From positions 1-64,000 of the forward strand of contig NZ_WEKL01000020.1 in assembly GCF_019295435.1 (NCBI RefSeq): a stretch of DNA of 64,000 nt. The letters run 5' to 3'. The position numbers and the translations under genes are program-made. Positions 1 to 64,000 of this stretch are shown here, piece by piece; within the stretch, counting starts at the first letter, position 1, and each line of letters begins with the position of its first letter. Below the pieces are notes generated by a model. That model saw only the letters and a list, made by a program, of their open reading frames with translations, made no database searches and was not told where the DNA came from. The DNA comes from Aquimarina litoralis. GTDB lineage: Bacteria; Bacteroidota; Bacteroidia; Flavobacteriales; Flavobacteriaceae.

Positions 1-2146
1 CGGCACCGCTGGTATAAGATACCTGCGTAAGTTCCAATGATTCTTTTGCAGCTTCTTCAGAAACTTTTGACAATTCAATATTGGATATCTGATTTATCAC
101 ATTTAACACGCCTGTTCTAATATTACTATCAATAGCTAATTGAGTGTTTTCTTTATTAATATTTAATTGTTCTTTTTGTATGATATTCGTTTGGCGATTG
201 ATGTTCGTTTGGTTCTGATTTATAATAGGAATTGATATACTAGCTGCGACATTATAATTATTGTCTAATACAGTAAAGCCATCTGGAGGCGTGCTTCCGG
301 CTCCACTTCTACTAAAAGTACTATTGTATTGTCCTTGAACTGCCAATGTAGGCAGAAACCTTCCTCCAGAATTTAATTTCAAGTTTCGTTCTACAGCATC
401 TAAATTGTATTGTAGTGATTTTAGCTCAGGAGCATTTTTTTTTGCTTCTTCTGTAAGAAAATCAATAAAAGGTTCTCTAGATGTTGGACTATCTAGTAGA
501 TTAACGAGTTGATCATAGTTGTATTCTTCAAAAATACCTTTATCCAATACTACATCGTCAATATCTATTTCCATTTCCAATGGGTTATTGAGTAATTGGT
601 TTAAGGAGATAAAACTTTGTTCTAGTTGATTGATTGCTTCTACTACTGCTTGTGTATCCTGCGCTTGTTGACTTTTGAATCGCAATACATCCGATTTGCC
701 AGATTGACCTGCCTCGAAATTCTGTTGTGCAATTTTTAAATTCTGTTTGGTGAGCTCTAGATTTCGCATTTGAATCTGAACATTTGCTTTCAATATCAAT
801 ATGTTGAAATAAACATTACTACTGTCGAAAATGAGATCTAATTGAGATGAATTATAATTTTCCTGTTCTGCCTTTTGTAAGTTCTTCTGAATAGTAATAT
901 TAGCATTAGCAGCTTCAGAAAATAAAGTTTGTTGTAAAGTAACATTACCCGCAGTGGAGAACTCTGGACTTTGTCCTAAACTATTCTCTGCCGAATCTGG
1001 GTCTACATAAGTTCCGGTGGCTGATGTTGTAAGGCTTGGCAGATAATTACTTTTAGCAGTTTTTATATCCTGTATACTTAGTTCAATATCTTTTTTTTGA
1101 GATTGCAAGGATAAGTTTTGATCAAGTACATCATTAATTACTTCAATAATAGAATACGTCTTCTCGGATAAAACATTTTTTCCATCTCCTATAAAATTCG
1201 TATTTCCAATTAAGCTGTATTTAATAGGCACATTTATTTGTTGTGTTGTATTATAATTGATTGTTAAACGAGGACTATATTCTATATATACAGGCATTTC
1301 TGATAAGGGAGTACCATTCACATATCCTTCAACCGACAACGCTATACGCCTTAAAAACTGTTCAAAATTTGCATCGGATTGATTTGTAGCCATAATTCCC
1401 ATTTGTACTTCGTCAATTCCTAAACTCGTAAATGATGGTAATTGTTTTTCAATAAAAACAGTGGCCAATTGTTTTATTTCGTCTTTCGTTAGAAAAAAAC
1501 CTCCTGCTAAGTATACAGCGTCAATTTCATTAAGATTGGTAGTAATATCGTTTACCGAATCAAACGGTATTAGTTTGTAATCAGCCTCTAATTGTTTGAA
1601 TAAATTATCAAAAGTCTTGTCCAGTGGTAACAGATCAACCAAAGGCTTTTCGATTACGATCCCCAAAGTTTCAAATCCTGTAAGCTCTTTAAAGATTTTA
1701 AAATCATCTAAAAAAGATTCAGATTCTATAAGATATGTGAAATTTTCTATGCCAGAGGTCTTTTTTGTAAGATCAATACCATTAAAATCTTTATTAACAG
1801 CACCAAATAATATGGTAGGTTTTGGATAATTTGATCGATTACTTAAAACCTTATTATTCACTACACCAAAAGCCAAAATAATATCGGTCTCATTACCTAA
1901 TAATGTTTGGTAATTCTGCTCTGCTGTTTGAAGGTTATACTTATTAGTAAGTCTATTTTTTTCTGGAAAATTAATGACGGCATCTTCTCCCACTACAGCT
2001 TTAATCTGCTCTTGTAACTGTATAAATAAAGGTTCTAATTTTTCTGTTCGATTATCTAAGAGCACACCAATATTATAGCTCCTTTTTTGAGCAAATAATC
2101 CTGTTGTAGCGATAATTATAAAAACTATTGTAACTATTTTTTTCAT
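1..2146 (-). CDS. Periplasmic-binding-like / TolC outer-membrane efflux fusion (3' end beyond window)
   Basis: The frame opens at an ATG (complement of 2144-2146) and stays open to the left edge, so the C-terminus is missing. Residues 1-20 form a signal peptide ending LFAQ. Residues ~22-310 resemble ABC-type substrate-binding proteins of the PF04392 kind (begins SYNIGVLLDNRTEKLEPLF). From ~residue 325 the protein becomes long, Gln/Asn-rich and helical, with TolC-like repeats (QNLKIAQQNFEAGQSGKSDV is typical of outer-membrane efflux proteins). Joining a solute-sensing module to a TolC channel in one polypeptide is unusual. It starts 33 bp after the Crp-like gene, so the two probably form an operon, possibly continuing into efflux-pump genes to the left. 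The TolC half is secure; the binding half rests on general resemblance. Confidence 0.75.
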   Translation of the reverse strand, partial: MKKIVTIVFIIIATTGLFAQKRSYNIGVLLDNRTEKLEPLFIQLQEQIKAVVGEDAVINFPEKNRLTNKYNLQTAEQNYQTLLGNETDIILAFGVVNNKVLSNRSNYPKPTILFGAVNKDFNGIDLTKKTSGIENFTYLIESESFLDDFKIFKELTGFETLGIVIEKPLVDLLPLDKTFDNLFKQLEADYKLIPFDSVNDITTNLNEIDAVYLAGGFFLTKDEIKQLATVFIEKQLPSFTSLGIDEVQMGIMATNQSDANFEQFLRRIALSVEGYVNGTPLSEMPVYIEYSPRLTINYNTTQQINVPIKYSLIGNTNFIGDGKNVLSEKTYSIIEVINDVLDQNLSLQSQKKDIELSIQDIKTAKSNYLPSLTTSATGTYVDPDSAENSLGQSPEFSTAGNVTLQQTLFSEAANANITIQKNLQKAEQENYNSSQLDLIFDSSNVYFNILILKANVQIQMRNLELTKQNLKIAQQNFEAGQSGKSDVLRFKSQQAQDTQAVVEAINQLEQSFISLNQLLNNPLEMEIDIDDVVLDKGIFEEYNYDQLVNLLDSPTSREPFIDFLTEEAKKNAPELKSLQYNLDAVERNLKLNSGGRFLPTLAVQGQYNSTFSRSGAGSTPPDGFTVLDNNYNVAASISIPIINQNQTNINRQTNIIQKEQLNINKENTQLAIDSNIRTGVLNVINQISNIELSKVSEEAAKESLELTQVSYTSGA

Positions 2147-2179
2147 AATTGACTATTCAAACGTACGTTTTTCAATTGT

Positions 2180-2782
2180 TTAGTAATTTTCATGAATCGA
2201 TTCCAGTCTTAGTTTTTTTTGCAGTTTGCTATACCATTCTGGAGTAATCCCCATAAAGTTTGCGATGTTTTTTGCTGGTATTCGCTCCACGAATATTGGG
2301 AAATTATCATATAGATACTGAACAAAATCCAATGGTTTGAGGGTAATAATATGATTTCTAATTTCATTCATTAAAATAGAATCTTGTAGAACCCCATCCG
2401 CTTTAAACTTATAAAGTTCTGGGAATTTTTCAGCAGTTTTATCCAAAACGTGACAGTCTGATTGCAAAAGAACTGAATCCTCTAAAACGGTAATTTCATA
2501 CTTTGTGGGTACCCCTAAAAAAGCGCTATCCTGTGTTGTTGCAACATTAAACAGTTCATCTAAATAAAACCAAACTGATTTGGAGGAACCATCATTTAGG
2601 ATTAAGGAGATCTCTAAACTTCCTGATAAAACAAAAAATACTTTTGTATTTAATTCACCATAACCTACAAGTTTATCTCCCTTTTTAACATGAATTTCTT
2701 TCCACTCATTTCTGATTACATTCCAAAGCTCATCACTTACTGTAATCGTAGCTTCTATTTTTTGCTTGAGATTCTCAATCAT
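2180..2782 (-). CDS. Crp/Fnr-family transcriptional regulator
   Basis: A 200-aa protein with an N-terminal cyclic-nucleotide-binding-type beta-roll (residues ~25-115, including KVFFVLSGSLEISLI) and a C-terminal helix-turn-helix (~165-195, IPAKNIANFMGITPEWYSKL). This is the usual size and layout of short Bacteroidota Crp-like regulators, whose ligand is generally unknown. It lies directly upstream of, and in the same direction as, the binding protein/TolC fusion, which it may control. A perfect 20-bp palindrome lies 62 bp upstream of its start and is a candidate autoregulatory site. No Fnr-type iron-sulfur cysteine cluster is visible at the N-terminus. Confidence 0.85.
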   Translation of the reverse strand: MIENLKQKIEATITVSDELWNVIRNEWKEIHVKKGDKLVGYGELNTKVFFVLSGSLEISLILNDGSSKSVWFYLDELFNVATTQDSAFLGVPTKYEITVLEDSVLLQSDCHVLDKTAEKFPELYKFKADGVLQDSILMNEIRNHIITLKPLDFVQYLYDNFPIFVERIPAKNIANFMGITPEWYSKLQKKLRLESIHENY

Positions 2783-2843
2783 TCTTTATAGCTAGTTAGG
2801 AGATTTCTTTCCGATAACAATGTATAAATTAAAAAACAAGTAT

Positions 2844-2863
2844 GACTTGAATTAATTCAAGTC
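2844..2863. promoter_or_regulatory. Perfect 20-bp palindrome upstream of the Crp-like gene
   Basis: GACTTGAATTAATTCAAGTC is a perfect palindrome. Its inner part TTGAATTAATTCAA resembles the Crp/Fnr-type layout TTGAT-N4-ATCAA. It lies in the 318-bp gap between the divergent Crp-like and TetR genes, nearer the Crp-like gene. I infer an operator for that regulator. The rest of the gap shows only A/T-rich sequence and the TetR promoter. Confidence 0.5.
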
Positions 2864-3058
2864 GAAGATTTGTAGATTAAGAGGGGTTATTAAAGATATG
2901 AAAATTAATTATTTACTTAAAAAAATAAGTTTTACATCATTTTAGTGATACACTATTTCATCTACTTTAAGGTTTTATCTACAATAACAGTAACAAAAAA
3001 GTTGAAACAGGATCATAAATTCAAATTAACTAAGAATTAACAAATATAATTATGAAAC

Positions 3059-3082
3059 GACCGGTCTATTTTTATATATTTG
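3059..3082 (+). promoter_or_regulatory. TetR promoter with GACCGGTC operator
   Basis: The 8-bp palindrome GACCGGTC (3059-3066) lies just upstream of a perfect -7 box TATATTTG (3075-3082). A repressor bound here would block the promoter. The same core with its flanks (ACGACCGGTCTATTTTT) recurs at 3721, upstream of the next gene, which points to autoregulation plus control of the downstream operon. Confidence 0.65.
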
Positions 3083-3100
3083 CATTGTAAACGCTTTATT

Positions 3101-3697
3101 ATGGCAAAACATGATATCAATAACATCTTAGAAAAAGGAATAGAGTTATTCCGTTTAAACGGGTATCACAATACTGGGATAAGAGATATTTTGAAAGCAT
3201 GTGAAATGCCAAAAGGATCCTTTTACCACTCCTTCGAAAGTAAAGAAGATTTTGTGGTTAAAGCTATCATTTATTTTGAGGAAATGATTGGTAAAGATTT
3301 TGAAAAAAATCTTTCTGATGAGTCTTTATCTTATTATGAAAGAATTAAAAATCATTTTGAAATTCATATCAAGTGGTATACTAAGAATAATTTTAAAGTC
3401 GGATGTTTACTAGGTAACTTAAGTACTGAAGTTGCAGGAACTATAGATCCAGTATCCAATGCAATATCAGGAGTATATGATAGATGGAGTAAAGGGCTAG
3501 CTGCTTTTATAAAAAAAGGGCAAGATGAAGGAGAAATTATTAAAGAGATTGAAGCAATACATATGGCAAATTATCTTTTTGACAGCTTTAATGGTGCATT
3601 GGGAAGGATGAAGGTAGAACGAAGTAGAAAACCATTGCAACAGTTTATAGATATTAATTTAGCTTTTATAAAAATGAAAGAAAAAGTAAATAAATAG
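3101..3697 (+). CDS. TetR/AcrR-family transcriptional repressor
   Basis: The DNA-binding domain occupies the first ~50 residues, with the recognition helix region MPKGSFYHSFESKEDF. The C-terminal ligand domain includes GCLLGNLSTEVAG, as in the LmrA/YxaF-like group. I place the start at 3101 (MAKHDINN) because an ATG at 3080 lies inside the -7 box. That gives 198 aa, normal for the family. Duplicate GACCGGTC operators before this gene and before the next transcription unit suggest it represses itself and the AhpD-like/redoxin/secreted-protein genes. The inducer cannot be told from the sequence; the neighbours suggest a reactive or electrophilic compound. Confidence 0.88.
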   Translation: MAKHDINNILEKGIELFRLNGYHNTGIRDILKACEMPKGSFYHSFESKEDFVVKAIIYFEEMIGKDFEKNLSDESLSYYERIKNHFEIHIKWYTKNNFKVGCLLGNLSTEVAGTIDPVSNAISGVYDRWSKGLAAFIKKGQDEGEIIKEIEAIHMANYLFDSFNGALGRMKVERSRKPLQQFIDINLAFIKMKEKVNK

Positions 3698-3722
3698 TTA
3701 TTTTTTTATTCAAAAAATAAAC

Positions 3723-3770
3723 GACCGGTCTATTTTTTTATAGATATACGTAAACTGACCACTTTACGTA
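3723..3770 (+). promoter_or_regulatory. Second GACCGGTC operator plus TACGTAAA inverted repeat
   Basis: GACCGGTC at 3723-3730 repeats the TetR operator. Just downstream, TACGTAAA (3747-3754) and TTTACGTA (3763-3770) form a perfect 8-8-8 inverted repeat. Both lie within 110 bp of the AhpD-like start, so this is its control region. No good TAnnTTTG box is visible, so the promoter itself is not placed. Confidence 0.5.
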
Positions 3771-3829
3771 TTGGAACAATTAACAAATGAGGTCAAAAAC
3801 AAAATATTAATCATAAAAATTATACTAAA

Positions 3830-4396
3830 ATGGTATCAATAGAAAGTTTAACATACGAAATTAGAACACCTGAAAATGCTCCTGAAAATTCTAAAGCAGC
3901 ACTAACTGCAGCAAAAAAAGCTTACGGATTTAATGCAAATCTTTTAGGAACTATGGCTAATCATCCTGCTTTACTAAATAATTATTGGGAAGGAAGTGCC
4001 AATCTATCTGCCAACAGTACACTCTCTGGAGTAGAACAACAAGTAGCATTTCTTTCGGCTAGCTACGAAAACAACTGTCATTATTGTATGGCAGCTCATA
4101 CTTCTATAGGACAAATGCATAAAATTGACCAAAACATTTTGGATGCCTTACGTAATGGAACAACAATTCCTGATGCACGATTAGAAGCTTTAAGTCAATA
4201 TGTAAAGGCTACAACAGTTAAAAGAGGACGTGTTTCTCAAGAAGATATCAATGCTTTTTTATCAGCAGGATTTACACAAGAAAACGTTTTGGAAGTAATT
4301 ACTATCGTAAGCTTAAAAGTAATGACAAACTACATTAACTATGTGGCTCAAACACCCGTAGATGCACCTTTCCAGGCTAATATTTGGAAAAAATAA
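3830..4396 (+). CDS. AhpD / carboxymuconolactone decarboxylase-like protein
   Basis: A 188-aa cytoplasmic protein with the AhpD-type thiol centre NNCHYCMAAHT (Cys83, Cys86, His90), expected in alkylhydroperoxidase-like members of the carboxymuconolactone decarboxylase superfamily. Such proteins usually reduce peroxides or act as disulfide relays; the substrate here is unknown. It is the first gene after the TetR regulator and has the duplicated operator in its upstream region. A redoxin follows 80 bp downstream, which fits a small thiol-based stress unit. Confidence 0.82.
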   Translation: MVSIESLTYEIRTPENAPENSKAALTAAKKAYGFNANLLGTMANHPALLNNYWEGSANLSANSTLSGVEQQVAFLSASYENNCHYCMAAHTSIGQMHKIDQNILDALRNGTTIPDARLEALSQYVKATTVKRGRVSQEDINAFLSAGFTQENVLEVITIVSLKVMTNYINYVAQTPVDAPFQANIWKK

Positions 4397-4408
4397 AACT
4401 AATTGTCG

Positions 4409-4453
4409 ATAGGAACTTGTTAGTTATTTCAAATAAGACCGACAAGTTCCTAT
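4409..4453 (+). other. 12-bp stem-loop between AhpD-like and redoxin genes
   Basis: ATAGGAACTTGT (4409-4420) pairs perfectly with ACAAGTTCCTAT (4442-4453) around a 21-nt loop. No T-run follows, so it is not a classical intrinsic terminator. It could be an mRNA processing or stability element, or a partial terminator. Confidence 0.5.
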
Positions 4454-4476
4454 TAACAACCAACAAATAAGAAATT

Positions 4477-5028
4477 ATGTCTCTAGTACAATCAAATATG
4501 ATGGAATTAGGAACCAAAGCACCATCATTCTCGTTACCTGATACAATCTCAGGAAACGTACTATCACTTTCCGAAGTAAAATCTGATATAGCCACTGTAA
4601 TCGCTTTTATCTGTAATCATTGTCCATTTGTACATCATATAAACAACAAGTTTGTAGAAATAGCAAATGAGTTTCAAGCAAAGGGAGTTGAATTTATAGC
4701 CATAAGTAGTAATGATGTCAATTACTACCCACAAGATGGACCAGAAATGATGAAGAAAGTGGCAAAAAGCACAGGTTACAACTTTCCTTATCTATACGAT
4801 GAAAATCAAGAAGTAGCAAAAGCATATCAAGCAGAATGTACTCCAGATTTCTTTGTGTTTAATAGAAATCTAACCTTAGCATATCGCGGTCGTTTTGATG
4901 AAACAAGACCAGGAATGGGAACTGCTACGGGAAATGATCTATCCGCAGCATTAACTGCACTTGTAAACAACTCTGAAATCACACTGGATCAAAAACCAAG
5001 TATAGGCTGCAGTATCAAATGGAAATAA
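4477..5028 (+). CDS. Thioredoxin-fold redoxin (AhpC/TSA-like)
   Basis: A 183-aa protein without a signal peptide. It has the thioredoxin-like order: ELGTKAPSFSLPD near the N-terminus, a CxxC-containing strand-helix VIAFICNHCPFVHHI (Cys46, Cys49), and the cis-Pro region ECTPDFFVF. This fits the bacterial 'thioredoxin family protein' group with the CNHCPFV motif, a likely disulfide reductase or peroxiredoxin-like enzyme. It follows the AhpD-like gene and precedes a secreted protein, probably in one transcript under the TetR regulator. Confidence 0.85.
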   Translation: MSLVQSNMMELGTKAPSFSLPDTISGNVLSLSEVKSDIATVIAFICNHCPFVHHINNKFVEIANEFQAKGVEFIAISSNDVNYYPQDGPEMMKKVAKSTGYNFPYLYDENQEVAKAYQAECTPDFFVFNRNLTLAYRGRFDETRPGMGTATGNDLSAALTALVNNSEITLDQKPSIGCSIKWK

Positions 5029-5064
5029 ACAAAAAACATATAACAAATTTTTAAAATCAATACA

Positions 5065-5838
5065 ATGAAAAAAGTAGTATTAACACTCGTATTAATCGCT
5101 GTTTCTACACTTGGAACAGCACAAGACACAACAGAACTTATATCCGAAGCCATTGAAGCAATTGGGGGAAAAGAGGAATTCTATAATAAAGGAACTGTAA
5201 GCTATAACTATGAATATCGAGCTCCAAAAGGAGAAAATGCAATAACACTTGTAGGCAAAGAAACGTATATGTTTGATGGTGAACGCTCTTACGCTACCTA
5301 TACCACACATTCATTAACCGGAGCAAACGGAAAAGTTGTAGAAGGGTATAATGGCACAGATGCTTGGGTAACTTTTGACGGAAAAGTATCTAACGATGAA
5401 CAAGCTAATGGCGTAGCTCGTTTTCTTAGAAAAACAAACTATTATTGGTTCGCAATGTTCTACAAATTATTAGACAATGGGGTACATCATGAATTATTAG
5501 CAGATCAAAAAGTAAATGGAAAAGAGTATAACCGTATCAAAATAACTTTTGGTGAAAAAGTAGGTGATGCTCAAGACACTTATATCATCTATATTAACAA
5601 AAAAACAAAGTTAATCGAACAGTTTTTGTTTACTGTAGTTGGCTTTGGCATTACAGAACCATACCTCATGACCTTTGATTATGAAACCATAGATGGAATA
5701 AAAATACCTTCTAAACGAAAATACATTGAAGCAGACTGGGAAGGAAACGTAAAAGGTAAAGCATATTATATTACTAATTGGACGAATATAAAATTTGGTC
5801 TGGATCTGGATAAAACCATGTTTGAAAAGCCTTTATAA
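5065..5838 (+). CDS. Secreted hypothetical protein (DUF6503-like)
   Basis: 257 aa with a signal peptide (residues 1-19, ending GTAQ) and no lipobox. The body is beta-rich and resembles LolA/outer-membrane lipoprotein-sorting-like folds common in Flavobacteriia (for example YIIYINKKTKLIEQFLFTVV and IPSKRKYIEADWEGN). The function is not known. It is the last gene of the TetR-linked trio, 36 bp after the redoxin, and a strong terminator follows. Confidence 0.65.
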   Translation: MKKVVLTLVLIAVSTLGTAQDTTELISEAIEAIGGKEEFYNKGTVSYNYEYRAPKGENAITLVGKETYMFDGERSYATYTTHSLTGANGKVVEGYNGTDAWVTFDGKVSNDEQANGVARFLRKTNYYWFAMFYKLLDNGVHHELLADQKVNGKEYNRIKITFGEKVGDAQDTYIIYINKKTKLIEQFLFTVVGFGITEPYLMTFDYETIDGIKIPSKRKYIEADWEGNVKGKAYYITNWTNIKFGLDLDKTMFEKPL

Positions 5839-5860
5839 GCAAAAATCATATAACTTTTTG

Positions 5861-5904
5861 ATGCCTTTGACATGTTTTATAGCATTGCAAAGGCATTTTC
5901 TTTT
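5861..5904. terminator. Bidirectional intrinsic terminator
   Basis: ATGCCTTTG (5861-5869) pairs with CAAAGGCAT (5888-5896), followed by TTTTCTTTT on the plus strand and preceded by an A-run. It separates the converging secreted-protein gene and the long minus-strand agar operon. Confidence 0.75.
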
Positions 5905-5909
5905 GATAC

Positions 5910-7490
5910 TTATCTAAAAATTAAGTAGATCGTAATTACAATTACACAAATAGCTACTCCTACAGGAATGGTATATTTCCATGGTGTGATATTGACTTCG
6001 TTGGTGTATTCAATTTTAAAAGCTTCTTTACGTGGATATATTTTACCAATTATCATCATTATAATAATATTAATAGCAAATAAAACTCCTTGCACATGTA
6101 AAAAATGAGGAAATGCACCTTTCATTACCGTATTATCTAAAATAACATAGATTAGATATACAACAGCTCCTAAAATGATCCCTACTTTTGCAGCTATTGC
6201 AGGAATACGTTTCGTTAAATATCCCATAATAATGATTGTCAAAATAGGGATTGTATAACATCCATTAACCTGCTGCAAGTATCCATACAAACCAGCAGGT
6301 GCATTTGCAATCAATGGTGCAATAAACATAGATAATACTGCGAGAATGATTCCGAACAACTTTCCGGTTTTCACAATTTGTTTTTCAGAAGCATTTTTAT
6401 TGATATACCCCTTATATATATCCACACCAAAAAGGGTAACTGAACTATTCAAAGCACTATTGAATGAACTTAATATAGCTCCAAAAAGTACAGCAGCGAA
6501 AAAGCCAATCAATGAAGTTGGTAAAACTTTGCGCACTAAGGTAGGATAGGCTTCATCTGGATTGGTAATACTATCACCATACAAATGAAACGCAATAATT
6601 CCTGGTAACACTACTAATACTGGACCTAATATTTTAATAAAAGAAGCTAAAAGGATTCCTTTTTGTCCTTCTTTAAGGTTTTTCGCTCCCAATGCTCGTT
6701 GAATAATGGCTTGATTTGTTCCCCAGTAAAATAATTGAACCAACATCATTCCTGTAAAAATTGTGCTGATTGGTACAGAAGAGTCTTCTCCACCCATTGA
6801 CCTAAATTTATCGGGATTCGACGCCCATAACTCTGTAAACCCTTCTACCATATTACCATTACCCACTAACATCAAACCTAAAACAGGAATGATAGAACCA
6901 CCTATTAGTAATCCAACTGCATTGATTGTATCTGAAACCGCTACCGCTTTAAGTCCTCCAAAAATTGCATAGATAGAACCAATAATTCCTATCGAAAAAA
7001 CTGTAATCCATAAAGCGGCGTTTTTATCTACATTGAGTAGTGTAGGGATATCAAAAATAGTACTAATGGCCAAAGCTCCAGAATACAAAACAATAGGTAA
7101 AAGCACTACCACATACCCTGTAAGAAACAATCCGGAAGTAATTGTTTTAGTTCCAACATCGTATCTTTTTTCCAAAAACTGAGGTACTGTTGTTAATCCT
7201 TCTTTAAGATATCGTGGTAATAGATATAAGGCAGTTACTACCATCGCGATTGCCGCTAGTGTTTCCCACGCCATAACCAAAATTCCTTCTGAAAAAGCCT
7301 GTCCATTAAGTCCAACAATTTGTTCTGTAGACAGGTTCGTAAGTAATAATGAACCTGCAATCACTGGAGCTGTTAGGCTTCTACCAGCCAAAAAATAACC
7401 TGTATATGACTTCTCATCAGTTTTTTTTGTTGCTATATATGAAATCAAAGCTACCAGCAAAGTAAAGCCAAGAAAAGTGATAATACCCAT
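5910..7490 (-). CDS. Sodium/solute symporter (SSS family)
   Basis: 526-aa polytopic membrane protein with the SSS-family hallmarks: the early segment SYTGYFLAGRSLTAPVIAG followed by LTNLSTEQIVG, and about 13-14 hydrophobic helices. SSS members couple sugar uptake to Na+ in marine bacteria. It is the last gene of the nine-gene operon starting with GH2, so the cargo is probably galactose, 3,6-anhydro-L-galactose or a small agar oligosaccharide crossing the inner membrane. The family is clear; the substrate is inferred from context only. Confidence 0.88.
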   Translation of the reverse strand: MGIITFLGFTLLVALISYIATKKTDEKSYTGYFLAGRSLTAPVIAGSLLLTNLSTEQIVGLNGQAFSEGILVMAWETLAAIAMVVTALYLLPRYLKEGLTTVPQFLEKRYDVGTKTITSGLFLTGYVVVLLPIVLYSGALAISTIFDIPTLLNVDKNAALWITVFSIGIIGSIYAIFGGLKAVAVSDTINAVGLLIGGSIIPVLGLMLVGNGNMVEGFTELWASNPDKFRSMGGEDSSVPISTIFTGMMLVQLFYWGTNQAIIQRALGAKNLKEGQKGILLASFIKILGPVLVVLPGIIAFHLYGDSITNPDEAYPTLVRKVLPTSLIGFFAAVLFGAILSSFNSALNSSVTLFGVDIYKGYINKNASEKQIVKTGKLFGIILAVLSMFIAPLIANAPAGLYGYLQQVNGCYTIPILTIIIMGYLTKRIPAIAAKVGIILGAVVYLIYVILDNTVMKGAFPHFLHVQGVLFAINIIIMMIIGKIYPRKEAFKIEYTNEVNITPWKYTIPVGVAICVIVITIYLIFR

Positions 7491-7549
7491 AAGATTTTGA
7501 TAGAATTATTTAAAATTAAGAACAGCAGTATTCTTGTTTTTACTGCATT

Positions 7550-8569
7550 TTAACCCATTGCATTTCCTGAAGCAATCACAATCACTCCCAATATCATTGC
7601 AGTTAATCCCAGATAAAGAATTTTTCTCGGTTTAGAACTCGTACTACTCCACTCACCAGTAAGTATGCCGGTTATTATTGCTACGGCAACACAAACAGTA
7701 TTAAAAATTGCGTATCCAACCGTATTTCCTGAAGATCCTAATTTATAGGCTGCAAATGCAAAAGTGCCTGAAGCAGCAAAGTTTAAAAGCGCCATGATAA
7801 ATGTATAAAACAAGTTTTTAGGAGTATGTGGAGAACTGAATTTACTCCACAAATTTTTAGCACTTAATTGGTATATGAAATAAGGAATCACAAAAATAGC
7901 TCCAGATACATAGATGATTACCATTACCATAACTGCTGTAATCCACTCAGGATTTCCAGCTTCTTGACAAGCTTGATGCAAATATGGTCTTCCATATGCA
8001 TTCGCATAACTAAACCCAGTAGCTAATAAACCTCCGATAACAGCGATAATAATTCCAATAGTCATCGAAGATGCTTTGCCATCTAATTTTTCTCTACTGT
8101 TTTTTTGGTCTTCTGCTTGTCTAAGCATTCCTGCTTTTCCATTAAAAGACACTCCAAATAACACTATCAAAATTCCTAAAAGTATCACCATAAATACATT
8201 ATTGGAAGGTAATCCATCTACCAAGAATGGCAATAAAGATCCCACAAGAATAACGGTACCAATAAAAATTGAAAAACCGAGGGACAGACCAATATAATTA
8301 ATTGCTTTTCCCCACATCATTACTCCAATACCCCAAAGAATACTAGCCAATCCCATTTTCCAAAGGATATCTGTTGGTATATTTGAAATGATAACATCGA
8401 AGTCTTTTACCAGTAAAAAGCCAGCAGCTATTGGAATAATCAGCATATTGACAAAAAACATCATACCCCAAGTATTCTCGAACTCGTATCCTTTGGTATA
8501 TTTTTCTGGCAACGCATATAGTCCAAGCATCAATCCCGCAAGGACCGCAAATAATATTCCTAATGTCAT
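7550..8569 (-). CDS. RhaT-like sugar/proton symporter
   Basis: 339 aa, about ten hydrophobic helices, resembling L-rhamnose:H+ symporter RhaT (N-terminus MTLGILFAVLAGLMLGLYAL). No rhamnose catabolic gene lies in the window and the gene sits inside the anhydrogalactose operon. I therefore infer a role in taking up 3,6-anhydro-L-galactose or a related deoxy or anhydro L-sugar rather than rhamnose. It lies between the mutarotase and the SSS transporter with ~60-bp gaps. Confidence 0.8.
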   Translation of the reverse strand: MTLGILFAVLAGLMLGLYALPEKYTKGYEFENTWGMMFFVNMLIIPIAAGFLLVKDFDVIISNIPTDILWKMGLASILWGIGVMMWGKAINYIGLSLGFSIFIGTVILVGSLLPFLVDGLPSNNVFMVILLGILIVLFGVSFNGKAGMLRQAEDQKNSREKLDGKASSMTIGIIIAVIGGLLATGFSYANAYGRPYLHQACQEAGNPEWITAVMVMVIIYVSGAIFVIPYFIYQLSAKNLWSKFSSPHTPKNLFYTFIMALLNFAASGTFAFAAYKLGSSGNTVGYAIFNTVCVAVAIITGILTGEWSSTSSKPRKILYLGLTAMILGVIVIASGNAMG

Positions 8570-8624
8570 AATTATTAATTTTAAAAGTTGAGTGTTGTGC
8601 TATTAGTAGTGTATACCTTTTTTC

Positions 8625-9677
8625 CTACTCGATTGTGGAAAATTTGAATATCGTAGTACTGGTAAATGGTTCTTCGGGATATGTAATCGTTTTAGGAGCA
8701 TCTTCTAAATTTACTCCATTCGGATATCGATGTGTCTCACAACAAAATGCCTTATATCTTCCATATTGATCTCCTGTTTCTCTTTTTAATGCATCAGAAG
8801 TGAAATACCCTGAATAGAATAGCATTCCTGGTTCTGTAGTTGAAACTTCCATGATTCTACCAGTTTTCGCATGCTCAAAAGAAGCTACTTTTCTTAATTC
8901 AAAATCTTTTGAGAACAAAAAATAATGATCAAAGCCTGTTTCCATATGATCTAAAGCTTCTTTAAAAAACTTTCCATTCCTGAAATCTTCTGGTCGCCCA
9001 CTTACCTCAATTACTCCTCCTTGGGCTACTCCTTTGTAATCACCTTCTAAAAAGGCATCTGAATGAATGGTTACTTTATGATTGTGAACAGTTTCTTCAA
9101 AACCAGATAAATTAAAATAAGAATGATTAGTTAATGAAATTGGAGTCGCTTTATCCGTATTCGCCTTATAAGATATGATTAATTCGTTTTCATTGGTAAG
9201 GGTAAAACGAACGTTAACATTTACATTTCCCGGATATCCCTCTTCCATATCTCGACTTTGTAAACTCATAATGACAGAAACTTCATCTTTCAGATTATCA
9301 TAACCTTCTACTGTCCATATTTTTCTGTCAAATCCTTGAGTTCCTCCATGCAAATGGTTTCCTCTATCATTACCAACCAAGGAATATTCTTTACCTTCTA
9401 AAGTAAATTTACCTTCATGAATACGAGAAGCACATCTGCCTACTGTTCCACCGAAATACGGAGCGTTATTCTTATACTCTTCTGAAAAATAACCATCAAT
9501 ATTCTCAAAACCACAGGTAATCTCTCTAGAATTACCCTGATTATCTGGTGTAAGAATAGCCGTAATTATTGCTCCGTAATTCGATATCTTTACTACCACA
9601 CCATTATCATTAGACAATTCGTACAAGAAAACCTGATCGCTTCCTATATTACCAAAATTTGTTTTTTCTACTTTCAT
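8625..9677 (-). CDS. galM: Aldose 1-epimerase (galactose mutarotase)
   Basis: 350-aa GalM-family protein. The general-acid histidine region TNHSYFNLSG and the C-terminal base region CCETHRYPNGVN are both visible, as is the early GRCASRIHEGKF motif. There is no signal peptide, so it is cytoplasmic. It interconverts alpha and beta anomers of galactose released by GH2, feeding the galactokinase encoded elsewhere in the window. It sits in the operon between the cycloisomerase and the transporters. Confidence 0.92.
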   Translation of the reverse strand: MKVEKTNFGNIGSDQVFLYELSNDNGVVVKISNYGAIITAILTPDNQGNSREITCGFENIDGYFSEEYKNNAPYFGGTVGRCASRIHEGKFTLEGKEYSLVGNDRGNHLHGGTQGFDRKIWTVEGYDNLKDEVSVIMSLQSRDMEEGYPGNVNVNVRFTLTNENELIISYKANTDKATPISLTNHSYFNLSGFEETVHNHKVTIHSDAFLEGDYKGVAQGGVIEVSGRPEDFRNGKFFKEALDHMETGFDHYFLFSKDFELRKVASFEHAKTGRIMEVSTTEPGMLFYSGYFTSDALKRETGDQYGRYKAFCCETHRYPNGVNLEDAPKTITYPEEPFTSTTIFKFSTIE

Positions 9678-9723
9678 CGACTATTAAAATGTGCGGATTA
9701 TTAAATAATTTATGTGAATCGTA

Positions 9724-10818
9724 CTAGTGCTGTTCAAAAGGTTCTAATTTTCCCCAATTGAAAACGACACCAGTTCCAGCAATATCAGGAGCTACTGCTC
9801 TGTAGTTTTCTACAATTAAAGGTCTGATTGTATATTCATCAATAGGAAAACTATGCACTTCTAACCATCCTGCATTTTCTTGTGACGATACCAAACTTAC
9901 ATGTAATTCTTGCATGCCGTGAGAACATACTGGAATACTATGCTGTTTTGCCAGTTTGGCAACACGCAACCATCCAGTAATACCTCCGCAGTTAGAAGCA
10001 TCAGGCTGTACAAAGGATAATTTAGATTGCTCAAATGCATATTCAAACTCGTGAATTGTATGCAGGTTTTCTCCCATCGCAAGAGGAAAACCTGTCTTTT
10101 CCACTATATCGCCGTAACCTTTATAATGATCTGGAATAATAGGTTCTTCGAACCAGGTAATATCGAATTCTTTGAATCTATTAATAGCTTCAATAGCTTT
10201 ATCAATACTCATAGAGTAATTGGCATCTACCATAAAAGTAATATCGGGACCAATATGCTCTCTTACTGCTTTTATGCGCTCAATATCTTCATCTAAATTT
10301 TCCCTTCCGATTTTAATTTTGACCGCATTAAAACCATTAGATAAATAGGTATCCATGTTCTGCAACAGCTTTGGAATCGGAAATTGTAAATCGATTCCTC
10401 CACAATATGCTTTACAAGTATTATCTACTCCTCCAGCAACCTTCCAAAGTGGTTGTCCTAGGCTTTTACAGTGGATATCCCATAAAGCAATATCTATGGT
10501 AGAAATAGCGAAAGAAGCAATTCCTCCTCTTCCTACATAGTGTATATACCATTCTAAAAAATCATAGATTCCTTCAATATCAGAACCGTCTTTTCCGATT
10601 AGAGCTTCTTTAAAATCATATTCTATCATTGCTTTTATAGCTCTACCACCTTTACCACCAGTATAGGTATATCCTGTACCTTGACTTCCATCATTTAAGG
10701 TAATGGTGGTAGTAACTAACTCAAAATGATAATGATCTCCGTGTTTGGCATCAGAAAGTACTTCTGGCAATGGAACTTCGAAGAGTCTAACTTTTATATC
10801 TTTAATCTGGTGATCCAT
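9724..10818 (-). CDS. 3,6-anhydro-L-galactonate cycloisomerase (enolase superfamily)
   Basis: 364-aa member of the mandelate racemase/muconate lactonizing group. The active-site set is complete: Lys167-x-Lys169 (AVKIKIG), metal ligands Asp198 (MVDAN), Glu224 (FEEP) and Glu250 (MGEN), and His300 (CSHGMQE). In agar degraders the homologous enzyme opens 3,6-anhydro-L-galactonate to 2-keto-3-deoxy-L-galactonate. It lies 14 bp after the aldehyde dehydrogenase that would make its substrate. A sugar-acid dehydratase such as fuconate dehydratase is the alternative, but the GH117 and aldehyde dehydrogenase context favours the cycloisomerase. Confidence 0.85.
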
Positions 10819-10832
10819 TAATTGTAACCTTA

Positions 10833-12281
10833 CTATTTATAATTCATATAAAAGGTTTTCTTTTCCAAATACTGTTCGAATCCGTACTTTCCGTCTTCTC
10901 CTCCGCTTCCTGAAAGTTTATATCCGTTATGGAATCCTTGATGTTGCTCTCCATGACCTCTATTTACGTAGATCTCACCAAACTCTAATTCATCATTGCA
11001 TCGTAATATGGTTGCCATATCTTTGGTAAAAATCATGGCTGCCAGTCCATATTCACAATCATTAGCATATCCGATTACTTGATCAAAATCTGAAAATTTA
11101 ATTACTGGTAATATAGGACCGAATGATTCTTCGTGTACAATAGTCATGTCTTGAGTTACACCTGTAAGTACCGTAGGCTCGAACCAATGTCCTTTTTCAA
11201 ATTCAGCTCCTTCTGGTCTTTTTCCACCAGTTGCAACGGTAGCTCCTTCTTTTACACTTACTTCTACTAAATGCTGCATGTTTTTCAATTCTGAAGCATT
11301 TACTTTAGGTCCCATCGATACACTTCTGTCTAAAGGATTTCCAACCTTGTACGTCTTCAAGTGTTCCATAAATTTCTCCATAAAAGCATCATATACATCT
11401 TCGTGTACATACATACGTTCATTACAGGTACATACCTGTCCACAATTATCAAATCTGGAATGGAACGCAGCTTCTGCTGCCTGATCTAAGTCTGCGTCTG
11501 CAAATACTATTGCTGGAGCTTTACCACCAAGTTCCAATTGCACATGTGTAAGATTTTGTGCAGCAGCTTTGAAAATTTGTTGACCTGCAGGTGTACTACC
11601 AGTCATGGTAACCATTTTGGTAATTGGATTTTCCACTAATGCATTACCAAGTACTCTTCCTGAACCAGTAACAACATTCAATAACCCCTTAGGCAGGCCA
11701 ACTTTTTCCGCAATGAAACCTAATTCTAATGTTGCTAAAGGTGTTTCTTGTGTTGGTTTTACTACGATTGCATTTCCTGCCACTAATGCTGGACCTATTT
11801 TTCTACCTGCTAATGCTAAAGGAAAGTTCCAGGCAGTAATTGCTACAACGACTCCTCTTGGAATTTTATGTATATAAATATGTTCATTTTCATTATCAGA
11901 AGGCATGATATCACCTTCTATATGTCGAGCCCAATCACAAGCATATTCTATAAAAGTTGCGGTAACTTCTACTTCGATTTCTGCTAAGGAAATAATTTTA
12001 CCTTGTTCTCTAGTTAATAATTCTGCTAGATATGGTTTATTTGCTCTTATTTCGGCTGCAAACTTTCGCATGAGTTCTGCACGTTTTCTAGGAGGAACTT
12101 TTCTCCATTCTTTTTGTGCTTTTTCAGCTGCTTCCAGCGCAATTTTTGCATCTTCTTCTACACCCATTTGTACAGTTCCGACAACACTTTCATCTATTGG
12201 GCTGGTAATATCCGCAGTATTCCCAGATGTGGCGTTAATCCATTCTCCATTGATAAAAAGTTGATATTCTTTTGCTTTCAT
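10833..12281 (-). CDS. 3,6-anhydro-L-galactose dehydrogenase (ALDH superfamily)
   Basis: 482-aa NAD(P)-dependent aldehyde dehydrogenase, close in layout to lactaldehyde/glycolaldehyde dehydrogenases. The catalytic pair is present: Glu250 (LELGGKAP) and Cys284 (DNCGQVCTC), with the cofactor loop TGSTPAGQ. Between GH117 and the cycloisomerase, the expected reaction is oxidation of 3,6-anhydro-L-galactose to the aldonic acid, the first committed step of anhydrosugar catabolism. It starts 31 bp after the SDR gene. Confidence 0.85.
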
Positions 12282-12312
12282 CTATTCTTTTTTTGAGGTG
12301 TTTTTAATTTAA

Positions 12313-13083
12313 TTATCGACCCATCCATCCGCCATCAACAACCATGATGGATCCGTTCATATAATTGGCAGCTTCGGAAGAAAGGAATACTACAGGACCT
12401 GCAAAATCTTCAGGATCTCCCCATCTATTAGCAGGAATTCTAGCTAAGATTGAGTTAGCTCGATTAGGGTCATTTCTAAGCGCTTCTGTATTATCGGTTG
12501 CTATATACCCAGGAGCAATAGCGTTCACATTCACTCCTTTTGAAGCCCACTCATTTGCAAATGCCATAGTCATCTGTCCTATTGCACCTTTACTCGCAGC
12601 ATATCCTGGCACTGTAATTCCTCCTTGAAAAGTTAATAAAGAAGCAGTAAATACAATCTTTCCATTCCCTCTTTCTACCATTTCTTTCCCTATTTCTCTG
12701 GTAAGGATGAATTGAGCATTCTGATTTACTTCGATCACTTTATCCCAATATTCATCTGAATGTTCTGCTGCAGGTGCTCGCAGAATTGTTCCTGCATTAT
12801 TAACAAGTATATCTATTGTCGAAAAATCTGATTTTACTTCTTTTATAAATTCATACAGTGCTTTTCTATCCGAAAAATCGCATTGATATGCTTTAAATTC
12901 TTTTCCTAGTTTTTTGACAGTATTTTCTACATCACTCCCTTCTTTTTCAAGACTTGCAGAAACACCAATAATATTAGCTCCCGCTTCGGCCAAACCAATG
13001 GCCATAGCTTTTCCAATACCTCTTTTACAGCCTGTTACCAAAGCTGTTTTACCTTCTAAACTGAATTTATTCAAAATACTCAT
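12313..13083 (-). CDS. KduD-like short-chain dehydrogenase (2,5-diketo-3-deoxy acid reductase)
   Basis: 256-aa classical SDR: nucleotide motif TGCKRGIG (17-24), NNAG (95-98) and the catalytic triad Ser148, Tyr161, Lys165. It resembles KduD (2-deoxy-D-gluconate 3-dehydrogenase / 2-keto-3-deoxygluconate-forming reductase). In known L-anhydrogalactose pathways, 2-keto-3-deoxy-L-galactonate is oxidized at C5 and then reduced to 2-keto-3-deoxy-D-gluconate. This enzyme fits the second, reductive step and the neighbouring MDR protein the first. The step assignment is inference; which enzyme oxidizes and which reduces is not proven by sequence. Confidence 0.8.
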   Translation of the reverse strand: MSILNKFSLEGKTALVTGCKRGIGKAMAIGLAEAGANIIGVSASLEKEGSDVENTVKKLGKEFKAYQCDFSDRKALYEFIKEVKSDFSTIDILVNNAGTILRAPAAEHSDEYWDKVIEVNQNAQFILTREIGKEMVERGNGKIVFTASLLTFQGGITVPGYAASKGAIGQMTMAFANEWASKGVNVNAIAPGYIATDNTEALRNDPNRANSILARIPANRWGDPEDFAGPVVFLSSEAANYMNGSIMVVDGGWMGR

Positions 13084-13102
13084 TAATTGTACGTAGTTAG
13101 TT

Positions 13103-14119
13103 TTATTGTTGGCAATCCATTAATACTTTTAAGCCGTCTGGATTATTATCTATATTTTCAAAAACTTCTTGGATTTTAGTTAAAGGTTGAACATCCGTAA
13201 TTAGCTCTTCAAAAGGAAGTTCATTAGTGGTTATCAATTGTATTGCTTTTTCGTAATCTTCCTTTTCATAAACTCTTGCTCCTATGAGCTTTAGTTCTTT
13301 CCAAAAAAACTTAAATAAATTCACCGGTTTTGGTTCTCCATGAATAGCCACCATAACAATTCTTCCTCTAATACCAGCTACTTCTGTCATTACATCTAAA
13401 GCCGGTTGAACACCTGCTACTTCAAATACCACATCTGCTAATCGCCCTTCTGTATTTTTTCTTACATAGTCTATTAAGTCTACTTCTAGTGGATTAACTG
13501 TATCAAAACCTAATTCTTTTGCTTTCGCTATCCGAACTGGATTAACTTCTGAAATAATAACATTAGCACCTGTATCTTTGGCTACCATTGCTACTAACAA
13601 TCCAATAGGTCCTCCTCCTAAAACAACAGCGGTTTCTCCTTCTTGTAACTCACTTAAACGAACATCATGTACAGCTACGGATAATGGTTCTATCAATGCC
13701 GCTAATTTTAGATCCGTTTCTTCTTTTAATTTATGTAATGTAAAAGCAGGTACGTTCCAGAACTGTTGCATAGAACCAGGACTGTCAATACCAATAAACT
13801 TTAGCTCTTCACAGATATGATTAAAGCCTTTATCTGAAGGTTTAACTGCCCGATCATCCAATGGTCTTACTACAATCTTATCACCTAATTCGTATCCTGT
13901 TACTCCTTCGCCGATAGCATCAATAGTACCGGACATTTCATGACCTATGGTTTCTGGAATACTTACCCTTTTATCCATCATACCATGATAGATATGCACA
14001 TCGGTTCCACATACTCCAGAATATGCTACTTTGATACGAACTTCTCCTTCTTTAGGTGCTACTATCTCCTTATCAATTACGCTAAAAGTTTTATCACCTT
14101 TATATATTGTTGCTTTCAA
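13103..14119 (-). CDS. Medium-chain dehydrogenase (probable 2-keto-3-deoxy-L-galactonate 5-dehydrogenase)
   Basis: 338-aa zinc-type MDR protein, like sorbitol/threonine dehydrogenases. Catalytic-zinc ligands Cys37 (GVCGTD), His60 and Glu61 (GHEMSG) are present, as is the NAD loop VLGGGPIGLL. The four-cysteine structural-zinc loop is missing: the region has VRPLDDRAVKPSDKG and a single Cys later. In the anhydrogalactose pathway the open slot for such an enzyme is C5 oxidation of 2-keto-3-deoxy-L-galactonate. The genes overlap in function and sit 14-20 bp from GH117 and the SDR. Confidence 0.8.
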   Translation of the reverse strand: MKATIYKGDKTFSVIDKEIVAPKEGEVRIKVAYSGVCGTDVHIYHGMMDKRVSIPETIGHEMSGTIDAIGEGVTGYELGDKIVVRPLDDRAVKPSDKGFNHICEELKFIGIDSPGSMQQFWNVPAFTLHKLKEETDLKLAALIEPLSVAVHDVRLSELQEGETAVVLGGGPIGLLVAMVAKDTGANVIISEVNPVRIAKAKELGFDTVNPLEVDLIDYVRKNTEGRLADVVFEVAGVQPALDVMTEVAGIRGRIVMVAIHGEPKPVNLFKFFWKELKLIGARVYEKEDYEKAIQLITTNELPFEELITDVQPLTKIQEVFENIDNNPDGLKVLMDCQQ

Positions 14120-14132
14120 TTTTGTCTACTTA

Positions 14133-15413
14133 TTAATTATCTTTTTGCTTGTCTTTTTTCTTTTTGCCATCTGGTGCTTTGGCTCCTTGAGCTACATGAG
14201 ATGTTTTTCGATAAGAATCAAAACGCATAATACTCTGGTAGTTCCAACTATTATATATGTGTGATAATCCCCAATCAAAAATTGCAGTCGGATTGTCTGT
14301 TGTAGCTTCAATAGTTCTATTTAGACCAATAGCATGAGGCATATTAGCTCCTTTTACCGCACCACGAATCTCAAAATTGATCCCATCTGGTGACCATTGG
14401 AAAGTGTTTCGTTCAGGTCCATCAGTAGTAATCAAAGAAGCAATTCCTCCATCTACTGGCCATACACAGATTTCATGTCCTGAATTGGAAATAGGATTAT
14501 ACTTGGATTTTATGTAAGGCCCTTTCGGGTTATCAGCTACCGCAACACCATGTCGAATCTGGCGCCCTCCATATAATATTTCTTCTCCCATTTGCTCTCC
14601 TTTGTAATACAAATAGAACTTTCCTTTATAAGGAAGAATACAAGGATCATGTACTTTATGAGAATCAAAATCTCCTTTCTTTTCAACCATAAAACGATTT
14701 TGTTCTTCACCTTTCCAAATACCATTATCAGCTGGTTTTAGAATAGGTTCTTTACTTTTTTCCCAAGGACCAAAAGGAGATGCAGACCATGCTAAACCGA
14801 CTTCATTTTTGGTACGAACATCATATGGTGACATGATGGTTTGATAGCATAGATAGTACATACCATCCCATTCCATAATTTCTACAGTAAATATGGATCT
14901 ATCGTCATAAGATCCTTTCTCTCCTAAAGGAACTGCTGCTTCTTTATCTTCTTTCCATGTCCATCCATCTTCAGAGGTTGCATGCCATACAGTGCAACGA
15001 TCCCAAGGAAAAACTTTATCATTTTCGATATCGCCACCAAATCCATCTGTTGGACCTACACTTTTTGAATACCAAACATGATACAATCCATCTACTTTAA
15101 TGACAGCCGAAGGGTCTCTACGAACAACACCTTCTTCATAAGCCAAATCTCCTTTCAACGGTTTCATTGGATTGAAAACTCTATACCAATCATTCTCAAA
15201 ATACTTCCACTGAAGTGCTCTTTTTGAAGCCGCACTTAAGAAATCCTTATTTGTTATTCCAAAACGATCTAATTTCTCTGGAGACACATCAAGTACAGTT
15301 TCACAGGGCTTATTTTTTTCCTCTTCCACAATTTCTTGTTTGTCAGGTTGATTGCAACCGATAACAAGAACAGTTGCTAATAAATGAAATACGATTTTAT
15401 GATTTAGCTTCAT
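14133..15413 (-). CDS. GH117 alpha-1,3-L-neoagarooligosaccharide hydrolase
   Basis: The start at 15413 (MKLNHKIVFH) gives 426 aa with a lipoprotein signal (ATVLVIGC). Further upstream in-frame sequence runs toward the GH2 stop and lacks a signal peptide. The beta-propeller fold and motifs match GH117 (ex. RRDPSAVIKVDGLYHVWYSK, DDRSIFTVEIMEWDG, VHDPCILPYKGKFYLYYKG). GH117 enzymes remove the non-reducing-end 3,6-anhydro-L-galactose from neoagaro-oligosaccharides. That identifies the polymer as agar-type rather than carrageenan and supplies the substrate for the next operon genes. The lipobox suggests a periplasmic membrane-anchored enzyme. Confidence 0.9.
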   Translation of the reverse strand: MKLNHKIVFHLLATVLVIGCNQPDKQEIVEEEKNKPCETVLDVSPEKLDRFGITNKDFLSAASKRALQWKYFENDWYRVFNPMKPLKGDLAYEEGVVRRDPSAVIKVDGLYHVWYSKSVGPTDGFGGDIENDKVFPWDRCTVWHATSEDGWTWKEDKEAAVPLGEKGSYDDRSIFTVEIMEWDGMYYLCYQTIMSPYDVRTKNEVGLAWSASPFGPWEKSKEPILKPADNGIWKGEEQNRFMVEKKGDFDSHKVHDPCILPYKGKFYLYYKGEQMGEEILYGGRQIRHGVAVADNPKGPYIKSKYNPISNSGHEICVWPVDGGIASLITTDGPERNTFQWSPDGINFEIRGAVKGANMPHAIGLNRTIEATTDNPTAIFDWGLSHIYNSWNYQSIMRFDSYRKTSHVAQGAKAPDGKKKKDKQKDN

Positions 15414-15453
15414 ATGATATATGCTATGGTTAGATACTATAAAGTACAAGAAT

Positions 15454-17994
15454 CTACTTAATCTTTATTGTTAACCGATTACTGGTTAGTTTTTCTGATG
15501 TAGCGGATACTGTGACCTCTCCTTTATCTTTTTGAGACTGAATAAGAAGTAAACATTTTCCGTTATTGGTTTGAACAGAATTCGATTTATAATCTTGAAC
15601 ACTAAAAGCAGATCCGTTATCCACACCTAAAATAGTAACATCTCCATCCACAGAAAATGTTATCTTTTCTTCTACATTTTTAATAGGATTCCCATCAACG
15701 TCTTCCAATTGTGCAATGACATGAGCTACGCTGTATCCATCTGCTTGCATTACTGTTTTATCAGTTATTAATTTAATACTTCTAGGCTCTCCAGTAGTTT
15801 TTAATGTCTTGATTTCTTCAATCTCACCATCTTTTTTTCCAATAATTTTTAGTTCTCCTTCCTGAAAAGGGATAATCCATTTATAGATTCGATCTTCAAA
15901 ATCTTCCAATCTTTTCGTCTTATAACTTTTTTCATTCACGCATAACTCTACCTCATCATAATTAGAATACACTTCTATGACTACTTTTTCCTGATCCTTA
16001 TAATTCCAATGTTCATTCACATCATGCCATACCCATAAGGCTTTTTTCCAAGCGTCTTTTTTTCTCTCTACTGGTTCTCCAGTATTTTCATCTTCTTTAA
16101 AAATTGATTTTTCCAGTTTTTGTGTTGCTACATAGATATGAGGATCATCATTCCAAAGAGTTTTCATCATATGGTAGGATGGCTTTTCGAATCCAGCAAC
16201 ATCCAGCATTCCACTTGGTGTTGCTTTTCTTGGCCATTGTTTATGAGATTCTCCCATATAATCAATTCCTGTCCACAAAAATGTTCCAGAAATAAATGGA
16301 CGTTCTTTAACAGCTTTCCATTCATGCCACTGTACTAAGTTTTCGGTTCCCATGATTGGTTTATCAGGGTAGTTTTCATGTCCATAGTCATACAAAACTC
16401 TGCGATAGCTATAGCCTATTACATCGAGCGCATCGGTGTATCCAGAAAGATGACTTGCAGAAGGCAAAATACAATTAGCGGTAATATATCTTGTAGTGTC
16501 TAATTCACGAGTCCACTTTGCCAGTTTTTGTGCTGTTTCTCCGATATCATATTTACCTTTCGGTAAAGTTTCCAGCATTTTCTTGATCTCTTCGGTAGAA
16601 TACGGAGGTTTTTCCCAAAAATAATTCCCTGTCCAGCTCATGTTATTAAAGAAACCTGTTGCATTTTGATTTCTTGGATAGGTCCATTCAATTTCATTAC
16701 CAATACTCCATTGTATTATAGAAGGATGATTTCGATGCGCAAGCACTGTGTTCTTCAGGTCCTTTTCTGCCCATTCCTGAAAGTATTCTGCATATCCTCT
16801 AGATATTTCGTCTTTGATTTGTTCATTCTGATTTAATCGTTTATCCTTTGGATTGTCCCATTCATCAAAAAATTCATCTTGCACCAAAAAACCCATCTCA
16901 TCACATAAATCTAAAAACTCATCAGAACCTGGATTGTGTGAAATTCTTATGGCATTGCAACCAGCATCTTTTAGTTTCTGTAATCTTCTTCTCCAAACAT
17001 CTTTTGGAACAGCTGCTCCAACAATACCACCATCATGATGTAAACAAACTCCTTTTATATCTGTATGCTTTCCATTTAGGAAAAAACCTTTATCTGTATC
17101 AAATTTAATTTCGCGCACACCGAATGGAACATCATTCTCGTCAATTATCTTATCGTTTTGAACTATGCAAACTGTAGCTTTATACATTCTTGGTGTATCT
17201 AACTTCCATAGGTATGGATTGGATATTTCAATAGTACTCTCTATATCCAAAGTATGATTAGCAACAATGTTTTTAGATTGTTTAGTTTGGGAAACAATTT
17301 CCCCCTTATCATCGTAGATTTTAATCTGAATCTCAAAATTTTGATCTTCAGTAAATTTATTTTTTATTGAAGAAGCTATTTTCACCACTGCTTTGTCATC
17401 TGTAATCTTTGGAGTAGTTATAAATATTCCCCAAACTGGAATATGCAAATTGTTCTTTCGAATTAGTTTTACATTTCTATAGATACCTGAACCGGTATAC
17501 CATCTACTGTCTACATATTTTTCTCGATTTATATCAACTTTAAGTTGGTTTTTTCCAGTAGTGGTGTTTAAATCATCTGTGATGTCATAATAAAAGGGGG
17601 AATATCCATAGGGATGAAAACCCAATAATTTATCATTAAGATAAAACTTACTATTGTTATAAACTCCATCGAATACTAAATACGTAGTGGTAGAATTTTT
17701 ATTCTTTATGGTAAATTCTTTTCTATACAAACCTATTCCTCCTGGTAAATACCCAGTAGCCCCTTCTCCTTTATCCGCATCGAAAGAAAAATCTACACTC
17801 CAATCATGTGGAATGCTAATTTTTGTCCAATTGTTATATTGTTCAGTATCATATACTCCCGTATTTTTCAGTAATTTAAATTCCCAATTATCATTAAAAT
17901 CATGATTACCGATTTTTGAATAATTTTGAGCATTTACTGAGAAAAAACCAAGAATAACGCTAATTTTAAGAATAGATCTTAAAGCCTTCTTCAT
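15454..17994 (-). CDS. GH2 beta-galactosidase
   Basis: 846 aa with signal peptide (1-22). Sugar-binding domain and Ig-like domain precede the TIM barrel. The acid/base is Glu434 (SIGNEIEW) and the nucleophile Glu551 (MGTENLVQW). C-terminal Ig-like domains (~680-846) end in SNRLTIKIK. No T9SS tail or lipobox, so probably periplasmic. In agar loci GH2 removes beta-linked galactose from the ends of oligosaccharides, alternating with GH117. It is the promoter-proximal gene of the nine-gene operon; its start lies ~20 bp after a predicted -7 box. A glucuronidase activity is possible within GH2 but does not fit the locus. Confidence 0.88.
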
Positions 17995-18016
17995 AATTGT
18001 AAAAATTAAGATTCGA

Positions 18017-18076
18017 CAAAGATCACATATACATAAGAATCTTAATTCAAATTACACTAGACATAAACTGAACAAG
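18017..18076 (-). promoter_or_regulatory. Promoter of the GH2-GH117 operon with 19-bp shared element (site A)
   Basis: On the plus strand TAGACATAAACTGAACAAG (18058-18076) matches the best copy of the shared element at 18 of 19 positions. Reading toward GH2, a 33-bp gap follows, then GATCTTTG (complement of 18017-18024), one mismatch from TAnnTTTG. Transcription would start about 15 bp before the GH2 ATG. The position, just upstream of -35, suits an activator. Confidence 0.6.
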
Positions 18077-18098
18077 TGGTATTTTGGGTTGAAAAGTA

Positions 18099-18163
18099 CT
18101 AGACAAAAACACTATTTTTGCCTAGACCTCTTAAAACACAACTTCAATGCTTCTATATTTTTG
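18099..18163 (+). promoter_or_regulatory. Regulator promoter with 11-5-11 inverted repeat (site B)
   Basis: CTAGACAAAAA (18099-18109) and TTTTTGCCTAG (18115-18125) form an inverted repeat with one mismatch. Both arms contain the TAGACAAAAA core of the shared element. A perfect -7 box TATTTTTG lies at 18156-18163, 31 bp past the right arm and facing the TPR/LuxR gene. This suggests the regulator or its partner acts on its own promoter. The remaining 294-bp gap is A/T-rich without other clear signals. Confidence 0.55.
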
Positions 18164-18288
18164 TTACTTTATGTGAATTATGTAAAGTATTCAGGCTTTA
18201 ATAAAGAATATATCAGCAAATAAAGAAGAAATAAAATAATATTTCAATTTAAACCAAAAACGCCTCAGGCTTACTTGAAGAAAAAGTT

Positions 18289-19899
18289 ATGTTTAAAAGA
18301 ACCCCAATTTCAATAGTTTTTATAGCGTTTTGCATTAGCATCTCATGGTCGCAACAACTGTATAAGAAAAATCAATATCTCGAAAAAGCTAGAGAAAATA
18401 AGTTTGTAAACTTTGAAAAAGCTGTACATAACTATGAAAAAAGTATTGAGTTTTTTACTTTCAAAAAGGACACATTCAATTTGATCAATAGTATCAACGA
18501 GCTTTCTGAGTTGTATGGACATAATCTTAATTATGGAAAAGCATATGATGGTTATTGGAAAGCCTTATTTCTAGCGGAAAAAAGTAATGATTCATTTTCT
18601 AAATCGAGGGTGTATCAATCTCTTGGGTGGTTGTACAGTTTTTATAATAGAAACACAAAGGCATTAGAAAATTTTGGTAATGCTCTTACTATTAGCAAAG
18701 CGCTTTCTTCTCAAAATAGTTTTAGTATCGATTACACCATTAGTGACTATTTTTCTATTGCGAATTTTTATAGATATAATAAGGACTATGAGACTGCGAG
18801 AACTTACCTAGATAGTTGCTATCTCTATTTTAGGTCTAAAAATGAAGGAATTCGAAACTACTTTTTAGAATCTGAAAGAGGTTTTCTTTTAGCAAATGAA
18901 GGAAATTTTGAAAAGGCTGAAGAAATACTTTTAAAATCACACGAATATTTTAAAGAAAATAATGAGTCCTATTTAGTCATCATACATTACTTTCTAGCTA
19001 AATTATATCAACTAAAAAAAGACTTCGAACAAAGTAAATTTCATTACAACAAATCCTTAGAATTATCATATGCTCACAATAGCCATATGAACTATCAAAT
19101 CATTAATCACAAAGAAGTATCTCAATTATATTATAATTCTAAAGATTACCAAAGAGCATTCTCTCATATCAAGGAAGCTATTGATCTAGAAAACAAAATA
19201 TTTGGCATTAATAGTAAAAACAATGAGTACCTATTTGAAATTAAGGATCAATATCGATTACAAAAGGAAAAGCAAGAAAAACTACTAAAGGAGCAACGAT
19301 TATCTGAGCTAGAGAGCAAGCAAAAAATATCTCTTCTTAGTGCTTCACTACTATTTGTTACCCTCTTTTTCCTGATTATCGTGGGTGTAATGACATTTAA
19401 AAATTTAAAAAGAAAACACAAGAGAGAACAACGCTTATTAAAACAAAAACAGAGATTAAAGTTAAACGAAAGTAAGAAAGCAATAGAGCTAAAAAATAAA
19501 GAATTGGCAAAGTCCGCTCTTCAACTTATCGAAAAAGATGAATTCATTGTTGGTTTAAAAAATTCATTAGCCGAGAATAGAGATAATTTGAATTTAAACT
19601 CCGTAAACAAAGTCATTAAATCCATTCAATCTGGAATGGGAAGTAACTGGAAAGAGTTTGAAGCAAGATTTATCAATATAAATCAAGGTTTTTATAAAAA
19701 TTTAAAATCTAGTTTTCCCACATTAACTCAAACAGACCTAAAAATATGCGCTCTCATCAAATTAAATTTCTCTAGCAAAGATATGGCATCATTACTTGGT
19801 ATATCGGTAGAAAGTGTGCATACTTCTAGATATAGGCTACGAAAAAAATTAAAACTAGAAAGAAATGACAACCTAGTTGAATTCATAGCCAATTACTAG
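18289..19899 (+). CDS. TPR / transmembrane / LuxR-type HTH regulator
   Basis: 536 aa. Signal-like N-terminus (ISIVFIAFCISISWSQ), then several TPR-type helical repeats (~25-310), one membrane helix (~346-370, LLFVTLFFLIIVGVMTF), a basic coiled coil (~372-435) and a C-terminal LuxR-type HTH (~475-536, LKICALIKLNFSSKDMASLL). So the TPR part should sit in the periplasm and the DNA-binding part in the cytoplasm, a one-protein transmembrane sensor seen in Bacteroidota. It is divergent from the nine-gene operon and its upstream region carries two copies of the shared element. I infer that it is the activator of the agar genes; the ligand is unknown. Confidence 0.8.
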   Translation: MFKRTPISIVFIAFCISISWSQQLYKKNQYLEKARENKFVNFEKAVHNYEKSIEFFTFKKDTFNLINSINELSELYGHNLNYGKAYDGYWKALFLAEKSNDSFSKSRVYQSLGWLYSFYNRNTKALENFGNALTISKALSSQNSFSIDYTISDYFSIANFYRYNKDYETARTYLDSCYLYFRSKNEGIRNYFLESERGFLLANEGNFEKAEEILLKSHEYFKENNESYLVIIHYFLAKLYQLKKDFEQSKFHYNKSLELSYAHNSHMNYQIINHKEVSQLYYNSKDYQRAFSHIKEAIDLENKIFGINSKNNEYLFEIKDQYRLQKEKQEKLLKEQRLSELESKQKISLLSASLLFVTLFFLIIVGVMTFKNLKRKHKREQRLLKQKQRLKLNESKKAIELKNKELAKSALQLIEKDEFIVGLKNSLAENRDNLNLNSVNKVIKSIQSGMGSNWKEFEARFININQGFYKNLKSSFPTLTQTDLKICALIKLNFSSKDMASLLGISVESVHTSRYRLRKKLKLERNDNLVEFIANY

Positions 19900-19924
19900 T
19901 TGAGAATATATAATACAATCAATT

Positions 19925-19967
19925 GTTAAAACAGTTCAATAATTAGCATTGGCTAAATAGTAATTTG
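19925..19967 (+). promoter_or_regulatory. Alcohol dehydrogenase promoter element shared with the P450 promoter
   Basis: GTTAAAACAGTTCAATAA (19925-19942) continues ATTAGC and matches GTTAAAATAGTTTAATAA at 21967 upstream of the P450. A TTTG-containing near -7 box (TAATTTG, 19961-19967) follows. The distance from element to box differs by 22 bp (two helix turns) between the two promoters. The likely meaning is common control of the two units. Confidence 0.4.
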
Positions 19968-19991
19968 CAGCTAACAATTATATTTTTAGGG

Positions 19992-21116
19992 ATGTTAGCA
20001 AAAGCAGCAATTACCAATGGAAATGGTGATTTTTCTATCGAAGATATTACGATACTTAAACCTGAAGGTGATGAAGTTGTCGTAAAAATAATGGCAGCAG
20101 GTTTATGTCATACTGATTATGATTCTCTGCATTGGGGCAGACCTGTTATATTAGGACATGAGGGCGCTGGAATTGTAACAGATATTGGACCTGATGTAAC
20201 CTCTGTTTCTCCTGGAGATCATGTAATACTTAACTGGGCAATTCCTTGTGGAACTTGTTTTCAATGTCAGGAGCAAAATCAGCATATTTGCGAGAATAAT
20301 TCTCCAGTAGTTGCAGGAGATGCTTTACCCGACGGAGAAGTTTCAGCAGGACATGCACGATTAGAGAGTACCACTTTTAAGGATAAAGGTATTGAACGTT
20401 CCTTTAATATCGGTACCTTATCCACACATACTGTTGTGAGAGAACAGGCTGTTGTTAAGTATCAAACTGCAATTCCTTTCAGTTCTGCATCCATTGTAAG
20501 TTGTGGAGTAATGACTGGATACGGCTCTGCTGTAAATACAGCAAAAGTAACTCCAGGATCTACTGTAGCTGTCATTGGAACTGGTGGTGTAGGTCTTAAT
20601 GTAATTCAGGGAGCTAAAATATCAGGTGCGGCCAAAATTGTAGCCATAGACATTAATGAAGCAAGATTAGAAATGGCAAAGCAATTTGGCGCTACTCATT
20701 TTGTACTAGCGCAAAAATCTGATAAAGGCTTAAAAGAAGCTACGATAAAAGTTAAAGAGATTGTTGGCAAAAGAGGCGCCGATTTTGCATTTGAATGTAC
20801 TGCCATACCAGAATTAGGTGCTGCACCTTTGGGAATGATTCGTAACGCGGGTACAGCAGTTCAGGTAAGTGGAATTGAACAAGAAGTGACAATTGATATG
20901 CAATTATTCGAATGGGATAAAATTTATATCAATCCTTTATACGGTAAATGCAGGCCTCATATCGACTTTCCTAAAATTTTGGAACTCTATGACAAAGGTG
21001 ATTTATTATTAGATGAAATGGTAACCTCAACCTATAAATTCGAAGAATTACAACAAGCATTTGATGATATGTTGGCTGGAAAAAATGCGAAAGGAGTTAT
21101 TGTTTTTGAGTCTTAA
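19992..21116 (+). CDS. Zinc-dependent alcohol dehydrogenase, probably formaldehyde-active
   Basis: I start at 19992 (MLAKAAITNG), giving 374 aa; the upstream in-frame ATG at 19965 overlaps the promoter. Both zinc sites are complete: catalytic Cys39 (GLCHTD), His56-Glu57 (GHEGAG), and structural Cys86, 89, 92, 100. The NAD loop is GTGGVGLNV. It resembles class III (S-hydroxymethyl-thiol/formaldehyde) dehydrogenases. Next to a demethylating P450, a role in removing formaldehyde is likely, either thiol-linked oxidation toward formate or reduction to methanol, as has been reported for ADHs near such P450s. The direction of reaction is not shown by sequence. Confidence 0.82.
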   Translation: MLAKAAITNGNGDFSIEDITILKPEGDEVVVKIMAAGLCHTDYDSLHWGRPVILGHEGAGIVTDIGPDVTSVSPGDHVILNWAIPCGTCFQCQEQNQHICENNSPVVAGDALPDGEVSAGHARLESTTFKDKGIERSFNIGTLSTHTVVREQAVVKYQTAIPFSSASIVSCGVMTGYGSAVNTAKVTPGSTVAVIGTGGVGLNVIQGAKISGAAKIVAIDINEARLEMAKQFGATHFVLAQKSDKGLKEATIKVKEIVGKRGADFAFECTAIPELGAAPLGMIRNAGTAVQVSGIEQEVTIDMQLFEWDKIYINPLYGKCRPHIDFPKILELYDKGDLLLDEMVTSTYKFEELQQAFDDMLAGKNAKGVIVFES

Positions 21117-21148
21117 TAAAGTATTAAAAAATCAAAAAGACATTCGCT

Positions 21149-21961
21149 ATGCCATCAAAATTCAGAACAACAGAAATATCAGATCCTCGTTTTGAAGCCG
21201 ATCAATTACGGCACATTACAGTAAAAAGTACCCATCTCAAACAAAGAGGTGATATTACGGTTTATGTGCCTTCTGGGCAAAATCTGAAAGATTTACCAAT
21301 AACTATTCTGCTTCATGGAGTTTATGGTAGTCATTGGATTTGGTCTCAGAAAACGGGTATTCATCTAAAAATGGAATCTTGGATTCAAAATAGTGAAATT
21401 GAACCTATGATTATCGCTATGCCATCCGACGGATTATGGGGAGACGGAAGTGGTTATCTTACACATACACATGCTGATTATGAGAAATGGATTACCGAAG
21501 ATGTTATAAATGCTGTTATCGAATTGATCCCACAAGCTAGTACCAATTCCAAAGTATGTATTGCCGGATTATCCATGGGAGGATTTGGTGCGTTAAGATT
21601 AGGAATTAAAAACCATCAAAAGTTTGAGGCGATATCTGGATTATCCTCTATAACGATACTTGAAGAAATGAAACTTTTTGTTGAAGAGCCTTTGAATGCT
21701 TATTTTCAGGAAGAGAAAGAAAATGAATCCATCTATCAAACCGTCTTAACCTATAAAGAACATCTTCCTAAGCTACAATTTGATTGTGGTGTAGATGACA
21801 TTCTAATTGAAGGTAATCGAAAATTACATTATCAATTAAAAGAACTAAACATAGCACATACATATCAAGAACATCCAGGAAAACATGAATGGAGCTATTG
21901 GGAAACTCATATAAAAGACACCATACTTTTTTTCAACAATGTCCTTCAAACCTCTGAATAG
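21149..21961 (+). CDS. Esterase-D-like alpha/beta hydrolase (possible S-formylthiol hydrolase)
   Basis: 270-aa alpha/beta hydrolase of the esterase D / S-formylglutathione hydrolase type. Nucleophile Ser142 is in GLSMGGFG, the oxyanion segment is LLHGVYGSHWIW, and the final His is in HPGKHEWSYW. No signal peptide, so cytoplasmic. It starts 32 bp after the alcohol dehydrogenase. That pairing is the classic arrangement of thiol-dependent formaldehyde oxidation, where the hydrolase frees formate from the S-formyl adduct. A carbohydrate or acyl esterase is the main alternative. The thiol cofactor in this organism is unknown. Confidence 0.72.
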   Translation: MPSKFRTTEISDPRFEADQLRHITVKSTHLKQRGDITVYVPSGQNLKDLPITILLHGVYGSHWIWSQKTGIHLKMESWIQNSEIEPMIIAMPSDGLWGDGSGYLTHTHADYEKWITEDVINAVIELIPQASTNSKVCIAGLSMGGFGALRLGIKNHQKFEAISGLSSITILEEMKLFVEEPLNAYFQEEKENESIYQTVLTYKEHLPKLQFDCGVDDILIEGNRKLHYQLKELNIAHTYQEHPGKHEWSYWETHIKDTILFFNNVLQTSE

Positions 21962-22031
21962 AATAAGTTAAAATAGTTTAATAATTTATCAAAATAAGTT
22001 AATTACTATTAAGCACATCTCGCTTACTTTG
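21962..22031 (+). promoter_or_regulatory. P450 promoter region with AATAAGTTAA direct repeats
   Basis: AATAAGTTAA occurs at 21962-21971 and 21993-22002, 31 bp apart (three helix turns). The second copy extends as AATAAGTTAATTACTATT and matches the AraC-gene promoter (complement of 25790-25799) at 16 of 18 positions. The element shared with the ADH promoter overlaps at 21967. TTACTTTG (22024-22031) is a near -7 box just before the P450 start. The arrangement suits an AraC-type activator. Confidence 0.5.
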
Positions 22032-22052
22032 TTACACTAAATAATTCAGTTT

Positions 22053-23210
22053 ATGAAGAATAGTAAGTTTTCTGATCCTTTTGACAAAGCTCGACAAGAA
22101 AAAGGATATGGTGAAATGAATGATCAGGATGATCCTGTTACTATGGTGTTACGCCTTAAAGATGTTCGAAAATGCGCTCATAATTGGAAAACATATCAAT
22201 CTGGAGCTGTTCCAGGACGAATTGTAATTCCATCAGAAGTTCATATACGAGATACGCGTCAAATCCCATTTGAAGTAGACCCTCCGATGCACAAAACCTA
22301 CAGAGATCTCATTGAAGAGTGGTTTAAAAGGCCATTACTTCCAGAATATCAAGCTGAATTGGTTAGCATCATTGAAGATATAGTTGATAAAGCTCTTACA
22401 AAAAATGGTCCAGTAGAAGTTGTAGAAGAATTTGCTTTACGCATACAATCAAGAGCCCTAACCTTATTACTAAATATTCCGTATAAAGAATCTGAAACTT
22501 GGATCTCTTGGGGAACTCATGTATTTAGAAGTGAAGACAGTGCATTAGATGGTAGCAAGGCAAACATCCTATATGATTATATAGATGCGCAAATTGAAAA
22601 CGCGGTAAAAAACCCTGGTAAAGACTTATACTCCATTTTATTAAACACAAACATTGAAGATAGAAAACTCACAAGAGAAGAAGTAAAGGGAATTATGATT
22701 CTAACCTTTGCTGGAGGAAGAGATACAGTAATTAATTCTATAACAAATACAGTTGCCTATTTTGCTGAACATAAAGAGTCTTTACAATTACTGAAAGATG
22801 AACCTGAGATCATTGGCAAAGCTGTAGAAGAGCTGATACGATATTTTGCACCATTAACACAAATGGGAAGAGTAGCTACTCAAGATACAGTGGTTTGCGA
22901 GCATGCCGTAAAAAAAGATACTCGTATTTCTCTATGTTGGGCATCTGCTAATAGAGATGAAACGGTATTTGAAAATCCAAATGAAGTAGTATTAGACAGA
23001 AAAATCAATCCTCATGTAAGCTTTGGTTTTAGTCATCACAAATGCTTAGGAGCTACGCATGCTCGTCAAATAATGAAGATACTCTTACAAACATTAACTA
23101 AAAAAGTGACCTCTATAGAAATTGTCGATGCTCAGGAAAAGATTGAAGAGCTTGGAGAATTTAAAAGAAAGGTAGGTTTTAATAGCCTGACCATAAAGTT
23201 TAATAAATAA
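22053..23210 (+). CDS. Cytochrome P450 (6-O-methyl-D-galactose demethylase type)
   Basis: 385-aa soluble bacterial P450. Heme thiolate Cys331 lies in SFGFSHHKCLG; the usual Gly three before the conserved His region is Ser here. The I-helix oxygen motif is AGGRDT (220-225) and the ExxR pair is Glu260/Arg263. P450s of this context in Zobellia and Formosa remove the methyl ether from 6-O-methyl-D-galactose of porphyran/agarose, giving galactose and formaldehyde. Ferredoxin and ferredoxin reductase follow directly (37- and 44-bp gaps), completing a three-component class I system. Function is inferred from context; the P450 fold is certain. Confidence 0.88.
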   Translation: MKNSKFSDPFDKARQEKGYGEMNDQDDPVTMVLRLKDVRKCAHNWKTYQSGAVPGRIVIPSEVHIRDTRQIPFEVDPPMHKTYRDLIEEWFKRPLLPEYQAELVSIIEDIVDKALTKNGPVEVVEEFALRIQSRALTLLLNIPYKESETWISWGTHVFRSEDSALDGSKANILYDYIDAQIENAVKNPGKDLYSILLNTNIEDRKLTREEVKGIMILTFAGGRDTVINSITNTVAYFAEHKESLQLLKDEPEIIGKAVEELIRYFAPLTQMGRVATQDTVVCEHAVKKDTRISLCWASANRDETVFENPNEVVLDRKINPHVSFGFSHHKCLGATHARQIMKILLQTLTKKVTSIEIVDAQEKIEELGEFKRKVGFNSLTIKFNK

Positions 23211-23247
23211 CACTCCTTTCAAAAAAATAATTTAAAAAAATATAAGT

Positions 23248-23556
23248 ATGCCTAAAATAACTTTTATCACTAGTGAAGACGAAACCATTTCAGTAGAAGG
23301 AACTTCAGGATCTGTAATGCAGCTAGCCGTAGATAATGATATCAAAGGAATTGAAGGAGATTGTGGTGGTGTTTGTTCTTGCGCTACCTGTCATGTATTT
23401 ATTCATCCAGATCATTTCGCAAAAACAGGTGCTCCTGGAGAAATAGAAAAAGATATGTTAGAACTAGATGATAATGTAACTGAATACAGCAGATTGTGTT
23501 GTCAATTAGAAATTAACGACAATTTGGATGGGTTGATAGTCACAGTAGCCCAATAA
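23248..23556 (+). CDS. [2Fe-2S] ferredoxin (putidaredoxin type)
   Basis: 102 aa with the adrenodoxin/putidaredoxin cluster motif: Cys39, Cys45, Cys48 (GDCGGVCSCATCH) and Cys85 (RLCCQL). Two extra cysteines, 43 and 84, lie next to ligands; whether they matter is unknown. It lies between the P450 and its reductase and must carry electrons from one to the other. Confidence 0.93.
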   Translation: MPKITFITSEDETISVEGTSGSVMQLAVDNDIKGIEGDCGGVCSCATCHVFIHPDHFAKTGAPGEIEKDMLELDDNVTEYSRLCCQLEINDNLDGLIVTVAQ

Positions 23557-23600
23557 ACTTATAACAACCAGTCCTACCTTTAATTACCTCAATCATTACT

Positions 23601-24860
23601 ATGCCTAACGAAAACACAAAAGCTCCAATATGTTTGGTTATTGGAGCAAGTCATGCGGGAATTAATTTTGCATTTTCTCTTAGAAAAGAAGGATGGACTG
23701 GTTCTATAATTGTATTCGACAAGGATCCAGAAACTCCTTATCATCGACCTCCATTATCGAAATCCTATTTAACCTCAACAGAAGAGACAAATAATAACTT
23801 ACTGAAGTCATTAGAAAGTTATGAAAAAGAAAATATTAAGTTATATCTTGGTGTTTCTATAAAGAAAATTGACCGTATTCATAAAACTGTCATTACAGAA
23901 GATGGTTCTAGACAACAATACGATAAACTTGTAATTGCTACTGGTGCAAGACCTCTAATTCCACCTATTAAAGGTTTAGATAAAGTAACTGAAGTATATA
24001 CGCTTAGAACAGCACATGATGCTACTACAATTCGCCAGAAAGTTAAAGAGAACATCAGCAAAAGAGTGCTCATTATTGGTGGACGATATACAGGATTAGA
24101 GATTGCCGCCTCCTTAAGAAAACTCGGAACTTCTGTTACTCTTTTGGAACGCGAATCCAAAATACTAGCGAGAGTGACATCTCCTGAGATGAGTCAATTT
24201 TTTTATGATGTACATATCTTAAATGGAGTTCAAATTCATACCAACAAAAATGTTTCTTCAGTCACATCTATAAACCATACAAATACTATCACTTGTGATG
24301 ATGAAACCTCGTATGAAGCTGAAATAATTATATTAGGTACTGGGGTTATAGTAAATACTGAATTAGCAAAAGATGCAGGGATTCAAACCGAGAATGGTAT
24401 AAAAGTGAATCAAGCATGCCAAACAAACGACAAAGATATTTATGCCATTGGCGATTGTACATTTCATCATAACCCTCATTATAATCGTTTTGTACGCCTT
24501 GAGTCTGTACAAAATGCCGTAGATCAAGCAAAGATTGCAGCCGCTTCGATCTGCGGAAAAGAAGTTATTTATGATACGATCCCATGGTTTTGGTCGGATC
24601 AATATGAAATTAAACTACAAATGGTAGGCTTACCTTTTGATTACAATGAAGCAATTATCAGAAATGAAGAGGAAACTACTTATAAGTTTTCCATTTGGTA
24701 TTTTGATAATGATGAATTATTGGCGGTAGATGCTATCAATAATGCGAAAGCATATGTGTTAGGTACTAAATCCATTAAAGAACACTTAAAAATCAATAAA
24801 TCTAATCTTCGGGATTCTTCTTTAAAGCTAAACCTTGCAAATCTAATCTTAAAAGAGTAA
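23601..24860 (+). CDS. FAD-dependent ferredoxin reductase
   Basis: 419-aa protein of the putidaredoxin-reductase/rubredoxin-reductase type. The FAD motif is VIGASHAGI near residue 13, the NAD(P)H motif is IIGGRYTGLEIA (third position Arg instead of the common Gly), and the C-terminal FAD motif IYAIGDCTF is intact. It transfers electrons from NAD(P)H to the adjacent ferredoxin for the P450. It ends 21 bp before the converging AraC gene. Confidence 0.92.
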   Translation: MPNENTKAPICLVIGASHAGINFAFSLRKEGWTGSIIVFDKDPETPYHRPPLSKSYLTSTEETNNNLLKSLESYEKENIKLYLGVSIKKIDRIHKTVITEDGSRQQYDKLVIATGARPLIPPIKGLDKVTEVYTLRTAHDATTIRQKVKENISKRVLIIGGRYTGLEIAASLRKLGTSVTLLERESKILARVTSPEMSQFFYDVHILNGVQIHTNKNVSSVTSINHTNTITCDDETSYEAEIIILGTGVIVNTELAKDAGIQTENGIKVNQACQTNDKDIYAIGDCTFHHNPHYNRFVRLESVQNAVDQAKIAAASICGKEVIYDTIPWFWSDQYEIKLQMVGLPFDYNEAIIRNEEETTYKFSIWYFDNDELLAVDAINNAKAYVLGTKSIKEHLKINKSNLRDSSLKLNLANLILKE

Positions 24861-24881
24861 AAAAACACTTTAAAGGAGCCA

Positions 24882-25778
24882 TTATCCATCCTTAGCAGAT
24901 TTTCGCAGGGTATAAGGTGAAATCTTTTCTATTTTTTTAAACTGCCTATTAAAATAAGGAACAGAGTTATATCCACATTCAAAAGCAATTTCTTTGATTG
25001 GCATGTCTGTATTAATCAATAATTTTTTAGCAAAATCTATTCGTATTTTATTTAAGTAATTGGTGAAGGTAAAGCTAGTTTCACTTTTAAAATATCTACA
25101 AAAAGCGGATACCGTCATATTTACCATTTCGGCACACTTTTCTAGAGAGACATCTTGTTTATAATGCTCCATTATAAATTCGTGAACCTTCAAAATCCTA
25201 TTTGATTTAAAATAGAAACTATTTTTTAAATAATTTTCTGATGCTAACACTTGATATCCTGAAAGATTAATAAGATCCAGTATCTTAATTAGTTTTAGCA
25301 ATTGATCCAAAGGAGAAAGCCTAGGGATTTCCTGCAGTAATTCAGCGATCTCAGTTCGATGTTTACCTATAATTTTTATACCTCTTTCGGACGCCTGAAG
25401 TACTTTACGAACTCCTTTGAGTTCAGGTACATCCACAAAATGAGATCCAAAAATATCTTTTCTAAATTGTACATAAATAGACTCACAGTACTCTTCAGAA
25501 CTCTCCTCAAGAAATCGCGCATCTGGAATCCAAGCATGAGGTAAATATCCGCCAAGCAAAACCAAATCTCCTATTTCAAAATCTTCACCATGATCCGCTA
25601 CTAATCTTTTGCCTTGCCCGTTAACAATCAATAATAATTCAAATTCGGGATGATAATGCCAGTTGCTACTAAAATAGGGTTGTTTGTACACTCCTGTATG
25701 AAAAGAAGCGTGTTGCGAAGTTTCTATTTTTTCTAGTGAAACTTCTATTTTAGGATGTTCTGAAACCGGTTTCAACAC
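24882..25778 (-). CDS. AraC-family transcriptional regulator (cupin sensor)
   Basis: 298 aa. N-terminal cupin-like sensor (~35-110, SSNWHYHPEFELLLIVNGQG) and C-terminal double HTH (~195-295, VSLEKCAEMVNMTVSAFCRY and IKEIAFECGYNSVPYFNRQF). The organization is that of sugar-responsive AraC proteins. It sits between the ferredoxin reductase and the formate dehydrogenase genes, divergent from the latter. Its own promoter and the P450 promoter share the AATAAGTTAATT element, so it likely controls the demethylation and formate genes. The inducer is unknown; a methylated sugar is a reasonable guess. Confidence 0.88.
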   Translation of the reverse strand: MLKPVSEHPKIEVSLEKIETSQHASFHTGVYKQPYFSSNWHYHPEFELLLIVNGQGKRLVADHGEDFEIGDLVLLGGYLPHAWIPDARFLEESSEEYCESIYVQFRKDIFGSHFVDVPELKGVRKVLQASERGIKIIGKHRTEIAELLQEIPRLSPLDQLLKLIKILDLINLSGYQVLASENYLKNSFYFKSNRILKVHEFIMEHYKQDVSLEKCAEMVNMTVSAFCRYFKSETSFTFTNYLNKIRIDFAKKLLINTDMPIKEIAFECGYNSVPYFNRQFKKIEKISPYTLRKSAKDG

Positions 25779-25789
25779 AACAATAAAAA

Positions 25790-25830
25790 TTAACTTATTG
25801 CAAAAATAGTATAATTATTACTCTAAGCAA
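25790..25830 (-). promoter_or_regulatory. AraC-gene promoter with AATAAGTTAA element
   Basis: On the minus strand a perfect -7 box TATTTTTG (complement of 25801-25808) is preceded 19 bp upstream by TTG (complement of 25828-25830). AATAAGTTAA (complement of 25790-25799) overlaps the expected transcription start, as expected for autorepression. The same element occurs twice before the P450. Confidence 0.6.
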
Positions 25831-25941
25831 CCTCTTATCTTCGTGAAATAGATATACTGGAACTATTTATTTTTATAAATAGATTATTTATTATACCGAT
25901 AATTGTATCTTCCATTTCATTAATTTCTTCATTTCACAAAA

Positions 25942-28239
25942 ATGGCTAATTCCAAAAGAAATATTTCTATCACTGGATCTACTGAGTTTTCTGATTTAAT
26001 AGTAAAAGAACCTTCCACTTATGCTGCTGGAACTAAAGCTGTAAAAGTAGCCTTACAACATGCTTTTAAAGAAATGGGGGTTGTAAAATCGTTAAAGGGA
26101 CTTGCTCAAATGAATCAAAAAGAAGGTTTTGATTGTCCTGGTTGTGCATGGCCTGATCCTGATAAACCTTCAAAAGTTGCAGAATATTGTGAAAACGGAG
26201 CTAAAGCATTGGCGGAAGAAGCCACTAACAAAAAAGTAGATGCTGCTTTTTTTAAAAAATACTCGGTAGAAGAAATTTCACAATGGACAGATTATCAAAT
26301 AGGAAAAAGTGGACGGATTACAGAACCCATGGTCTTATATCCAGATAGCATACATTATGAACCGATTAGTTGGAAGAAGGCTTACACACTTGTTGCCGAA
26401 CACTTACATCAACTTAAAGATCCTGATGAAGCTATCTTTTATACCTCTGGAAGATCCAGTAATGAAGCTGCTTTTTTATATGGACTTTTTATACGAGCTT
26501 TTGGTACTAACAATATGCCAGATTGCTCCAACATGTGTCATGAATCTAGTGGTGTAGCACTTAGTGAAACCTTAGGTATTGGCAAAGGTTCCGTTACACT
26601 AGATGATTTTGAAAAAGCTGAAGTTGTGTTAGTTATAGGACAAAATCCTGGAACTAATCATCCTCGTATGTTATCAGCATTACAAAAATGCAAAGAACAA
26701 GGTGGAAAAGTAATCAGTATCAATCCCCTTGAAGAAGCAGGGCTTATCAGATTTAAAAATCCTCAGGAAGTAAAAGGTCTTATTGCTGGAGGAGAAACGC
26801 TTACTGATATTCATTTGCAAGTTAAGATCAATCAGGATGTAGCTTTATTAAAAGCAATTCTTATCAGACTTGCTGCATTAGACAAACAAACAAAAAAGGT
26901 GTTTGATCATGAGTTTATCCACAATTATACGCAAGGGTATGAATCACTTTTGGAACATCTGGAAAGTTTTGATGTTCAAGAATTGATCAAACAATCAGGG
27001 GTATCACCTTCCTTAATCGACCAAGTTGTGGAACTACTAGCTCATAGAAATAAGATTATTATTTGTTGGGCTATGGGACTTACACAGCATAAAAATGGTG
27101 TCGAAAACATTAAAGAATGTGTAAATCTATTATTGCTAAAAGGAAGTCTAGGCAAACCTGGTGCAGGAACTTGTCCTGTAAGAGGACACAGTAATGTGCA
27201 AGGAGATCGATCTGTTGGGATCGTTCATCATGCATCTCCAGTATTTAATAGTGCTGTAGAAAGTGTCTTTGGTTTTACGCCTCCTACTAAAGCAGGTCTT
27301 GATACTGTACATTCTATAAAAGCAATGCATGAAGGAAAGGCGAAAGTATTTTTTGCATTGGGTGGGAATTTTGTGTCTGCTGTTTCAGATACACAGTATG
27401 CTGCTGATGCTTTACAAAATTGTGAGTTAACCGTACAAGTAAGCACCAAACTAAACCGAACGCATACTACTGTAGGGAAAACAGCATTAATACTACCCAC
27501 ATTAGGAAGATCTGAATTTGACCTAAAAGATGGGAAACCACGATTTTTTACCGTGGAAAATAGTATGGGAAAGGTACACAGATCAAAAGGAATGCTATCT
27601 CCTGCTTCAGATAATCTTAAAAGCGAACCCGAAATCATCGGTGGCATTGCAGATGCTTTTTTTAAAGGAAATCATCCTGTAGATTGGTTACCATTAAGCG
27701 AAGATTATACAGCTATAAGAGCAAAACTACAAGAGGTGATTGCAGGTTTTACAGGAATAGAAAAAAAATCCAAAGGATCTGGTTTTTATCTACCCAATAA
27801 TGTTCGTGAATTAGATTTCAGCAAATTACCAAATGGGAAAGCACAATTTAGTAATTGTTCTGTACCAGATCATCAGTTACAAGAAGATGAATTCTTGATG
27901 ATGACTATTCGCTCTCATGACCAATTTAATACCACCATCTATGGTATGAATGATCGTTATCGAGGCATTTTTAATGAAAGAAGAGTCGTTTTAATGAATC
28001 CTAAAGACATTGAGAAGTTTGATCTAGCTGCTTTAGAAATTGTTGATCTTACTAGCAATTATGACAATGTCATAAGGAAAGCAGAAAATTTTAAGATAAT
28101 TTCCTATAATATCCCTCAAGGAAATATTGCTACGTATTTTCCAGAGACTAATATCCTAGTTCCCTATAACCATTACGCAGATAAAAGTAATACGCCCATT
28201 AGTAAGTCTGTAGTGGTTAAAATATTGAAGAAAGAATAA
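25942..28239 (+). CDS. Molybdopterin oxidoreductase, formate dehydrogenase-like (YdeP/FdhF-type)
   Basis: 765 aa, the YdeP-like branch of formate dehydrogenase alpha subunits. N-terminal CPGC (Cys65, Cys68) belongs to the family-typical CPGCAWPD motif. The molybdenum-ligand position is Cys199-His200 (NMCHESSG), a cysteine where FdhF has selenocysteine. It continues with the pterin-binding domains and the C-terminal dinucleotide domain (from ~650). No partner subunit is adjacent. Downstream of a demethylating P450 and formaldehyde genes, oxidation of formate to CO2 is the natural job. YdeP homologs elsewhere have little-known functions, so this is inference. Needs FdhD and molybdenum-cofactor genes encoded elsewhere. 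Confidence 0.75.
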   Translation: MANSKRNISITGSTEFSDLIVKEPSTYAAGTKAVKVALQHAFKEMGVVKSLKGLAQMNQKEGFDCPGCAWPDPDKPSKVAEYCENGAKALAEEATNKKVDAAFFKKYSVEEISQWTDYQIGKSGRITEPMVLYPDSIHYEPISWKKAYTLVAEHLHQLKDPDEAIFYTSGRSSNEAAFLYGLFIRAFGTNNMPDCSNMCHESSGVALSETLGIGKGSVTLDDFEKAEVVLVIGQNPGTNHPRMLSALQKCKEQGGKVISINPLEEAGLIRFKNPQEVKGLIAGGETLTDIHLQVKINQDVALLKAILIRLAALDKQTKKVFDHEFIHNYTQGYESLLEHLESFDVQELIKQSGVSPSLIDQVVELLAHRNKIIICWAMGLTQHKNGVENIKECVNLLLLKGSLGKPGAGTCPVRGHSNVQGDRSVGIVHHASPVFNSAVESVFGFTPPTKAGLDTVHSIKAMHEGKAKVFFALGGNFVSAVSDTQYAADALQNCELTVQVSTKLNRTHTTVGKTALILPTLGRSEFDLKDGKPRFFTVENSMGKVHRSKGMLSPASDNLKSEPEIIGGIADAFFKGNHPVDWLPLSEDYTAIRAKLQEVIAGFTGIEKKSKGSGFYLPNNVRELDFSKLPNGKAQFSNCSVPDHQLQEDEFLMMTIRSHDQFNTTIYGMNDRYRGIFNERRVVLMNPKDIEKFDLAALEIVDLTSNYDNVIRKAENFKIISYNIPQGNIATYFPETNILVPYNHYADKSNTPISKSVVVKILKKE

Positions 28240-28283
28240 TCGAGATATGATCTAATTTGTACAGATTAAGTAATACTTCGTTT

Positions 28284-29648
28284 CTATAAAATTACTTTCT
28301 TGTTTATACTATCTTCTTTTTTAATAGAAGTGTTCCACATGTATATTTTTTCTAGTTTTTTAAATTTAGAAAGTTGTTGAATACTTTTATTCGTTATTAA
28401 AGAGTTACTATGTAGGTTTAAGCTTTCTAATTGCTCTAAACTAGTTAAATGTTGAATACCTGCATCAGAGATATTATTTTTCTGCAAAGCCAACTTTTGT
28501 AACCCTTTAAAACTACCTATTATTTCTAGATGGGTATCTGTAATTCCTTGGGATGGCAATGACAACCAAACAATATTATTCTTAATTTTTGAGAGTTCTT
28601 CCAGAATTTCTTTTACAATTTTCACATCAAATTCTTTGCTATTTTTAGGTAACATAGAAACATCATATCGGTTTGTTTCTGATACAATTTCTCTCATATT
28701 TACTCCCAGTTGTATCAAGCTTGCCATAACTTCTTCTGACACCGGTGAAGCTACACTCATCGTTGACCCAGCAGAATGATCATCGCCTAATTGAAGTTGT
28801 TCTGCCAATAATTTTTTAATTTCTTCTGGTGTATCTACCGTTCCTACTGTTGCTGTAAAATCCGCCTGACCATGATCTATCCAATACTCAATTATTTTTA
28901 TTTCCTCTTCTGTTAAAGGCGTCTTTCCTTCTGGCGGCATAAACTCTTTGTCATCTGGATCTAGATGAACTCTTTTAATCAACTCTGACTGCTCACTATT
29001 ACCAGCAATGAAAGCAACACCACTTTTTCCTCCTTTTAGAATTGACACCTCATCTACTAACGAAAGTCCTCCTTTTTTCTTAGAATTATTATGACAACTC
29101 AAACACTTATTATCCAAAATAGGATGAACGACATGAGCAAATAGTTGTGCCTCTTCAATAGAATTTATTTTAGGCACTTCTTTTTTTTCTTTCGTAGTAA
29201 AAGGTAAATAGGCTGTTAAATAATCTGATCCATGAGTTAGATTACCTCCGTAGTGTCCTGTAATACTTAATAACAAAACAATAAAAGTAAGTGTAGCAAT
29301 ATTCAATCTTACAGATTCTTTAATAATGTATTTAATTCGTTTCGTTTTTAACATCCAAGCGAGAATCGCTATCATCGTAGTTGCTATACCAAACCAAAAA
29401 TGTTTATCCAAAGCTTCACCTTCATAATCGCCGCTTAATGACAACATATATCCCAATATACAAGCAATAATAGCACTCATTGCTCCTAGAAATAAGGCTA
29501 ATGGTATTGCTTCTTTCAATAGCTCTTTTTTCTTGTATTTTGCTACTATTTCTAGTATAAATGCAAAAAATAGAAACCCAATTGGTAAGTGTACTACTAG
29601 TGGATGAAATCTTCCAAAAAACAAAACAAGATCAGATGCTTCATTCAT
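28284..29648 (-). CDS. DUF2231 membrane / c-type cytochrome (PSCyt1) / LRR protein
   Basis: 454 aa. Residues ~8-145 are a four-helix DUF2231-type membrane domain (HPLVVHLPIGFLFF). Residues ~165-260 form a planctomycete-type cytochrome c domain with heme motif CLSCH and a downstream Met ligand candidate (EFMPPEGK). The C-terminal ~375-450 is a short leucine-rich repeat region. It would anchor heme in the cytoplasmic membrane facing the periplasm. It is the last gene of a tight four-gene minus-strand operon with DUF1501 and DUF1553 proteins. The function of these families is not established; a periplasmic electron-transfer role is suggested by the heme. Confidence 0.78.
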   Translation of the reverse strand: MNEASDLVLFFGRFHPLVVHLPIGFLFFAFILEIVAKYKKKELLKEAIPLALFLGAMSAIIACILGYMLSLSGDYEGEALDKHFWFGIATTMIAILAWMLKTKRIKYIIKESVRLNIATLTFIVLLLSITGHYGGNLTHGSDYLTAYLPFTTKEKKEVPKINSIEEAQLFAHVVHPILDNKCLSCHNNSKKKGGLSLVDEVSILKGGKSGVAFIAGNSEQSELIKRVHLDPDDKEFMPPEGKTPLTEEEIKIIEYWIDHGQADFTATVGTVDTPEEIKKLLAEQLQLGDDHSAGSTMSVASPVSEEVMASLIQLGVNMREIVSETNRYDVSMLPKNSKEFDVKIVKEILEELSKIKNNIVWLSLPSQGITDTHLEIIGSFKGLQKLALQKNNISDAGIQHLTSLEQLESLNLHSNSLITNKSIQQLSKFKKLEKIYMWNTSIKKEDSINKKVIL

Positions 29649-29724
29649 GAATATTCTTATATATTTTTATTACAATAGCTCTCAAACTCCAACTTCATAG
29701 TTTGAGAATGTTATTTTACTTTTC

Positions 29725-30843
29725 TTATATTCTTTCTAATTTTAATGGAGGCGTTCCATTTGCATTCCATTGACAGATATATAGATTCTTATCCTCATCA
29801 ATACACACATCATGACCATGCAAAATTGGCTTATGCTCAAGTTGATATGATTTTTGTAATTCTCCATTCACATATGAAGGTTTTGTTCCTCCAGGATTAG
29901 ATACAACTTTATCGTCTTCTAAAATCGTTACAAAACCTGTATGATCTTGCCAGGTAGTCCGTCCGACTTCAGGTTGAGACCAACAAACACCTGCATATAA
30001 ATTTTGATCATCGAAAACAGGTCTACAGACTTGCATATTTGGTAAATGCAATGTTTTTACATATTTCCCTTCTAACGTGAACCATTTAAAACATTCTTCA
30101 TTTCTAGATGTACATACTACTAATGGGTTTGATTTATCACGATAATCGATAGCCACTCCATGGGCATTATCTAATCTATAATTGGGATCCTCATTTTGTT
30201 TGCCGCCCCAATGTCTTATATACTTCCCAGTAGCATCGTATTGAATGATATAATCCATTCCGTATCCATCTGCTACATAAATATCTCCGTTAGGTGCTAC
30301 GGCAGTTTCTGTAGGACAGAAATGGTCTCCAGCTTTGTAAATTCCAATCGTTTGAGGATGCCCAATATCAAAAATTACTTTCCCATCGGTGGTAGTTTTT
30401 GTAACTCTCCCGTTATGATGTATCCATTTCCCATTTTTATCCAAAAACCATCCAGAATCTGTGAGAAACAACACATCTTCTCCTCCTTCATCAAACAACG
30501 TAAGACCGTGTCCTCCAGGATATGCAGTACCCCAATAATCCAAAAGTTTCCCCGATTTATCAAAGATCAAAATATTATTATCCGTATGATCTCCCATCAT
30601 TATTAATCTGCCTTTGCTATCCATTTGCATTTCATGACAGTTAAGAATAGGATTTCTAACAGTACTGATATCTACCCAATCTCTTATAATTTTGTATTGA
30701 TAATCTCCGTGACCTATAATCTCGTTCATTTTTGAAGTATTTTTTTTTATAATATGAAATCCAAAAGTGGGAGCAGTTATTGCACCAGCACTTAATAAGG
30801 CTGTGCCTTTAATAAATTTTCGTCTTGAATTTTCTTTATTCAT
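29725..30843 (-). CDS. Tat-exported NHL/beta-propeller protein
   Basis: 372 aa with a twin-arginine signal (NSRRKFIKGTALLSAG). The rest is a beta-propeller of NHL-type repeats (DSKGRLIMMGDHTDN, APNGDIYVADGYGMDYI, IDEDKNLYICQWNANG), like peptidyl-alpha-hydroxyglycine alpha-amidating lyase relatives. No catalytic role can be assigned. It lies 11 bp after the DUF1501 gene and belongs to the same operon, so its product should act in the periplasm with them. Confidence 0.75.
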   Translation of the reverse strand: MNKENSRRKFIKGTALLSAGAITAPTFGFHIIKKNTSKMNEIIGHGDYQYKIIRDWVDISTVRNPILNCHEMQMDSKGRLIMMGDHTDNNILIFDKSGKLLDYWGTAYPGGHGLTLFDEGGEDVLFLTDSGWFLDKNGKWIHHNGRVTKTTTDGKVIFDIGHPQTIGIYKAGDHFCPTETAVAPNGDIYVADGYGMDYIIQYDATGKYIRHWGGKQNEDPNYRLDNAHGVAIDYRDKSNPLVVCTSRNEECFKWFTLEGKYVKTLHLPNMQVCRPVFDDQNLYAGVCWSQPEVGRTTWQDHTGFVTILEDDKVVSNPGGTKPSYVNGELQKSYQLEHKPILHGHDVCIDEDKNLYICQWNANGTPPLKLERI

Positions 30844-30854
30844 AGGAAGAAAAA

Positions 30855-32360
30855 TTAGCTTAGTATATCTTTTACAATATGTCCATGTACATCTGTTAAT
30901 CTGAATCTTCTTCCTTGATGTTTATAGGTTAATCGTTCATGATCAATCCCAAAAAGATGAAGTAATGTAGCCTGAAAATCGTGTGTATGTACTGGATCTT
31001 TAATTACATTATAACTAAAATCATCAGTCTCTCCATAGGTAATTCCAGGTTTTACACCTGCTCCTGCCATAAACATCGTGAATGCTTTAGGATGATGATC
31101 ACGCCCATAATCTGTAGCCGTTAATTTTCCTTGTGAGTATACCGTTCGTCCAAATTCTCCTCCCCAAATCAACAAAGTATCTTCAAACATACCTCGTTGT
31201 TTTAAATCCTTAATCAAAGCAGCATTTGCTTGATCTGTTTTTCGGGCATTTCCTAACACTCCTTTTGGGCATCCGATATGCTGATCCCAACCTTGATGAT
31301 ATAACTGCACAAATTTGACTCCTTTTTCCAGCAATTTTCTTCCTAAAAGGCAATTTGCAGCATACGTACCTGGATCTCGACTATCTTTTCCATACATATC
31401 GAAAATATACTCGGGTTCATCACTCATATCAGTTACTTCAGGTATCGATGTTTGCATACGAAAAGCCATCTCGTATTGGGACATTCGGGCATTAATTTCG
31501 GGATCTCCATAAAAACTGTTTTGTACATCATTCAATTTCCCTAGATAATCTAACATATTTCTTCTATTATGCCCATCATAGTTTTCAGGATCTGTGAGAT
31601 ATAATACAGGATCTTTTCCGCTTCTAAATTGTACTCCTTGATGTTCCGTAGGCAAGAAACCATTTCCCCAAAGTCGAGCATATAAAGGTTGTCCTCCTCC
31701 ATTTTTAGAGATTAACGTAATAAATGTGGGTAAGTTTTCATTATCAGAACCTAAACCATAACTAATCCACGAACCTATAGAAGGTCTTCCTGGCTGCTGA
31801 CTACCAGTTTGAAAAAAGGTAATTGCTGGATCATGATTAATAGCATCAGTTTGCATCGATTTTATAAAACAGATATCATCTACTACTTCCGACAAATAAG
31901 GCATAGCACTACTCACCCAAGCTCTAGATTCTCCGTATTGTTTAAAATCGATAATGGATGGAGCAATAGGTAAAGAGGTTTGATCAGCACTCATACCTGT
32001 AAGACGTTGTCCTTTTCTTACGGAATCTGGTAATTCCTGACCGAATAGATCCTTTAGCTTCGGTTTATAATCAAAAAGTTCAATTTGTGAAGGCCCGCCA
32101 CTCTGAAACAAATAGATAGCTCTTTTTGCTTTAGGAACATGATGTGGTAATCCTAGATCATTTCTACTAAACATTCCTAAATCAGGCTGAACGTTATTTT
32201 TAACAGCACTCCAGGCTTTATCTGTATTTAGTAGAGAACCCAAGGCCAAAGCTCCAAAACCTAATGATGTTTTGGTTAGAAAAGCTCTTCTGTCCATCAT
32301 TTTTTCTACCTGCTGTAGATCCTTGTTATTTGATCGTAATGTATCGTGGTGATTGCACAT
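30855..32360 (-). CDS. DUF1501 family protein (Tat-exported, alkaline phosphatase superfamily-like)
   Basis: 501 aa. A twin-arginine-type signal (MDRRAFLTKTSLGFGALALG) starts after ~21 residues. The rest matches DUF1501 (PF07394) along its full length, e.g. FLFQSGGPSQIELFDYKPKL-type start (AIYLFQSGGPSQIELFDYK), WGGEFGRT and GRDHHPKAFTMFMAGAG. DUF1501 is related to sulfatase/alkaline phosphatase-fold enzymes and nearly always pairs with DUF1549/DUF1553 proteins, as here (7-bp gap). Activity is not known. In a locus that lacks classical sulfatases, hydrolysis of sulfate or phosphate esters is worth testing. Confidence 0.88.
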   Translation of the reverse strand: MCNHHDTLRSNNKDLQQVEKMMDRRAFLTKTSLGFGALALGSLLNTDKAWSAVKNNVQPDLGMFSRNDLGLPHHVPKAKRAIYLFQSGGPSQIELFDYKPKLKDLFGQELPDSVRKGQRLTGMSADQTSLPIAPSIIDFKQYGESRAWVSSAMPYLSEVVDDICFIKSMQTDAINHDPAITFFQTGSQQPGRPSIGSWISYGLGSDNENLPTFITLISKNGGGQPLYARLWGNGFLPTEHQGVQFRSGKDPVLYLTDPENYDGHNRRNMLDYLGKLNDVQNSFYGDPEINARMSQYEMAFRMQTSIPEVTDMSDEPEYIFDMYGKDSRDPGTYAANCLLGRKLLEKGVKFVQLYHQGWDQHIGCPKGVLGNARKTDQANAALIKDLKQRGMFEDTLLIWGGEFGRTVYSQGKLTATDYGRDHHPKAFTMFMAGAGVKPGITYGETDDFSYNVIKDPVHTHDFQATLLHLFGIDHERLTYKHQGRRFRLTDVHGHIVKDILS

Positions 32361-32367
32361 AATCGTA

Positions 32368-35300
32368 TTATCTTTTGGTTATAGTGGCATCAGAATTCAT
32401 AATGGTACTGGCAACTATTGCATTTGCTGCTATCATCGATAAGTTATCATCTGGATTAAAAGCAAAATCTCCTGATGCCAACCAGCCTTTCGCTTTTGAA
32501 ATATCACCATTGAACCTATTATATTCTTCCTGTTGAAGAGTAACTAATAACTGTAACTCTTTTTGAGATATTTGTCTTCCTGTTAATCGGATATAGATAT
32601 CTTTAATACCTTCTTCTATAGAGGTAAAAGCTGTCATATTTTTACCCATTACTTTAGAAGCTTCAATGTATGTAGGATCATTTAGTAACACTAAAGCTTG
32701 CAAAGGAGTATTTGTTTCTTGTCTTCGAGTCATACATATTTCTCTGGTCGAAGCATCAAACGTTGCAATCGTTGGATTTGGGGCTGTCCTTTTCCAAATA
32801 GTGTATAAACTTCTTCTGTATAACTTATCTCCAGTATCTCTTTTGTAGGGTAAGTGTGTCATCTTCCAAAGTCCTTTTGGTTGATACGGTTTTACACTTT
32901 CGCCTCCTATTTTAGCATTTAACAATCCACTTGCTACTAATGCATTGTCACGAAGCATTTCACCTGATAACCGTTTAGAGGGTCCTCTGGCCAATAATGA
33001 ATTATCAGGATCCATATCTCTTAATTCGTCAGAAACATTCGAGTCTTGTTGATACGTCTGAGACATCACAATCTGTTTATTTAATGCTTTTAGATCCCAT
33101 CCAGACTCCATAAAATTAGTAGCTAACCAATCTAATAATTCAGGATGCGTTGGTAAGCTCCCTTGATTACCAAAATCTTCAGAGGTTTCTACAATTCCTT
33201 TTCCAAAGAAATTCTGCCAATATCTATTTACCACAACTCTTGCTGTTAATGGATGCTTGGAGTCTGTTAGCCACTTAGCTAATCCTAATCTATTTTTTGG
33301 TAAATCTTCTGACATTGCGGGCAAACTGCTTGGTGTATTTGAGAAAACTTCTTCTCCATGGACATCATATTGCCCTCTTTCTAATAAATATGTTTTCCTG
33401 AGTCCTGGAGAATCTTTCATTACCATTATCTCTTTAATATTATCTGCACTATCTGCTTGTATGGTTCGAATCTCTTGAAGAGACGAAATTGCTTCTCTAG
33501 CAGGAATTGATTTTACGGACAAATAATAGTCGGTAAGCAGTTTTTTATCAGTATCTGAGAGTTCCTTGGATGTTTTTGAAATTAGAGGTTTTAAAAGCTT
33601 AGTATCAGAAAGTTTTAAAACTTCCAAAGGAGTTAGCTCTTTGGTAAATACTTTTAAGTCATCTACGATTGCTCCTGCAATTCCTTTACCACGCCATCTA
33701 GCTCCAATTTGTAAACCAGGTTCTATGGGTTCTGGATAGATATAATCTTTTAAATCATGGAATATAATATCTTTATATAAGTTGTCGATTTCTATATTAG
33801 TTTGCATATGCTCTCCGTTCATATACAACTTTAATCCGCTAGCTTTGCTAGATCCATCATAGGTCATTGTTAGTTGAATCCACTGATCTCTTGGCACTTC
33901 TTTAATCGTTCTCTCAACGATAGCGTTATCTGGCCAAACGTGTGCTAATAACAACTCAAAAGTGTTATCTTTTGTAATCGACAGATGATATCCACGATAA
34001 CTATGCAATCTTGTCCCTTGTGCTTTATGAAAAATAACTCCTTCTTTTAGATCCTTTGGAATAAAAACACGTATCCCAATACTAAAGTTCTCACTTCTCT
34101 GAAACACTCCTACTTTATCTAAATCTAACCATGCATCACCATCAAACTGAAGTCCCTTCCCTTTGTATCCTTCTTTTAGAACAATTTTTTGATTTCCAGC
34201 AAACTGGGTTTTCATTTCTCCTTTATCTCGATAATTTAAATTGTTTCGTAAAGAAGAGTTCTCAAAGTCATAATATGCTACCAGATGTTTAGAATCTGTA
34301 AATGAATCTTTTTGATACTTTTCATTAGCAATCCACTGATCTGCTTCTTCCTTTTCACTATATACAACTTCTTTTATTTTATTTTGAGAGTTTTTTACAA
34401 GATCATCGATGTACGCCATCATTTGCTCTTCTTCTTTAGTAGGAAGTAACATCGTAGGAACAGGCATTGACCAATCCCATGGAATTTGACCAGATTCATT
34501 TACCTGATTAAAAAAACTGAATAATTCAAAGTAGTTTTTTTGAGAAATCGGATCGTATTTATGATCATGACATTTAGCGCAGGCTACGGTTAATCCCATG
34601 ATGCCTTGTCCTACCACATTGGTTCTATCCGAGACATACTCTACTCTAAATTCTTCATCTATAATACCACCTTCCAAATTCTGGGGATGCAACCTGTTAA
34701 AACCAGTAGCCAAGATTTGGTCTTTTGTTGGGTTTTCTAATAAATCACCTGCTAACTGCCAAGTAATGAATTGATCATAAGGCATATTTTCATTAAAAGA
34801 GTTAATTACCCAATCTCTCCAAGGACTCATATCTCTATAGCGATCTACAAAATATCCGTGTGTATCTGCATATCTTGCCAAATCTAACCAATCGATTGCC
34901 ATCTTTTCTCCATAATGTTCTGAAGCCAGAAGCCTATCAACTTGTTTTTCATATGCATCGGGACTTTTATCATTCAAAAAATCAAACAATTCTTCTTTGG
35001 TTGGTGGTAGACCAGTAAGGTCTAAGGAGACTCTTCTTAACAATAATTCCTTATTAGCTCTTTTTGCCAAATTCAAATTGTTTTCTGATAGTTTTTTGAT
35101 TACAAAATTGTCAATCGGATTTTTCTCTGAGGAGTTTGTTTCTATCTCAGGTATCTTTGGTTTACTTGGAGAAATAAAAGCCCAATGATCTTTATATTCT
35201 GCACCTTCTTCTATCCATCTAATCAAAATTGCTTTTTCTTCAGGAGAGAGTTTCAAATAAGATTCTGGAGTGGGCATAACCAGTTTAGGATCTTCGGACA

Positions 35301-35607
35301 AAATTCTATGAAAAACTTCTGATTTTTTCAAATTCCCAGGATCTATAGCGAACTTTCCTGGTGATTCTGGCAATTCCAAAAAAGCAGTCTCTTCTGAATG
35401 CAATTGTAAGCCAGCAGAGATTTTTGCTTTATCAGGACCATGACAAGCAAAACATTTATCTGAAAGAATTGGTTTTACATGTGTATTGTAATCTATAGTT
35501 TTAGGAAGTTTCTCATATGCGTCAGCTACTTTCTCTGGCAATGAGGGCTTACAACCTTTACAGATATTCAAAAGAACCAATATTATTAAAAAAGAACCTT
35601 TTTTCAT
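32368..35607 (-). CDS. PSCyt1-DUF1549-LamG-DUF1553 lipoprotein
   Basis: 1079 aa. Lipoprotein-like signal (Cys19, KGC). Then a planctomycete cytochrome c domain (~40-135, heme motif CFACH), DUF1549 (~165-375, with a second CAKCH motif), a LamG/concanavalin-like domain (~480-665, FDGDAWLDLDKVG) and DUF1553 (~770-1045, HPLTARVVVNRYWQNFFGKG). This full set is typical of Planctomycetes and Verrucomicrobia and occurs in some marine Bacteroidota. LamG could bind carbohydrate. It heads the four-gene operon; its promoter has a weak copy of the agar-locus element at the conserved spacing. Function unknown. Confidence 0.88.
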   Translation of the reverse strand: MKKGSFLIILVLLNICKGCKPSLPEKVADAYEKLPKTIDYNTHVKPILSDKCFACHGPDKAKISAGLQLHSEETAFLELPESPGKFAIDPGNLKKSEVFHRILSEDPKLVMPTPESYLKLSPEEKAILIRWIEEGAEYKDHWAFISPSKPKIPEIETNSSEKNPIDNFVIKKLSENNLNLAKRANKELLLRRVSLDLTGLPPTKEELFDFLNDKSPDAYEKQVDRLLASEHYGEKMAIDWLDLARYADTHGYFVDRYRDMSPWRDWVINSFNENMPYDQFITWQLAGDLLENPTKDQILATGFNRLHPQNLEGGIIDEEFRVEYVSDRTNVVGQGIMGLTVACAKCHDHKYDPISQKNYFELFSFFNQVNESGQIPWDWSMPVPTMLLPTKEEEQMMAYIDDLVKNSQNKIKEVVYSEKEEADQWIANEKYQKDSFTDSKHLVAYYDFENSSLRNNLNYRDKGEMKTQFAGNQKIVLKEGYKGKGLQFDGDAWLDLDKVGVFQRSENFSIGIRVFIPKDLKEGVIFHKAQGTRLHSYRGYHLSITKDNTFELLLAHVWPDNAIVERTIKEVPRDQWIQLTMTYDGSSKASGLKLYMNGEHMQTNIEIDNLYKDIIFHDLKDYIYPEPIEPGLQIGARWRGKGIAGAIVDDLKVFTKELTPLEVLKLSDTKLLKPLISKTSKELSDTDKKLLTDYYLSVKSIPAREAISSLQEIRTIQADSADNIKEIMVMKDSPGLRKTYLLERGQYDVHGEEVFSNTPSSLPAMSEDLPKNRLGLAKWLTDSKHPLTARVVVNRYWQNFFGKGIVETSEDFGNQGSLPTHPELLDWLATNFMESGWDLKALNKQIVMSQTYQQDSNVSDELRDMDPDNSLLARGPSKRLSGEMLRDNALVASGLLNAKIGGESVKPYQPKGLWKMTHLPYKRDTGDKLYRRSLYTIWKRTAPNPTIATFDASTREICMTRRQETNTPLQALVLLNDPTYIEASKVMGKNMTAFTSIEEGIKDIYIRLTGRQISQKELQLLVTLQQEEYNRFNGDISKAKGWLASGDFAFNPDDNLSMIAANAIVASTIMNSDATITKR

Positions 35608-35639
35608 TTTTTATTAATTATTCAATAATATTATCGAAT

Positions 35640-35699
35640 CAAAACTACTATATCATCAATTCCAACTTTACAATATCAACTGAACGAAAACTATACAAT
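35640..35699 (-). promoter_or_regulatory. DUF1553-operon promoter with weak shared element (site G)
   Basis: A perfect -7 box TAGTTTTG (complement of 35640-35647) faces the DUF1553 gene. Exactly 33 bp upstream, TGAACGAAAACTATACAAT (35681-35699) matches the shared element at 13 of 19 positions, in the same orientation as at the strong promoters. The position was predicted from the other promoters and then found filled. The match alone would be weak. Confidence 0.4.
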
Positions 35700-35904
35700 C
35701 ACTGTTTTAAAACTAAACCGCTATGTATAAATCAGTGAAAATCTCATCAATTTGTAAGAAAAATCGAATGAGACAAGATTTTTATAGAATCTAGTTTTTG
35801 ATCAGTGATTTTTACCCAGAAGTATTGAAAAACAAAACAAAAGGCCTTTATTACCAAGAAGAAAATGTGAAGAATTATTTATTGACAATCCTACACATTT
35901 TCTT

Positions 35905-35963
35905 CTTGTTTAGTTTTTGTCCAGTCTATTTTTTTAAACAAACTAGAGAACTTTGTACTTTTC
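35905..35963 (+). promoter_or_regulatory. PhoD-like gene promoter with shared element (site F)
   Basis: On the minus strand TGGACAAAAACTAAACAAG (complement of 35905-35923) matches the best copy at 17 of 19 positions. A 32-bp gap then TACTTTTC (35956-35963), one mismatch from TAnnTTTG. It lies downstream of the in-frame ATG at 35798, which supports the later start codon for the gene. The rest of the 406-bp gap is shared with the divergent DUF1553 promoter. Confidence 0.6.
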
Positions 35964-36013
35964 AATTTCTAACAAATAACACAACCACAACTGTTATATT
36001 CATATTTCCGTAC

Positions 36014-37639
36014 ATGAAAAAAGCCTGCTACTTCCTTATTTTATCTATTTTGCTTCTAGGATGTTTAAATAAAAAATCACAAAAAGAAAAAGTATCCGAC
36101 CCTACATATATAGAATCACCATTTACAGGTATCGATACCATCGCAACAAATGATTGGTGGAACAGAAAAGCAAATACCATTATTGACGTAAAAGTTCCGC
36201 GAAAAGAAGTTATTGCATTTGGAATTTATACCGTTAGTAATGAAACTCTTAAATTAACAGCACAGTTATTTCCATTGTATCCGGATGAAACTAGAGAAGT
36301 TCGTTTAGAAATCAAGAAAAATGAAGAATGGATGGAAATCCAGAAACAAACAGTAAACGAACTTGGATGGTCAGCTACTTTTAGAATCAACAATTGGAAC
36401 TATAAAGAGAATATATCTTATCGGATTTTACATAGTACTGAAGCAACGTATGAAGGTATCATTAGAAAAAATCCTACTGACAAAGATGAGATCACATTAG
36501 CTGCTCTTTCTTGTAATAGTAACAAAGATAGAGGTGATAGAGATCATTATATCCGAAACATAAATTTTCAGGATCCTGATTTAGTCTTTTTTGCTGGGGA
36601 TCAATCGTATGATCATCAGGAGCATACTGCTGCTTGGTTGAAATTTGGATTACAGTTTAGAGAGGTTTTTAGAACCAGACCTTGTATTACCATACCTGAT
36701 GATCATGATATAGGACAAGGGAATTTATGGGGTGAATACGGTAAAAAAGCTTCTACTATGGCCGGAGATGATGGTGGTTATTTTTACCATCCTGAATATG
36801 TAAAAATGGTAGAAAGATGTCAAACCTCACATCTTCCAGATCCTTATGATCCAACTCCAATACAACAAAATATAGGTGTCTATTACACCAATTTGATTTG
36901 GGGAGGTGTTGACTTTGCTATTATTGAGGATAGAAAATTCAAATCAGGTCCTAAAGGAAAAATTCCACAAATTGGACCAAGACCTGATCATATCAGAGAT
37001 CCTAATTACAATCCTGATACAGTTGATCTAGATGGATTAGAGCTATTAGGCGACCGACAACTTAAATTCTTAGAATCCTGGGGAAGCGATCAAAAGACAA
37101 CTACTTTTAAAGTAGTCTTATCGCAAACCGGATTTTGTGGAGGAGCACATTTACATGGTTCTATGGATAATAGATTACATGCTGATATGGATTCTAACGG
37201 ATGGCCTCGGAAAGGCAGGAATAGAGCTTTACAGGCTATAAAAAACGCAAATGCAATTCATATTGCTGGAGATCAACACTTAGCAACCGTAATAAAACAT
37301 GGAATTGAATCATATGACGATGGTCCTTGGGCCTTTGTGGTTCCTGCCATTGTAAATAATTTTTATAGCAGATGGTGGTGGCCAGAAGATGCAGAACCAG
37401 CAACCTCTTCAGATCAGCTTCCTTGGATAGGTGAATATCAAGATGGTTTTCATAATAAAATCACCATGCATGCATATGCCAATCCCGATAGCCCATCTAA
37501 TGGAGCAGGTTATGGTATGATACGATTTCAAAAAAATCAAAAAACAGTAACTTTTGAGTGCTGGCCTAGACATGAAGATGTAAGTAAAAAAGAGGCAAAA
37601 CAATTTATAGGCTGGCCAATAACTATCGAAATAAATTAA
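36014..37639 (+). CDS. PhoD-like metallophosphatase lipoprotein
   Basis: Start at 36014 (MKKACYFLIL) gives 541 aa with a good lipoprotein signal (SILLLGC). The in-frame ATG at 35798 precedes the promoter. Residues ~60-150 form a PhoD-type N-terminal beta-domain. The phosphodiesterase domain shows metal motifs in order: AALSCNSNKD, FFAGDQSYDH, IPDDHDIG, and AGDQHLAT. PhoD enzymes hydrolyse phosphodiesters or phosphomonoesters with Ca/Fe. Its promoter carries the agar-locus element, so it is co-regulated with agarases and may act on a modified algal compound instead of serving phosphate supply. It converges with the LacI gene 10 bp away. Confidence 0.8.
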   Translation: MKKACYFLILSILLLGCLNKKSQKEKVSDPTYIESPFTGIDTIATNDWWNRKANTIIDVKVPRKEVIAFGIYTVSNETLKLTAQLFPLYPDETREVRLEIKKNEEWMEIQKQTVNELGWSATFRINNWNYKENISYRILHSTEATYEGIIRKNPTDKDEITLAALSCNSNKDRGDRDHYIRNINFQDPDLVFFAGDQSYDHQEHTAAWLKFGLQFREVFRTRPCITIPDDHDIGQGNLWGEYGKKASTMAGDDGGYFYHPEYVKMVERCQTSHLPDPYDPTPIQQNIGVYYTNLIWGGVDFAIIEDRKFKSGPKGKIPQIGPRPDHIRDPNYNPDTVDLDGLELLGDRQLKFLESWGSDQKTTTFKVVLSQTGFCGGAHLHGSMDNRLHADMDSNGWPRKGRNRALQAIKNANAIHIAGDQHLATVIKHGIESYDDGPWAFVVPAIVNNFYSRWWWPEDAEPATSSDQLPWIGEYQDGFHNKITMHAYANPDSPSNGAGYGMIRFQKNQKTVTFECWPRHEDVSKKEAKQFIGWPITIEIN

Positions 37640-37649
37640 TATTTATTTT

Positions 37650-38678
37650 CTATTTAAAATCTGTTGACCCTCTTTCAATGAGATATGTTTCCAGTACCGT
37701 TGTTTCGTATTGGATAGTTTCCTTTTGGTTATCCTCTAATCTATTAATGATATTACACGCAGCTATTTTACCTAACTCTAAGGCTCTTTGATCTATAGTG
37801 GTTAAAGGTGGATTACTATTTCCTGCTAGAATTCCATCGGTAAAACCAATAACAGAGATATCTTCGGGAACTTTCAAACCAGCTCCAATTACTAAATTCA
37901 TCGTGTAAATTCCCGAAAGTTCATCGGCAGCGACAATTCCATCTACTTTATTTTCTTTTAAAAACTTAGTGAAGTTATGAGTGAATTCTTGATAATCATC
38001 TATAATTAAAACCTTGGATTCTTCTTTCTTTTTTAATCCATTTTCCAATGCTTTTTCATACCCTCTAACTCTATCCGAGCCAACACTCGTATCATGAATA
38101 GGAGTTACAAAAACAATATTTTCACAACCACATTTAATTAATTTCTCTGTTGCTAAATACGAAGATTCAAAATCATTAATGACAACTTTATCACAATAAA
38201 CTTTCTCTGTTACTCTATCAAACATAGAAATTGGGAGTCCTTTATCTATTGCTTTTTGAAAATGTTTAAAATTCTCTTTCAAGAAGGTCTCTTTAGATAT
38301 AGATATGATAAATCCATCCACACTTCCATTTGCTAACATTTCAACGCTTTTTACCTCTTTTTCAAAGGATTCATCAGAGATACAGGTGATGATATTATAT
38401 CCTTTTTCGGTTGCTTCTTTTTCAATCCCAGATAAAACTTTAGCAAAGAAATGTGCCAAAATATTAGGTATGATCACACCAATAGTTCTAGTCTTTCTTT
38501 CTTTTAAGTTTTTAGCAGTTATATTAGGTTTATAGTTATAAAAATCCGCAAGCTTTTTAATTTTGTTCTTGGTCTTAGTACTAATTTCAGGATTATCAGC
38601 CAACGCTTTTGACACAGTAGAAACCGAAAAATTAGATAATTCGGCTAGTTTTTTTAATGTCATCATTTGATTGCTCAT
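37650..38678 (-). CDS. LacI-family transcriptional regulator
   Basis: 342 aa. N-terminal LacI HTH (MTLKKLAELSNFSVSTVSKA, hinge YKPNITAKNLKERKTRTIGV) and a periplasmic-binding-like sugar sensor (~60-340, IIPNILAHFF... and GFTDGILAGNSNPPLTTIDQ). It is the third gene after galK and galT, so a sugar of the agar pathway is the likely effector. A candidate LacI-like AAACGTTT core lies at 45618-45625 upstream of susC, but I cannot link it with confidence. Confidence 0.92.
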   Translation of the reverse strand: MSNQMMTLKKLAELSNFSVSTVSKALADNPEISTKTKNKIKKLADFYNYKPNITAKNLKERKTRTIGVIIPNILAHFFAKVLSGIEKEATEKGYNIITCISDESFEKEVKSVEMLANGSVDGFIISISKETFLKENFKHFQKAIDKGLPISMFDRVTEKVYCDKVVINDFESSYLATEKLIKCGCENIVFVTPIHDTSVGSDRVRGYEKALENGLKKKEESKVLIIDDYQEFTHNFTKFLKENKVDGIVAADELSGIYTMNLVIGAGLKVPEDISVIGFTDGILAGNSNPPLTTIDQRALELGKIAACNIINRLEDNQKETIQYETTVLETYLIERGSTDFK

Positions 38679-38713
38679 ATTCTACTATTTATTGACCATT
38701 AAACAAAAGATAA

Positions 38714-39745
38714 TCATTGAACAGCATAATGTACTGTAGATAATGATTTTAAAGTTTCTGCTGCTTGTTCTGCAGTGATATCGCGTTGTGGATCAGCAAA
38801 CATTTCATAACCCACCATAAATTTCTTTACAGTTGCTGATCTTAATAAAGGAGGATAAAAAGACATATGAAAATGCCATTCTTCGTGAAGATTTCCATCT
38901 GTTGGAGCTTGATGAATTCCAGCTGAATATGGAAAACTACAATTGAACAGATTATCATATCGAATCGTCAAGTCCCGTAGTATTTGTGCAAAAGAAGCTA
39001 TCTCTTCCTCATTTAACTCTTTAAGGCTTCGCTTATGTTGCTTTGGTAATATCATAGCCTCATAAGGCCAAATTGCCCAATACGGAACTAGAGAAACAAA
39101 ATGATCATTTTCCAAAATTATTCTCTCATCAGCTTCTAATTCTTGTTTTAAGTAGGCTTCTAACAAACTTTGATTTGTGTCTAGCCAGTACTTTTTCATT
39201 TGACTTGTTTTCTTAGAAACTTCTAGAGGAATAGATTCTTGAGCCCATATTTGTCCATGAGGATGCGGATTACTACATCCCATGATGTCTCCTTTATTTT
39301 CAAATATCTGAACATGATTAATGTATGATATTCTACTTAATTCCTCATATTCTCTTTTCCATAACTTAATTACATTCTGAATTTCTTCTTCTTTCATTAT
39401 AGGTAAAGTCAAGGAATGATCAGGAGAAAAGCAAACCACTTTACATATACCTCGCTCGGACTGCGCTTTTAGAAGTCCATCAGAAAAAATCTCTTTTGGC
39501 GTTTCCGATAATAAAGCAGAAAAATCATTCACAAAACTATAAGGACCCTCATATTGGGGATTTATAGCTCCACTTGCTCTAGTATTTCCAGGGCATAAAT
39601 AACAATTAGGATCATATGAAGGCCTCTGATCAATGGATTGCTTTTCTTCTTTTCCTTGCCATGGTCTTTTGGTACGATGTGGAGATACTAAAACCCATTC
39701 TCCTGTTAATATATTATATCTTCTATGAGGATTTTCATTAATCAT
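38714..39745 (-). CDS. galT: Galactose-1-phosphate uridylyltransferase
   Basis: 343-aa GalT. Residues near the active site are clear: NPHPHGQIWAQ (the HPH catalytic motif), the zinc-type CYLCPGNTRA segment, and ILPKQHKRSL. It exchanges UMP between UDP-glucose and galactose-1-phosphate. It follows galK by 20 bp and precedes the LacI gene by 35 bp. No galE is in the window. Supplies glycolysis with the galactose half of agar. Confidence 0.95.
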   Translation of the reverse strand: MINENPHRRYNILTGEWVLVSPHRTKRPWQGKEEKQSIDQRPSYDPNCYLCPGNTRASGAINPQYEGPYSFVNDFSALLSETPKEIFSDGLLKAQSERGICKVVCFSPDHSLTLPIMKEEEIQNVIKLWKREYEELSRISYINHVQIFENKGDIMGCSNPHPHGQIWAQESIPLEVSKKTSQMKKYWLDTNQSLLEAYLKQELEADERIILENDHFVSLVPYWAIWPYEAMILPKQHKRSLKELNEEEIASFAQILRDLTIRYDNLFNCSFPYSAGIHQAPTDGNLHEEWHFHMSFYPPLLRSATVKKFMVGYEMFADPQRDITAEQAAETLKSLSTVHYAVQ

Positions 39746-39765
39746 TTGATATCTTTTTTAACTTA

Positions 39766-40914
39766 CTATAATACTTTAGACTCGGTAAATTCAATACTTG
39801 TTCCCTTGCTAGGCATTACTTGAAAAGCATCTAAACTGATATTAAACTGTTCTTTATATGCTTTGCTCACTTCATCTGTATAATTATCTATGTAATCTTT
39901 ATGAACTATATTTACTGTACATCCTCCAAAACCACCACCCATCATTCTGGATCCAATCACATATTCCTTTTCTTTGGAGAAATCCACTAAAAAATCTAAT
40001 TCACTACAACTAACTTCATACTTACGTCGAATTCCATCATGACATTGATATAAAAGATCTCCAAACTCATTTAGTTTGTTATTTTTAAGAAACTTAGCAG
40101 CTTCTAAAACTCTTTTATTTTCTTCGATAATGTATTGACATCTTTTGAAAACTGTGGGACTTACTTCTTCTTTAATTTCATTCAACATATTCAAATTAAC
40201 ATCTCTAAGAGACAAAACATTTGAATGTCTTTTCTTAATAGCGGCAACACCCTCTTCACATTGTTGTCGTCTCACGTTATACTCACTCGTGGAAAGATTA
40301 TGCTCTACATTGGTATTGAGAATTAATATCTTATAATTCACAAGATCAATTGGAATTAGGCTATGTTCCAAAGACTGACAATCAAGAAATAAAATCATAT
40401 TTGTTTCACTAAAAACAGAGGCATACTGATCCATGATTCCGCATTTAGTACCCACATATTCATGTTCAGCATCTCGACTTAAAACAGTGATATCTTTCTT
40501 AGAAAGTCCTAATTCAAATAATGAATTCACTCCATAGGCGAGGCCACATTCTAAAGCAGCAGATGAACTTAATCCAGAACCTATGGCTAATTCACTAGAA
40601 AAAAAACAGTCAAAACCTTTGATTTTATCCGATCTTTTTAGAAGTTGATGTAATACTCCTAAAATATAATTTTCCCAATTCTCTTTACTAGGTGAAATAT
40701 TATTTAGGTCCACTAATAATGATTTATCATAGTTTCTACTATAGAAATTACATTTATCTGCTGTTCCATTTTTTTTAAACTCAAAACGTATCTTTTTATC
40801 AATAGCAGTGGGAAGGACAAAACCGTTATTGTAGTCCGTATGACCACCCATAAAATTTATTCTGCCTGGAGAAGATACTATGAGCTCTGGAATAAAAGTA
40901 TTTTCTTTGTTCAT
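39766..40914 (-). CDS. galK: Galactokinase
   Basis: The start is placed at 40914 (MNKENTFIPE), giving 382 aa. An upstream in-frame ATG at 40998 would overlap the divergent NUDIX gene and the operator. GHMP-kinase motifs are intact: SPGRINFMGGHTDYNNG (galactose binding), GSGLSSSAALE (ATP loop) and MGGGFGGCTV. It phosphorylates galactose released by GH2 and by the P450. The -7 box TATTTTTG (complement of 40934-40941) overlaps the left arm of a 37-bp palindrome, so the gene should be repressed by the NUDIX regulator. Confidence 0.95.
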   Translation of the reverse strand: MNKENTFIPELIVSSPGRINFMGGHTDYNNGFVLPTAIDKKIRFEFKKNGTADKCNFYSRNYDKSLLVDLNNISPSKENWENYILGVLHQLLKRSDKIKGFDCFFSSELAIGSGLSSSAALECGLAYGVNSLFELGLSKKDITVLSRDAEHEYVGTKCGIMDQYASVFSETNMILFLDCQSLEHSLIPIDLVNYKILILNTNVEHNLSTSEYNVRRQQCEEGVAAIKKRHSNVLSLRDVNLNMLNEIKEEVSPTVFKRCQYIIEENKRVLEAAKFLKNNKLNEFGDLLYQCHDGIRRKYEVSCSELDFLVDFSKEKEYVIGSRMMGGGFGGCTVNIVHKDYIDNYTDEVSKAYKEQFNISLDAFQVMPSKGTSIEFTESKVL

Positions 40915-40934
40915 TATTAATCTTTGTTTATCAC

Positions 40935-40971
40935 AAAAATAATAAATGTAATTATTACATTTATTATTTTT
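40935..40971. promoter_or_regulatory. 37-bp perfect palindrome, galK/NUDIX operator
   Basis: Positions 40935-40971 form a perfect palindrome with 18-bp arms around a single base. The core reads TAAATGTA-N5-TACATTTA. It contains the galK -7 box (TATTTTTG, complement of 40934-40941) in its left arm and a near -7 box for the NUDIX gene (TATTTTTT, 40965-40972) in its right arm, so one protein could close both promoters. A second site with the core TAAACGTA-N5-TACGTTTA precedes KDG kinase. Confidence 0.75.
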
Positions 40972-40984
40972 TAAAGAATATTTT

Positions 40985-41686
40985 ATGGAGTTTGCCAAAA
41001 ATCAGCAAAATAGTTGGTATGAAAATAAGGAGCAGCTATTGGTTGCTGTAGACTGTATCATCTTTGGATTTGACAAGGAAATTTTAAAGCTACTTGTTTT
41101 TAAGCGCGAAATACAACCTTTAAAAGGTTCATGGTCTTTGATTGGAAGTTTTGTTAGAAGAAATGAAAACTCCAATCAGGCTGGCATGAGAATCCTAAAA
41201 GACATTACGGGTTTAGAAAACATTTTTATGGACGAGCTAAAAACCTACTCAGAAGTAGATAGAGATCCAGGAGCGCGCTGTATTTCCATCGCCCAATACG
41301 CACTCATCCGAATTGATGACAATAATAAAGAACTAGTAAATAAACATGGGGCATTTTGGTATTCTCTAGATGAATTACCAGAGCTCGTATTAGATCACAA
41401 TCAAATGGTAAAAGATGCTTTGGAAAAATTAAGGGAAAAAGCACGATTTTCTCCAATTGGTTTTGAGTTACTCCCCAAGTACTTTACTTTACCACAAATT
41501 CAAACACTATATGAACAGATTTTCCAGAAAAAACTTGATTCTCGAAACTTTAGAAAAAAGTTATTGTCGTTAAATTTTTTGAAGAAAACCGAGATTAAAG
41601 ATAAATCTAGTTCCAAAAAAGGAGCCTATTTATATGAGTTTGATTATGAAAAGGAGACGGATCAAAATTTTATATTCAAAGGATAA
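40985..41686 (+). CDS. NUDIX-type transcriptional regulator (NrtR/AraR-like)
   Basis: 233 aa. A NUDIX-like domain (~18-150) followed by a winged-HTH domain (~160-230, LPQIQTLYEQIF and DSRNFRKKLLSLNFLKKTEI). The NUDIX box is degenerate: where catalytic enzymes have REUxEExGU this has RILKDITGL, so hydrolysis is unlikely and the domain probably senses a ligand. Such regulators control NAD or sugar genes; in Bacteroides one controls arabinose use. Here it is divergent from galK across a perfect palindrome, so control of galactose genes and its own is likely. The effector is unknown. Confidence 0.88.
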   Translation: MEFAKNQQNSWYENKEQLLVAVDCIIFGFDKEILKLLVFKREIQPLKGSWSLIGSFVRRNENSNQAGMRILKDITGLENIFMDELKTYSEVDRDPGARCISIAQYALIRIDDNNKELVNKHGAFWYSLDELPELVLDHNQMVKDALEKLREKARFSPIGFELLPKYFTLPQIQTLYEQIFQKKLDSRNFRKKLLSLNFLKKTEIKDKSSSKKGAYLYEFDYEKETDQNFIFKG

Positions 41687-41771
41687 AATAGTAGAAAAAA
41701 AGTTTTAAAATAGAATTTTCAGGATTCCTTTTTTAATAAAGCACTTCCCTTGATTACTGTTAGTAAGCTCG

Positions 41772-41827
41772 AAAAGTGAAGCTTAGTTAATACATAAAAG
41801 TATTGAGCCACACTAAGCTTTCATCTT
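41772..41827. terminator. Bidirectional terminator-like hairpin
   Basis: AAGCTTAGT (41779-41787) pairs with ACTAAGCTT (41812-41820), with outer near-complementary GAAAAG and CTTTTC and an inner AATAC/GTATT stem. It sits between the converging NUDIX and GH16 genes. Confidence 0.55.
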
Positions 41828-41861
41828 TTCTCACTTACTTAAAACAAAAATCTAATCTAAA

Positions 41862-43052
41862 TCAATTAACTTCTTTAGGCTCATATATGCGAATCCAATC
41901 TACTTTAAAGGTATGGTTATCCTCATTTTGGATCTCTGAATTAGAAGGAGTACGTCCATTACAAGCATTCCAATTTTGATCCTCGACATTAATGATAATA
42001 TCCATTTCTTTATCCAAATTCATCCCATTATTTAGGTAATTAAGAGGGTCTATAACACTAGTAGAAGAATTGTTTTGTGCCTGTTCCAAGCTACTCGCTT
42101 GATTAACCGCTTGAAATCCATTTGCTGCAGTTGGTAATGCTCCATTGTTTACTGGTTGTGGATATGTATATAACCAATTACCATTAACATCTCTACTTGC
42201 AAATGCATTATCAGAAAGCACTCTCACTTTTTCTCCATCAATATAATATTCTAGATGTTTTGGGTCTCTCCAATATACTCCAATACGCACCCATTGACCA
42301 CCCCATTGATTGACTCCATTCTTTCTCCACCAACTTCCCGCATCTCTTGGTTGGTAATCCTGAAAAGGGTTTCTAATAAAAGTATGATGACTAAGGTGTA
42401 TTCGTTCTGCTAACCATAAATTCCTATCATCTTCTCCAGTTCCGCCATAAGCCTCGATAATATCGATTTCCTGTGTATCATCGGGACTTAACAACCATAC
42501 ATCAGAAGCTGTAACTGCATCAGCAACTCTTACTCTAGCTTCTACAAAAACTGGGTATTTTACTCTTGTTGTAGAGGTTATACAACCTGCTCGTGTTGTA
42601 GGTAAAGTCCAAGTTTCGGCTACACCATCGATATCACAATCTACTTCAAAAGATTTCGTTTCTCCATTTAACCTAGTTGCCTTAATTTGTAGATCACCAT
42701 CTGCAACAGAGACATTTTCTCTCACCCATTTTGTTGGTCCAGGACCTTCCCAATCATTGTGATAAAAATTAGTCCATTTTCCTCCAAAAGTTGCTGCACT
42801 TGGAGTAGCAGCAAAATTGTAATTAAAATCATCGGATGCTTCCTGATTTAATTTCCAAAAATTACCTTCTCCTGCTTGTACTGGTACATCAATCCCATCC
42901 CAATCAAATCCTTGATCATCTGGATCGGTTATTACAATATCAGGGTCTGGATCTGTAATAGTTATTGGAGTTCCCGTATCATCACTACTGGAGCATGATT
43001 TTAGAGAGATAAAGGCTCCACAAAGTAACAAGGTTAATATTTTCATTTTCAT
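41862..43052 (-). CDS. GH16 beta-agarase lipoprotein
   Basis: 396 aa. Lipobox at Cys20 (SLKSC) and an Asp/Thr-rich linker, then a GH16 agarase domain (~50-394). Catalytic residues are Glu195, Asp197 and Glu200 in QEIDIIE. The sequence is a close relative of the catalytic part of the 852-aa GH16 in this window (shared SDDFNY, ASDVWLLSPDDTQEID, HLSHHTFIRNPFQDYQP). It is likely on the cell surface, trimming agar chains close to SusCD. It follows the other GH16 lipoprotein gene by 78 bp in the same direction and probably shares its transcript. Confidence 0.9.
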   Translation of the reverse strand: MKMKILTLLLCGAFISLKSCSSSDDTGTPITITDPDPDIVITDPDDQGFDWDGIDVPVQAGEGNFWKLNQEASDDFNYNFAATPSAATFGGKWTNFYHNDWEGPGPTKWVRENVSVADGDLQIKATRLNGETKSFEVDCDIDGVAETWTLPTTRAGCITSTTRVKYPVFVEARVRVADAVTASDVWLLSPDDTQEIDIIEAYGGTGEDDRNLWLAERIHLSHHTFIRNPFQDYQPRDAGSWWRKNGVNQWGGQWVRIGVYWRDPKHLEYYIDGEKVRVLSDNAFASRDVNGNWLYTYPQPVNNGALPTAANGFQAVNQASSLEQAQNNSSTSVIDPLNYLNNGMNLDKEMDIIINVEDQNWNACNGRTPSNSEIQNEDNHTFKVDWIRIYEPKEVN

Positions 43053-43130
43053 AACGTTAAGCTTTTAGTTCTATAAATTCTGTAGGGTTTTAAAAGCAAT
43101 TTTTTAATATTTTAAACAGTATTAAATAGT

Positions 43131-44408
43131 TTATTTATCTTCTAATTTCCATGTTCTTACCCAGTCAATTCTCATCGTATTTATAGCATCATTCCCTAAA
43201 TCTGATTTTGGAGGAAGTCCTCCCAACCAATTAGCTTCATTAGTCCACAAATCGAAAATAATCTCCAAATCTCTAGTAAAAACTCTATTGGGAAAATTTT
43301 CTCCCGTCTCGTGATTTCCAACTACTACACTTCCTGCAGGCTCGCCATCCAGATAAAACTGAATATTTTTATTATCCTTCCACCAAACTCCAACTACATG
43401 ATATTCTTCATTCCATTGTATACCTTTTAGTGGATTTTTATCAGATAAATTATTGTTACTATAATTACCTTTATTCCTAATTGTAACAGGGTTTAAATTC
43501 GAATCGGCATGAAAATACTGAGAGTTCATTGTTGTTGGGAAGTCTGGCTGACAATTACAAGAAGGTTTAGAATTGTTTTCAATGATATCTATTTCATCTC
43601 TATTGGAAATATCACCATTATTTAACCAATAGGTATTGTAAGCAGAAATATGTGCTGTTTTAATTCTAGCCTCTGTATACATTGGATAGCTTGCTCTTTC
43701 TCTAGAATGGATTCTAGCTGTTTGAAACCATCTTTGTTCTGGGTTGGATTCATTTAGAGTTGCTTTTATCCATAAATTACCATTCGCAACACCAGAGTTT
43801 TCATTAGAATTGGACATAAAAACTGGAACGCCATAATTCCAAGTAGACTTGAACCATTTATTAGCATCCCAAACATCAAATTCATCAGACATTGCTTCCA
43901 TTTTCACCCACTTTTTATCAAGAGGTGTAGTATCGTCAATAGATACAAAAGATGGTAAATCAGGATCTATATTATTAAAATCATCTGCTGTTGGCACAAA
44001 GGGATTTACAGTTATGTTTACATTAGCTGTCGCCTCATCTCCATCTGCATCTGTAACGATATATGTAAATCGATCGGTTCCATCATAATTATAATTAGGG
44101 ATATATTCGAATACACCATCACTTATCTCGCTAAGAGTACCATTCAATGGTTCTGTGGATACAATATAATCATCTCCATCTCCACCATTCTCTCCAATAA
44201 TATCATTTGAAGCGACATTGATTCTATTTGCTTCTCCCGATCCACTATCCTCTTCAACTGTAAGGACGTCATTCACTGCAACAGGCTCACTATCTACAGA
44301 ATCAATATCTGGTTTCGAATCTTCATCTGAACAATCAGACAACACCAAGGCTAAAGCAACTATTGGTACAATTCGTAGGTTCATATTCAAATACAATTTT
44401 TTAAACAT
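43131..44408 (-). CDS. GH16 lipoprotein with cadherin/VCBS-like domain (agarase or porphyranase)
   Basis: 425 aa. Signal peptide ends near a Cys (VLSDCSDED, atypical lipobox). Residues ~38-130 form an Ig-like cadherin/VCBS domain (GTDRFTYIVTDADGDEATAN). The GH16 domain runs ~145-422 with Glu272, Asp274 and Glu277 (DEIDIIE). It is diverged from the other two GH16 proteins and has a shorter, different loop set (FPNRVFTRDLEIIFDLWTNE), closer in feel to porphyranase or kappa-carrageenase-type members. The exact substrate cannot be set; agar-type is favoured by the locus. No copy of the shared promoter element is seen upstream. Confidence 0.82.
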   Translation of the reverse strand: MFKKLYLNMNLRIVPIVALALVLSDCSDEDSKPDIDSVDSEPVAVNDVLTVEEDSGSGEANRINVASNDIIGENGGDGDDYIVSTEPLNGTLSEISDGVFEYIPNYNYDGTDRFTYIVTDADGDEATANVNITVNPFVPTADDFNNIDPDLPSFVSIDDTTPLDKKWVKMEAMSDEFDVWDANKWFKSTWNYGVPVFMSNSNENSGVANGNLWIKATLNESNPEQRWFQTARIHSRERASYPMYTEARIKTAHISAYNTYWLNNGDISNRDEIDIIENNSKPSCNCQPDFPTTMNSQYFHADSNLNPVTIRNKGNYSNNNLSDKNPLKGIQWNEEYHVVGVWWKDNKNIQFYLDGEPAGSVVVGNHETGENFPNRVFTRDLEIIFDLWTNEANWLGGLPPKSDLGNDAINTMRIDWVRTWKLEDK

Positions 44409-44710
44409 TTTCTTTTTCTTTTTTATTAATTCAACTTTTTAATCTGACTCAATTCAATTTATTTGTTTATACATTCAATAAATAATCGAGCTGTAATTTC
44501 ATAGCTATTTCTTATTCTGAAATCATTATTACAGGACTTAGATATTATCCAATAAATTTATTTCCAATTAATAGATATAACCGCATATATTTCATTGCCA
44601 CATTTACCGAAGCATTCATTTTATTTATGACTAAGGCTATGTTTTAATAAATTGTCAATCGAGATATGACCTATATTAGTTTGTCTTAGTCTCTACAAAA
44701 GAATGTTATT

Positions 44711-44753
44711 TAAAAGAAGTATGATTAGGTATTAAAAAACGCCTAATCATACT
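44711..44753 (-). terminator. Intrinsic terminator after the small T9SS gene
   Basis: AGTATGATTAGG (44718-44729) and CCTAATCATACT (44742-44753) form a perfect 12-bp stem. Read on the minus strand the stem is followed by TTCTTTT, so it ends the transcript of the gene stopping at 44780. The rest of 44409-44779 is A/T-rich leader of the GH16 gene with no clear motif. Confidence 0.75.
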
Positions 44754-44779
44754 AAACAATAAAAACTAATAACTCTAAA

Positions 44780-45427
44780 TTAGATTTTTACAAATTTCCC
44801 AACGCCTTTTTCAGTCTCTATAAAGTAAGTTCCCGCTGTTAACTCCTGGACATTTAAAGAAGCCGTATTTTTTGCTGTTTTCACAACTCGTCCTGTGAAA
44901 TCTAGTATTCTATATTGATCAGAAACTACATCATTATTAAAATATAAAACATCATTCACAGGATTTGGATAAAAACCTGTGAACCTTTCCTGACTGTCAA
45001 ATGAACTAACTGATAATGTAGAATCTAATGTGATCGAAGTATTATCATTAACAAAACCCCCATCATTATTATAGGACATGAATATTATTAATAGGTATTG
45101 ATTTCCTGATGGCAAGCTAGTTGAATTTGGAGCATTAGCATCAATAGTATAATCAAAAGTTACATTATTTTGAGCGTTTGGTTGCTGACCAGAATTTTCA
45201 TCAATAGGAAATATCTGATTGTAATCGTTAACAATATTAAAGGAAGCATCTACTTCTCTTAATATAATACTAACATAGAAAAAGTCTTCTGAGCCTGCAT
45301 CATAGGAAACATCCATATTGATAGTTTGGCCTGGAGCTACTGAATTAACCGGATTGTTCCATGTAATGCTTTGTGAAAAACCTAAAGAAATAACAAATAA
45401 AAAATAAATTAACGTAACTTTTTTCAT
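44780..45427 (-). CDS. Small secreted T9SS-sorted protein
   Basis: 215 aa. Signal peptide (1-19, LGFSQ), then one beta-sandwich-like domain (~20-130, SITWNNPVNSVAPGQTINMD) and a type A T9SS sorting tail (~145-215, FYPNPVNDVLYFNNDV, ending GKFVKI). The first domain is distantly similar to the repeated domains of the large protein at the right edge. Its promoter has a 16/19 copy of the shared element. With no catalytic motif, a surface or secreted binding role is plausible, perhaps binding agar. I do not recognise a named family for the first domain. Confidence 0.75.
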   Translation of the reverse strand: MKKVTLIYFLFVISLGFSQSITWNNPVNSVAPGQTINMDVSYDAGSEDFFYVSIILREVDASFNIVNDYNQIFPIDENSGQQPNAQNNVTFDYTIDANAPNSTSLPSGNQYLLIIFMSYNNDGGFVNDNTSITLDSTLSVSSFDSQERFTGFYPNPVNDVLYFNNDVVSDQYRILDFTGRVVKTAKNTASLNVQELTAGTYFIETEKGVGKFVKI

Positions 45428-45447
45428 GATCTTAATTTTTAAAGATC

Positions 45448-45507
45448 TAAAATTAATATTTAATAAAATGATAAGATAAATCTGTGACTAGACTAAAACT
45501 GAACTAA
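45448..45507 (-). promoter_or_regulatory. Promoter of the small T9SS gene with shared element (site C)
   Basis: TAGACTAAAACTGAACTAA (45489-45507) matches the shared element at 16 of 19 positions. Going toward the gene, a 33-bp gap precedes TAATTTTA (complement of 45448-45455), one mismatch from TAnnTTTG. The spacing is identical to the GH2, susC and GH16 promoters. Confidence 0.55.
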
Positions 45508-45847
45508 ACAATAATATTGAGAAAATTAAATGCAAATTGATCAGTTTTCAACTCTACCAATGAAAATATTACCGCTTTTCTTTACTACTTTTAAGGAAAG
45601 TACTTTTCTCTTAAGAAAACGTTTCAAAAAGCAAGACTTTTTATAAACTATTTGTTATATAATTGTTGCTAAAACTTTAAGAGTTAAAAAACTTTGAAAA
45701 TCAGGAATAATCTAAGTTCTGAATTGATTTTGTTTACTAAAAACAGGAATTAATAATAGCGAATATACATCTTTATCAAAATGAAAATAATAACTACTAT
45801 TTTTATTTCAACTAAGTAAATATTTAACATTTTCTTTTATAAAAACT

Positions 45848-45909
45848 CATTCGTCTATTTTTTGTCTAGTTCCTTTTTTTTTAATAAAACCTTAAGATTA
45901 ATATGTTTG
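45848..45909 (+). promoter_or_regulatory. susC promoter with shared element (site D)
   Basis: The minus strand reads TAGACAAAAAATAGACGAA from 45868, with a perfect first 10 bases of the element and a direct TAGAC repeat (14 of 19 overall). A 33-bp gap then a perfect -7 box TATGTTTG (45902-45909). A LacI-type core AAACGTTT lies further up at 45618-45625. The 566-bp gap otherwise shows only A/T-rich sequence. Confidence 0.6.
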
Positions 45910-45993
45910 TTTTGATCATTTCAATGAATTGAGTTCAAAAAAATGAGAAATCATTAATGAGTATTAAATTTTACTAAGTTTCTTTTATTATTT

Positions 45994-48900
45994 ATGAAAA
46001 ACAACAAAACAAGTATGACCAAAAAATATCATTGGTTACTGATCTGTATTTTGATGCTAAGTTTCGTCAGTACAAAAGCACAAGATAGAATGGATATCAC
46101 TGGACAAATTACGGATGACACTGGTTTACCTCTTTTAGGTGTAAATGTTATTGTAGAAGGAACCAATAGAGGTGCCGTTTCAGATTTTGATGGAAATTAT
46201 GTCGTTAAAGCTTCTAAAGGAGAAGTATTATTATTTTCCTCACTTGGTTTTACTAACCAATCTGTAACTATAGGTGATAATACAACAATTAATATTGTTT
46301 TAGCACAAGACAGTCAAGAACTAGAACAAGTGGTTGTGATTGGTTATGGAACGCAAAGAAAAATTGAAGTTACTGGAGCCGTAAATAACGTAAGCGCAGA
46401 AATTATTTCTAAAGCTCCTGTTTCTGATGTCGCAGAATCGTTACAAGGACAAATTGCCGGTGTTAATATTCAGGCTAGTAATGGTAGACCTGGAGAAGAA
46501 GCTAATATACAAATTAGAGGTGTTGGTTCTTTAAGTCCTGGTTCATTAGATCCACTCTTTGTAGTAGATGGAATACCATTTCAAGGGAATCCAAATATAG
46601 CTCCAGAACAGATAGAATCTATTGATATTCTAAAAGATGGTGCTTCTGCCGCAGTCTATGGGGTGAGAGCCGCTAATGGAGTTATTCTTATCACTACCAA
46701 AAAAGGTAAACAAGGACAATTAAAAGTTGATTATTCAACATACTTAGCTGTTCAGAATATTACCTCTGGTGTACCTTTAATGAATACGAATCAACAACTT
46801 TTTTCTGATCAGGCAGTAAATGATGCTGATGGAACCGTTAACAATACATTCTTTTTAAATCCAAATGCACTTGATTTTGATAGTGATTTTGTGGGAGATG
46901 TTCAAAATGATAACGCATTGATACAAAATCATAATCTAAATATATCAGGAGGTGTGGGAGATTTATCTTTAAACATTAATGGTTCCTATTTTGACCAAGA
47001 AGGTGTCCTAATTAATTCTGGTTTTAACAGATTAACTACAAGAATTACTGGACAGTATACTAAGGAGAGGTTAAAGATCTTTACCAGTATTGGTATCACA
47101 GATGAGCTTAGAGAGCAAGAACCTTTTGCTTTATTGGAATTAGCAGTTGCTCAAAAGCCTTTTCAACCTCCAATTGCAGATGTGCAACCTGTTAACGGAG
47201 TAGTTCAATTAGGAGTTGGAACTGGACAACCAGAATTATTAAGTTTTTTAACAAGACTTATCAATAATGAAGATGAAAGACGTATCAGAAGTTCCAACGT
47301 TGCTTTTAGTTTGGACTATGAAATTCTCCAAGGATTAACTTATAAAGTTAATTTAGGTAGAAATACATGGAATTTTAGAAGGAAATTTTTACAACCTCAG
47401 TATCTTCTTTTCAATAATCAAGGAAATTTTGTACCAGGTGCATCCCGTGAAGATGCTATTCTACAAGAGAGTTTTATTTTTAACCAAAGAAATACTATAG
47501 AGAACTCTCTTAACTACAATGTGGATTTTGGTAATCATAATTTGAAATTATTAGCATTAGCTTCTTATGAACAATTTGATTCTAAAACAGTAAACACAGG
47601 AGTAATTGGTTTAGCTAGTAACGATACTGATGTATTTGATCAGGGACAAGAACCTATTAACCCTAATGGATTCGATACCACCAATAAATTAAGTGGGTTA
47701 TTAGGTAGAGTTCAATATAATTTTGATGACAGATACCTCCTATCTGCAAGCGTTAGAAGAGATGGATCTTCAAATTTTGCTGAAGACAACAGGTTCAAAA
47801 CATTCTACGGTGTATCGGCTGGTTGGAACATTAGTGAAGAACCTTTCTTTAAAAATGCAAATCTTGATTTCATAAATAATTTTAAGTTAAGAGGAAGTAT
47901 TGCTGAAGTAGGAAATCAAACAGTCGCTGGTAATAATCCAACACCATTTATACCTACTATAGAATCAGGAGTAAATTTTATTTTCGGAGAAGCAGAAAAC
48001 TTAGCCTTTGGGCAGATAGGAAGACGTTTTGTCGATCCAGATATACAATGGGAAACCAAAATATCCAGAAATATTGGTTTAGATATATCAATGTTTAGCA
48101 ATAAACTGAGCTTTACAGCAGATTACTATTTTAATGATCGTAAAGATCTTCTTTTAGAACAAATATTACCTCCTTCTTCAGGAACCAATGTCCCTAGAGA
48201 CAATACGTTTAGAAGTATTGTTATTAATGCAGGTAACCTTACAAATCAAGGTCTTGAACTTTCTTTATCTTATAAAGATCAAACGGCTTATGGATTAAAA
48301 TGGAATGTTGGTGCTACTTTCACTAGAAATGTCAACGAAATTACTGATCTTAATGGAAATGGAAGAGGTAGTTTCACAGGAGGAGTTCCACTTGCAACTA
48401 TAGCAAATGCGGATAACACTACATTTTTGGTTGAAGGATTCGAAGCTGGTGCATTTTTCTTACTTCAAAATGAAGGTGTAATTCAAACTCCAGAAGAATT
48501 ACAGGCCTATCAGCAAATAGTTCCAGATGCAAGACTTGGTGATATTGCTTATATAGACCAACCTACTGTAGATACTAATGGTGATGGAATTCCTGACACA
48601 GGAGATGGAACAATTAATGATGATGATAGAGTGTATTCAGGTTCTGGACAAGCCGAATTTGAAGCAGGTTTAAACTTAAATCTTGAGTATAAAGGTTTTG
48701 ATTTTTTCCTTCAGAATTACTTTTCTTATGGTGCAGAAGTATATAACGGAGCACGTTTGGCCGCTTATGTTTATGGCAGACATGAAGAACAATTTAATCA
48801 ATGGACCCCACAAAATCCAACTTCAAATATTCCAGCAAGAAGAGCAGGTTTAATAACAGATAGTACCCGACCTAGATCAGATTTTTTCCTTGAAGACGGA

Positions 48901-49134
48901 TCATATTGGAGAATACGAAATATAACCATAGGATACACTATCCCTAATGAGGCATTACCAAATTTCTTTTCGAAATTCAGAATATATGGAACGGCACAAA
49001 ATCCATTCACATTTACTGAATACACTGGTTTTGATCCTGAGATTGGTGGAGACGGAATCTTTACAAGAGGAGTAGATCAATTAACCTACCCAGTTTCCAG
49101 AAGAATTTTGTTTGGTGTTCAACTTGGTTTTTAA
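45994..49134 (+). CDS. SusC-like TonB-dependent outer-membrane transporter
   Basis: 1046 aa. Signal peptide ends TKAQ (~residue 29). A carboxypeptidase-regulatory-like domain (~34-115, ITGQITDDTGLPLLGVNVIV) precedes the plug (~120-235, with VVVIGYGTQRK as the TonB-box region) and a large barrel ending in Phe (LFGVQLGF). It imports agar oligosaccharides across the outer membrane with the SusD encoded 21 bp downstream. There is just one SusCD pair in the window. Its promoter bears the shared element. Confidence 0.96.
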   Translation: MKNNKTSMTKKYHWLLICILMLSFVSTKAQDRMDITGQITDDTGLPLLGVNVIVEGTNRGAVSDFDGNYVVKASKGEVLLFSSLGFTNQSVTIGDNTTINIVLAQDSQELEQVVVIGYGTQRKIEVTGAVNNVSAEIISKAPVSDVAESLQGQIAGVNIQASNGRPGEEANIQIRGVGSLSPGSLDPLFVVDGIPFQGNPNIAPEQIESIDILKDGASAAVYGVRAANGVILITTKKGKQGQLKVDYSTYLAVQNITSGVPLMNTNQQLFSDQAVNDADGTVNNTFFLNPNALDFDSDFVGDVQNDNALIQNHNLNISGGVGDLSLNINGSYFDQEGVLINSGFNRLTTRITGQYTKERLKIFTSIGITDELREQEPFALLELAVAQKPFQPPIADVQPVNGVVQLGVGTGQPELLSFLTRLINNEDERRIRSSNVAFSLDYEILQGLTYKVNLGRNTWNFRRKFLQPQYLLFNNQGNFVPGASREDAILQESFIFNQRNTIENSLNYNVDFGNHNLKLLALASYEQFDSKTVNTGVIGLASNDTDVFDQGQEPINPNGFDTTNKLSGLLGRVQYNFDDRYLLSASVRRDGSSNFAEDNRFKTFYGVSAGWNISEEPFFKNANLDFINNFKLRGSIAEVGNQTVAGNNPTPFIPTIESGVNFIFGEAENLAFGQIGRRFVDPDIQWETKISRNIGLDISMFSNKLSFTADYYFNDRKDLLLEQILPPSSGTNVPRDNTFRSIVINAGNLTNQGLELSLSYKDQTAYGLKWNVGATFTRNVNEITDLNGNGRGSFTGGVPLATIANADNTTFLVEGFEAGAFFLLQNEGVIQTPEELQAYQQIVPDARLGDIAYIDQPTVDTNGDGIPDTGDGTINDDDRVYSGSGQAEFEAGLNLNLEYKGFDFFLQNYFSYGAEVYNGARLAAYVYGRHEEQFNQWTPQNPTSNIPARRAGLITDSTRPRSDFFLEDGSYWRIRNITIGYTIPNEALPNFFSKFRIYGTAQNPFTFTEYTGFDPEIGGDGIFTRGVDQLTYPVSRRILFGVQLGF

Positions 49135-49155
49135 AAAATACTTATACAATTTATT

Positions 49156-50898
49156 ATGAAAATGAAACATAAATTAAATACCTACATCACACTAATCTTT
49201 AGTATCCTTATGCTATCGGGTTGTGACTTGGATGTAGAAAATTCAAATGCTGTAACCGAAGAGACCTTTTGGAGAACCTCCAGCGATTTTAACGCTGCAT
49301 TAAATACAGTATATGGCGCTCTTCAGTTTCAAGGTGTAAGTGGATCCGGTCTCGCATTTGAAATGCTTTTAGGAGATGAAGCTGGTACCGAAGACTTTTA
49401 TAGACAAATAGAATTTGCCACATTAAGTTTTGGTGATGCAAGTGAGCAAGTTGTTGATAAATGGAACCAACTTTATATTGGAATCTTTAGAGCTAATCAG
49501 GTATTAGAGCAGCTCCCAATTAACATGGATGTTTTTGACGATCCTGAAGAAGCGGTAGCTATTGAAGCACAGGCTAGATTTCTTAGAGCATTTTACCATT
49601 TCCAAGTGGCACATACCTATGGTGGTGCTGTTATTAGAACCATTGTCCCTGTAGGAGATGAAATCAATGCTCCATTAAGTTCAATTGAAGAAGTAACCAA
49701 TCAGGTAATTATTCCAGATCTTATTTTTGCCAAAGAAAACCTTCCTGAAACATGGCCGTCTGCAGAACTAGGAAGAATCACATGGGGTGCAGCTACTGCA
49801 CTATTAGGAAAAACGTATTTATACTCAGAACAGTGGGAACAAGCAGCTAATGAGTTCAGAGAAGTAATAGATTCCAATCTTTACAGCTTAGCTCCTAATA
49901 ACTTAGATAATTTTTCGCACTTAACGGAGTTCAATACGGAATCTATTCTAGAAACTCCATACTCTACTGAATTCAATCCTGGCGCTAATGGTAATATTGT
50001 AGATAATAATACTTTCGAAACAGGAGCAGAAGCAAGTGGAATTGCTAGATCTATGGGACAACTTCAATTTGGTGCCTTCAACGTTGTATTACCTACCTAC
50101 TATCTTCATGAGCTTTTTGTAAGAGATGAAATTGATCCTAATAATCCCATTAATGATGGAAATACACAATCTAAAAGAATGGGCGCTAGTATCGTTCCGG
50201 TTAATGGGGATGGTTTGTATTACGGATTACCTATAAACGATAGGCCTGGTTGGGTATTTGGGCAAAGTTCATACACTAAAAAGTATTCTAATTGGTATCA
50301 TTTGGAAAACGAGGATGGAAATGATAGATCAGAAATTAATTTCAGACATATTCGTTTAGCCGATGTGTATTTGATGTATGCAGAAGCTGTCCTAGAAGCA
50401 AGTAATGATTTCGACATGGCTATAGAATTTATAGATAGAGTAAGAAGAAGAGCTGGAGTGATTACATTAAGTCAGTATATAACTGATAACGGAGGATTTC
50501 CACAGTTTCATATTAGTGAAGAGGTTAATGGAGCTCAACCTTTTGTAGCACCTTCTGCTGAAACTGTAATGACACACTTAAGACGTGTAGAAAGACCATT
50601 AGAGTTATGCTTCGAAGGACACCGATGGAAAGATTTAGTAAGGTGGGGTATTGCAGGAGATGTGTTAAATGAACTACTACAAGATGAAACTTGGAGAATT
50701 CAAAATCAGACTGGAATTCTCGATGTTATTGTTGACCCTAATGTGCCTGGTAGTGGGGCTGGAGTTGCTCCTTTATTCATAAGAGAAAAAGTTAGACCCG
50801 ATTTTGGTCAAGCAAGTCAAAACTACAACTCCGCAATACATGATTACTTTCCAATTCCAGCATTGGAATTACAAACAAATGATCAAATTGGTAATTAA
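49156..50898 (+). CDS. SusD-like surface glycan-binding lipoprotein
   Basis: 580 aa. Lipobox SGC at about Cys23. SusD N-terminal region (VTEETFWRTSSDFNAALNTVYGALQ) and RagB/SusD C-terminal half, e.g. NFRHIRLADVYLMYAEAVLEA and RRVERPLELCFEGHRWKDLVR, are both present. It sits on the cell surface as a lid of the SusC channel and binds oligosaccharides. It follows susC by 21 bp and precedes the SGBP by 12 bp. Confidence 0.96.
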   Translation: MKMKHKLNTYITLIFSILMLSGCDLDVENSNAVTEETFWRTSSDFNAALNTVYGALQFQGVSGSGLAFEMLLGDEAGTEDFYRQIEFATLSFGDASEQVVDKWNQLYIGIFRANQVLEQLPINMDVFDDPEEAVAIEAQARFLRAFYHFQVAHTYGGAVIRTIVPVGDEINAPLSSIEEVTNQVIIPDLIFAKENLPETWPSAELGRITWGAATALLGKTYLYSEQWEQAANEFREVIDSNLYSLAPNNLDNFSHLTEFNTESILETPYSTEFNPGANGNIVDNNTFETGAEASGIARSMGQLQFGAFNVVLPTYYLHELFVRDEIDPNNPINDGNTQSKRMGASIVPVNGDGLYYGLPINDRPGWVFGQSSYTKKYSNWYHLENEDGNDRSEINFRHIRLADVYLMYAEAVLEASNDFDMAIEFIDRVRRRAGVITLSQYITDNGGFPQFHISEEVNGAQPFVAPSAETVMTHLRRVERPLELCFEGHRWKDLVRWGIAGDVLNELLQDETWRIQNQTGILDVIVDPNVPGSGAGVAPLFIREKVRPDFGQASQNYNSAIHDYFPIPALELQTNDQIGN

Positions 50899-50910
50899 AA
50901 TTTTGCAAAT

Positions 50911-52458
50911 ATGAAGAAGTTATTAAAATTTATGACAATGTTAATAATGGGAGTTATCACCATTATTAGCTGTCAAAATGACGATGTTGATACGGATGTA
51001 CCTAGTCAGAGAGTAATTTTCACCTCAGAACAAAGTCAAGGTAATCAAATTAGACTAAATACGGACCTTACATTTGGCGACGTCTCTACTGGAGTTGTTT
51101 CAAGAACATGGACATTTCCAGAAGGTGTTACAAATATTACAGAATCAAATAGCGATGTTGTAAAAGCAACTTTTACTCAAGTTGGTGAGCACAATGTAAC
51201 TTTAAATCAAGTTTTTGAAGAAGAAGCTTTCGTTAACGGTGTGCTTAGAGGACGAGAATTAGACACTACTATTGTGGTAAGAGTAATTGAACCAATTGTA
51301 GTAAATCTAAGAGCAAATTATATTAATCCTGATGGTACATTAGGAGGCGCTTTAACAATGAGTGATGATGCTGAAAACGAAGTAATCGCAAGTAGAGCTG
51401 TTCGCTATACTTTTGATCTTGAAGGAGAACCTCAAAATATAGATTGGACATTAGATGGAGGAGATCCTGAAACAGCTACGGGAATCAATCAAGTAGATGT
51501 TACCTACAAACGCTTAGGAACTTATGGTATTAATGTAGAAGCAAATACGAACAGACCTTTTGGAGAGGCAATTGCTTCTTTTTCAAACTTAGTAACAGTA
51601 GTTCCATCAACAGACCCAGTAACATTAGACAGAGTTCAAGGGAAAAGAGACGGGACTCTGGCATTGGAATTTAGCCGAGAAATGGAGGAATCTACTATTG
51701 TAAGCGATCAATTCTCGTTAACTATAGATAACGACGGAACTTCTATTCCAGCTACCATACAAAGTATTAGACTTGACCCTTCCGAAAGGAATGTTCTATT
51801 AATTTCATTGAGCGGAGACCAAATCTATATTGATGATACAGTAACCGTTTCATACACTGCTGGATCTTTATTTACTACAGATGGTGTTCAGTCTGATAGT
51901 TTTATGGATATTCCTATGGATTCCTTTGAACAAGGAGAAAATATTTTAGAATCTACAACTGTAGATTTCAGTTTTGAAAATTCTACAAATGATGATAATT
52001 GGCCTTATCAATTCTGGGGTGGAATTTGGGAATTGTATGACTTCTCAATTGATTTTTCTAGAGCAAGAACAGGAACCAGAAGTGGCGTAGTGGATATGCA
52101 AGCAAATGGAGGAATGATTATTGGTCATACTTCTGGAACATTCCCACTGGAAGCTGGACAAGGATATGAAATTGGAATTTGGTCTTATGTAGAAAATGTT
52201 GGAAATACTCCTGCGGGATCTAACAACCCTGATCTTAGAATCTATTGGACTCCTGCAACTAATTTTGCTTTAGGACCAAATCCTGAAATAAGTGCTGATT
52301 TCCCTACAAATCAATGGGTCTATAGTTCAGTTTTAGTAACTGCAACCGAAACAGAGGATAAACAATTTCTGATCAGAGGATTTAATGAATTTAATAATAT
52401 GCCGATCAGAATTTATATCGATGATTTATTTGTTAGCAAGGTTGACTTAAGACCATAA
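50911..52458 (+). CDS. Surface glycan-binding lipoprotein (SusE-position, PKD-like)
   Basis: 515 aa. Lipobox IISC at about Cys21. Residues ~30-260 form PKD/Ig-like domains (VVSRTWTFPEGVTNITESNS). A C-terminal domain (~345-513) resembles carbohydrate-binding modules (WPYQFWGGIWELYDFSIDFS and an RIYIDDLFVSK end). It is in the SusE/F position after SusD, 12 bp downstream, and is likely a surface glycan-binding protein for agar chains. Sequence family is loosely conserved, so the role rests on position and domain kind. Confidence 0.82.
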   Translation: MKKLLKFMTMLIMGVITIISCQNDDVDTDVPSQRVIFTSEQSQGNQIRLNTDLTFGDVSTGVVSRTWTFPEGVTNITESNSDVVKATFTQVGEHNVTLNQVFEEEAFVNGVLRGRELDTTIVVRVIEPIVVNLRANYINPDGTLGGALTMSDDAENEVIASRAVRYTFDLEGEPQNIDWTLDGGDPETATGINQVDVTYKRLGTYGINVEANTNRPFGEAIASFSNLVTVVPSTDPVTLDRVQGKRDGTLALEFSREMEESTIVSDQFSLTIDNDGTSIPATIQSIRLDPSERNVLLISLSGDQIYIDDTVTVSYTAGSLFTTDGVQSDSFMDIPMDSFEQGENILESTTVDFSFENSTNDDNWPYQFWGGIWELYDFSIDFSRARTGTRSGVVDMQANGGMIIGHTSGTFPLEAGQGYEIGIWSYVENVGNTPAGSNNPDLRIYWTPATNFALGPNPEISADFPTNQWVYSSVLVTATETEDKQFLIRGFNEFNNMPIRIYIDDLFVSKVDLRP

Positions 52459-52479
52459 TTATATTAGCCAATTTTAAAC

Positions 52480-52537
52480 TGTTTGAAAATGGGGTTGTTT
52501 TTATTACTACTCTACTAAGCAACCTCTTTTTCAAACA
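52480..52537 (+). terminator. Long hairpin after the susCD-SGBP genes
   Basis: TGTTTGAAAA (52480-52489) with GGGGTTG pairs with CAACCTC and TTTTCAAACA (ending 52537). Only a short T-rich stretch follows. It probably ends or attenuates the susCD transcript before GH86, whose own leader fills the remaining ~450 bp. Confidence 0.6.
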
Positions 52538-52857
52538 TTTATTACAACACATTTTAGAACCAACTAACTAAAATCTATCTTAGATTTTATGTAATTATTA
52601 ACCAAACACGAACTCAACTCTTAAACTTAAAGACCAACACCTTACTTCATTATAAAAAATACTTTTACGAGCCTACTACTTTCCAGACCACCCAGTAGTA
52701 TTACTTTTTTAATTGCCCAAAAAGCAATTTCTACAAGACAATTCTAATTTTTCTTTTTACATCGAAAACAGCTCACAGGTTAGCTCTTTCGATGCACTAT
52801 TGACTGATTAAAAAATTTAACAAATAGAATACAATACCGTATTTCAATAGGTTAGTT

Positions 52858-52917
52858 CTTGATTCAATTTATCTCATTTTTTTAAAAGTATATACACTTT
52901 TATTAAGGGTACTATTG
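52858..52917 (+). promoter_or_regulatory. Candidate GH86 promoter with degenerate shared element
   Basis: TACTATTG (52910-52917) is one mismatch from TAnnTTTG, the same deviation as at the GH16 promoter. At the expected position 32 bp upstream, CTTGATTCAATTTATCTCA matches CTTGTTCAGTTTTTGTCTA at 14 of 19 positions if one base is inserted. Weak on its own. The surrounding 533-bp gap shows nothing else clear. Confidence 0.3.
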
Positions 52918-52991
52918 TCAAAATTCAAATCAAACTAAGATAAAACACCTTCGAACCACACATACATTTTATAAACTTAATCTTATTAATC

Positions 52992-55900
52992 ATGAAAAAA
53001 ATCAATTTCATTATTGTAATGGGGCTTTTTATGCTATTTCCCATAGCAAATAGGGCTCAAAACGTCGAGGTAGACGTAAATCTAAACATTAAACATTCAG
53101 TCGGAGGTATCTCCGATTTTGGTAGGGAAAGGCATATAACCAACCATGCCAGCATTTTTGAAGCCGACTATGAAGGCGAAATAAACAGAGTAGATGAACT
53201 ATTAAATGAATTAGATGTTACTTTAGGACGAGATAATGGAACGTCCTCTTTTCTTTTTCAATTTACTCCTGTAGATGAAGAAAGACCAAACAAACATGAT
53301 CGTGATAGTTTAAGTGTATTATTAGATTTCTGGCAAGAAGAATACCAAAGAAGATTGGAAGACCGTGGACTTACATCCTTCAAAGGAAACACCACATCTA
53401 TCATGGGAACAAATCCTCATCCTACCTATCCAACACTATCTTATTTTGACAATGGAATATGTGGTTCTAATTGGGGTAGAGAGAATGGCCAAACATGGAT
53501 CCCCCAAGACATTGAGACTTCTGCAGAATGGATGGTTCAGTTTATGGACGAATTTTTTGTAGATAATATCAGTCAAGATGGTATTGTAATGCCTGAATAT
53601 TGGGAGGTTATTAATGAACCAGATTTTCCTCTAAATACAGGACAATTTATGATGTCTAGTTGGGAAGACATCTTTGAGTATCATAACCTAGTTGCTGTAG
53701 GTGTAAAAGAGAAATTAGGTAGTAGAGCACCTAAAATTGGCGGAATGACTTGGGGATTACATGATCTATTTAATGGCGATGGATTTTCTCGTTTTCAAAG
53801 TGTAGATTATGTAAATGGCTTTTATGGTAATACTCCAGCAGATGAACTTGCAAAGGCCTACGCAAGAAGTCAGGTAGATAAGCCTTCTTTTTTTATAGAT
53901 AGAAATCAACCTTGGTTCCAATGGGATGTAATGTGGAAAGGATTTATCGATATTGCTGGTGCAAATATGGATTTTTATTCTGTTCACTTTTATGACTGGC
54001 CGACTTATGATGCTACTGGAGGTACTACTAGAAGTGGAGGTCATGTTGAGGCAACATTAGAAATGTTAGAATCTTATGATATCAATAAGTTTGGAACACG
54101 TAAACCTGTAATTATTTCAGAGTATGGGGCTGTACAAAATGCATGGGATGATAGACCTCATGATAGAAGATATGATTGGGAAAACCTAAAACCATTTTCT
54201 AACATGCTAATGCAGTTTTTAGAAAGACCTGATTATATAGAACTTTCTATGCCTTTTACATTAACTAAAGCTACTTTTAGAGATGTAGATAACAATGGAG
54301 ATGGTATTCCCGAAATTGTATATCATTATAAAATGCTTAGAGACGATGATGGTGATGGTAACTGGGAATGGAGCGATATGATCAAATGGTATCGACTATG
54401 GGATGATGTTGATGGAACTAGGGTTGATACTATGTCTTCTGACCCTGATATACAGGTTGATTGTTATATCGATGGGAAAGATGTGTTTCTTATTCTGAAC
54501 AACCTTGAAGATGAGGATACCAATATTAACCTTAACTTCTTTGAAGATTTTAATAATCAAGCAGAAAGTGTTCGTATAAAACAGTTATTCTTACAAGGAG
54601 TTAGAGATGTTACTTTATCAGACGATACAACTACAGATATTCCTTCAACAGTTACTCTTAGAGCAGACGCAACAATGGTCTTAAAATATACATTTGCAAA
54701 TGAAGTGAATATTAATGAGTCCTCTACTGAAAAAAAATTCTATGGAGCTTCAGTTAGTAATGATCAAAGAGTAGAGATCCAAAGTGGAGATAATACATTT
54801 TTTGTAAATGGGGTTGAAGTACCTCAAAATCCTGACAATACAGAAGCAATGTTAAAGATTACAGCAAATCTTTTTGATGCAGCTGATGATGTTGAGAATG
54901 GATTTTTATCTATAAAGAAACTGGTTTTTAATGGAGTGGAAGTAGAAACCCCTATTGACTGGAGAGGTGGAAGACAAAATAGAAGTAGATGGTTTGGAGC
55001 TTTAGAAATTCCTGTTCCAGCTAACTTAGTCAGGCAAAATAATACTATTGTTATAGATTTCCAACATGTAGGAGAAGTCTGCGTTGTAAACTTACTTACA
55101 TGGGAATTTACCAAAAAACCAGGAAGATCTGATGAAGGTCCCGGTAGTCCCGATCCAATTTCAGTAACTGGTGTCGCTGTTTCACCGGCTACTATATCCT
55201 TAGATCCAGGAGATACCACAACACTTACAGCAACTGTTGCTCCATCCAATGCTACCGATAAAACAGTAACTTGGTCTTCTAGCAATACTTCTGTTGCTTC
55301 TGTTTCCACTAGTGGTGTTGTCACAGCACTGACAATGGGATCGGCAATTATAACAGCTACCACCGTAGATGGTAATTTTACAGCTACTAGTACTATCACT
55401 GTTAATGATACTTCTATACCGCCTTCTGGAGATCAAATCATTATTGAAGCCGAAGACTTTATCGCAACTGGTGGTACCTTTAATGATGCATCCGCTGGTG
55501 GCCCTGGTCTTGGTGTTAATGCTACAGCTACTAATATCAATTATGTGAATAGTGGAGATTATGCAGAATACACCATTAACGTCGGAAATCCTGGTGCTTA
55601 CAGAATCGCTTACGAAATCTCTACACCTTCTGATAATGCGCAAATCCAATTGCTTATTGATGGAACTGTAGTAGCTACAGATAATGTACCTAATAATGGA
55701 CAATGGGATGATTACAACGCATTAGTATCATCCAGCACGATCTCTAATCTAACTGCTGGTGTACATACAGTACGTGTAGTAGCTTCCGGATCCAATCCTT
55801 GGCAATGGAACTTAGATAAAATTATACTGACTAGAATAACAGGAAATACACAAGTAGATGGAGGAACCATAACCGGTGGTCCTTTTGTATTTACAGTGGG

Positions 55901-56867
55901 TGACGGAATTGCAGATAATGTATCAGGAATTACTCTTTCAGGAAATTCAGGAACTAATTCGCAATGGGTGGTAACCGACGACCAAGAAAATATTTTAGGA
56001 CTACCTCCAACTCCTGAAGCTGTAAACTTTGATGAAGCTGGAGATGGATCTTGTTTCATCTATCACTTAAGTTATGAAAACGGAATTACCGGATTAAACA
56101 GTGGAGCTAACCTATCTGGGCTTTCTGGAAACTTTGACCTTTCTAACAGCATAGAAGTTATCAGAAATTCAGCAACGCCTCCTGATGCTTCACTAATCAT
56201 AGAAGCTGAAGATTTTATAACAACTGGTGGTACTTTTGATGATGCTTTTGCCGGAGGACCTGGTTTAGGAGTCAATAGAACACCTACCAATATCAACTAC
56301 GTCAATAATGGTGACTGGGCTGAATATACTATTAATGTTACTACTGCTGCTACTTATAATATCGAATACTTGATCTCTACGCCTTCCAGTGGAGCACAAA
56401 TTCAACTGTTAGTAGATGGAACTCTTGCAGCTACTTCTAATGTACCTTCTAATGGAGCTTGGGATAACTTTACATCCCTCGTAGATGGAACTGTAACTTT
56501 ATCCTCAGGAACTCATACTATCAGAATACAAGCTTCAAGCAATACAACATGGCAATGGAATCTGGATAAAATTGTATTATCCACAGGAGCTGTTAATCGT
56601 ATTAATCCTGATACTACAACCAAACCTATAGAACCAGAGGTATACCTTTTCCCTAACCCAACTACAGGTAAAGTATTCATCCAAGGATTATCTCAAGAAA
56701 AACAACATAACATCAGAATTTATGATATCAAAGGAGCTACTTATGTAAATCAAAAATTAAACGAAAATCATATCATAGATATACAAAGTTTACCACAAGG
56801 AATTTATTTCCTAACAATAGTAAATCCTAAAGATGGGAATAGAACTCTAAAACTTATCAAAAAGTAA
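52992..56867 (+). CDS. GH86 beta-agarase/porphyranase, Big_2-CBM6-CBM6-T9SS
   Basis: 1291 aa. Signal peptide ends NRAQ. GH86 catalytic region ~25-560 with acid/base Glu209 (WEVINEPDF) and nucleophile Glu377 (IISEYGAV), followed by the family's accessory beta-domains (~560-710). Then a Big_2 Ig-like domain (~723-803), CBM6 (~815-948), a ~110-aa flavobacterial domain of unknown function (~953-1063), a second CBM6 (~1067-1199) and a T9SS tail (~1216-1291, FPNPTTGKVFIQGL). Secreted or surface-bound endo-enzyme for agarose or porphyran; the two cannot be told apart by sequence. Confidence 0.9.
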   Translation: MKKINFIIVMGLFMLFPIANRAQNVEVDVNLNIKHSVGGISDFGRERHITNHASIFEADYEGEINRVDELLNELDVTLGRDNGTSSFLFQFTPVDEERPNKHDRDSLSVLLDFWQEEYQRRLEDRGLTSFKGNTTSIMGTNPHPTYPTLSYFDNGICGSNWGRENGQTWIPQDIETSAEWMVQFMDEFFVDNISQDGIVMPEYWEVINEPDFPLNTGQFMMSSWEDIFEYHNLVAVGVKEKLGSRAPKIGGMTWGLHDLFNGDGFSRFQSVDYVNGFYGNTPADELAKAYARSQVDKPSFFIDRNQPWFQWDVMWKGFIDIAGANMDFYSVHFYDWPTYDATGGTTRSGGHVEATLEMLESYDINKFGTRKPVIISEYGAVQNAWDDRPHDRRYDWENLKPFSNMLMQFLERPDYIELSMPFTLTKATFRDVDNNGDGIPEIVYHYKMLRDDDGDGNWEWSDMIKWYRLWDDVDGTRVDTMSSDPDIQVDCYIDGKDVFLILNNLEDEDTNINLNFFEDFNNQAESVRIKQLFLQGVRDVTLSDDTTTDIPSTVTLRADATMVLKYTFANEVNINESSTEKKFYGASVSNDQRVEIQSGDNTFFVNGVEVPQNPDNTEAMLKITANLFDAADDVENGFLSIKKLVFNGVEVETPIDWRGGRQNRSRWFGALEIPVPANLVRQNNTIVIDFQHVGEVCVVNLLTWEFTKKPGRSDEGPGSPDPISVTGVAVSPATISLDPGDTTTLTATVAPSNATDKTVTWSSSNTSVASVSTSGVVTALTMGSAIITATTVDGNFTATSTITVNDTSIPPSGDQIIIEAEDFIATGGTFNDASAGGPGLGVNATATNINYVNSGDYAEYTINVGNPGAYRIAYEISTPSDNAQIQLLIDGTVVATDNVPNNGQWDDYNALVSSSTISNLTAGVHTVRVVASGSNPWQWNLDKIILTRITGNTQVDGGTITGGPFVFTVGDGIADNVSGITLSGNSGTNSQWVVTDDQENILGLPPTPEAVNFDEAGDGSCFIYHLSYENGITGLNSGANLSGLSGNFDLSNSIEVIRNSATPPDASLIIEAEDFITTGGTFDDAFAGGPGLGVNRTPTNINYVNNGDWAEYTINVTTAATYNIEYLISTPSSGAQIQLLVDGTLAATSNVPSNGAWDNFTSLVDGTVTLSSGTHTIRIQASSNTTWQWNLDKIVLSTGAVNRINPDTTTKPIEPEVYLFPNPTTGKVFIQGLSQEKQHNIRIYDIKGATYVNQKLNENHIIDIQSLPQGIYFLTIVNPKDGNRTLKLIKK

Positions 56868-56874
56868 AATGTAG

Positions 56875-56914
56875 ACTATCGGTTAAAGTTTAGATACCTT
56901 AACCGATAGTTTTT
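56875..56914 (+). terminator. Intrinsic terminator after GH86
   Basis: ACTATCGGTTAA (56875-56886) pairs perfectly with TTAACCGATAGT (56899-56910), followed by TTTT. Confidence 0.85.
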
Positions 56915-56992
56915 ACTAACTCTTTTGTAATCATAAATTAGCTATATAACCATGATGAATTTATATCTAGTTTATTTGACCTTTAACAGCAC

Positions 56993-57052
56993 CTTGTTCA
57001 GTTTTTGTCTATCTCTTTTATTGGTGATTTATAAGGTTTTCCTTTAAAATTG
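56993..57052 (+). promoter_or_regulatory. GH16 promoter with best copy of the shared element (site E)
   Basis: The minus strand reads TAGACAAAAACTGAACAAG (complement of 56993-57011), the copy I use as reference. A 33-bp gap leads to TAAAATTG (57045-57052), one mismatch from TAnnTTTG. A leader of about 280 bp to the GH16 ATG follows, unusually long; nothing else in it is recognised. Confidence 0.6.
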
Positions 57053-57336
57053 TAAAAGTATTTTATAGATATAGTGCTATCCGTAAACAGCATATTATAG
57101 CCTTAAACAACCATAAAATATTTTTTGCAAGTCAGTGATTTTTTTACTTATAGTTTCCCACCCACTTTTAGGTATACAAAAAATCTTAAAATACGGATGT
57201 AGAATTGAAATTTGGATGAATTTCGAGTAGGTTGTCTTACCAAACAACTAAATATTCTGGAATTTTTTCCGAAAAACTTCTACAAACCTAAATATCATCT
57301 TAAAACCCAATTAACTAAAAGTAAATTTTCTTAATC

Positions 57337-59895
57337 ATGAATTTTCTAACACACATTACAAATACCTCATTTGTAAAAAATCAAACTCAACTATTATTTT
57401 TTTTCTTTTTATGTGCTATTTCATCAATGGCACAAGATTGGAATGGAATTCCAGTTCCTGCTAATGCCGGACAAGGAAATGTATGGGAGCTACAACAAGC
57501 TCCATCTGATGATTTTAATTACACATTTAATGAAACGAATCAATTTTCAAACTTTGGAAACAATAAATGGTATAATTTTTACCATAACGCCTGGGATGGT
57601 CCAGGTACCACATATTGGCAATATAACCACGTTTCGGTAGACGGAAGTGATTTAGTTCTTAGAGCTTCCAGAAATCCAAGCACTGCTAAACTTGGAGTTC
57701 CTGGAGTGAACTCTGGATGTATTACTGGTAACACAAGAGTTAAATTTCCAGTTTTTGTTGAAGCTAGTGTGAGCGTTGCAGATATTGTACTAGCATCTGA
57801 TGTATGGCTTTTAAGTCCTGATGATACCCAAGAAATTGACATCATAGAATGCTACGGTGGAGATGAGCAAGGAAACGAATTCTTCTCTGAATTTATTCAT
57901 TTAAGTCATCACTCCTTTATACGGAATCCATTTACAGATTATCAGCCTAGAGACTTTAATAGCTGGTGGAGTCAATCAGATGTCTCTGTTTGGGGAGAGC
58001 ACCACTGGAATAATGGAAACAGAAGATATGTTCGTATTGGTGTTAACTGGATTAGTCCATTTCATTTTGAGTATTATATAGATGGTCAGTTGGTAAGGGT
58101 ACTATATGATAAAGCAGTTGCCACTAATAGAAATGGTACTTGGACATATGCATACCCAACTATGACAAACGGCCAACTAGATTTTGATGCTACAGGTTTT
58201 CAGCAAATGACAGAATTTGCAACAGGAAATTCTTATTCCTTTCAAACATTACAACAAGCTAGCAATACTTCTTCTGTGAGTATTATAGACCCTTTTAACT
58301 TTCAAGGAGGTAATGGATTTACCAAGGAAATGGATATTATAATCAATGTAGAATCACAAGATTGGCATGTTGTTGCAGGTCGTACTCCAACAGATGCAGA
58401 TCTAAGCGATCCTGCTAAAAACAAAATGAAAGTCGATTGGATACGTGTGTACAAACCAGTTGAAGGAGGCACTAATATTCCTGTAACTGGAGTAAATGTA
58501 ACACCTGCAAATCTTACTCTTGTATCTGGAACCACAGGAAATTTAACAGGAGCGGTAACCCCTGTAAATGCAACTATAAAAACGATGACATTTACCTCTA
58601 GTAATACAGCAGTAGCAACGGTAACACAAAGTGGTGTTGTTACAGCAGTTTCTGCTGGTACGGCAACCATAACTGTAAATACAACAGATGGTAATTTTAC
58701 AGATACGGCAACCATAACTGTAACAGGAGGTTCTACTGGAGATGGACAGACTCCATTTGGTGGTAGTCCTCATCCTATTCCAGGAACTATCAACTCTGTT
58801 GATTTTGACAATGGAGGTCAAGGAATCGCATATAACGATACGGGATCTGGCAATAACGGAACCGGACCAAGACAGAATACTGATGTAGATACCGAATTTA
58901 GAACTCCTGCTGGTAATATTGGGTGGATTGCTAACGGAGAATGGGTAGAATATACAGTTAATGTAGCCACAGCAGGAACATACACTATTGATGCTCAGGT
59001 AGCTTCTATAAATAACAACGGAGCTTTTCACATAGAATTTAATGGTAATGATATAACCGGACTACAATCTGTAAGTTCAACTGGTAATTGGGGTTCTTTT
59101 GTAAACAAAACAATTCCAAACGTATCTCTTCCTGCTGGTCAACAAATAATGAGAGTGTTTATGGATCGTGGTAGTTTTAACTTAGGATCTATTAATTTTA
59201 CAGCTACTGGTGGCGGTAATAGTAATTTAATTATAGAAGCTGAAGATTTTACCAATACGGGCGGAACTTTTGATGATTCTTTTGTCGGAGGTTCAGGGTT
59301 CGGCGTAAACAGAAGAGCGACTACCATCAATTATGTCAATAATGGTGATTGGGCAGAGTATGCAGTTACCATTCCTACTGGAGGATTCTACAATATTGAA
59401 TATCTTATTTCCACGCCTTCTAATGGAGCACAAATTCAGTTTTTATCAGACAATGTACTGGCATCAACAACCAATGTTTCAAACAATGGATCTTGGGAAA
59501 ATTACGAATCTTTAAACGGTGGAGTGGTAAATCTTACAGCAGGACAACATACTATAAGAATAGTGGCCTCAAGTAACACTCAATGGCAATGGAATTTAGA
59601 CAAAATTATACTTACAAGAGATGTTAATAGAAGTAACCAAGAAGAATTAACCAAAGAATTAGATAGACTTCAAATGTATCCTAACCCATCATCGGGAGAA
59701 GTATTTTTAGATGGTTTAGATGCTGAATTAGAATATCACATTCGTATATATGATATCAAAGGGACAACACATATGAATACACCTTTGAATCAAAATCATA
59801 TCATTAATATTGAGAATTTATCCAAAGGAATCTATTTCTTATCTATAAAGCATCCTAAAAAAGAGACTAAAACACTAAGATTAATTAGAAACTAA
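57337..59895 (+). CDS. GH16 beta-agarase, Big_2-CBM6-CBM6-T9SS
   Basis: 852 aa. Signal peptide to ~residue 32 (ISSMAQ). GH16 agarase domain ~33-375 with Glu166, Asp168 and Glu171 (QEIDIIE). Then Big_2 (~381-463), CBM6 (~468-623), a second CBM6 (~628-763) nearly identical in layout to that of GH86 (INYVNNGDWAEY, WQWNLDKI), and a T9SS tail (~775-852, YPNPSSGEVFLDGL). Extracellular endo-agarase. The CBM6 pair would hold it on agar chains. The shared C-terminal modules point to duplication or module exchange with GH86. Confidence 0.93.
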   Translation: MNFLTHITNTSFVKNQTQLLFFFFLCAISSMAQDWNGIPVPANAGQGNVWELQQAPSDDFNYTFNETNQFSNFGNNKWYNFYHNAWDGPGTTYWQYNHVSVDGSDLVLRASRNPSTAKLGVPGVNSGCITGNTRVKFPVFVEASVSVADIVLASDVWLLSPDDTQEIDIIECYGGDEQGNEFFSEFIHLSHHSFIRNPFTDYQPRDFNSWWSQSDVSVWGEHHWNNGNRRYVRIGVNWISPFHFEYYIDGQLVRVLYDKAVATNRNGTWTYAYPTMTNGQLDFDATGFQQMTEFATGNSYSFQTLQQASNTSSVSIIDPFNFQGGNGFTKEMDIIINVESQDWHVVAGRTPTDADLSDPAKNKMKVDWIRVYKPVEGGTNIPVTGVNVTPANLTLVSGTTGNLTGAVTPVNATIKTMTFTSSNTAVATVTQSGVVTAVSAGTATITVNTTDGNFTDTATITVTGGSTGDGQTPFGGSPHPIPGTINSVDFDNGGQGIAYNDTGSGNNGTGPRQNTDVDTEFRTPAGNIGWIANGEWVEYTVNVATAGTYTIDAQVASINNNGAFHIEFNGNDITGLQSVSSTGNWGSFVNKTIPNVSLPAGQQIMRVFMDRGSFNLGSINFTATGGGNSNLIIEAEDFTNTGGTFDDSFVGGSGFGVNRRATTINYVNNGDWAEYAVTIPTGGFYNIEYLISTPSNGAQIQFLSDNVLASTTNVSNNGSWENYESLNGGVVNLTAGQHTIRIVASSNTQWQWNLDKIILTRDVNRSNQEELTKELDRLQMYPNPSSGEVFLDGLDAELEYHIRIYDIKGTTHMNTPLNQNHIINIENLSKGIYFLSIKHPKKETKTLRLIRN

Positions 59896-59928
59896 TTAAT
59901 TTCTAATACTCTCAAAATTTGCCTCAAT

Positions 59929-59975
59929 CCCGTTTCGATGATAAAGTTGTAAAACAATATCGAAACGGGTTTTTA
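59929..59975 (+). terminator. Strong intrinsic terminator after GH16
   Basis: CCCGTTTCGAT (59929-59939) pairs perfectly with ATCGAAACGGG (59959-59969), followed by TTTTTATTTT. Confidence 0.92.
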
Positions 59976-59983
59976 TTTTAAAA

Positions 59984-60019
59984 TAAACGTATTTTTTACG
60001 TTTAAAAAATGTAATTTTG
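59984..60019 (+). promoter_or_regulatory. KDG kinase promoter with NUDIX-type operator
   Basis: TAAACGTA (59984-59991) and TACGTTTA (59997-60004) form a perfect 8-5-8 inverted repeat, the same size and pattern (TAAAYGTA-N5-TACRTTTA) as the galK/NUDIX palindrome core. A perfect -7 box TAATTTTG (60012-60019) follows 7 bp later, so a bound protein would block it. Confidence 0.6.
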
Positions 60020-60106
60020 AAATCATTAAAAGTAAGTCAACATTTTGTTCTTAAATACCACATTATCTTATGATAAAATTACTTTGAGAACAACAAAACC
60101 CTGCAG

Positions 60107-61111
60107 ATGAAAAAAGTTGTAACCTTTGGTGAGATCATTATGAGGATTTCACCTCTTGGCAATAAAAAGCTCATCCAATCGAATCAATTAGAATATTATT
60201 TTGGTGGAACCGAAGTGAACGTAGCGATATCCCTTTCACAATTGGGAAATGAAGTGAACCATGTTTCTGCAGTCTCTAATGATTTTCTTGGAAAAGCAGC
60301 TACAAGTTACTTAAATACTTACGGAGTACATACAGATTTTGTGCAGACTTCTAACAATCCTTTAGGTTTGTATTTTTTGGAAGTAGGTGCCGTAATGCGG
60401 CCAAGCACCATTGCCTATCATAGATCACATTCTGCATTTTCTAAGATCAATTCTTCTGATCTCGACTGGGAGCAAATTTTAGAGGACTGTAATTGGTTTC
60501 ATTGGACAGGAATCACACCAGCATTATCGGAAGAAGCTTATAAAGGATTAAAAAATGCGCTTTCAGTTGCTAAGAAAAAAAATATTCCTGTATCGGCTGA
60601 TCCCGCCTATCGAAAAAACCTTTGGAATTATGGGATTGATGCCAAAGAAGCGTTGTCTGAATTATCAGAACTATCTACTATTTTTATTGGTGGCCCCAAT
60701 GAAATTAACGAATTATTCGGGACAGAATTTGGAAATGATACGGATTGCTTTATCAAAAGTTGTAAGTACTTACAGGAAAGCTTTCCCGACATAGAAAAGG
60801 TTTTTGACAAAACCAGAGTCTCCTTAAATGCGAACTGGCATAAGATTAAATCCAGAATGTGGGATGGAACAAATTTTAATGAAACTGAAGAATTAGAAAT
60901 TACTCATATAGTCGATCGAATAGGAACAGGAGACGCTTTTGCATCCGGATTGATCCATGGGCTGTTACATTACAACGATCAAAAAGCATTACAATTTGCC
61001 AATGCATCCTGCGCGTTAAAACATACTATTGAAGGAGATGCTAATTTGGTGAACGAAGAAGAAATACTATCCGTTATTGAAGGAAATCTAACCGGAAGAA
61101 TAAAGAGATAA
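60107..61111 (+). CDS. kdgK: 2-keto-3-deoxygluconate kinase (PfkB family)
   Basis: 334-aa PfkB-type sugar kinase. N-terminal FGEIIMRISP and FGGTEVNVAISLSQLG, and the C-terminal catalytic motif DRIGTGDAFASG (Asp ~277) are present. It phosphorylates KDG to KDPG. The aldolase starts 2 bp later, so the two are translationally linked. In this locus it takes the KDG from the anhydro-L-galactose operon and closes the pathway. A kinase for 2-keto-3-deoxygalactonate is a possible alternative. Confidence 0.9.
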   Translation: MKKVVTFGEIIMRISPLGNKKLIQSNQLEYYFGGTEVNVAISLSQLGNEVNHVSAVSNDFLGKAATSYLNTYGVHTDFVQTSNNPLGLYFLEVGAVMRPSTIAYHRSHSAFSKINSSDLDWEQILEDCNWFHWTGITPALSEEAYKGLKNALSVAKKKNIPVSADPAYRKNLWNYGIDAKEALSELSELSTIFIGGPNEINELFGTEFGNDTDCFIKSCKYLQESFPDIEKVFDKTRVSLNANWHKIKSRMWDGTNFNETEELEITHIVDRIGTGDAFASGLIHGLLHYNDQKALQFANASCALKHTIEGDANLVNEEEILSVIEGNLTGRIKR

Positions 61112-61113
61112 AC

Positions 61114-61779
61114 ATGGCAAAATATACAAGAATAGAAGTAGTACAAACAATGGGACACACTAAAATTGTTCCCCTATTTTATCATGAAGATATTACCATA
61201 GCCAAAAATGTATTAAAGGCTTGTTATGATGGTGGAGCCAGAGTTTTTGAATTTACGAATCGTGGAGATCATGCCCAAGAAATTTTTTCCGAATTAGTAA
61301 AATGGGTACATCAAGAATTACCGGGTATGATTCTGGGTATAGGCTCTGTGGTAGACGCTGGCACGGCTTCTATTTTTATTCAAAATGGCGCTAATTTTAT
61401 TGTTTCTCCCGTCCTAAATCCAGATATGGCTAAAGTATGTAACCGAAGAAAAGTTGCATGGTTACCAGGATGTGGAACATTAAGCGAAATTAATTACGCA
61501 GAAGAATTAGGTGCTGAGATTGTCAAAATATTTCCAGCTGCTCAAATTGGAGGACCCGATTTTATCAAAGCCATTAAAGCTCCTTGTCCTTGGACACATA
61601 TTATGCCAAGTGGCGGTGTAACACCCGAAGAAGATAATCTCAAAAAATGGTTCAATTCAGGGGCATACTGTGTGGGATTAGGTTCTAAATTGATATTTAA
61701 AAACGACGCTGGTGATTTTGACTATAAAGCGATCACAGCTACTACAAAAAAATCGATAACAATAGCTTCTTCATTTTAA
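61114..61779 (+). CDS. eda: KDPG aldolase
   Basis: 221-aa class I aldolase of the KDPG/KHG family. Schiff-base Lys138 (AEIVKIFPAAQ) and Glu46 (VFEFTNRG) are present, with IMPSGGVTPE near the C-terminus. It splits KDPG into pyruvate and glyceraldehyde-3-phosphate. It starts 2 bp after the kinase and ends that transcription unit. With the kinase it completes conversion of anhydro-L-galactose to central metabolites. Confidence 0.93.
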   Translation: MAKYTRIEVVQTMGHTKIVPLFYHEDITIAKNVLKACYDGGARVFEFTNRGDHAQEIFSELVKWVHQELPGMILGIGSVVDAGTASIFIQNGANFIVSPVLNPDMAKVCNRRKVAWLPGCGTLSEINYAEELGAEIVKIFPAAQIGGPDFIKAIKAPCPWTHIMPSGGVTPEEDNLKKWFNSGAYCVGLGSKLIFKNDAGDFDYKAITATTKKSITIASSF

Positions 61780-61820
61780 GATCCATTTTTCTATAATTCC
61801 ATAACTGTAAATCAGTGAAA

Positions 61821-61855
61821 CATACCCTAAATTATAAAAACTAATTCAGGGCATG
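61821..61855. terminator. Bidirectional hairpin between converging genes
   Basis: CATACCCTAAATTA (61821-61834) pairs with TAATTCAGGGCATG (61842-61855) with two weak positions. It lies between the aldolase gene and the convergent large T9SS gene. Confidence 0.6.
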
Positions 61856-61904
61856 TTTAACAAAACTAGGTATCATAAAATCCACATTGACTTATCAAAA
61901 AGTA

Positions 61905-64000
61905 TTATTTCTTTACAAACTGTACTCCCTCTGACCCATCATCGATTTTGACAAAATACGTTCCTTTGCTCAGGTCTTTGATAAAGATTGTATGATTCTC
62001 ATTCTCAATAAAAGTCTTTTTAACTAACTTACCTGTAAAATCAAAAATCAATACTTTATGTTTTCCAGATTTCACTCCTGAAAGTTGAATTTCTCCATAA
62101 GAAGGATTGGGTAAAATACTGAATGGTTGTTTATGTCGTATAGTATTAGTTTGCGATTTTGCTCCATTGATTACCCCTACATTATCCTGAATACAGGTGA
62201 CAATATTTTCTTGCCACTCTGTTCCAACAGGTCTTATAGCTCCACGTAAAGAGTAAGTTGTTCCAGAAACAGGAGCATTTTGCAGAGTAATTGTCACATT
62301 TACGATACCCGATCCTGCGGGTACGGTTGCTTTTCCTACTCCAAGCCAATTAGTATCCCACAACGCGACGATTACATCTCGACTGGTATTTGCAGCGTAG
62401 TAAATTGGAACGGTAATATTTGTATTTGAGCTGATTTTAGAAGGTAACACAGAACAATCCACAAGTTCAGTTCCGTTTGCGACAGAAATATTTTCATTTG
62501 TACATAATGTTATGCTTTGCTGCCAAGGAGCATCAACAGGTCTAATAGAGGTTCTAAATTCATAAGTTGTACCCGTGACTGGAGTACTTGAAAAATTCAT
62601 TACTACGTTAGCAACTCCAGAACCTTTGTTAACCGTAGTTTTACCAGTACCTGCCCAAATATTATTAACATAAGCCAAAACCACAATATCTCGGGTTTGA
62701 TTTGCCGTGTAACGTACTGGAATTACAATAGACTGTTTTAAGGGAATAGTACTTGGTATCAAATCGCAAGTTGCCTTTTCTTCGTTGGCGACATTACCAT
62801 CTGTGCTCAAAATTTGGTTTGCTAATTCATTGGTAAACACTTTAGTTTCACCATTACGCCACCTTACTTCTACCTCTTGAATTTGAGTTTCACTACCCAA
62901 ACCAAAATGAACCATATTCAGTAAACTTTGAGAATGCGCGGAACCCGAAGAACCAACACGCTTGAACAATGTTTTCGTGTTTGTTCTTACCTTTATTTCC
63001 GCAGAAATTGGATCTACATTCGAATTAGGAGAATATCCCACGTCTACTATCAGATAATTATTAGTATCAGTTCTTTGATTCGAATACAAATGCCAGGTTC
63101 CTCGTTCATCACTTCCATCCAAAATATCTACATCTCCATCAAGATCGTAATCAAAAGCCTGACTTTGATCTCCATGACTGCTTTCGCCCGCATCATCAGC
63201 TCCATGAGAAGTAGTTACCTCAAACTTTCCATTCCCATTATTTAGTAACATATAATCGGATACCCTTTCGTTCAATAACGGATATCGATTCACAAAGAGA
63301 TCTGCAAATCCATCATTATTAAAATCACCTGTAGTCACACCCCAACTATTTCCACCTAAAGGAACATTCCAGTCATTAGCTACATTTACAAACTTGTTTC
63401 CTTCATTTTTTAGCAAAATATCATATACATTTTTATTGTTTGGAGTGAAACCTGGTGTAGCCGAGCTAATCCTTTCTAGAGTCCAGGATATAGACCAGTA
63501 TAACACGCCAGTCCTTACAGATTCTAATTTCCAATTACCATTACCTGTATGACCTATATATATTCCATTTTGATTTCTTGTTGCGGGCCAACCTTGTGCC
63601 TGATTTCGTTTAATAATACGTTCTCCTGTGATCTGAGTTAGATCAACTCGTGTTTTTGCACTACCCAAAAATATAGGGTAATCACCATCATAGGTACTTC
63701 TAAAAACGGCTTCAAAATTTTTCAAGGTAAAATCTCCTGCTGCTGTAAAATCAATAAGAGACCTTCCTTCATCTCCTCGATCCTTAACATGCATAATCTG
63801 AGTGACCGGATTATAATCAATCGCCTTGTCCGCAACTTGGGTATAAGTTTTTCCTCTGGAAATATAGATATCCAAATCTCCATCATTATCCATATCAAAA
63901 TCTGCCATTGCAAGCATACTAGGAAGTCCTTGAACTCCAGATGGTATCCACTGACTAGTTACATTTGTAAATGTAAAATCCCCATTTCCTTTCCATACAG
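61905..64000 (-). CDS. FG-GAP/UnbV secreted protein with T9SS tail (5' end beyond window)
   Basis: The frame is still open at the right edge: in-frame codons before the first internal Met at 63917 encode VWKGNGDFTFTNVTSQWI, a normal FG-GAP unit. So this is a C-terminal part (~698 aa) of a larger protein. FG-GAP/VCBS repeats with Ca-type motifs (DFDMDNDGDLDIY, DYDLDGDVDILDG) are followed by an ASPIC/UnbV domain (EVRWRNGETKVF), two ~95-aa repeats ending in RPV...W, and a T9SS tail (ILPNPSYGEIQLSG). Extracellular; adhesion or polymer binding is possible. Function unknown; a link to agar use is not shown. Confidence 0.82.
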   Translation of the reverse strand, partial: VWKGNGDFTFTNVTSQWIPSGVQGLPSMLAMADFDMDNDGDLDIYISRGKTYTQVADKAIDYNPVTQIMHVKDRGDEGRSLIDFTAAGDFTLKNFEAVFRSTYDGDYPIFLGSAKTRVDLTQITGERIIKRNQAQGWPATRNQNGIYIGHTGNGNWKLESVRTGVLYWSISWTLERISSATPGFTPNNKNVYDILLKNEGNKFVNVANDWNVPLGGNSWGVTTGDFNNDGFADLFVNRYPLLNERVSDYMLLNNGNGKFEVTTSHGADDAGESSHGDQSQAFDYDLDGDVDILDGSDERGTWHLYSNQRTDTNNYLIVDVGYSPNSNVDPISAEIKVRTNTKTLFKRVGSSGSAHSQSLLNMVHFGLGSETQIQEVEVRWRNGETKVFTNELANQILSTDGNVANEEKATCDLIPSTIPLKQSIVIPVRYTANQTRDIVVLAYVNNIWAGTGKTTVNKGSGVANVVMNFSSTPVTGTTYEFRTSIRPVDAPWQQSITLCTNENISVANGTELVDCSVLPSKISSNTNITVPIYYAANTSRDVIVALWDTNWLGVGKATVPAGSGIVNVTITLQNAPVSGTTYSLRGAIRPVGTEWQENIVTCIQDNVGVINGAKSQTNTIRHKQPFSILPNPSYGEIQLSGVKSGKHKVLIFDFTGKLVKKTFIENENHTIFIKDLSKGTYFVKIDDGSEGVQFVKK

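Follow-up and report, generated by a model that had tools for sequence, protein, structure and literature searches.

The closest described counterparts of the locus analyzed here are the demethylation systems of Zobellia galactanivorans and Formosa agariphila, in which, in a red-algal galactan setting, a cytochrome P450 and its redox partners free formaldehyde from the methyl ether of 6-O-methyl-D-galactose. The alcohol dehydrogenases (ADHs) FoADH and ZoADH have no formaldehyde activity, either alone or with glutathione, mycothiol, bacillithiol, cysteine, CoA, or ergothioneine, and they neither reduce nor dismutate formaldehyde, favoring the reduction of aromatic aldehydes (PMC10033563). The authors argued that bulky thiols do not fit the narrow active site; N-methyl-bacillithiol does not appear in that study's list of assayed thiols. 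An esterase beside the ADH has already been described in many marine bacteria, and knockout of the ADH gene causes a dramatic growth defect on 6-O-methylgalactose (PMC10033563). No physiological substrate of the ADH is known although growth on the methyl sugar depends on this enzyme, and what is at stake is the role of the ADH and the esterase beside the P450.

Two other systems bear on the locus. In thiol-dependent formaldehyde oxidation, a class III ADH is followed by S-formylglutathione hydrolase and formate dehydrogenase. In the FdhF/YdeP family of soluble oxidoreductases, PP_0256 and PP_4596 are needed by P. putida to tolerate formate, Fdh4A is needed by Methylobacterium extorquens to oxidize it, and E. 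coli YdeP is tied to acid stress responses (PMC10308882).

The demethylation module of the Aquimarina locus

The window, which is the whole 64-kb stretch of Aquimarina litoralis DNA that was analyzed, encodes a GH86-type porphyranase, SusC/SusD, galactose-1-phosphate uridylyltransferase, galactokinase, a LacI regulator, an aldose epimerase, and a GH2 enzyme. The GH86, SusC/SusD, and galactose-catabolism genes identify it as a red-algal galactan utilization locus, and a set of dehydrogenases in the window probably serves anhydrogalactose catabolism. The closest named loci belong to an uncultured Aquimarina (L002) and to Aquimarina latercula DSM 2041 (L003), with which gene order is kept over ~20 kb. 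The first-pass annotation had placed six enzyme genes between positions 19992 and 28239 and proposed that together they carry the sugar methyl group to CO2; all six genes were found where it had placed them (Table 1).

Table 1 Features of the P450 module and the adjoining YdeP region
Feature	Position	Strand	Evidence
Zinc-dependent alcohol dehydrogenase, FoADH/ZoADH ortholog	19992..21116	+	phmmer to 8h2a, 8h2b; Phe136 conserved
PF00756 alpha/beta-hydrolase esterase	21149..21961	+	Pfam PF00756, 56 bits; triad S142, D217, H246
Cytochrome P450, 6-O-methyl-D-galactose O-demethylase (by orthology)	22053..23210	+	phmmer, 648 bits to 6g5o
2Fe-2S ferredoxin, P450 redox partner	23248..23556	+	PF00111, TIGR02007; adjoins P450 in loci compared
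NADH:ferredoxin reductase, P450 redox partner	23601..24860	+	PF07992 + PF14759, HcaD/AndAa-like; adjoins P450 in loci compared
AraC-family regulator, divergent from YdeP	24882..25778	-	PF12833, 79 bits
AraC-YdeP intergenic region, 163 bp, probable shared control region	25779..25941	.	computed gap
Cytosolic FdhF/YdeP-family molybdoenzyme, probable formate dehydrogenase	25942..28239	+	TIGR01701, 861.6 bits; C199, H200, R414

The genes for the ADH, esterase, P450, ferredoxin, and reductase form a tight codirectional run (19992-24860) with gaps of 32, 91, 37, and 44 bp. The listed ORF of the ADH opens at a TTG at 19965, but homology and the start given in the first-pass annotation favor the ATG at 19992. 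The phmmer match of the P450 to 6g5o, the solved Zobellia demethylase, covers residues 1-384 of 385, and the ferredoxin and ferredoxin reductase genes lie directly beside the P450, as expected of its redox partners. These three genes stay together in the loci examined and are accompanied by the ADH and the esterase in nearly all of them, so the five-gene grouping is not due to chance. Judged by orthology and gene order, the five-gene run within a galactan locus is the 6-O-methylgalactose demethylation module already known from marine bacteria. Orthology to the characterized demethylase gives good support to the first step of the proposed route, in which the P450 would demethylate the sugar, yielding galactose and formaldehyde.

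Compared with the Zobellia and Formosa system, which has the orthologous P450, the same redox partners, and the same galactan setting, the Aquimarina window also encodes a YdeP-type molybdoenzyme and, next to it, an AraC regulator. The YdeP gene lies outside the five-gene run, as the minus-strand AraC gene intervenes, and this divergent layout suggests that YdeP is a neighbor with its own promoter region rather than the sixth gene of the operon. No regulatory motif shared by the region upstream of the ADH and the AraC-YdeP intergenic region rose above shuffled controls. An AraC gene is also present, at a greater distance, in most of the other P450 loci. As the five-gene part is known, including the ADH-esterase pair (PMC10033563), only the molybdoenzyme is new. 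We found no paper on a formate dehydrogenase in a P450 demethylation cluster among the open-access papers searched, most subscription journals lying outside the search, and YdeP appears to be an unreported, recurrent addition to the known module.

A separate feature of the region is a planctomycete-type gene set on the minus strand of the window (28284-35607), comprising DUF2231/PSCyt1, NHL, DUF1501, and PSD1 genes, which adjoins the P450 module. The same set likewise occurs in L002, L003, L004, and L054 as well as in two other genera (L049 and L050), and a related DUF2231-DUF1501 pair comes after YdeP in L144 and L196.

The alcohol dehydrogenase and the esterase

phmmer aligns the Aquimarina ADH to the full length of the solved FoADH and ZoADH, with scores of 579 bits (8h2a) and 553 bits (8h2b). 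In the alignment, the active-site Phe136 of FoADH/ZoADH is retained and the ERSF motif is conserved. By contrast, the scores against the S-(hydroxymethyl)glutathione/mycothiol dehydrogenase families are far below the cut-offs, at 233.5 bits for TIGR02818 (cut-off 543.95) and 236.8 bits for TIGR03451 (cut-off 512.9). The Aquimarina enzyme thus shares orthology, Phe136, and a neighboring esterase with the published ADHs but differs from them in the loop that precedes the conserved GHA motif, where the ADHs of the Aquimarina lineage carry four inserted residues that FoADH and ZoADH lack. We considered this insertion as a YdeP-specific change in the active-site loop and rejected the idea, because it tracks the Aquimarina lineage with or without a linked YdeP.

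The catalytic triad of the esterase is intact, with Ser142, Asp217, and His246 near-invariant across 43 aligned relatives. Its nearest solved structures are esterases, including feruloyl and tributyrin esterases, and it scores 35.7 bits against the S-formylglutathione hydrolase family TIGR02821, for which the cut-off is 281.7. The earlier label of an S-formylthiol-hydrolase-like enzyme is therefore generous, as the triad agrees with it whereas the family score does not; a role as formyl-thioester hydrolase is possible on the basis of the sequence.

The first-pass annotation had assigned the conversion of formaldehyde to formate to this pair, an assignment that the published assays of the orthologous ADHs contradict (PMC10033563). 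The test that it suggested, the dehydrogenase with formaldehyde plus bacillithiol, glutathione, or no thiol, has largely been performed on these orthologs with negative outcome. The absence of formaldehyde activity in FoADH and ZoADH means that the middle of the proposed C1 route failed in the orthologs.

The YdeP-type molybdoenzyme and its linkage to the P450

The Aquimarina genome carries a single YdeP copy of the TIGR01701 (FdhF/YdeP oxidoreductase) type, the score of which exceeds the family cut-off of 582.15 bits. Its C199, H200, and R414 align with Sec140, His141, and Arg333 of E. coli FdhF, the active-site residues of formate dehydrogenase, and all 66 aligned family members have Cys, His, and Arg at these positions. 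The Aquimarina protein thus agrees with PP_0256, PP_4596, Fdh4A, and E. coli YdeP in family membership and catalytic residues, and differs in that its gene lies within a sugar-demethylation locus, in a genome that lacks FdhD. The iron-sulfur cluster region is less typical. The only conserved cysteines of the N-terminal cluster region are C65, C68, and C83; C65 and C68 align with two FdhF cluster ligands and C83 is conserved at another position, whereas nothing corresponds to FdhF C15, C42, and Lys44, so the set of four cysteines for a [4Fe-4S] cluster plus lysine is incomplete. The FdhD sulfurtransferase is required by characterized formate dehydrogenases. Searches with TIGR00129 and PF02634, which were positive in control genomes, found no FdhD in the Aquimarina genome or in any cassette-bearing genome tested, and FdhD does adjoin YdeP-type genes of another subclade. 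Moreover, no electron-acceptor subunit is encoded near YdeP, which bears on the energy gain suggested in the first-pass annotation. With FdhD missing, unusual Fe-S ligands, and no acceptor subunit nearby, formate oxidation by YdeP is plausible but not proven.

These features raise the alternative that YdeP is an FdhD-independent molybdoenzyme that acts on another substrate or has a stress role of the kind suggested for E. coli YdeP (PMC10308882). The lack of FdhD and the atypical ligand set agree with such a role, as does the occurrence of many YdeP proteins of the same clade among unrelated neighbors (nitroreductase, uronate, and DNA-repair genes). However, the catalytic Cys, His, and Arg do not vary, family members function in formate metabolism (PMC10308882), and the gene is repeatedly linked to a module that produces formaldehyde; on balance, we consider a non-formate role somewhat unlikely. 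For the last step of the earlier proposal, YdeP oxidizing formate to CO2, the residues, the formate roles within the family, and the linkage in Cytophagales speak in favor and the absence of FdhD speaks against, leaving the step plausible.

A small protein was observed near many genes of this family. DUF7009 (PF22668, ~121 aa; e.g., L141:8319-8681), which has a near-invariant EKDF-x-CL motif, lies ~20-200 bp from a YdeP-type gene in most of 24 loci, in two orders, and occurs in roughly 20 genomes altogether, including L146, L178, L204, and L206. It was not found beside the YdeP of the three genomes with FdhD next door (L076, L077, and L107). DUF7009 may serve YdeP-type molybdoenzymes as an accessory protein or in their maturation.

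Of about 30 flavobacterial P450 loci with flanking sequence, only those of the small A. latercula group have YdeP next to the module. In the sister lineages L004, L005, and L054, the gene is missing from the P450 locus and lies elsewhere in the genome, so YdeP is not essential to the demethylation module. Replacement of YdeP by a diverged homolog in the sister loci was considered and rejected: L004 has at that place an unrelated 706-aa protein, glycoside-hydrolase-like by eye, and the sister lineages carry either this protein or nothing there. This restricted distribution, the unrelated protein or empty position in the sister lineages, and the place of YdeP outside the P450 operon would all be expected if YdeP were a chance neighbor of the module in the A. 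latercula group, with no functional tie to it.

The Cytophagales give a different picture, with a separate and tighter linkage. An ADH-esterase-YdeP cassette is present in 8 of 12 P450-bearing genomes; in seven, the three genes follow one another in the same direction, no more than about 10 kb from the P450, whereas the eighth (G401) is split by a contig break, with YdeP at a contig end, and is counted by inference. One locus (L123), a single occurrence, has P450, ferredoxin, reductase, ADH, esterase, and YdeP as six codirectional genes. The linked YdeP proteins of Aquimarina and Cytophagales fall into two clades of the maximum-likelihood tree, and a single clade was rejected (p-AU 0.0007). 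Two origins of the linkage, or one ancient origin followed by many losses, would account for this, and both favor function over chance. For one copy in a genome of ~6 Mb, a YdeP within 10 kb of the P450 by chance is a ~0.3% event. At the level of genomes, YdeP occurs in 26 of 29 P450-positive and 125 of 368 P450-negative Flavobacteriaceae (Fisher p 3e-9), and likewise in 12 of 12 and 98 of 279 Cytophagales, respectively (Fisher p 6e-6), although these tests ignore genome size and phylogeny and serve as supporting evidence only. Given the Cytophagales cassette and the co-occurrence, we judge a chance location beside the module to be very unlikely.

In P450-negative genomes, no recurrent formate-specific neighbors of YdeP were found, the neighbors being mixed apart from DUF7009. 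In three Cytophagales genomes without P450 (L192-L194), a same-clade YdeP is flanked on one side by a nitroreductase gene and on the other by consecutive sodium symporter, FMN oxidoreductase, and SDR genes.

The fate of the methyl carbon

Key genes of the RuMP pathway are reported to be induced by porphyran in Zobellia (PMC10033563). In contrast to the hexulose-6-phosphate synthase (HPS) reported for Zobellia, none was found in the Aquimarina genome, where the best match scores 28.9 bits against a cut-off of 200, and HPS is absent from the three Flammeovirga tested. The cut-off is exceeded in 5 of 37 P450-positive genomes, and three more have intermediate scores. As HPS is below the cut-off in most P450-positive genomes, most of the demethylating genomes here need another outlet for formaldehyde. 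The YdeP cassette is a possible outlet for this majority of species without a strong RuMP match, and the gene hints at how bacteria that demethylate red-algal sugars dispose of toxic formaldehyde.

We favor a known 6-O-methylgalactose module that has been extended by a cytosolic FdhF/YdeP-type molybdoenzyme. Formaldehyde would be freed by the P450 system, as in the orthologs, and YdeP would most likely oxidize the formate from formaldehyde disposal to CO2, which would drain the C1 unit and might recover electrons spent on the P450. We hold this reading, a demethylation module with a YdeP that oxidizes the resulting formate, at about even confidence. For the intervening step, the ADH and the esterase are the obvious candidates, and the ADH would need a carrier beyond the thiols already assayed, e.g., N-methyl-bacillithiol. 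That YdeP has repeatedly been recruited to precisely these two genes hints, on genetic grounds, at formate as the product of the pair.

In its full form, this becomes the complete route from methyl group to CO2, with the ADH acting on a formaldehyde-thiol adduct, the esterase on a formyl thioester, and YdeP on formate. The order of enzyme classes is that of the classical thiol-dependent pathway, and in a second lineage YdeP joins precisely the ADH-esterase pair. BshC, of bacillithiol synthesis, is present in 16 of 16 genomes tested, and N-methyl-bacillithiol, which stands outside the published list of assayed thiols, has been measured in the flavobacterium Polaribacter MED152 (PMC6282198). The crippled growth of the ADH deletion on the methyl sugar (PMC10033563) points the same way. 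On the other side, both the ADH and the esterase are far below the cut-offs of the thiol-dependent families, and the orthologous ADHs, with their narrow site and preference for aromatic aldehydes, are inactive on formaldehyde with the known thiols, bacillithiol included (PMC10033563). We judge the complete route to be unlikely. Its generalization, that marine Bacteroidota without RuMP fully oxidize the sugar methyl to CO2 through the ADH, the esterase, an FdhD-independent YdeP, and another carrier thiol such as N-methyl-bacillithiol, is speculative and distinctly doubtful; if true, such a cassette would account for the need for the ADH on 6-O-methylgalactose despite its inactivity on formaldehyde with known thiols. 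The first-pass proposal thus survives in part, with a sound beginning, a middle at odds with published biochemistry, and a plausible end.

A different arrangement was observed in G119 (L155), a P450-positive genome without YdeP, in which a distinct 915-aa formate-dehydrogenase-like gene lies directly beside FdhD. This genome may have a separate formate route.
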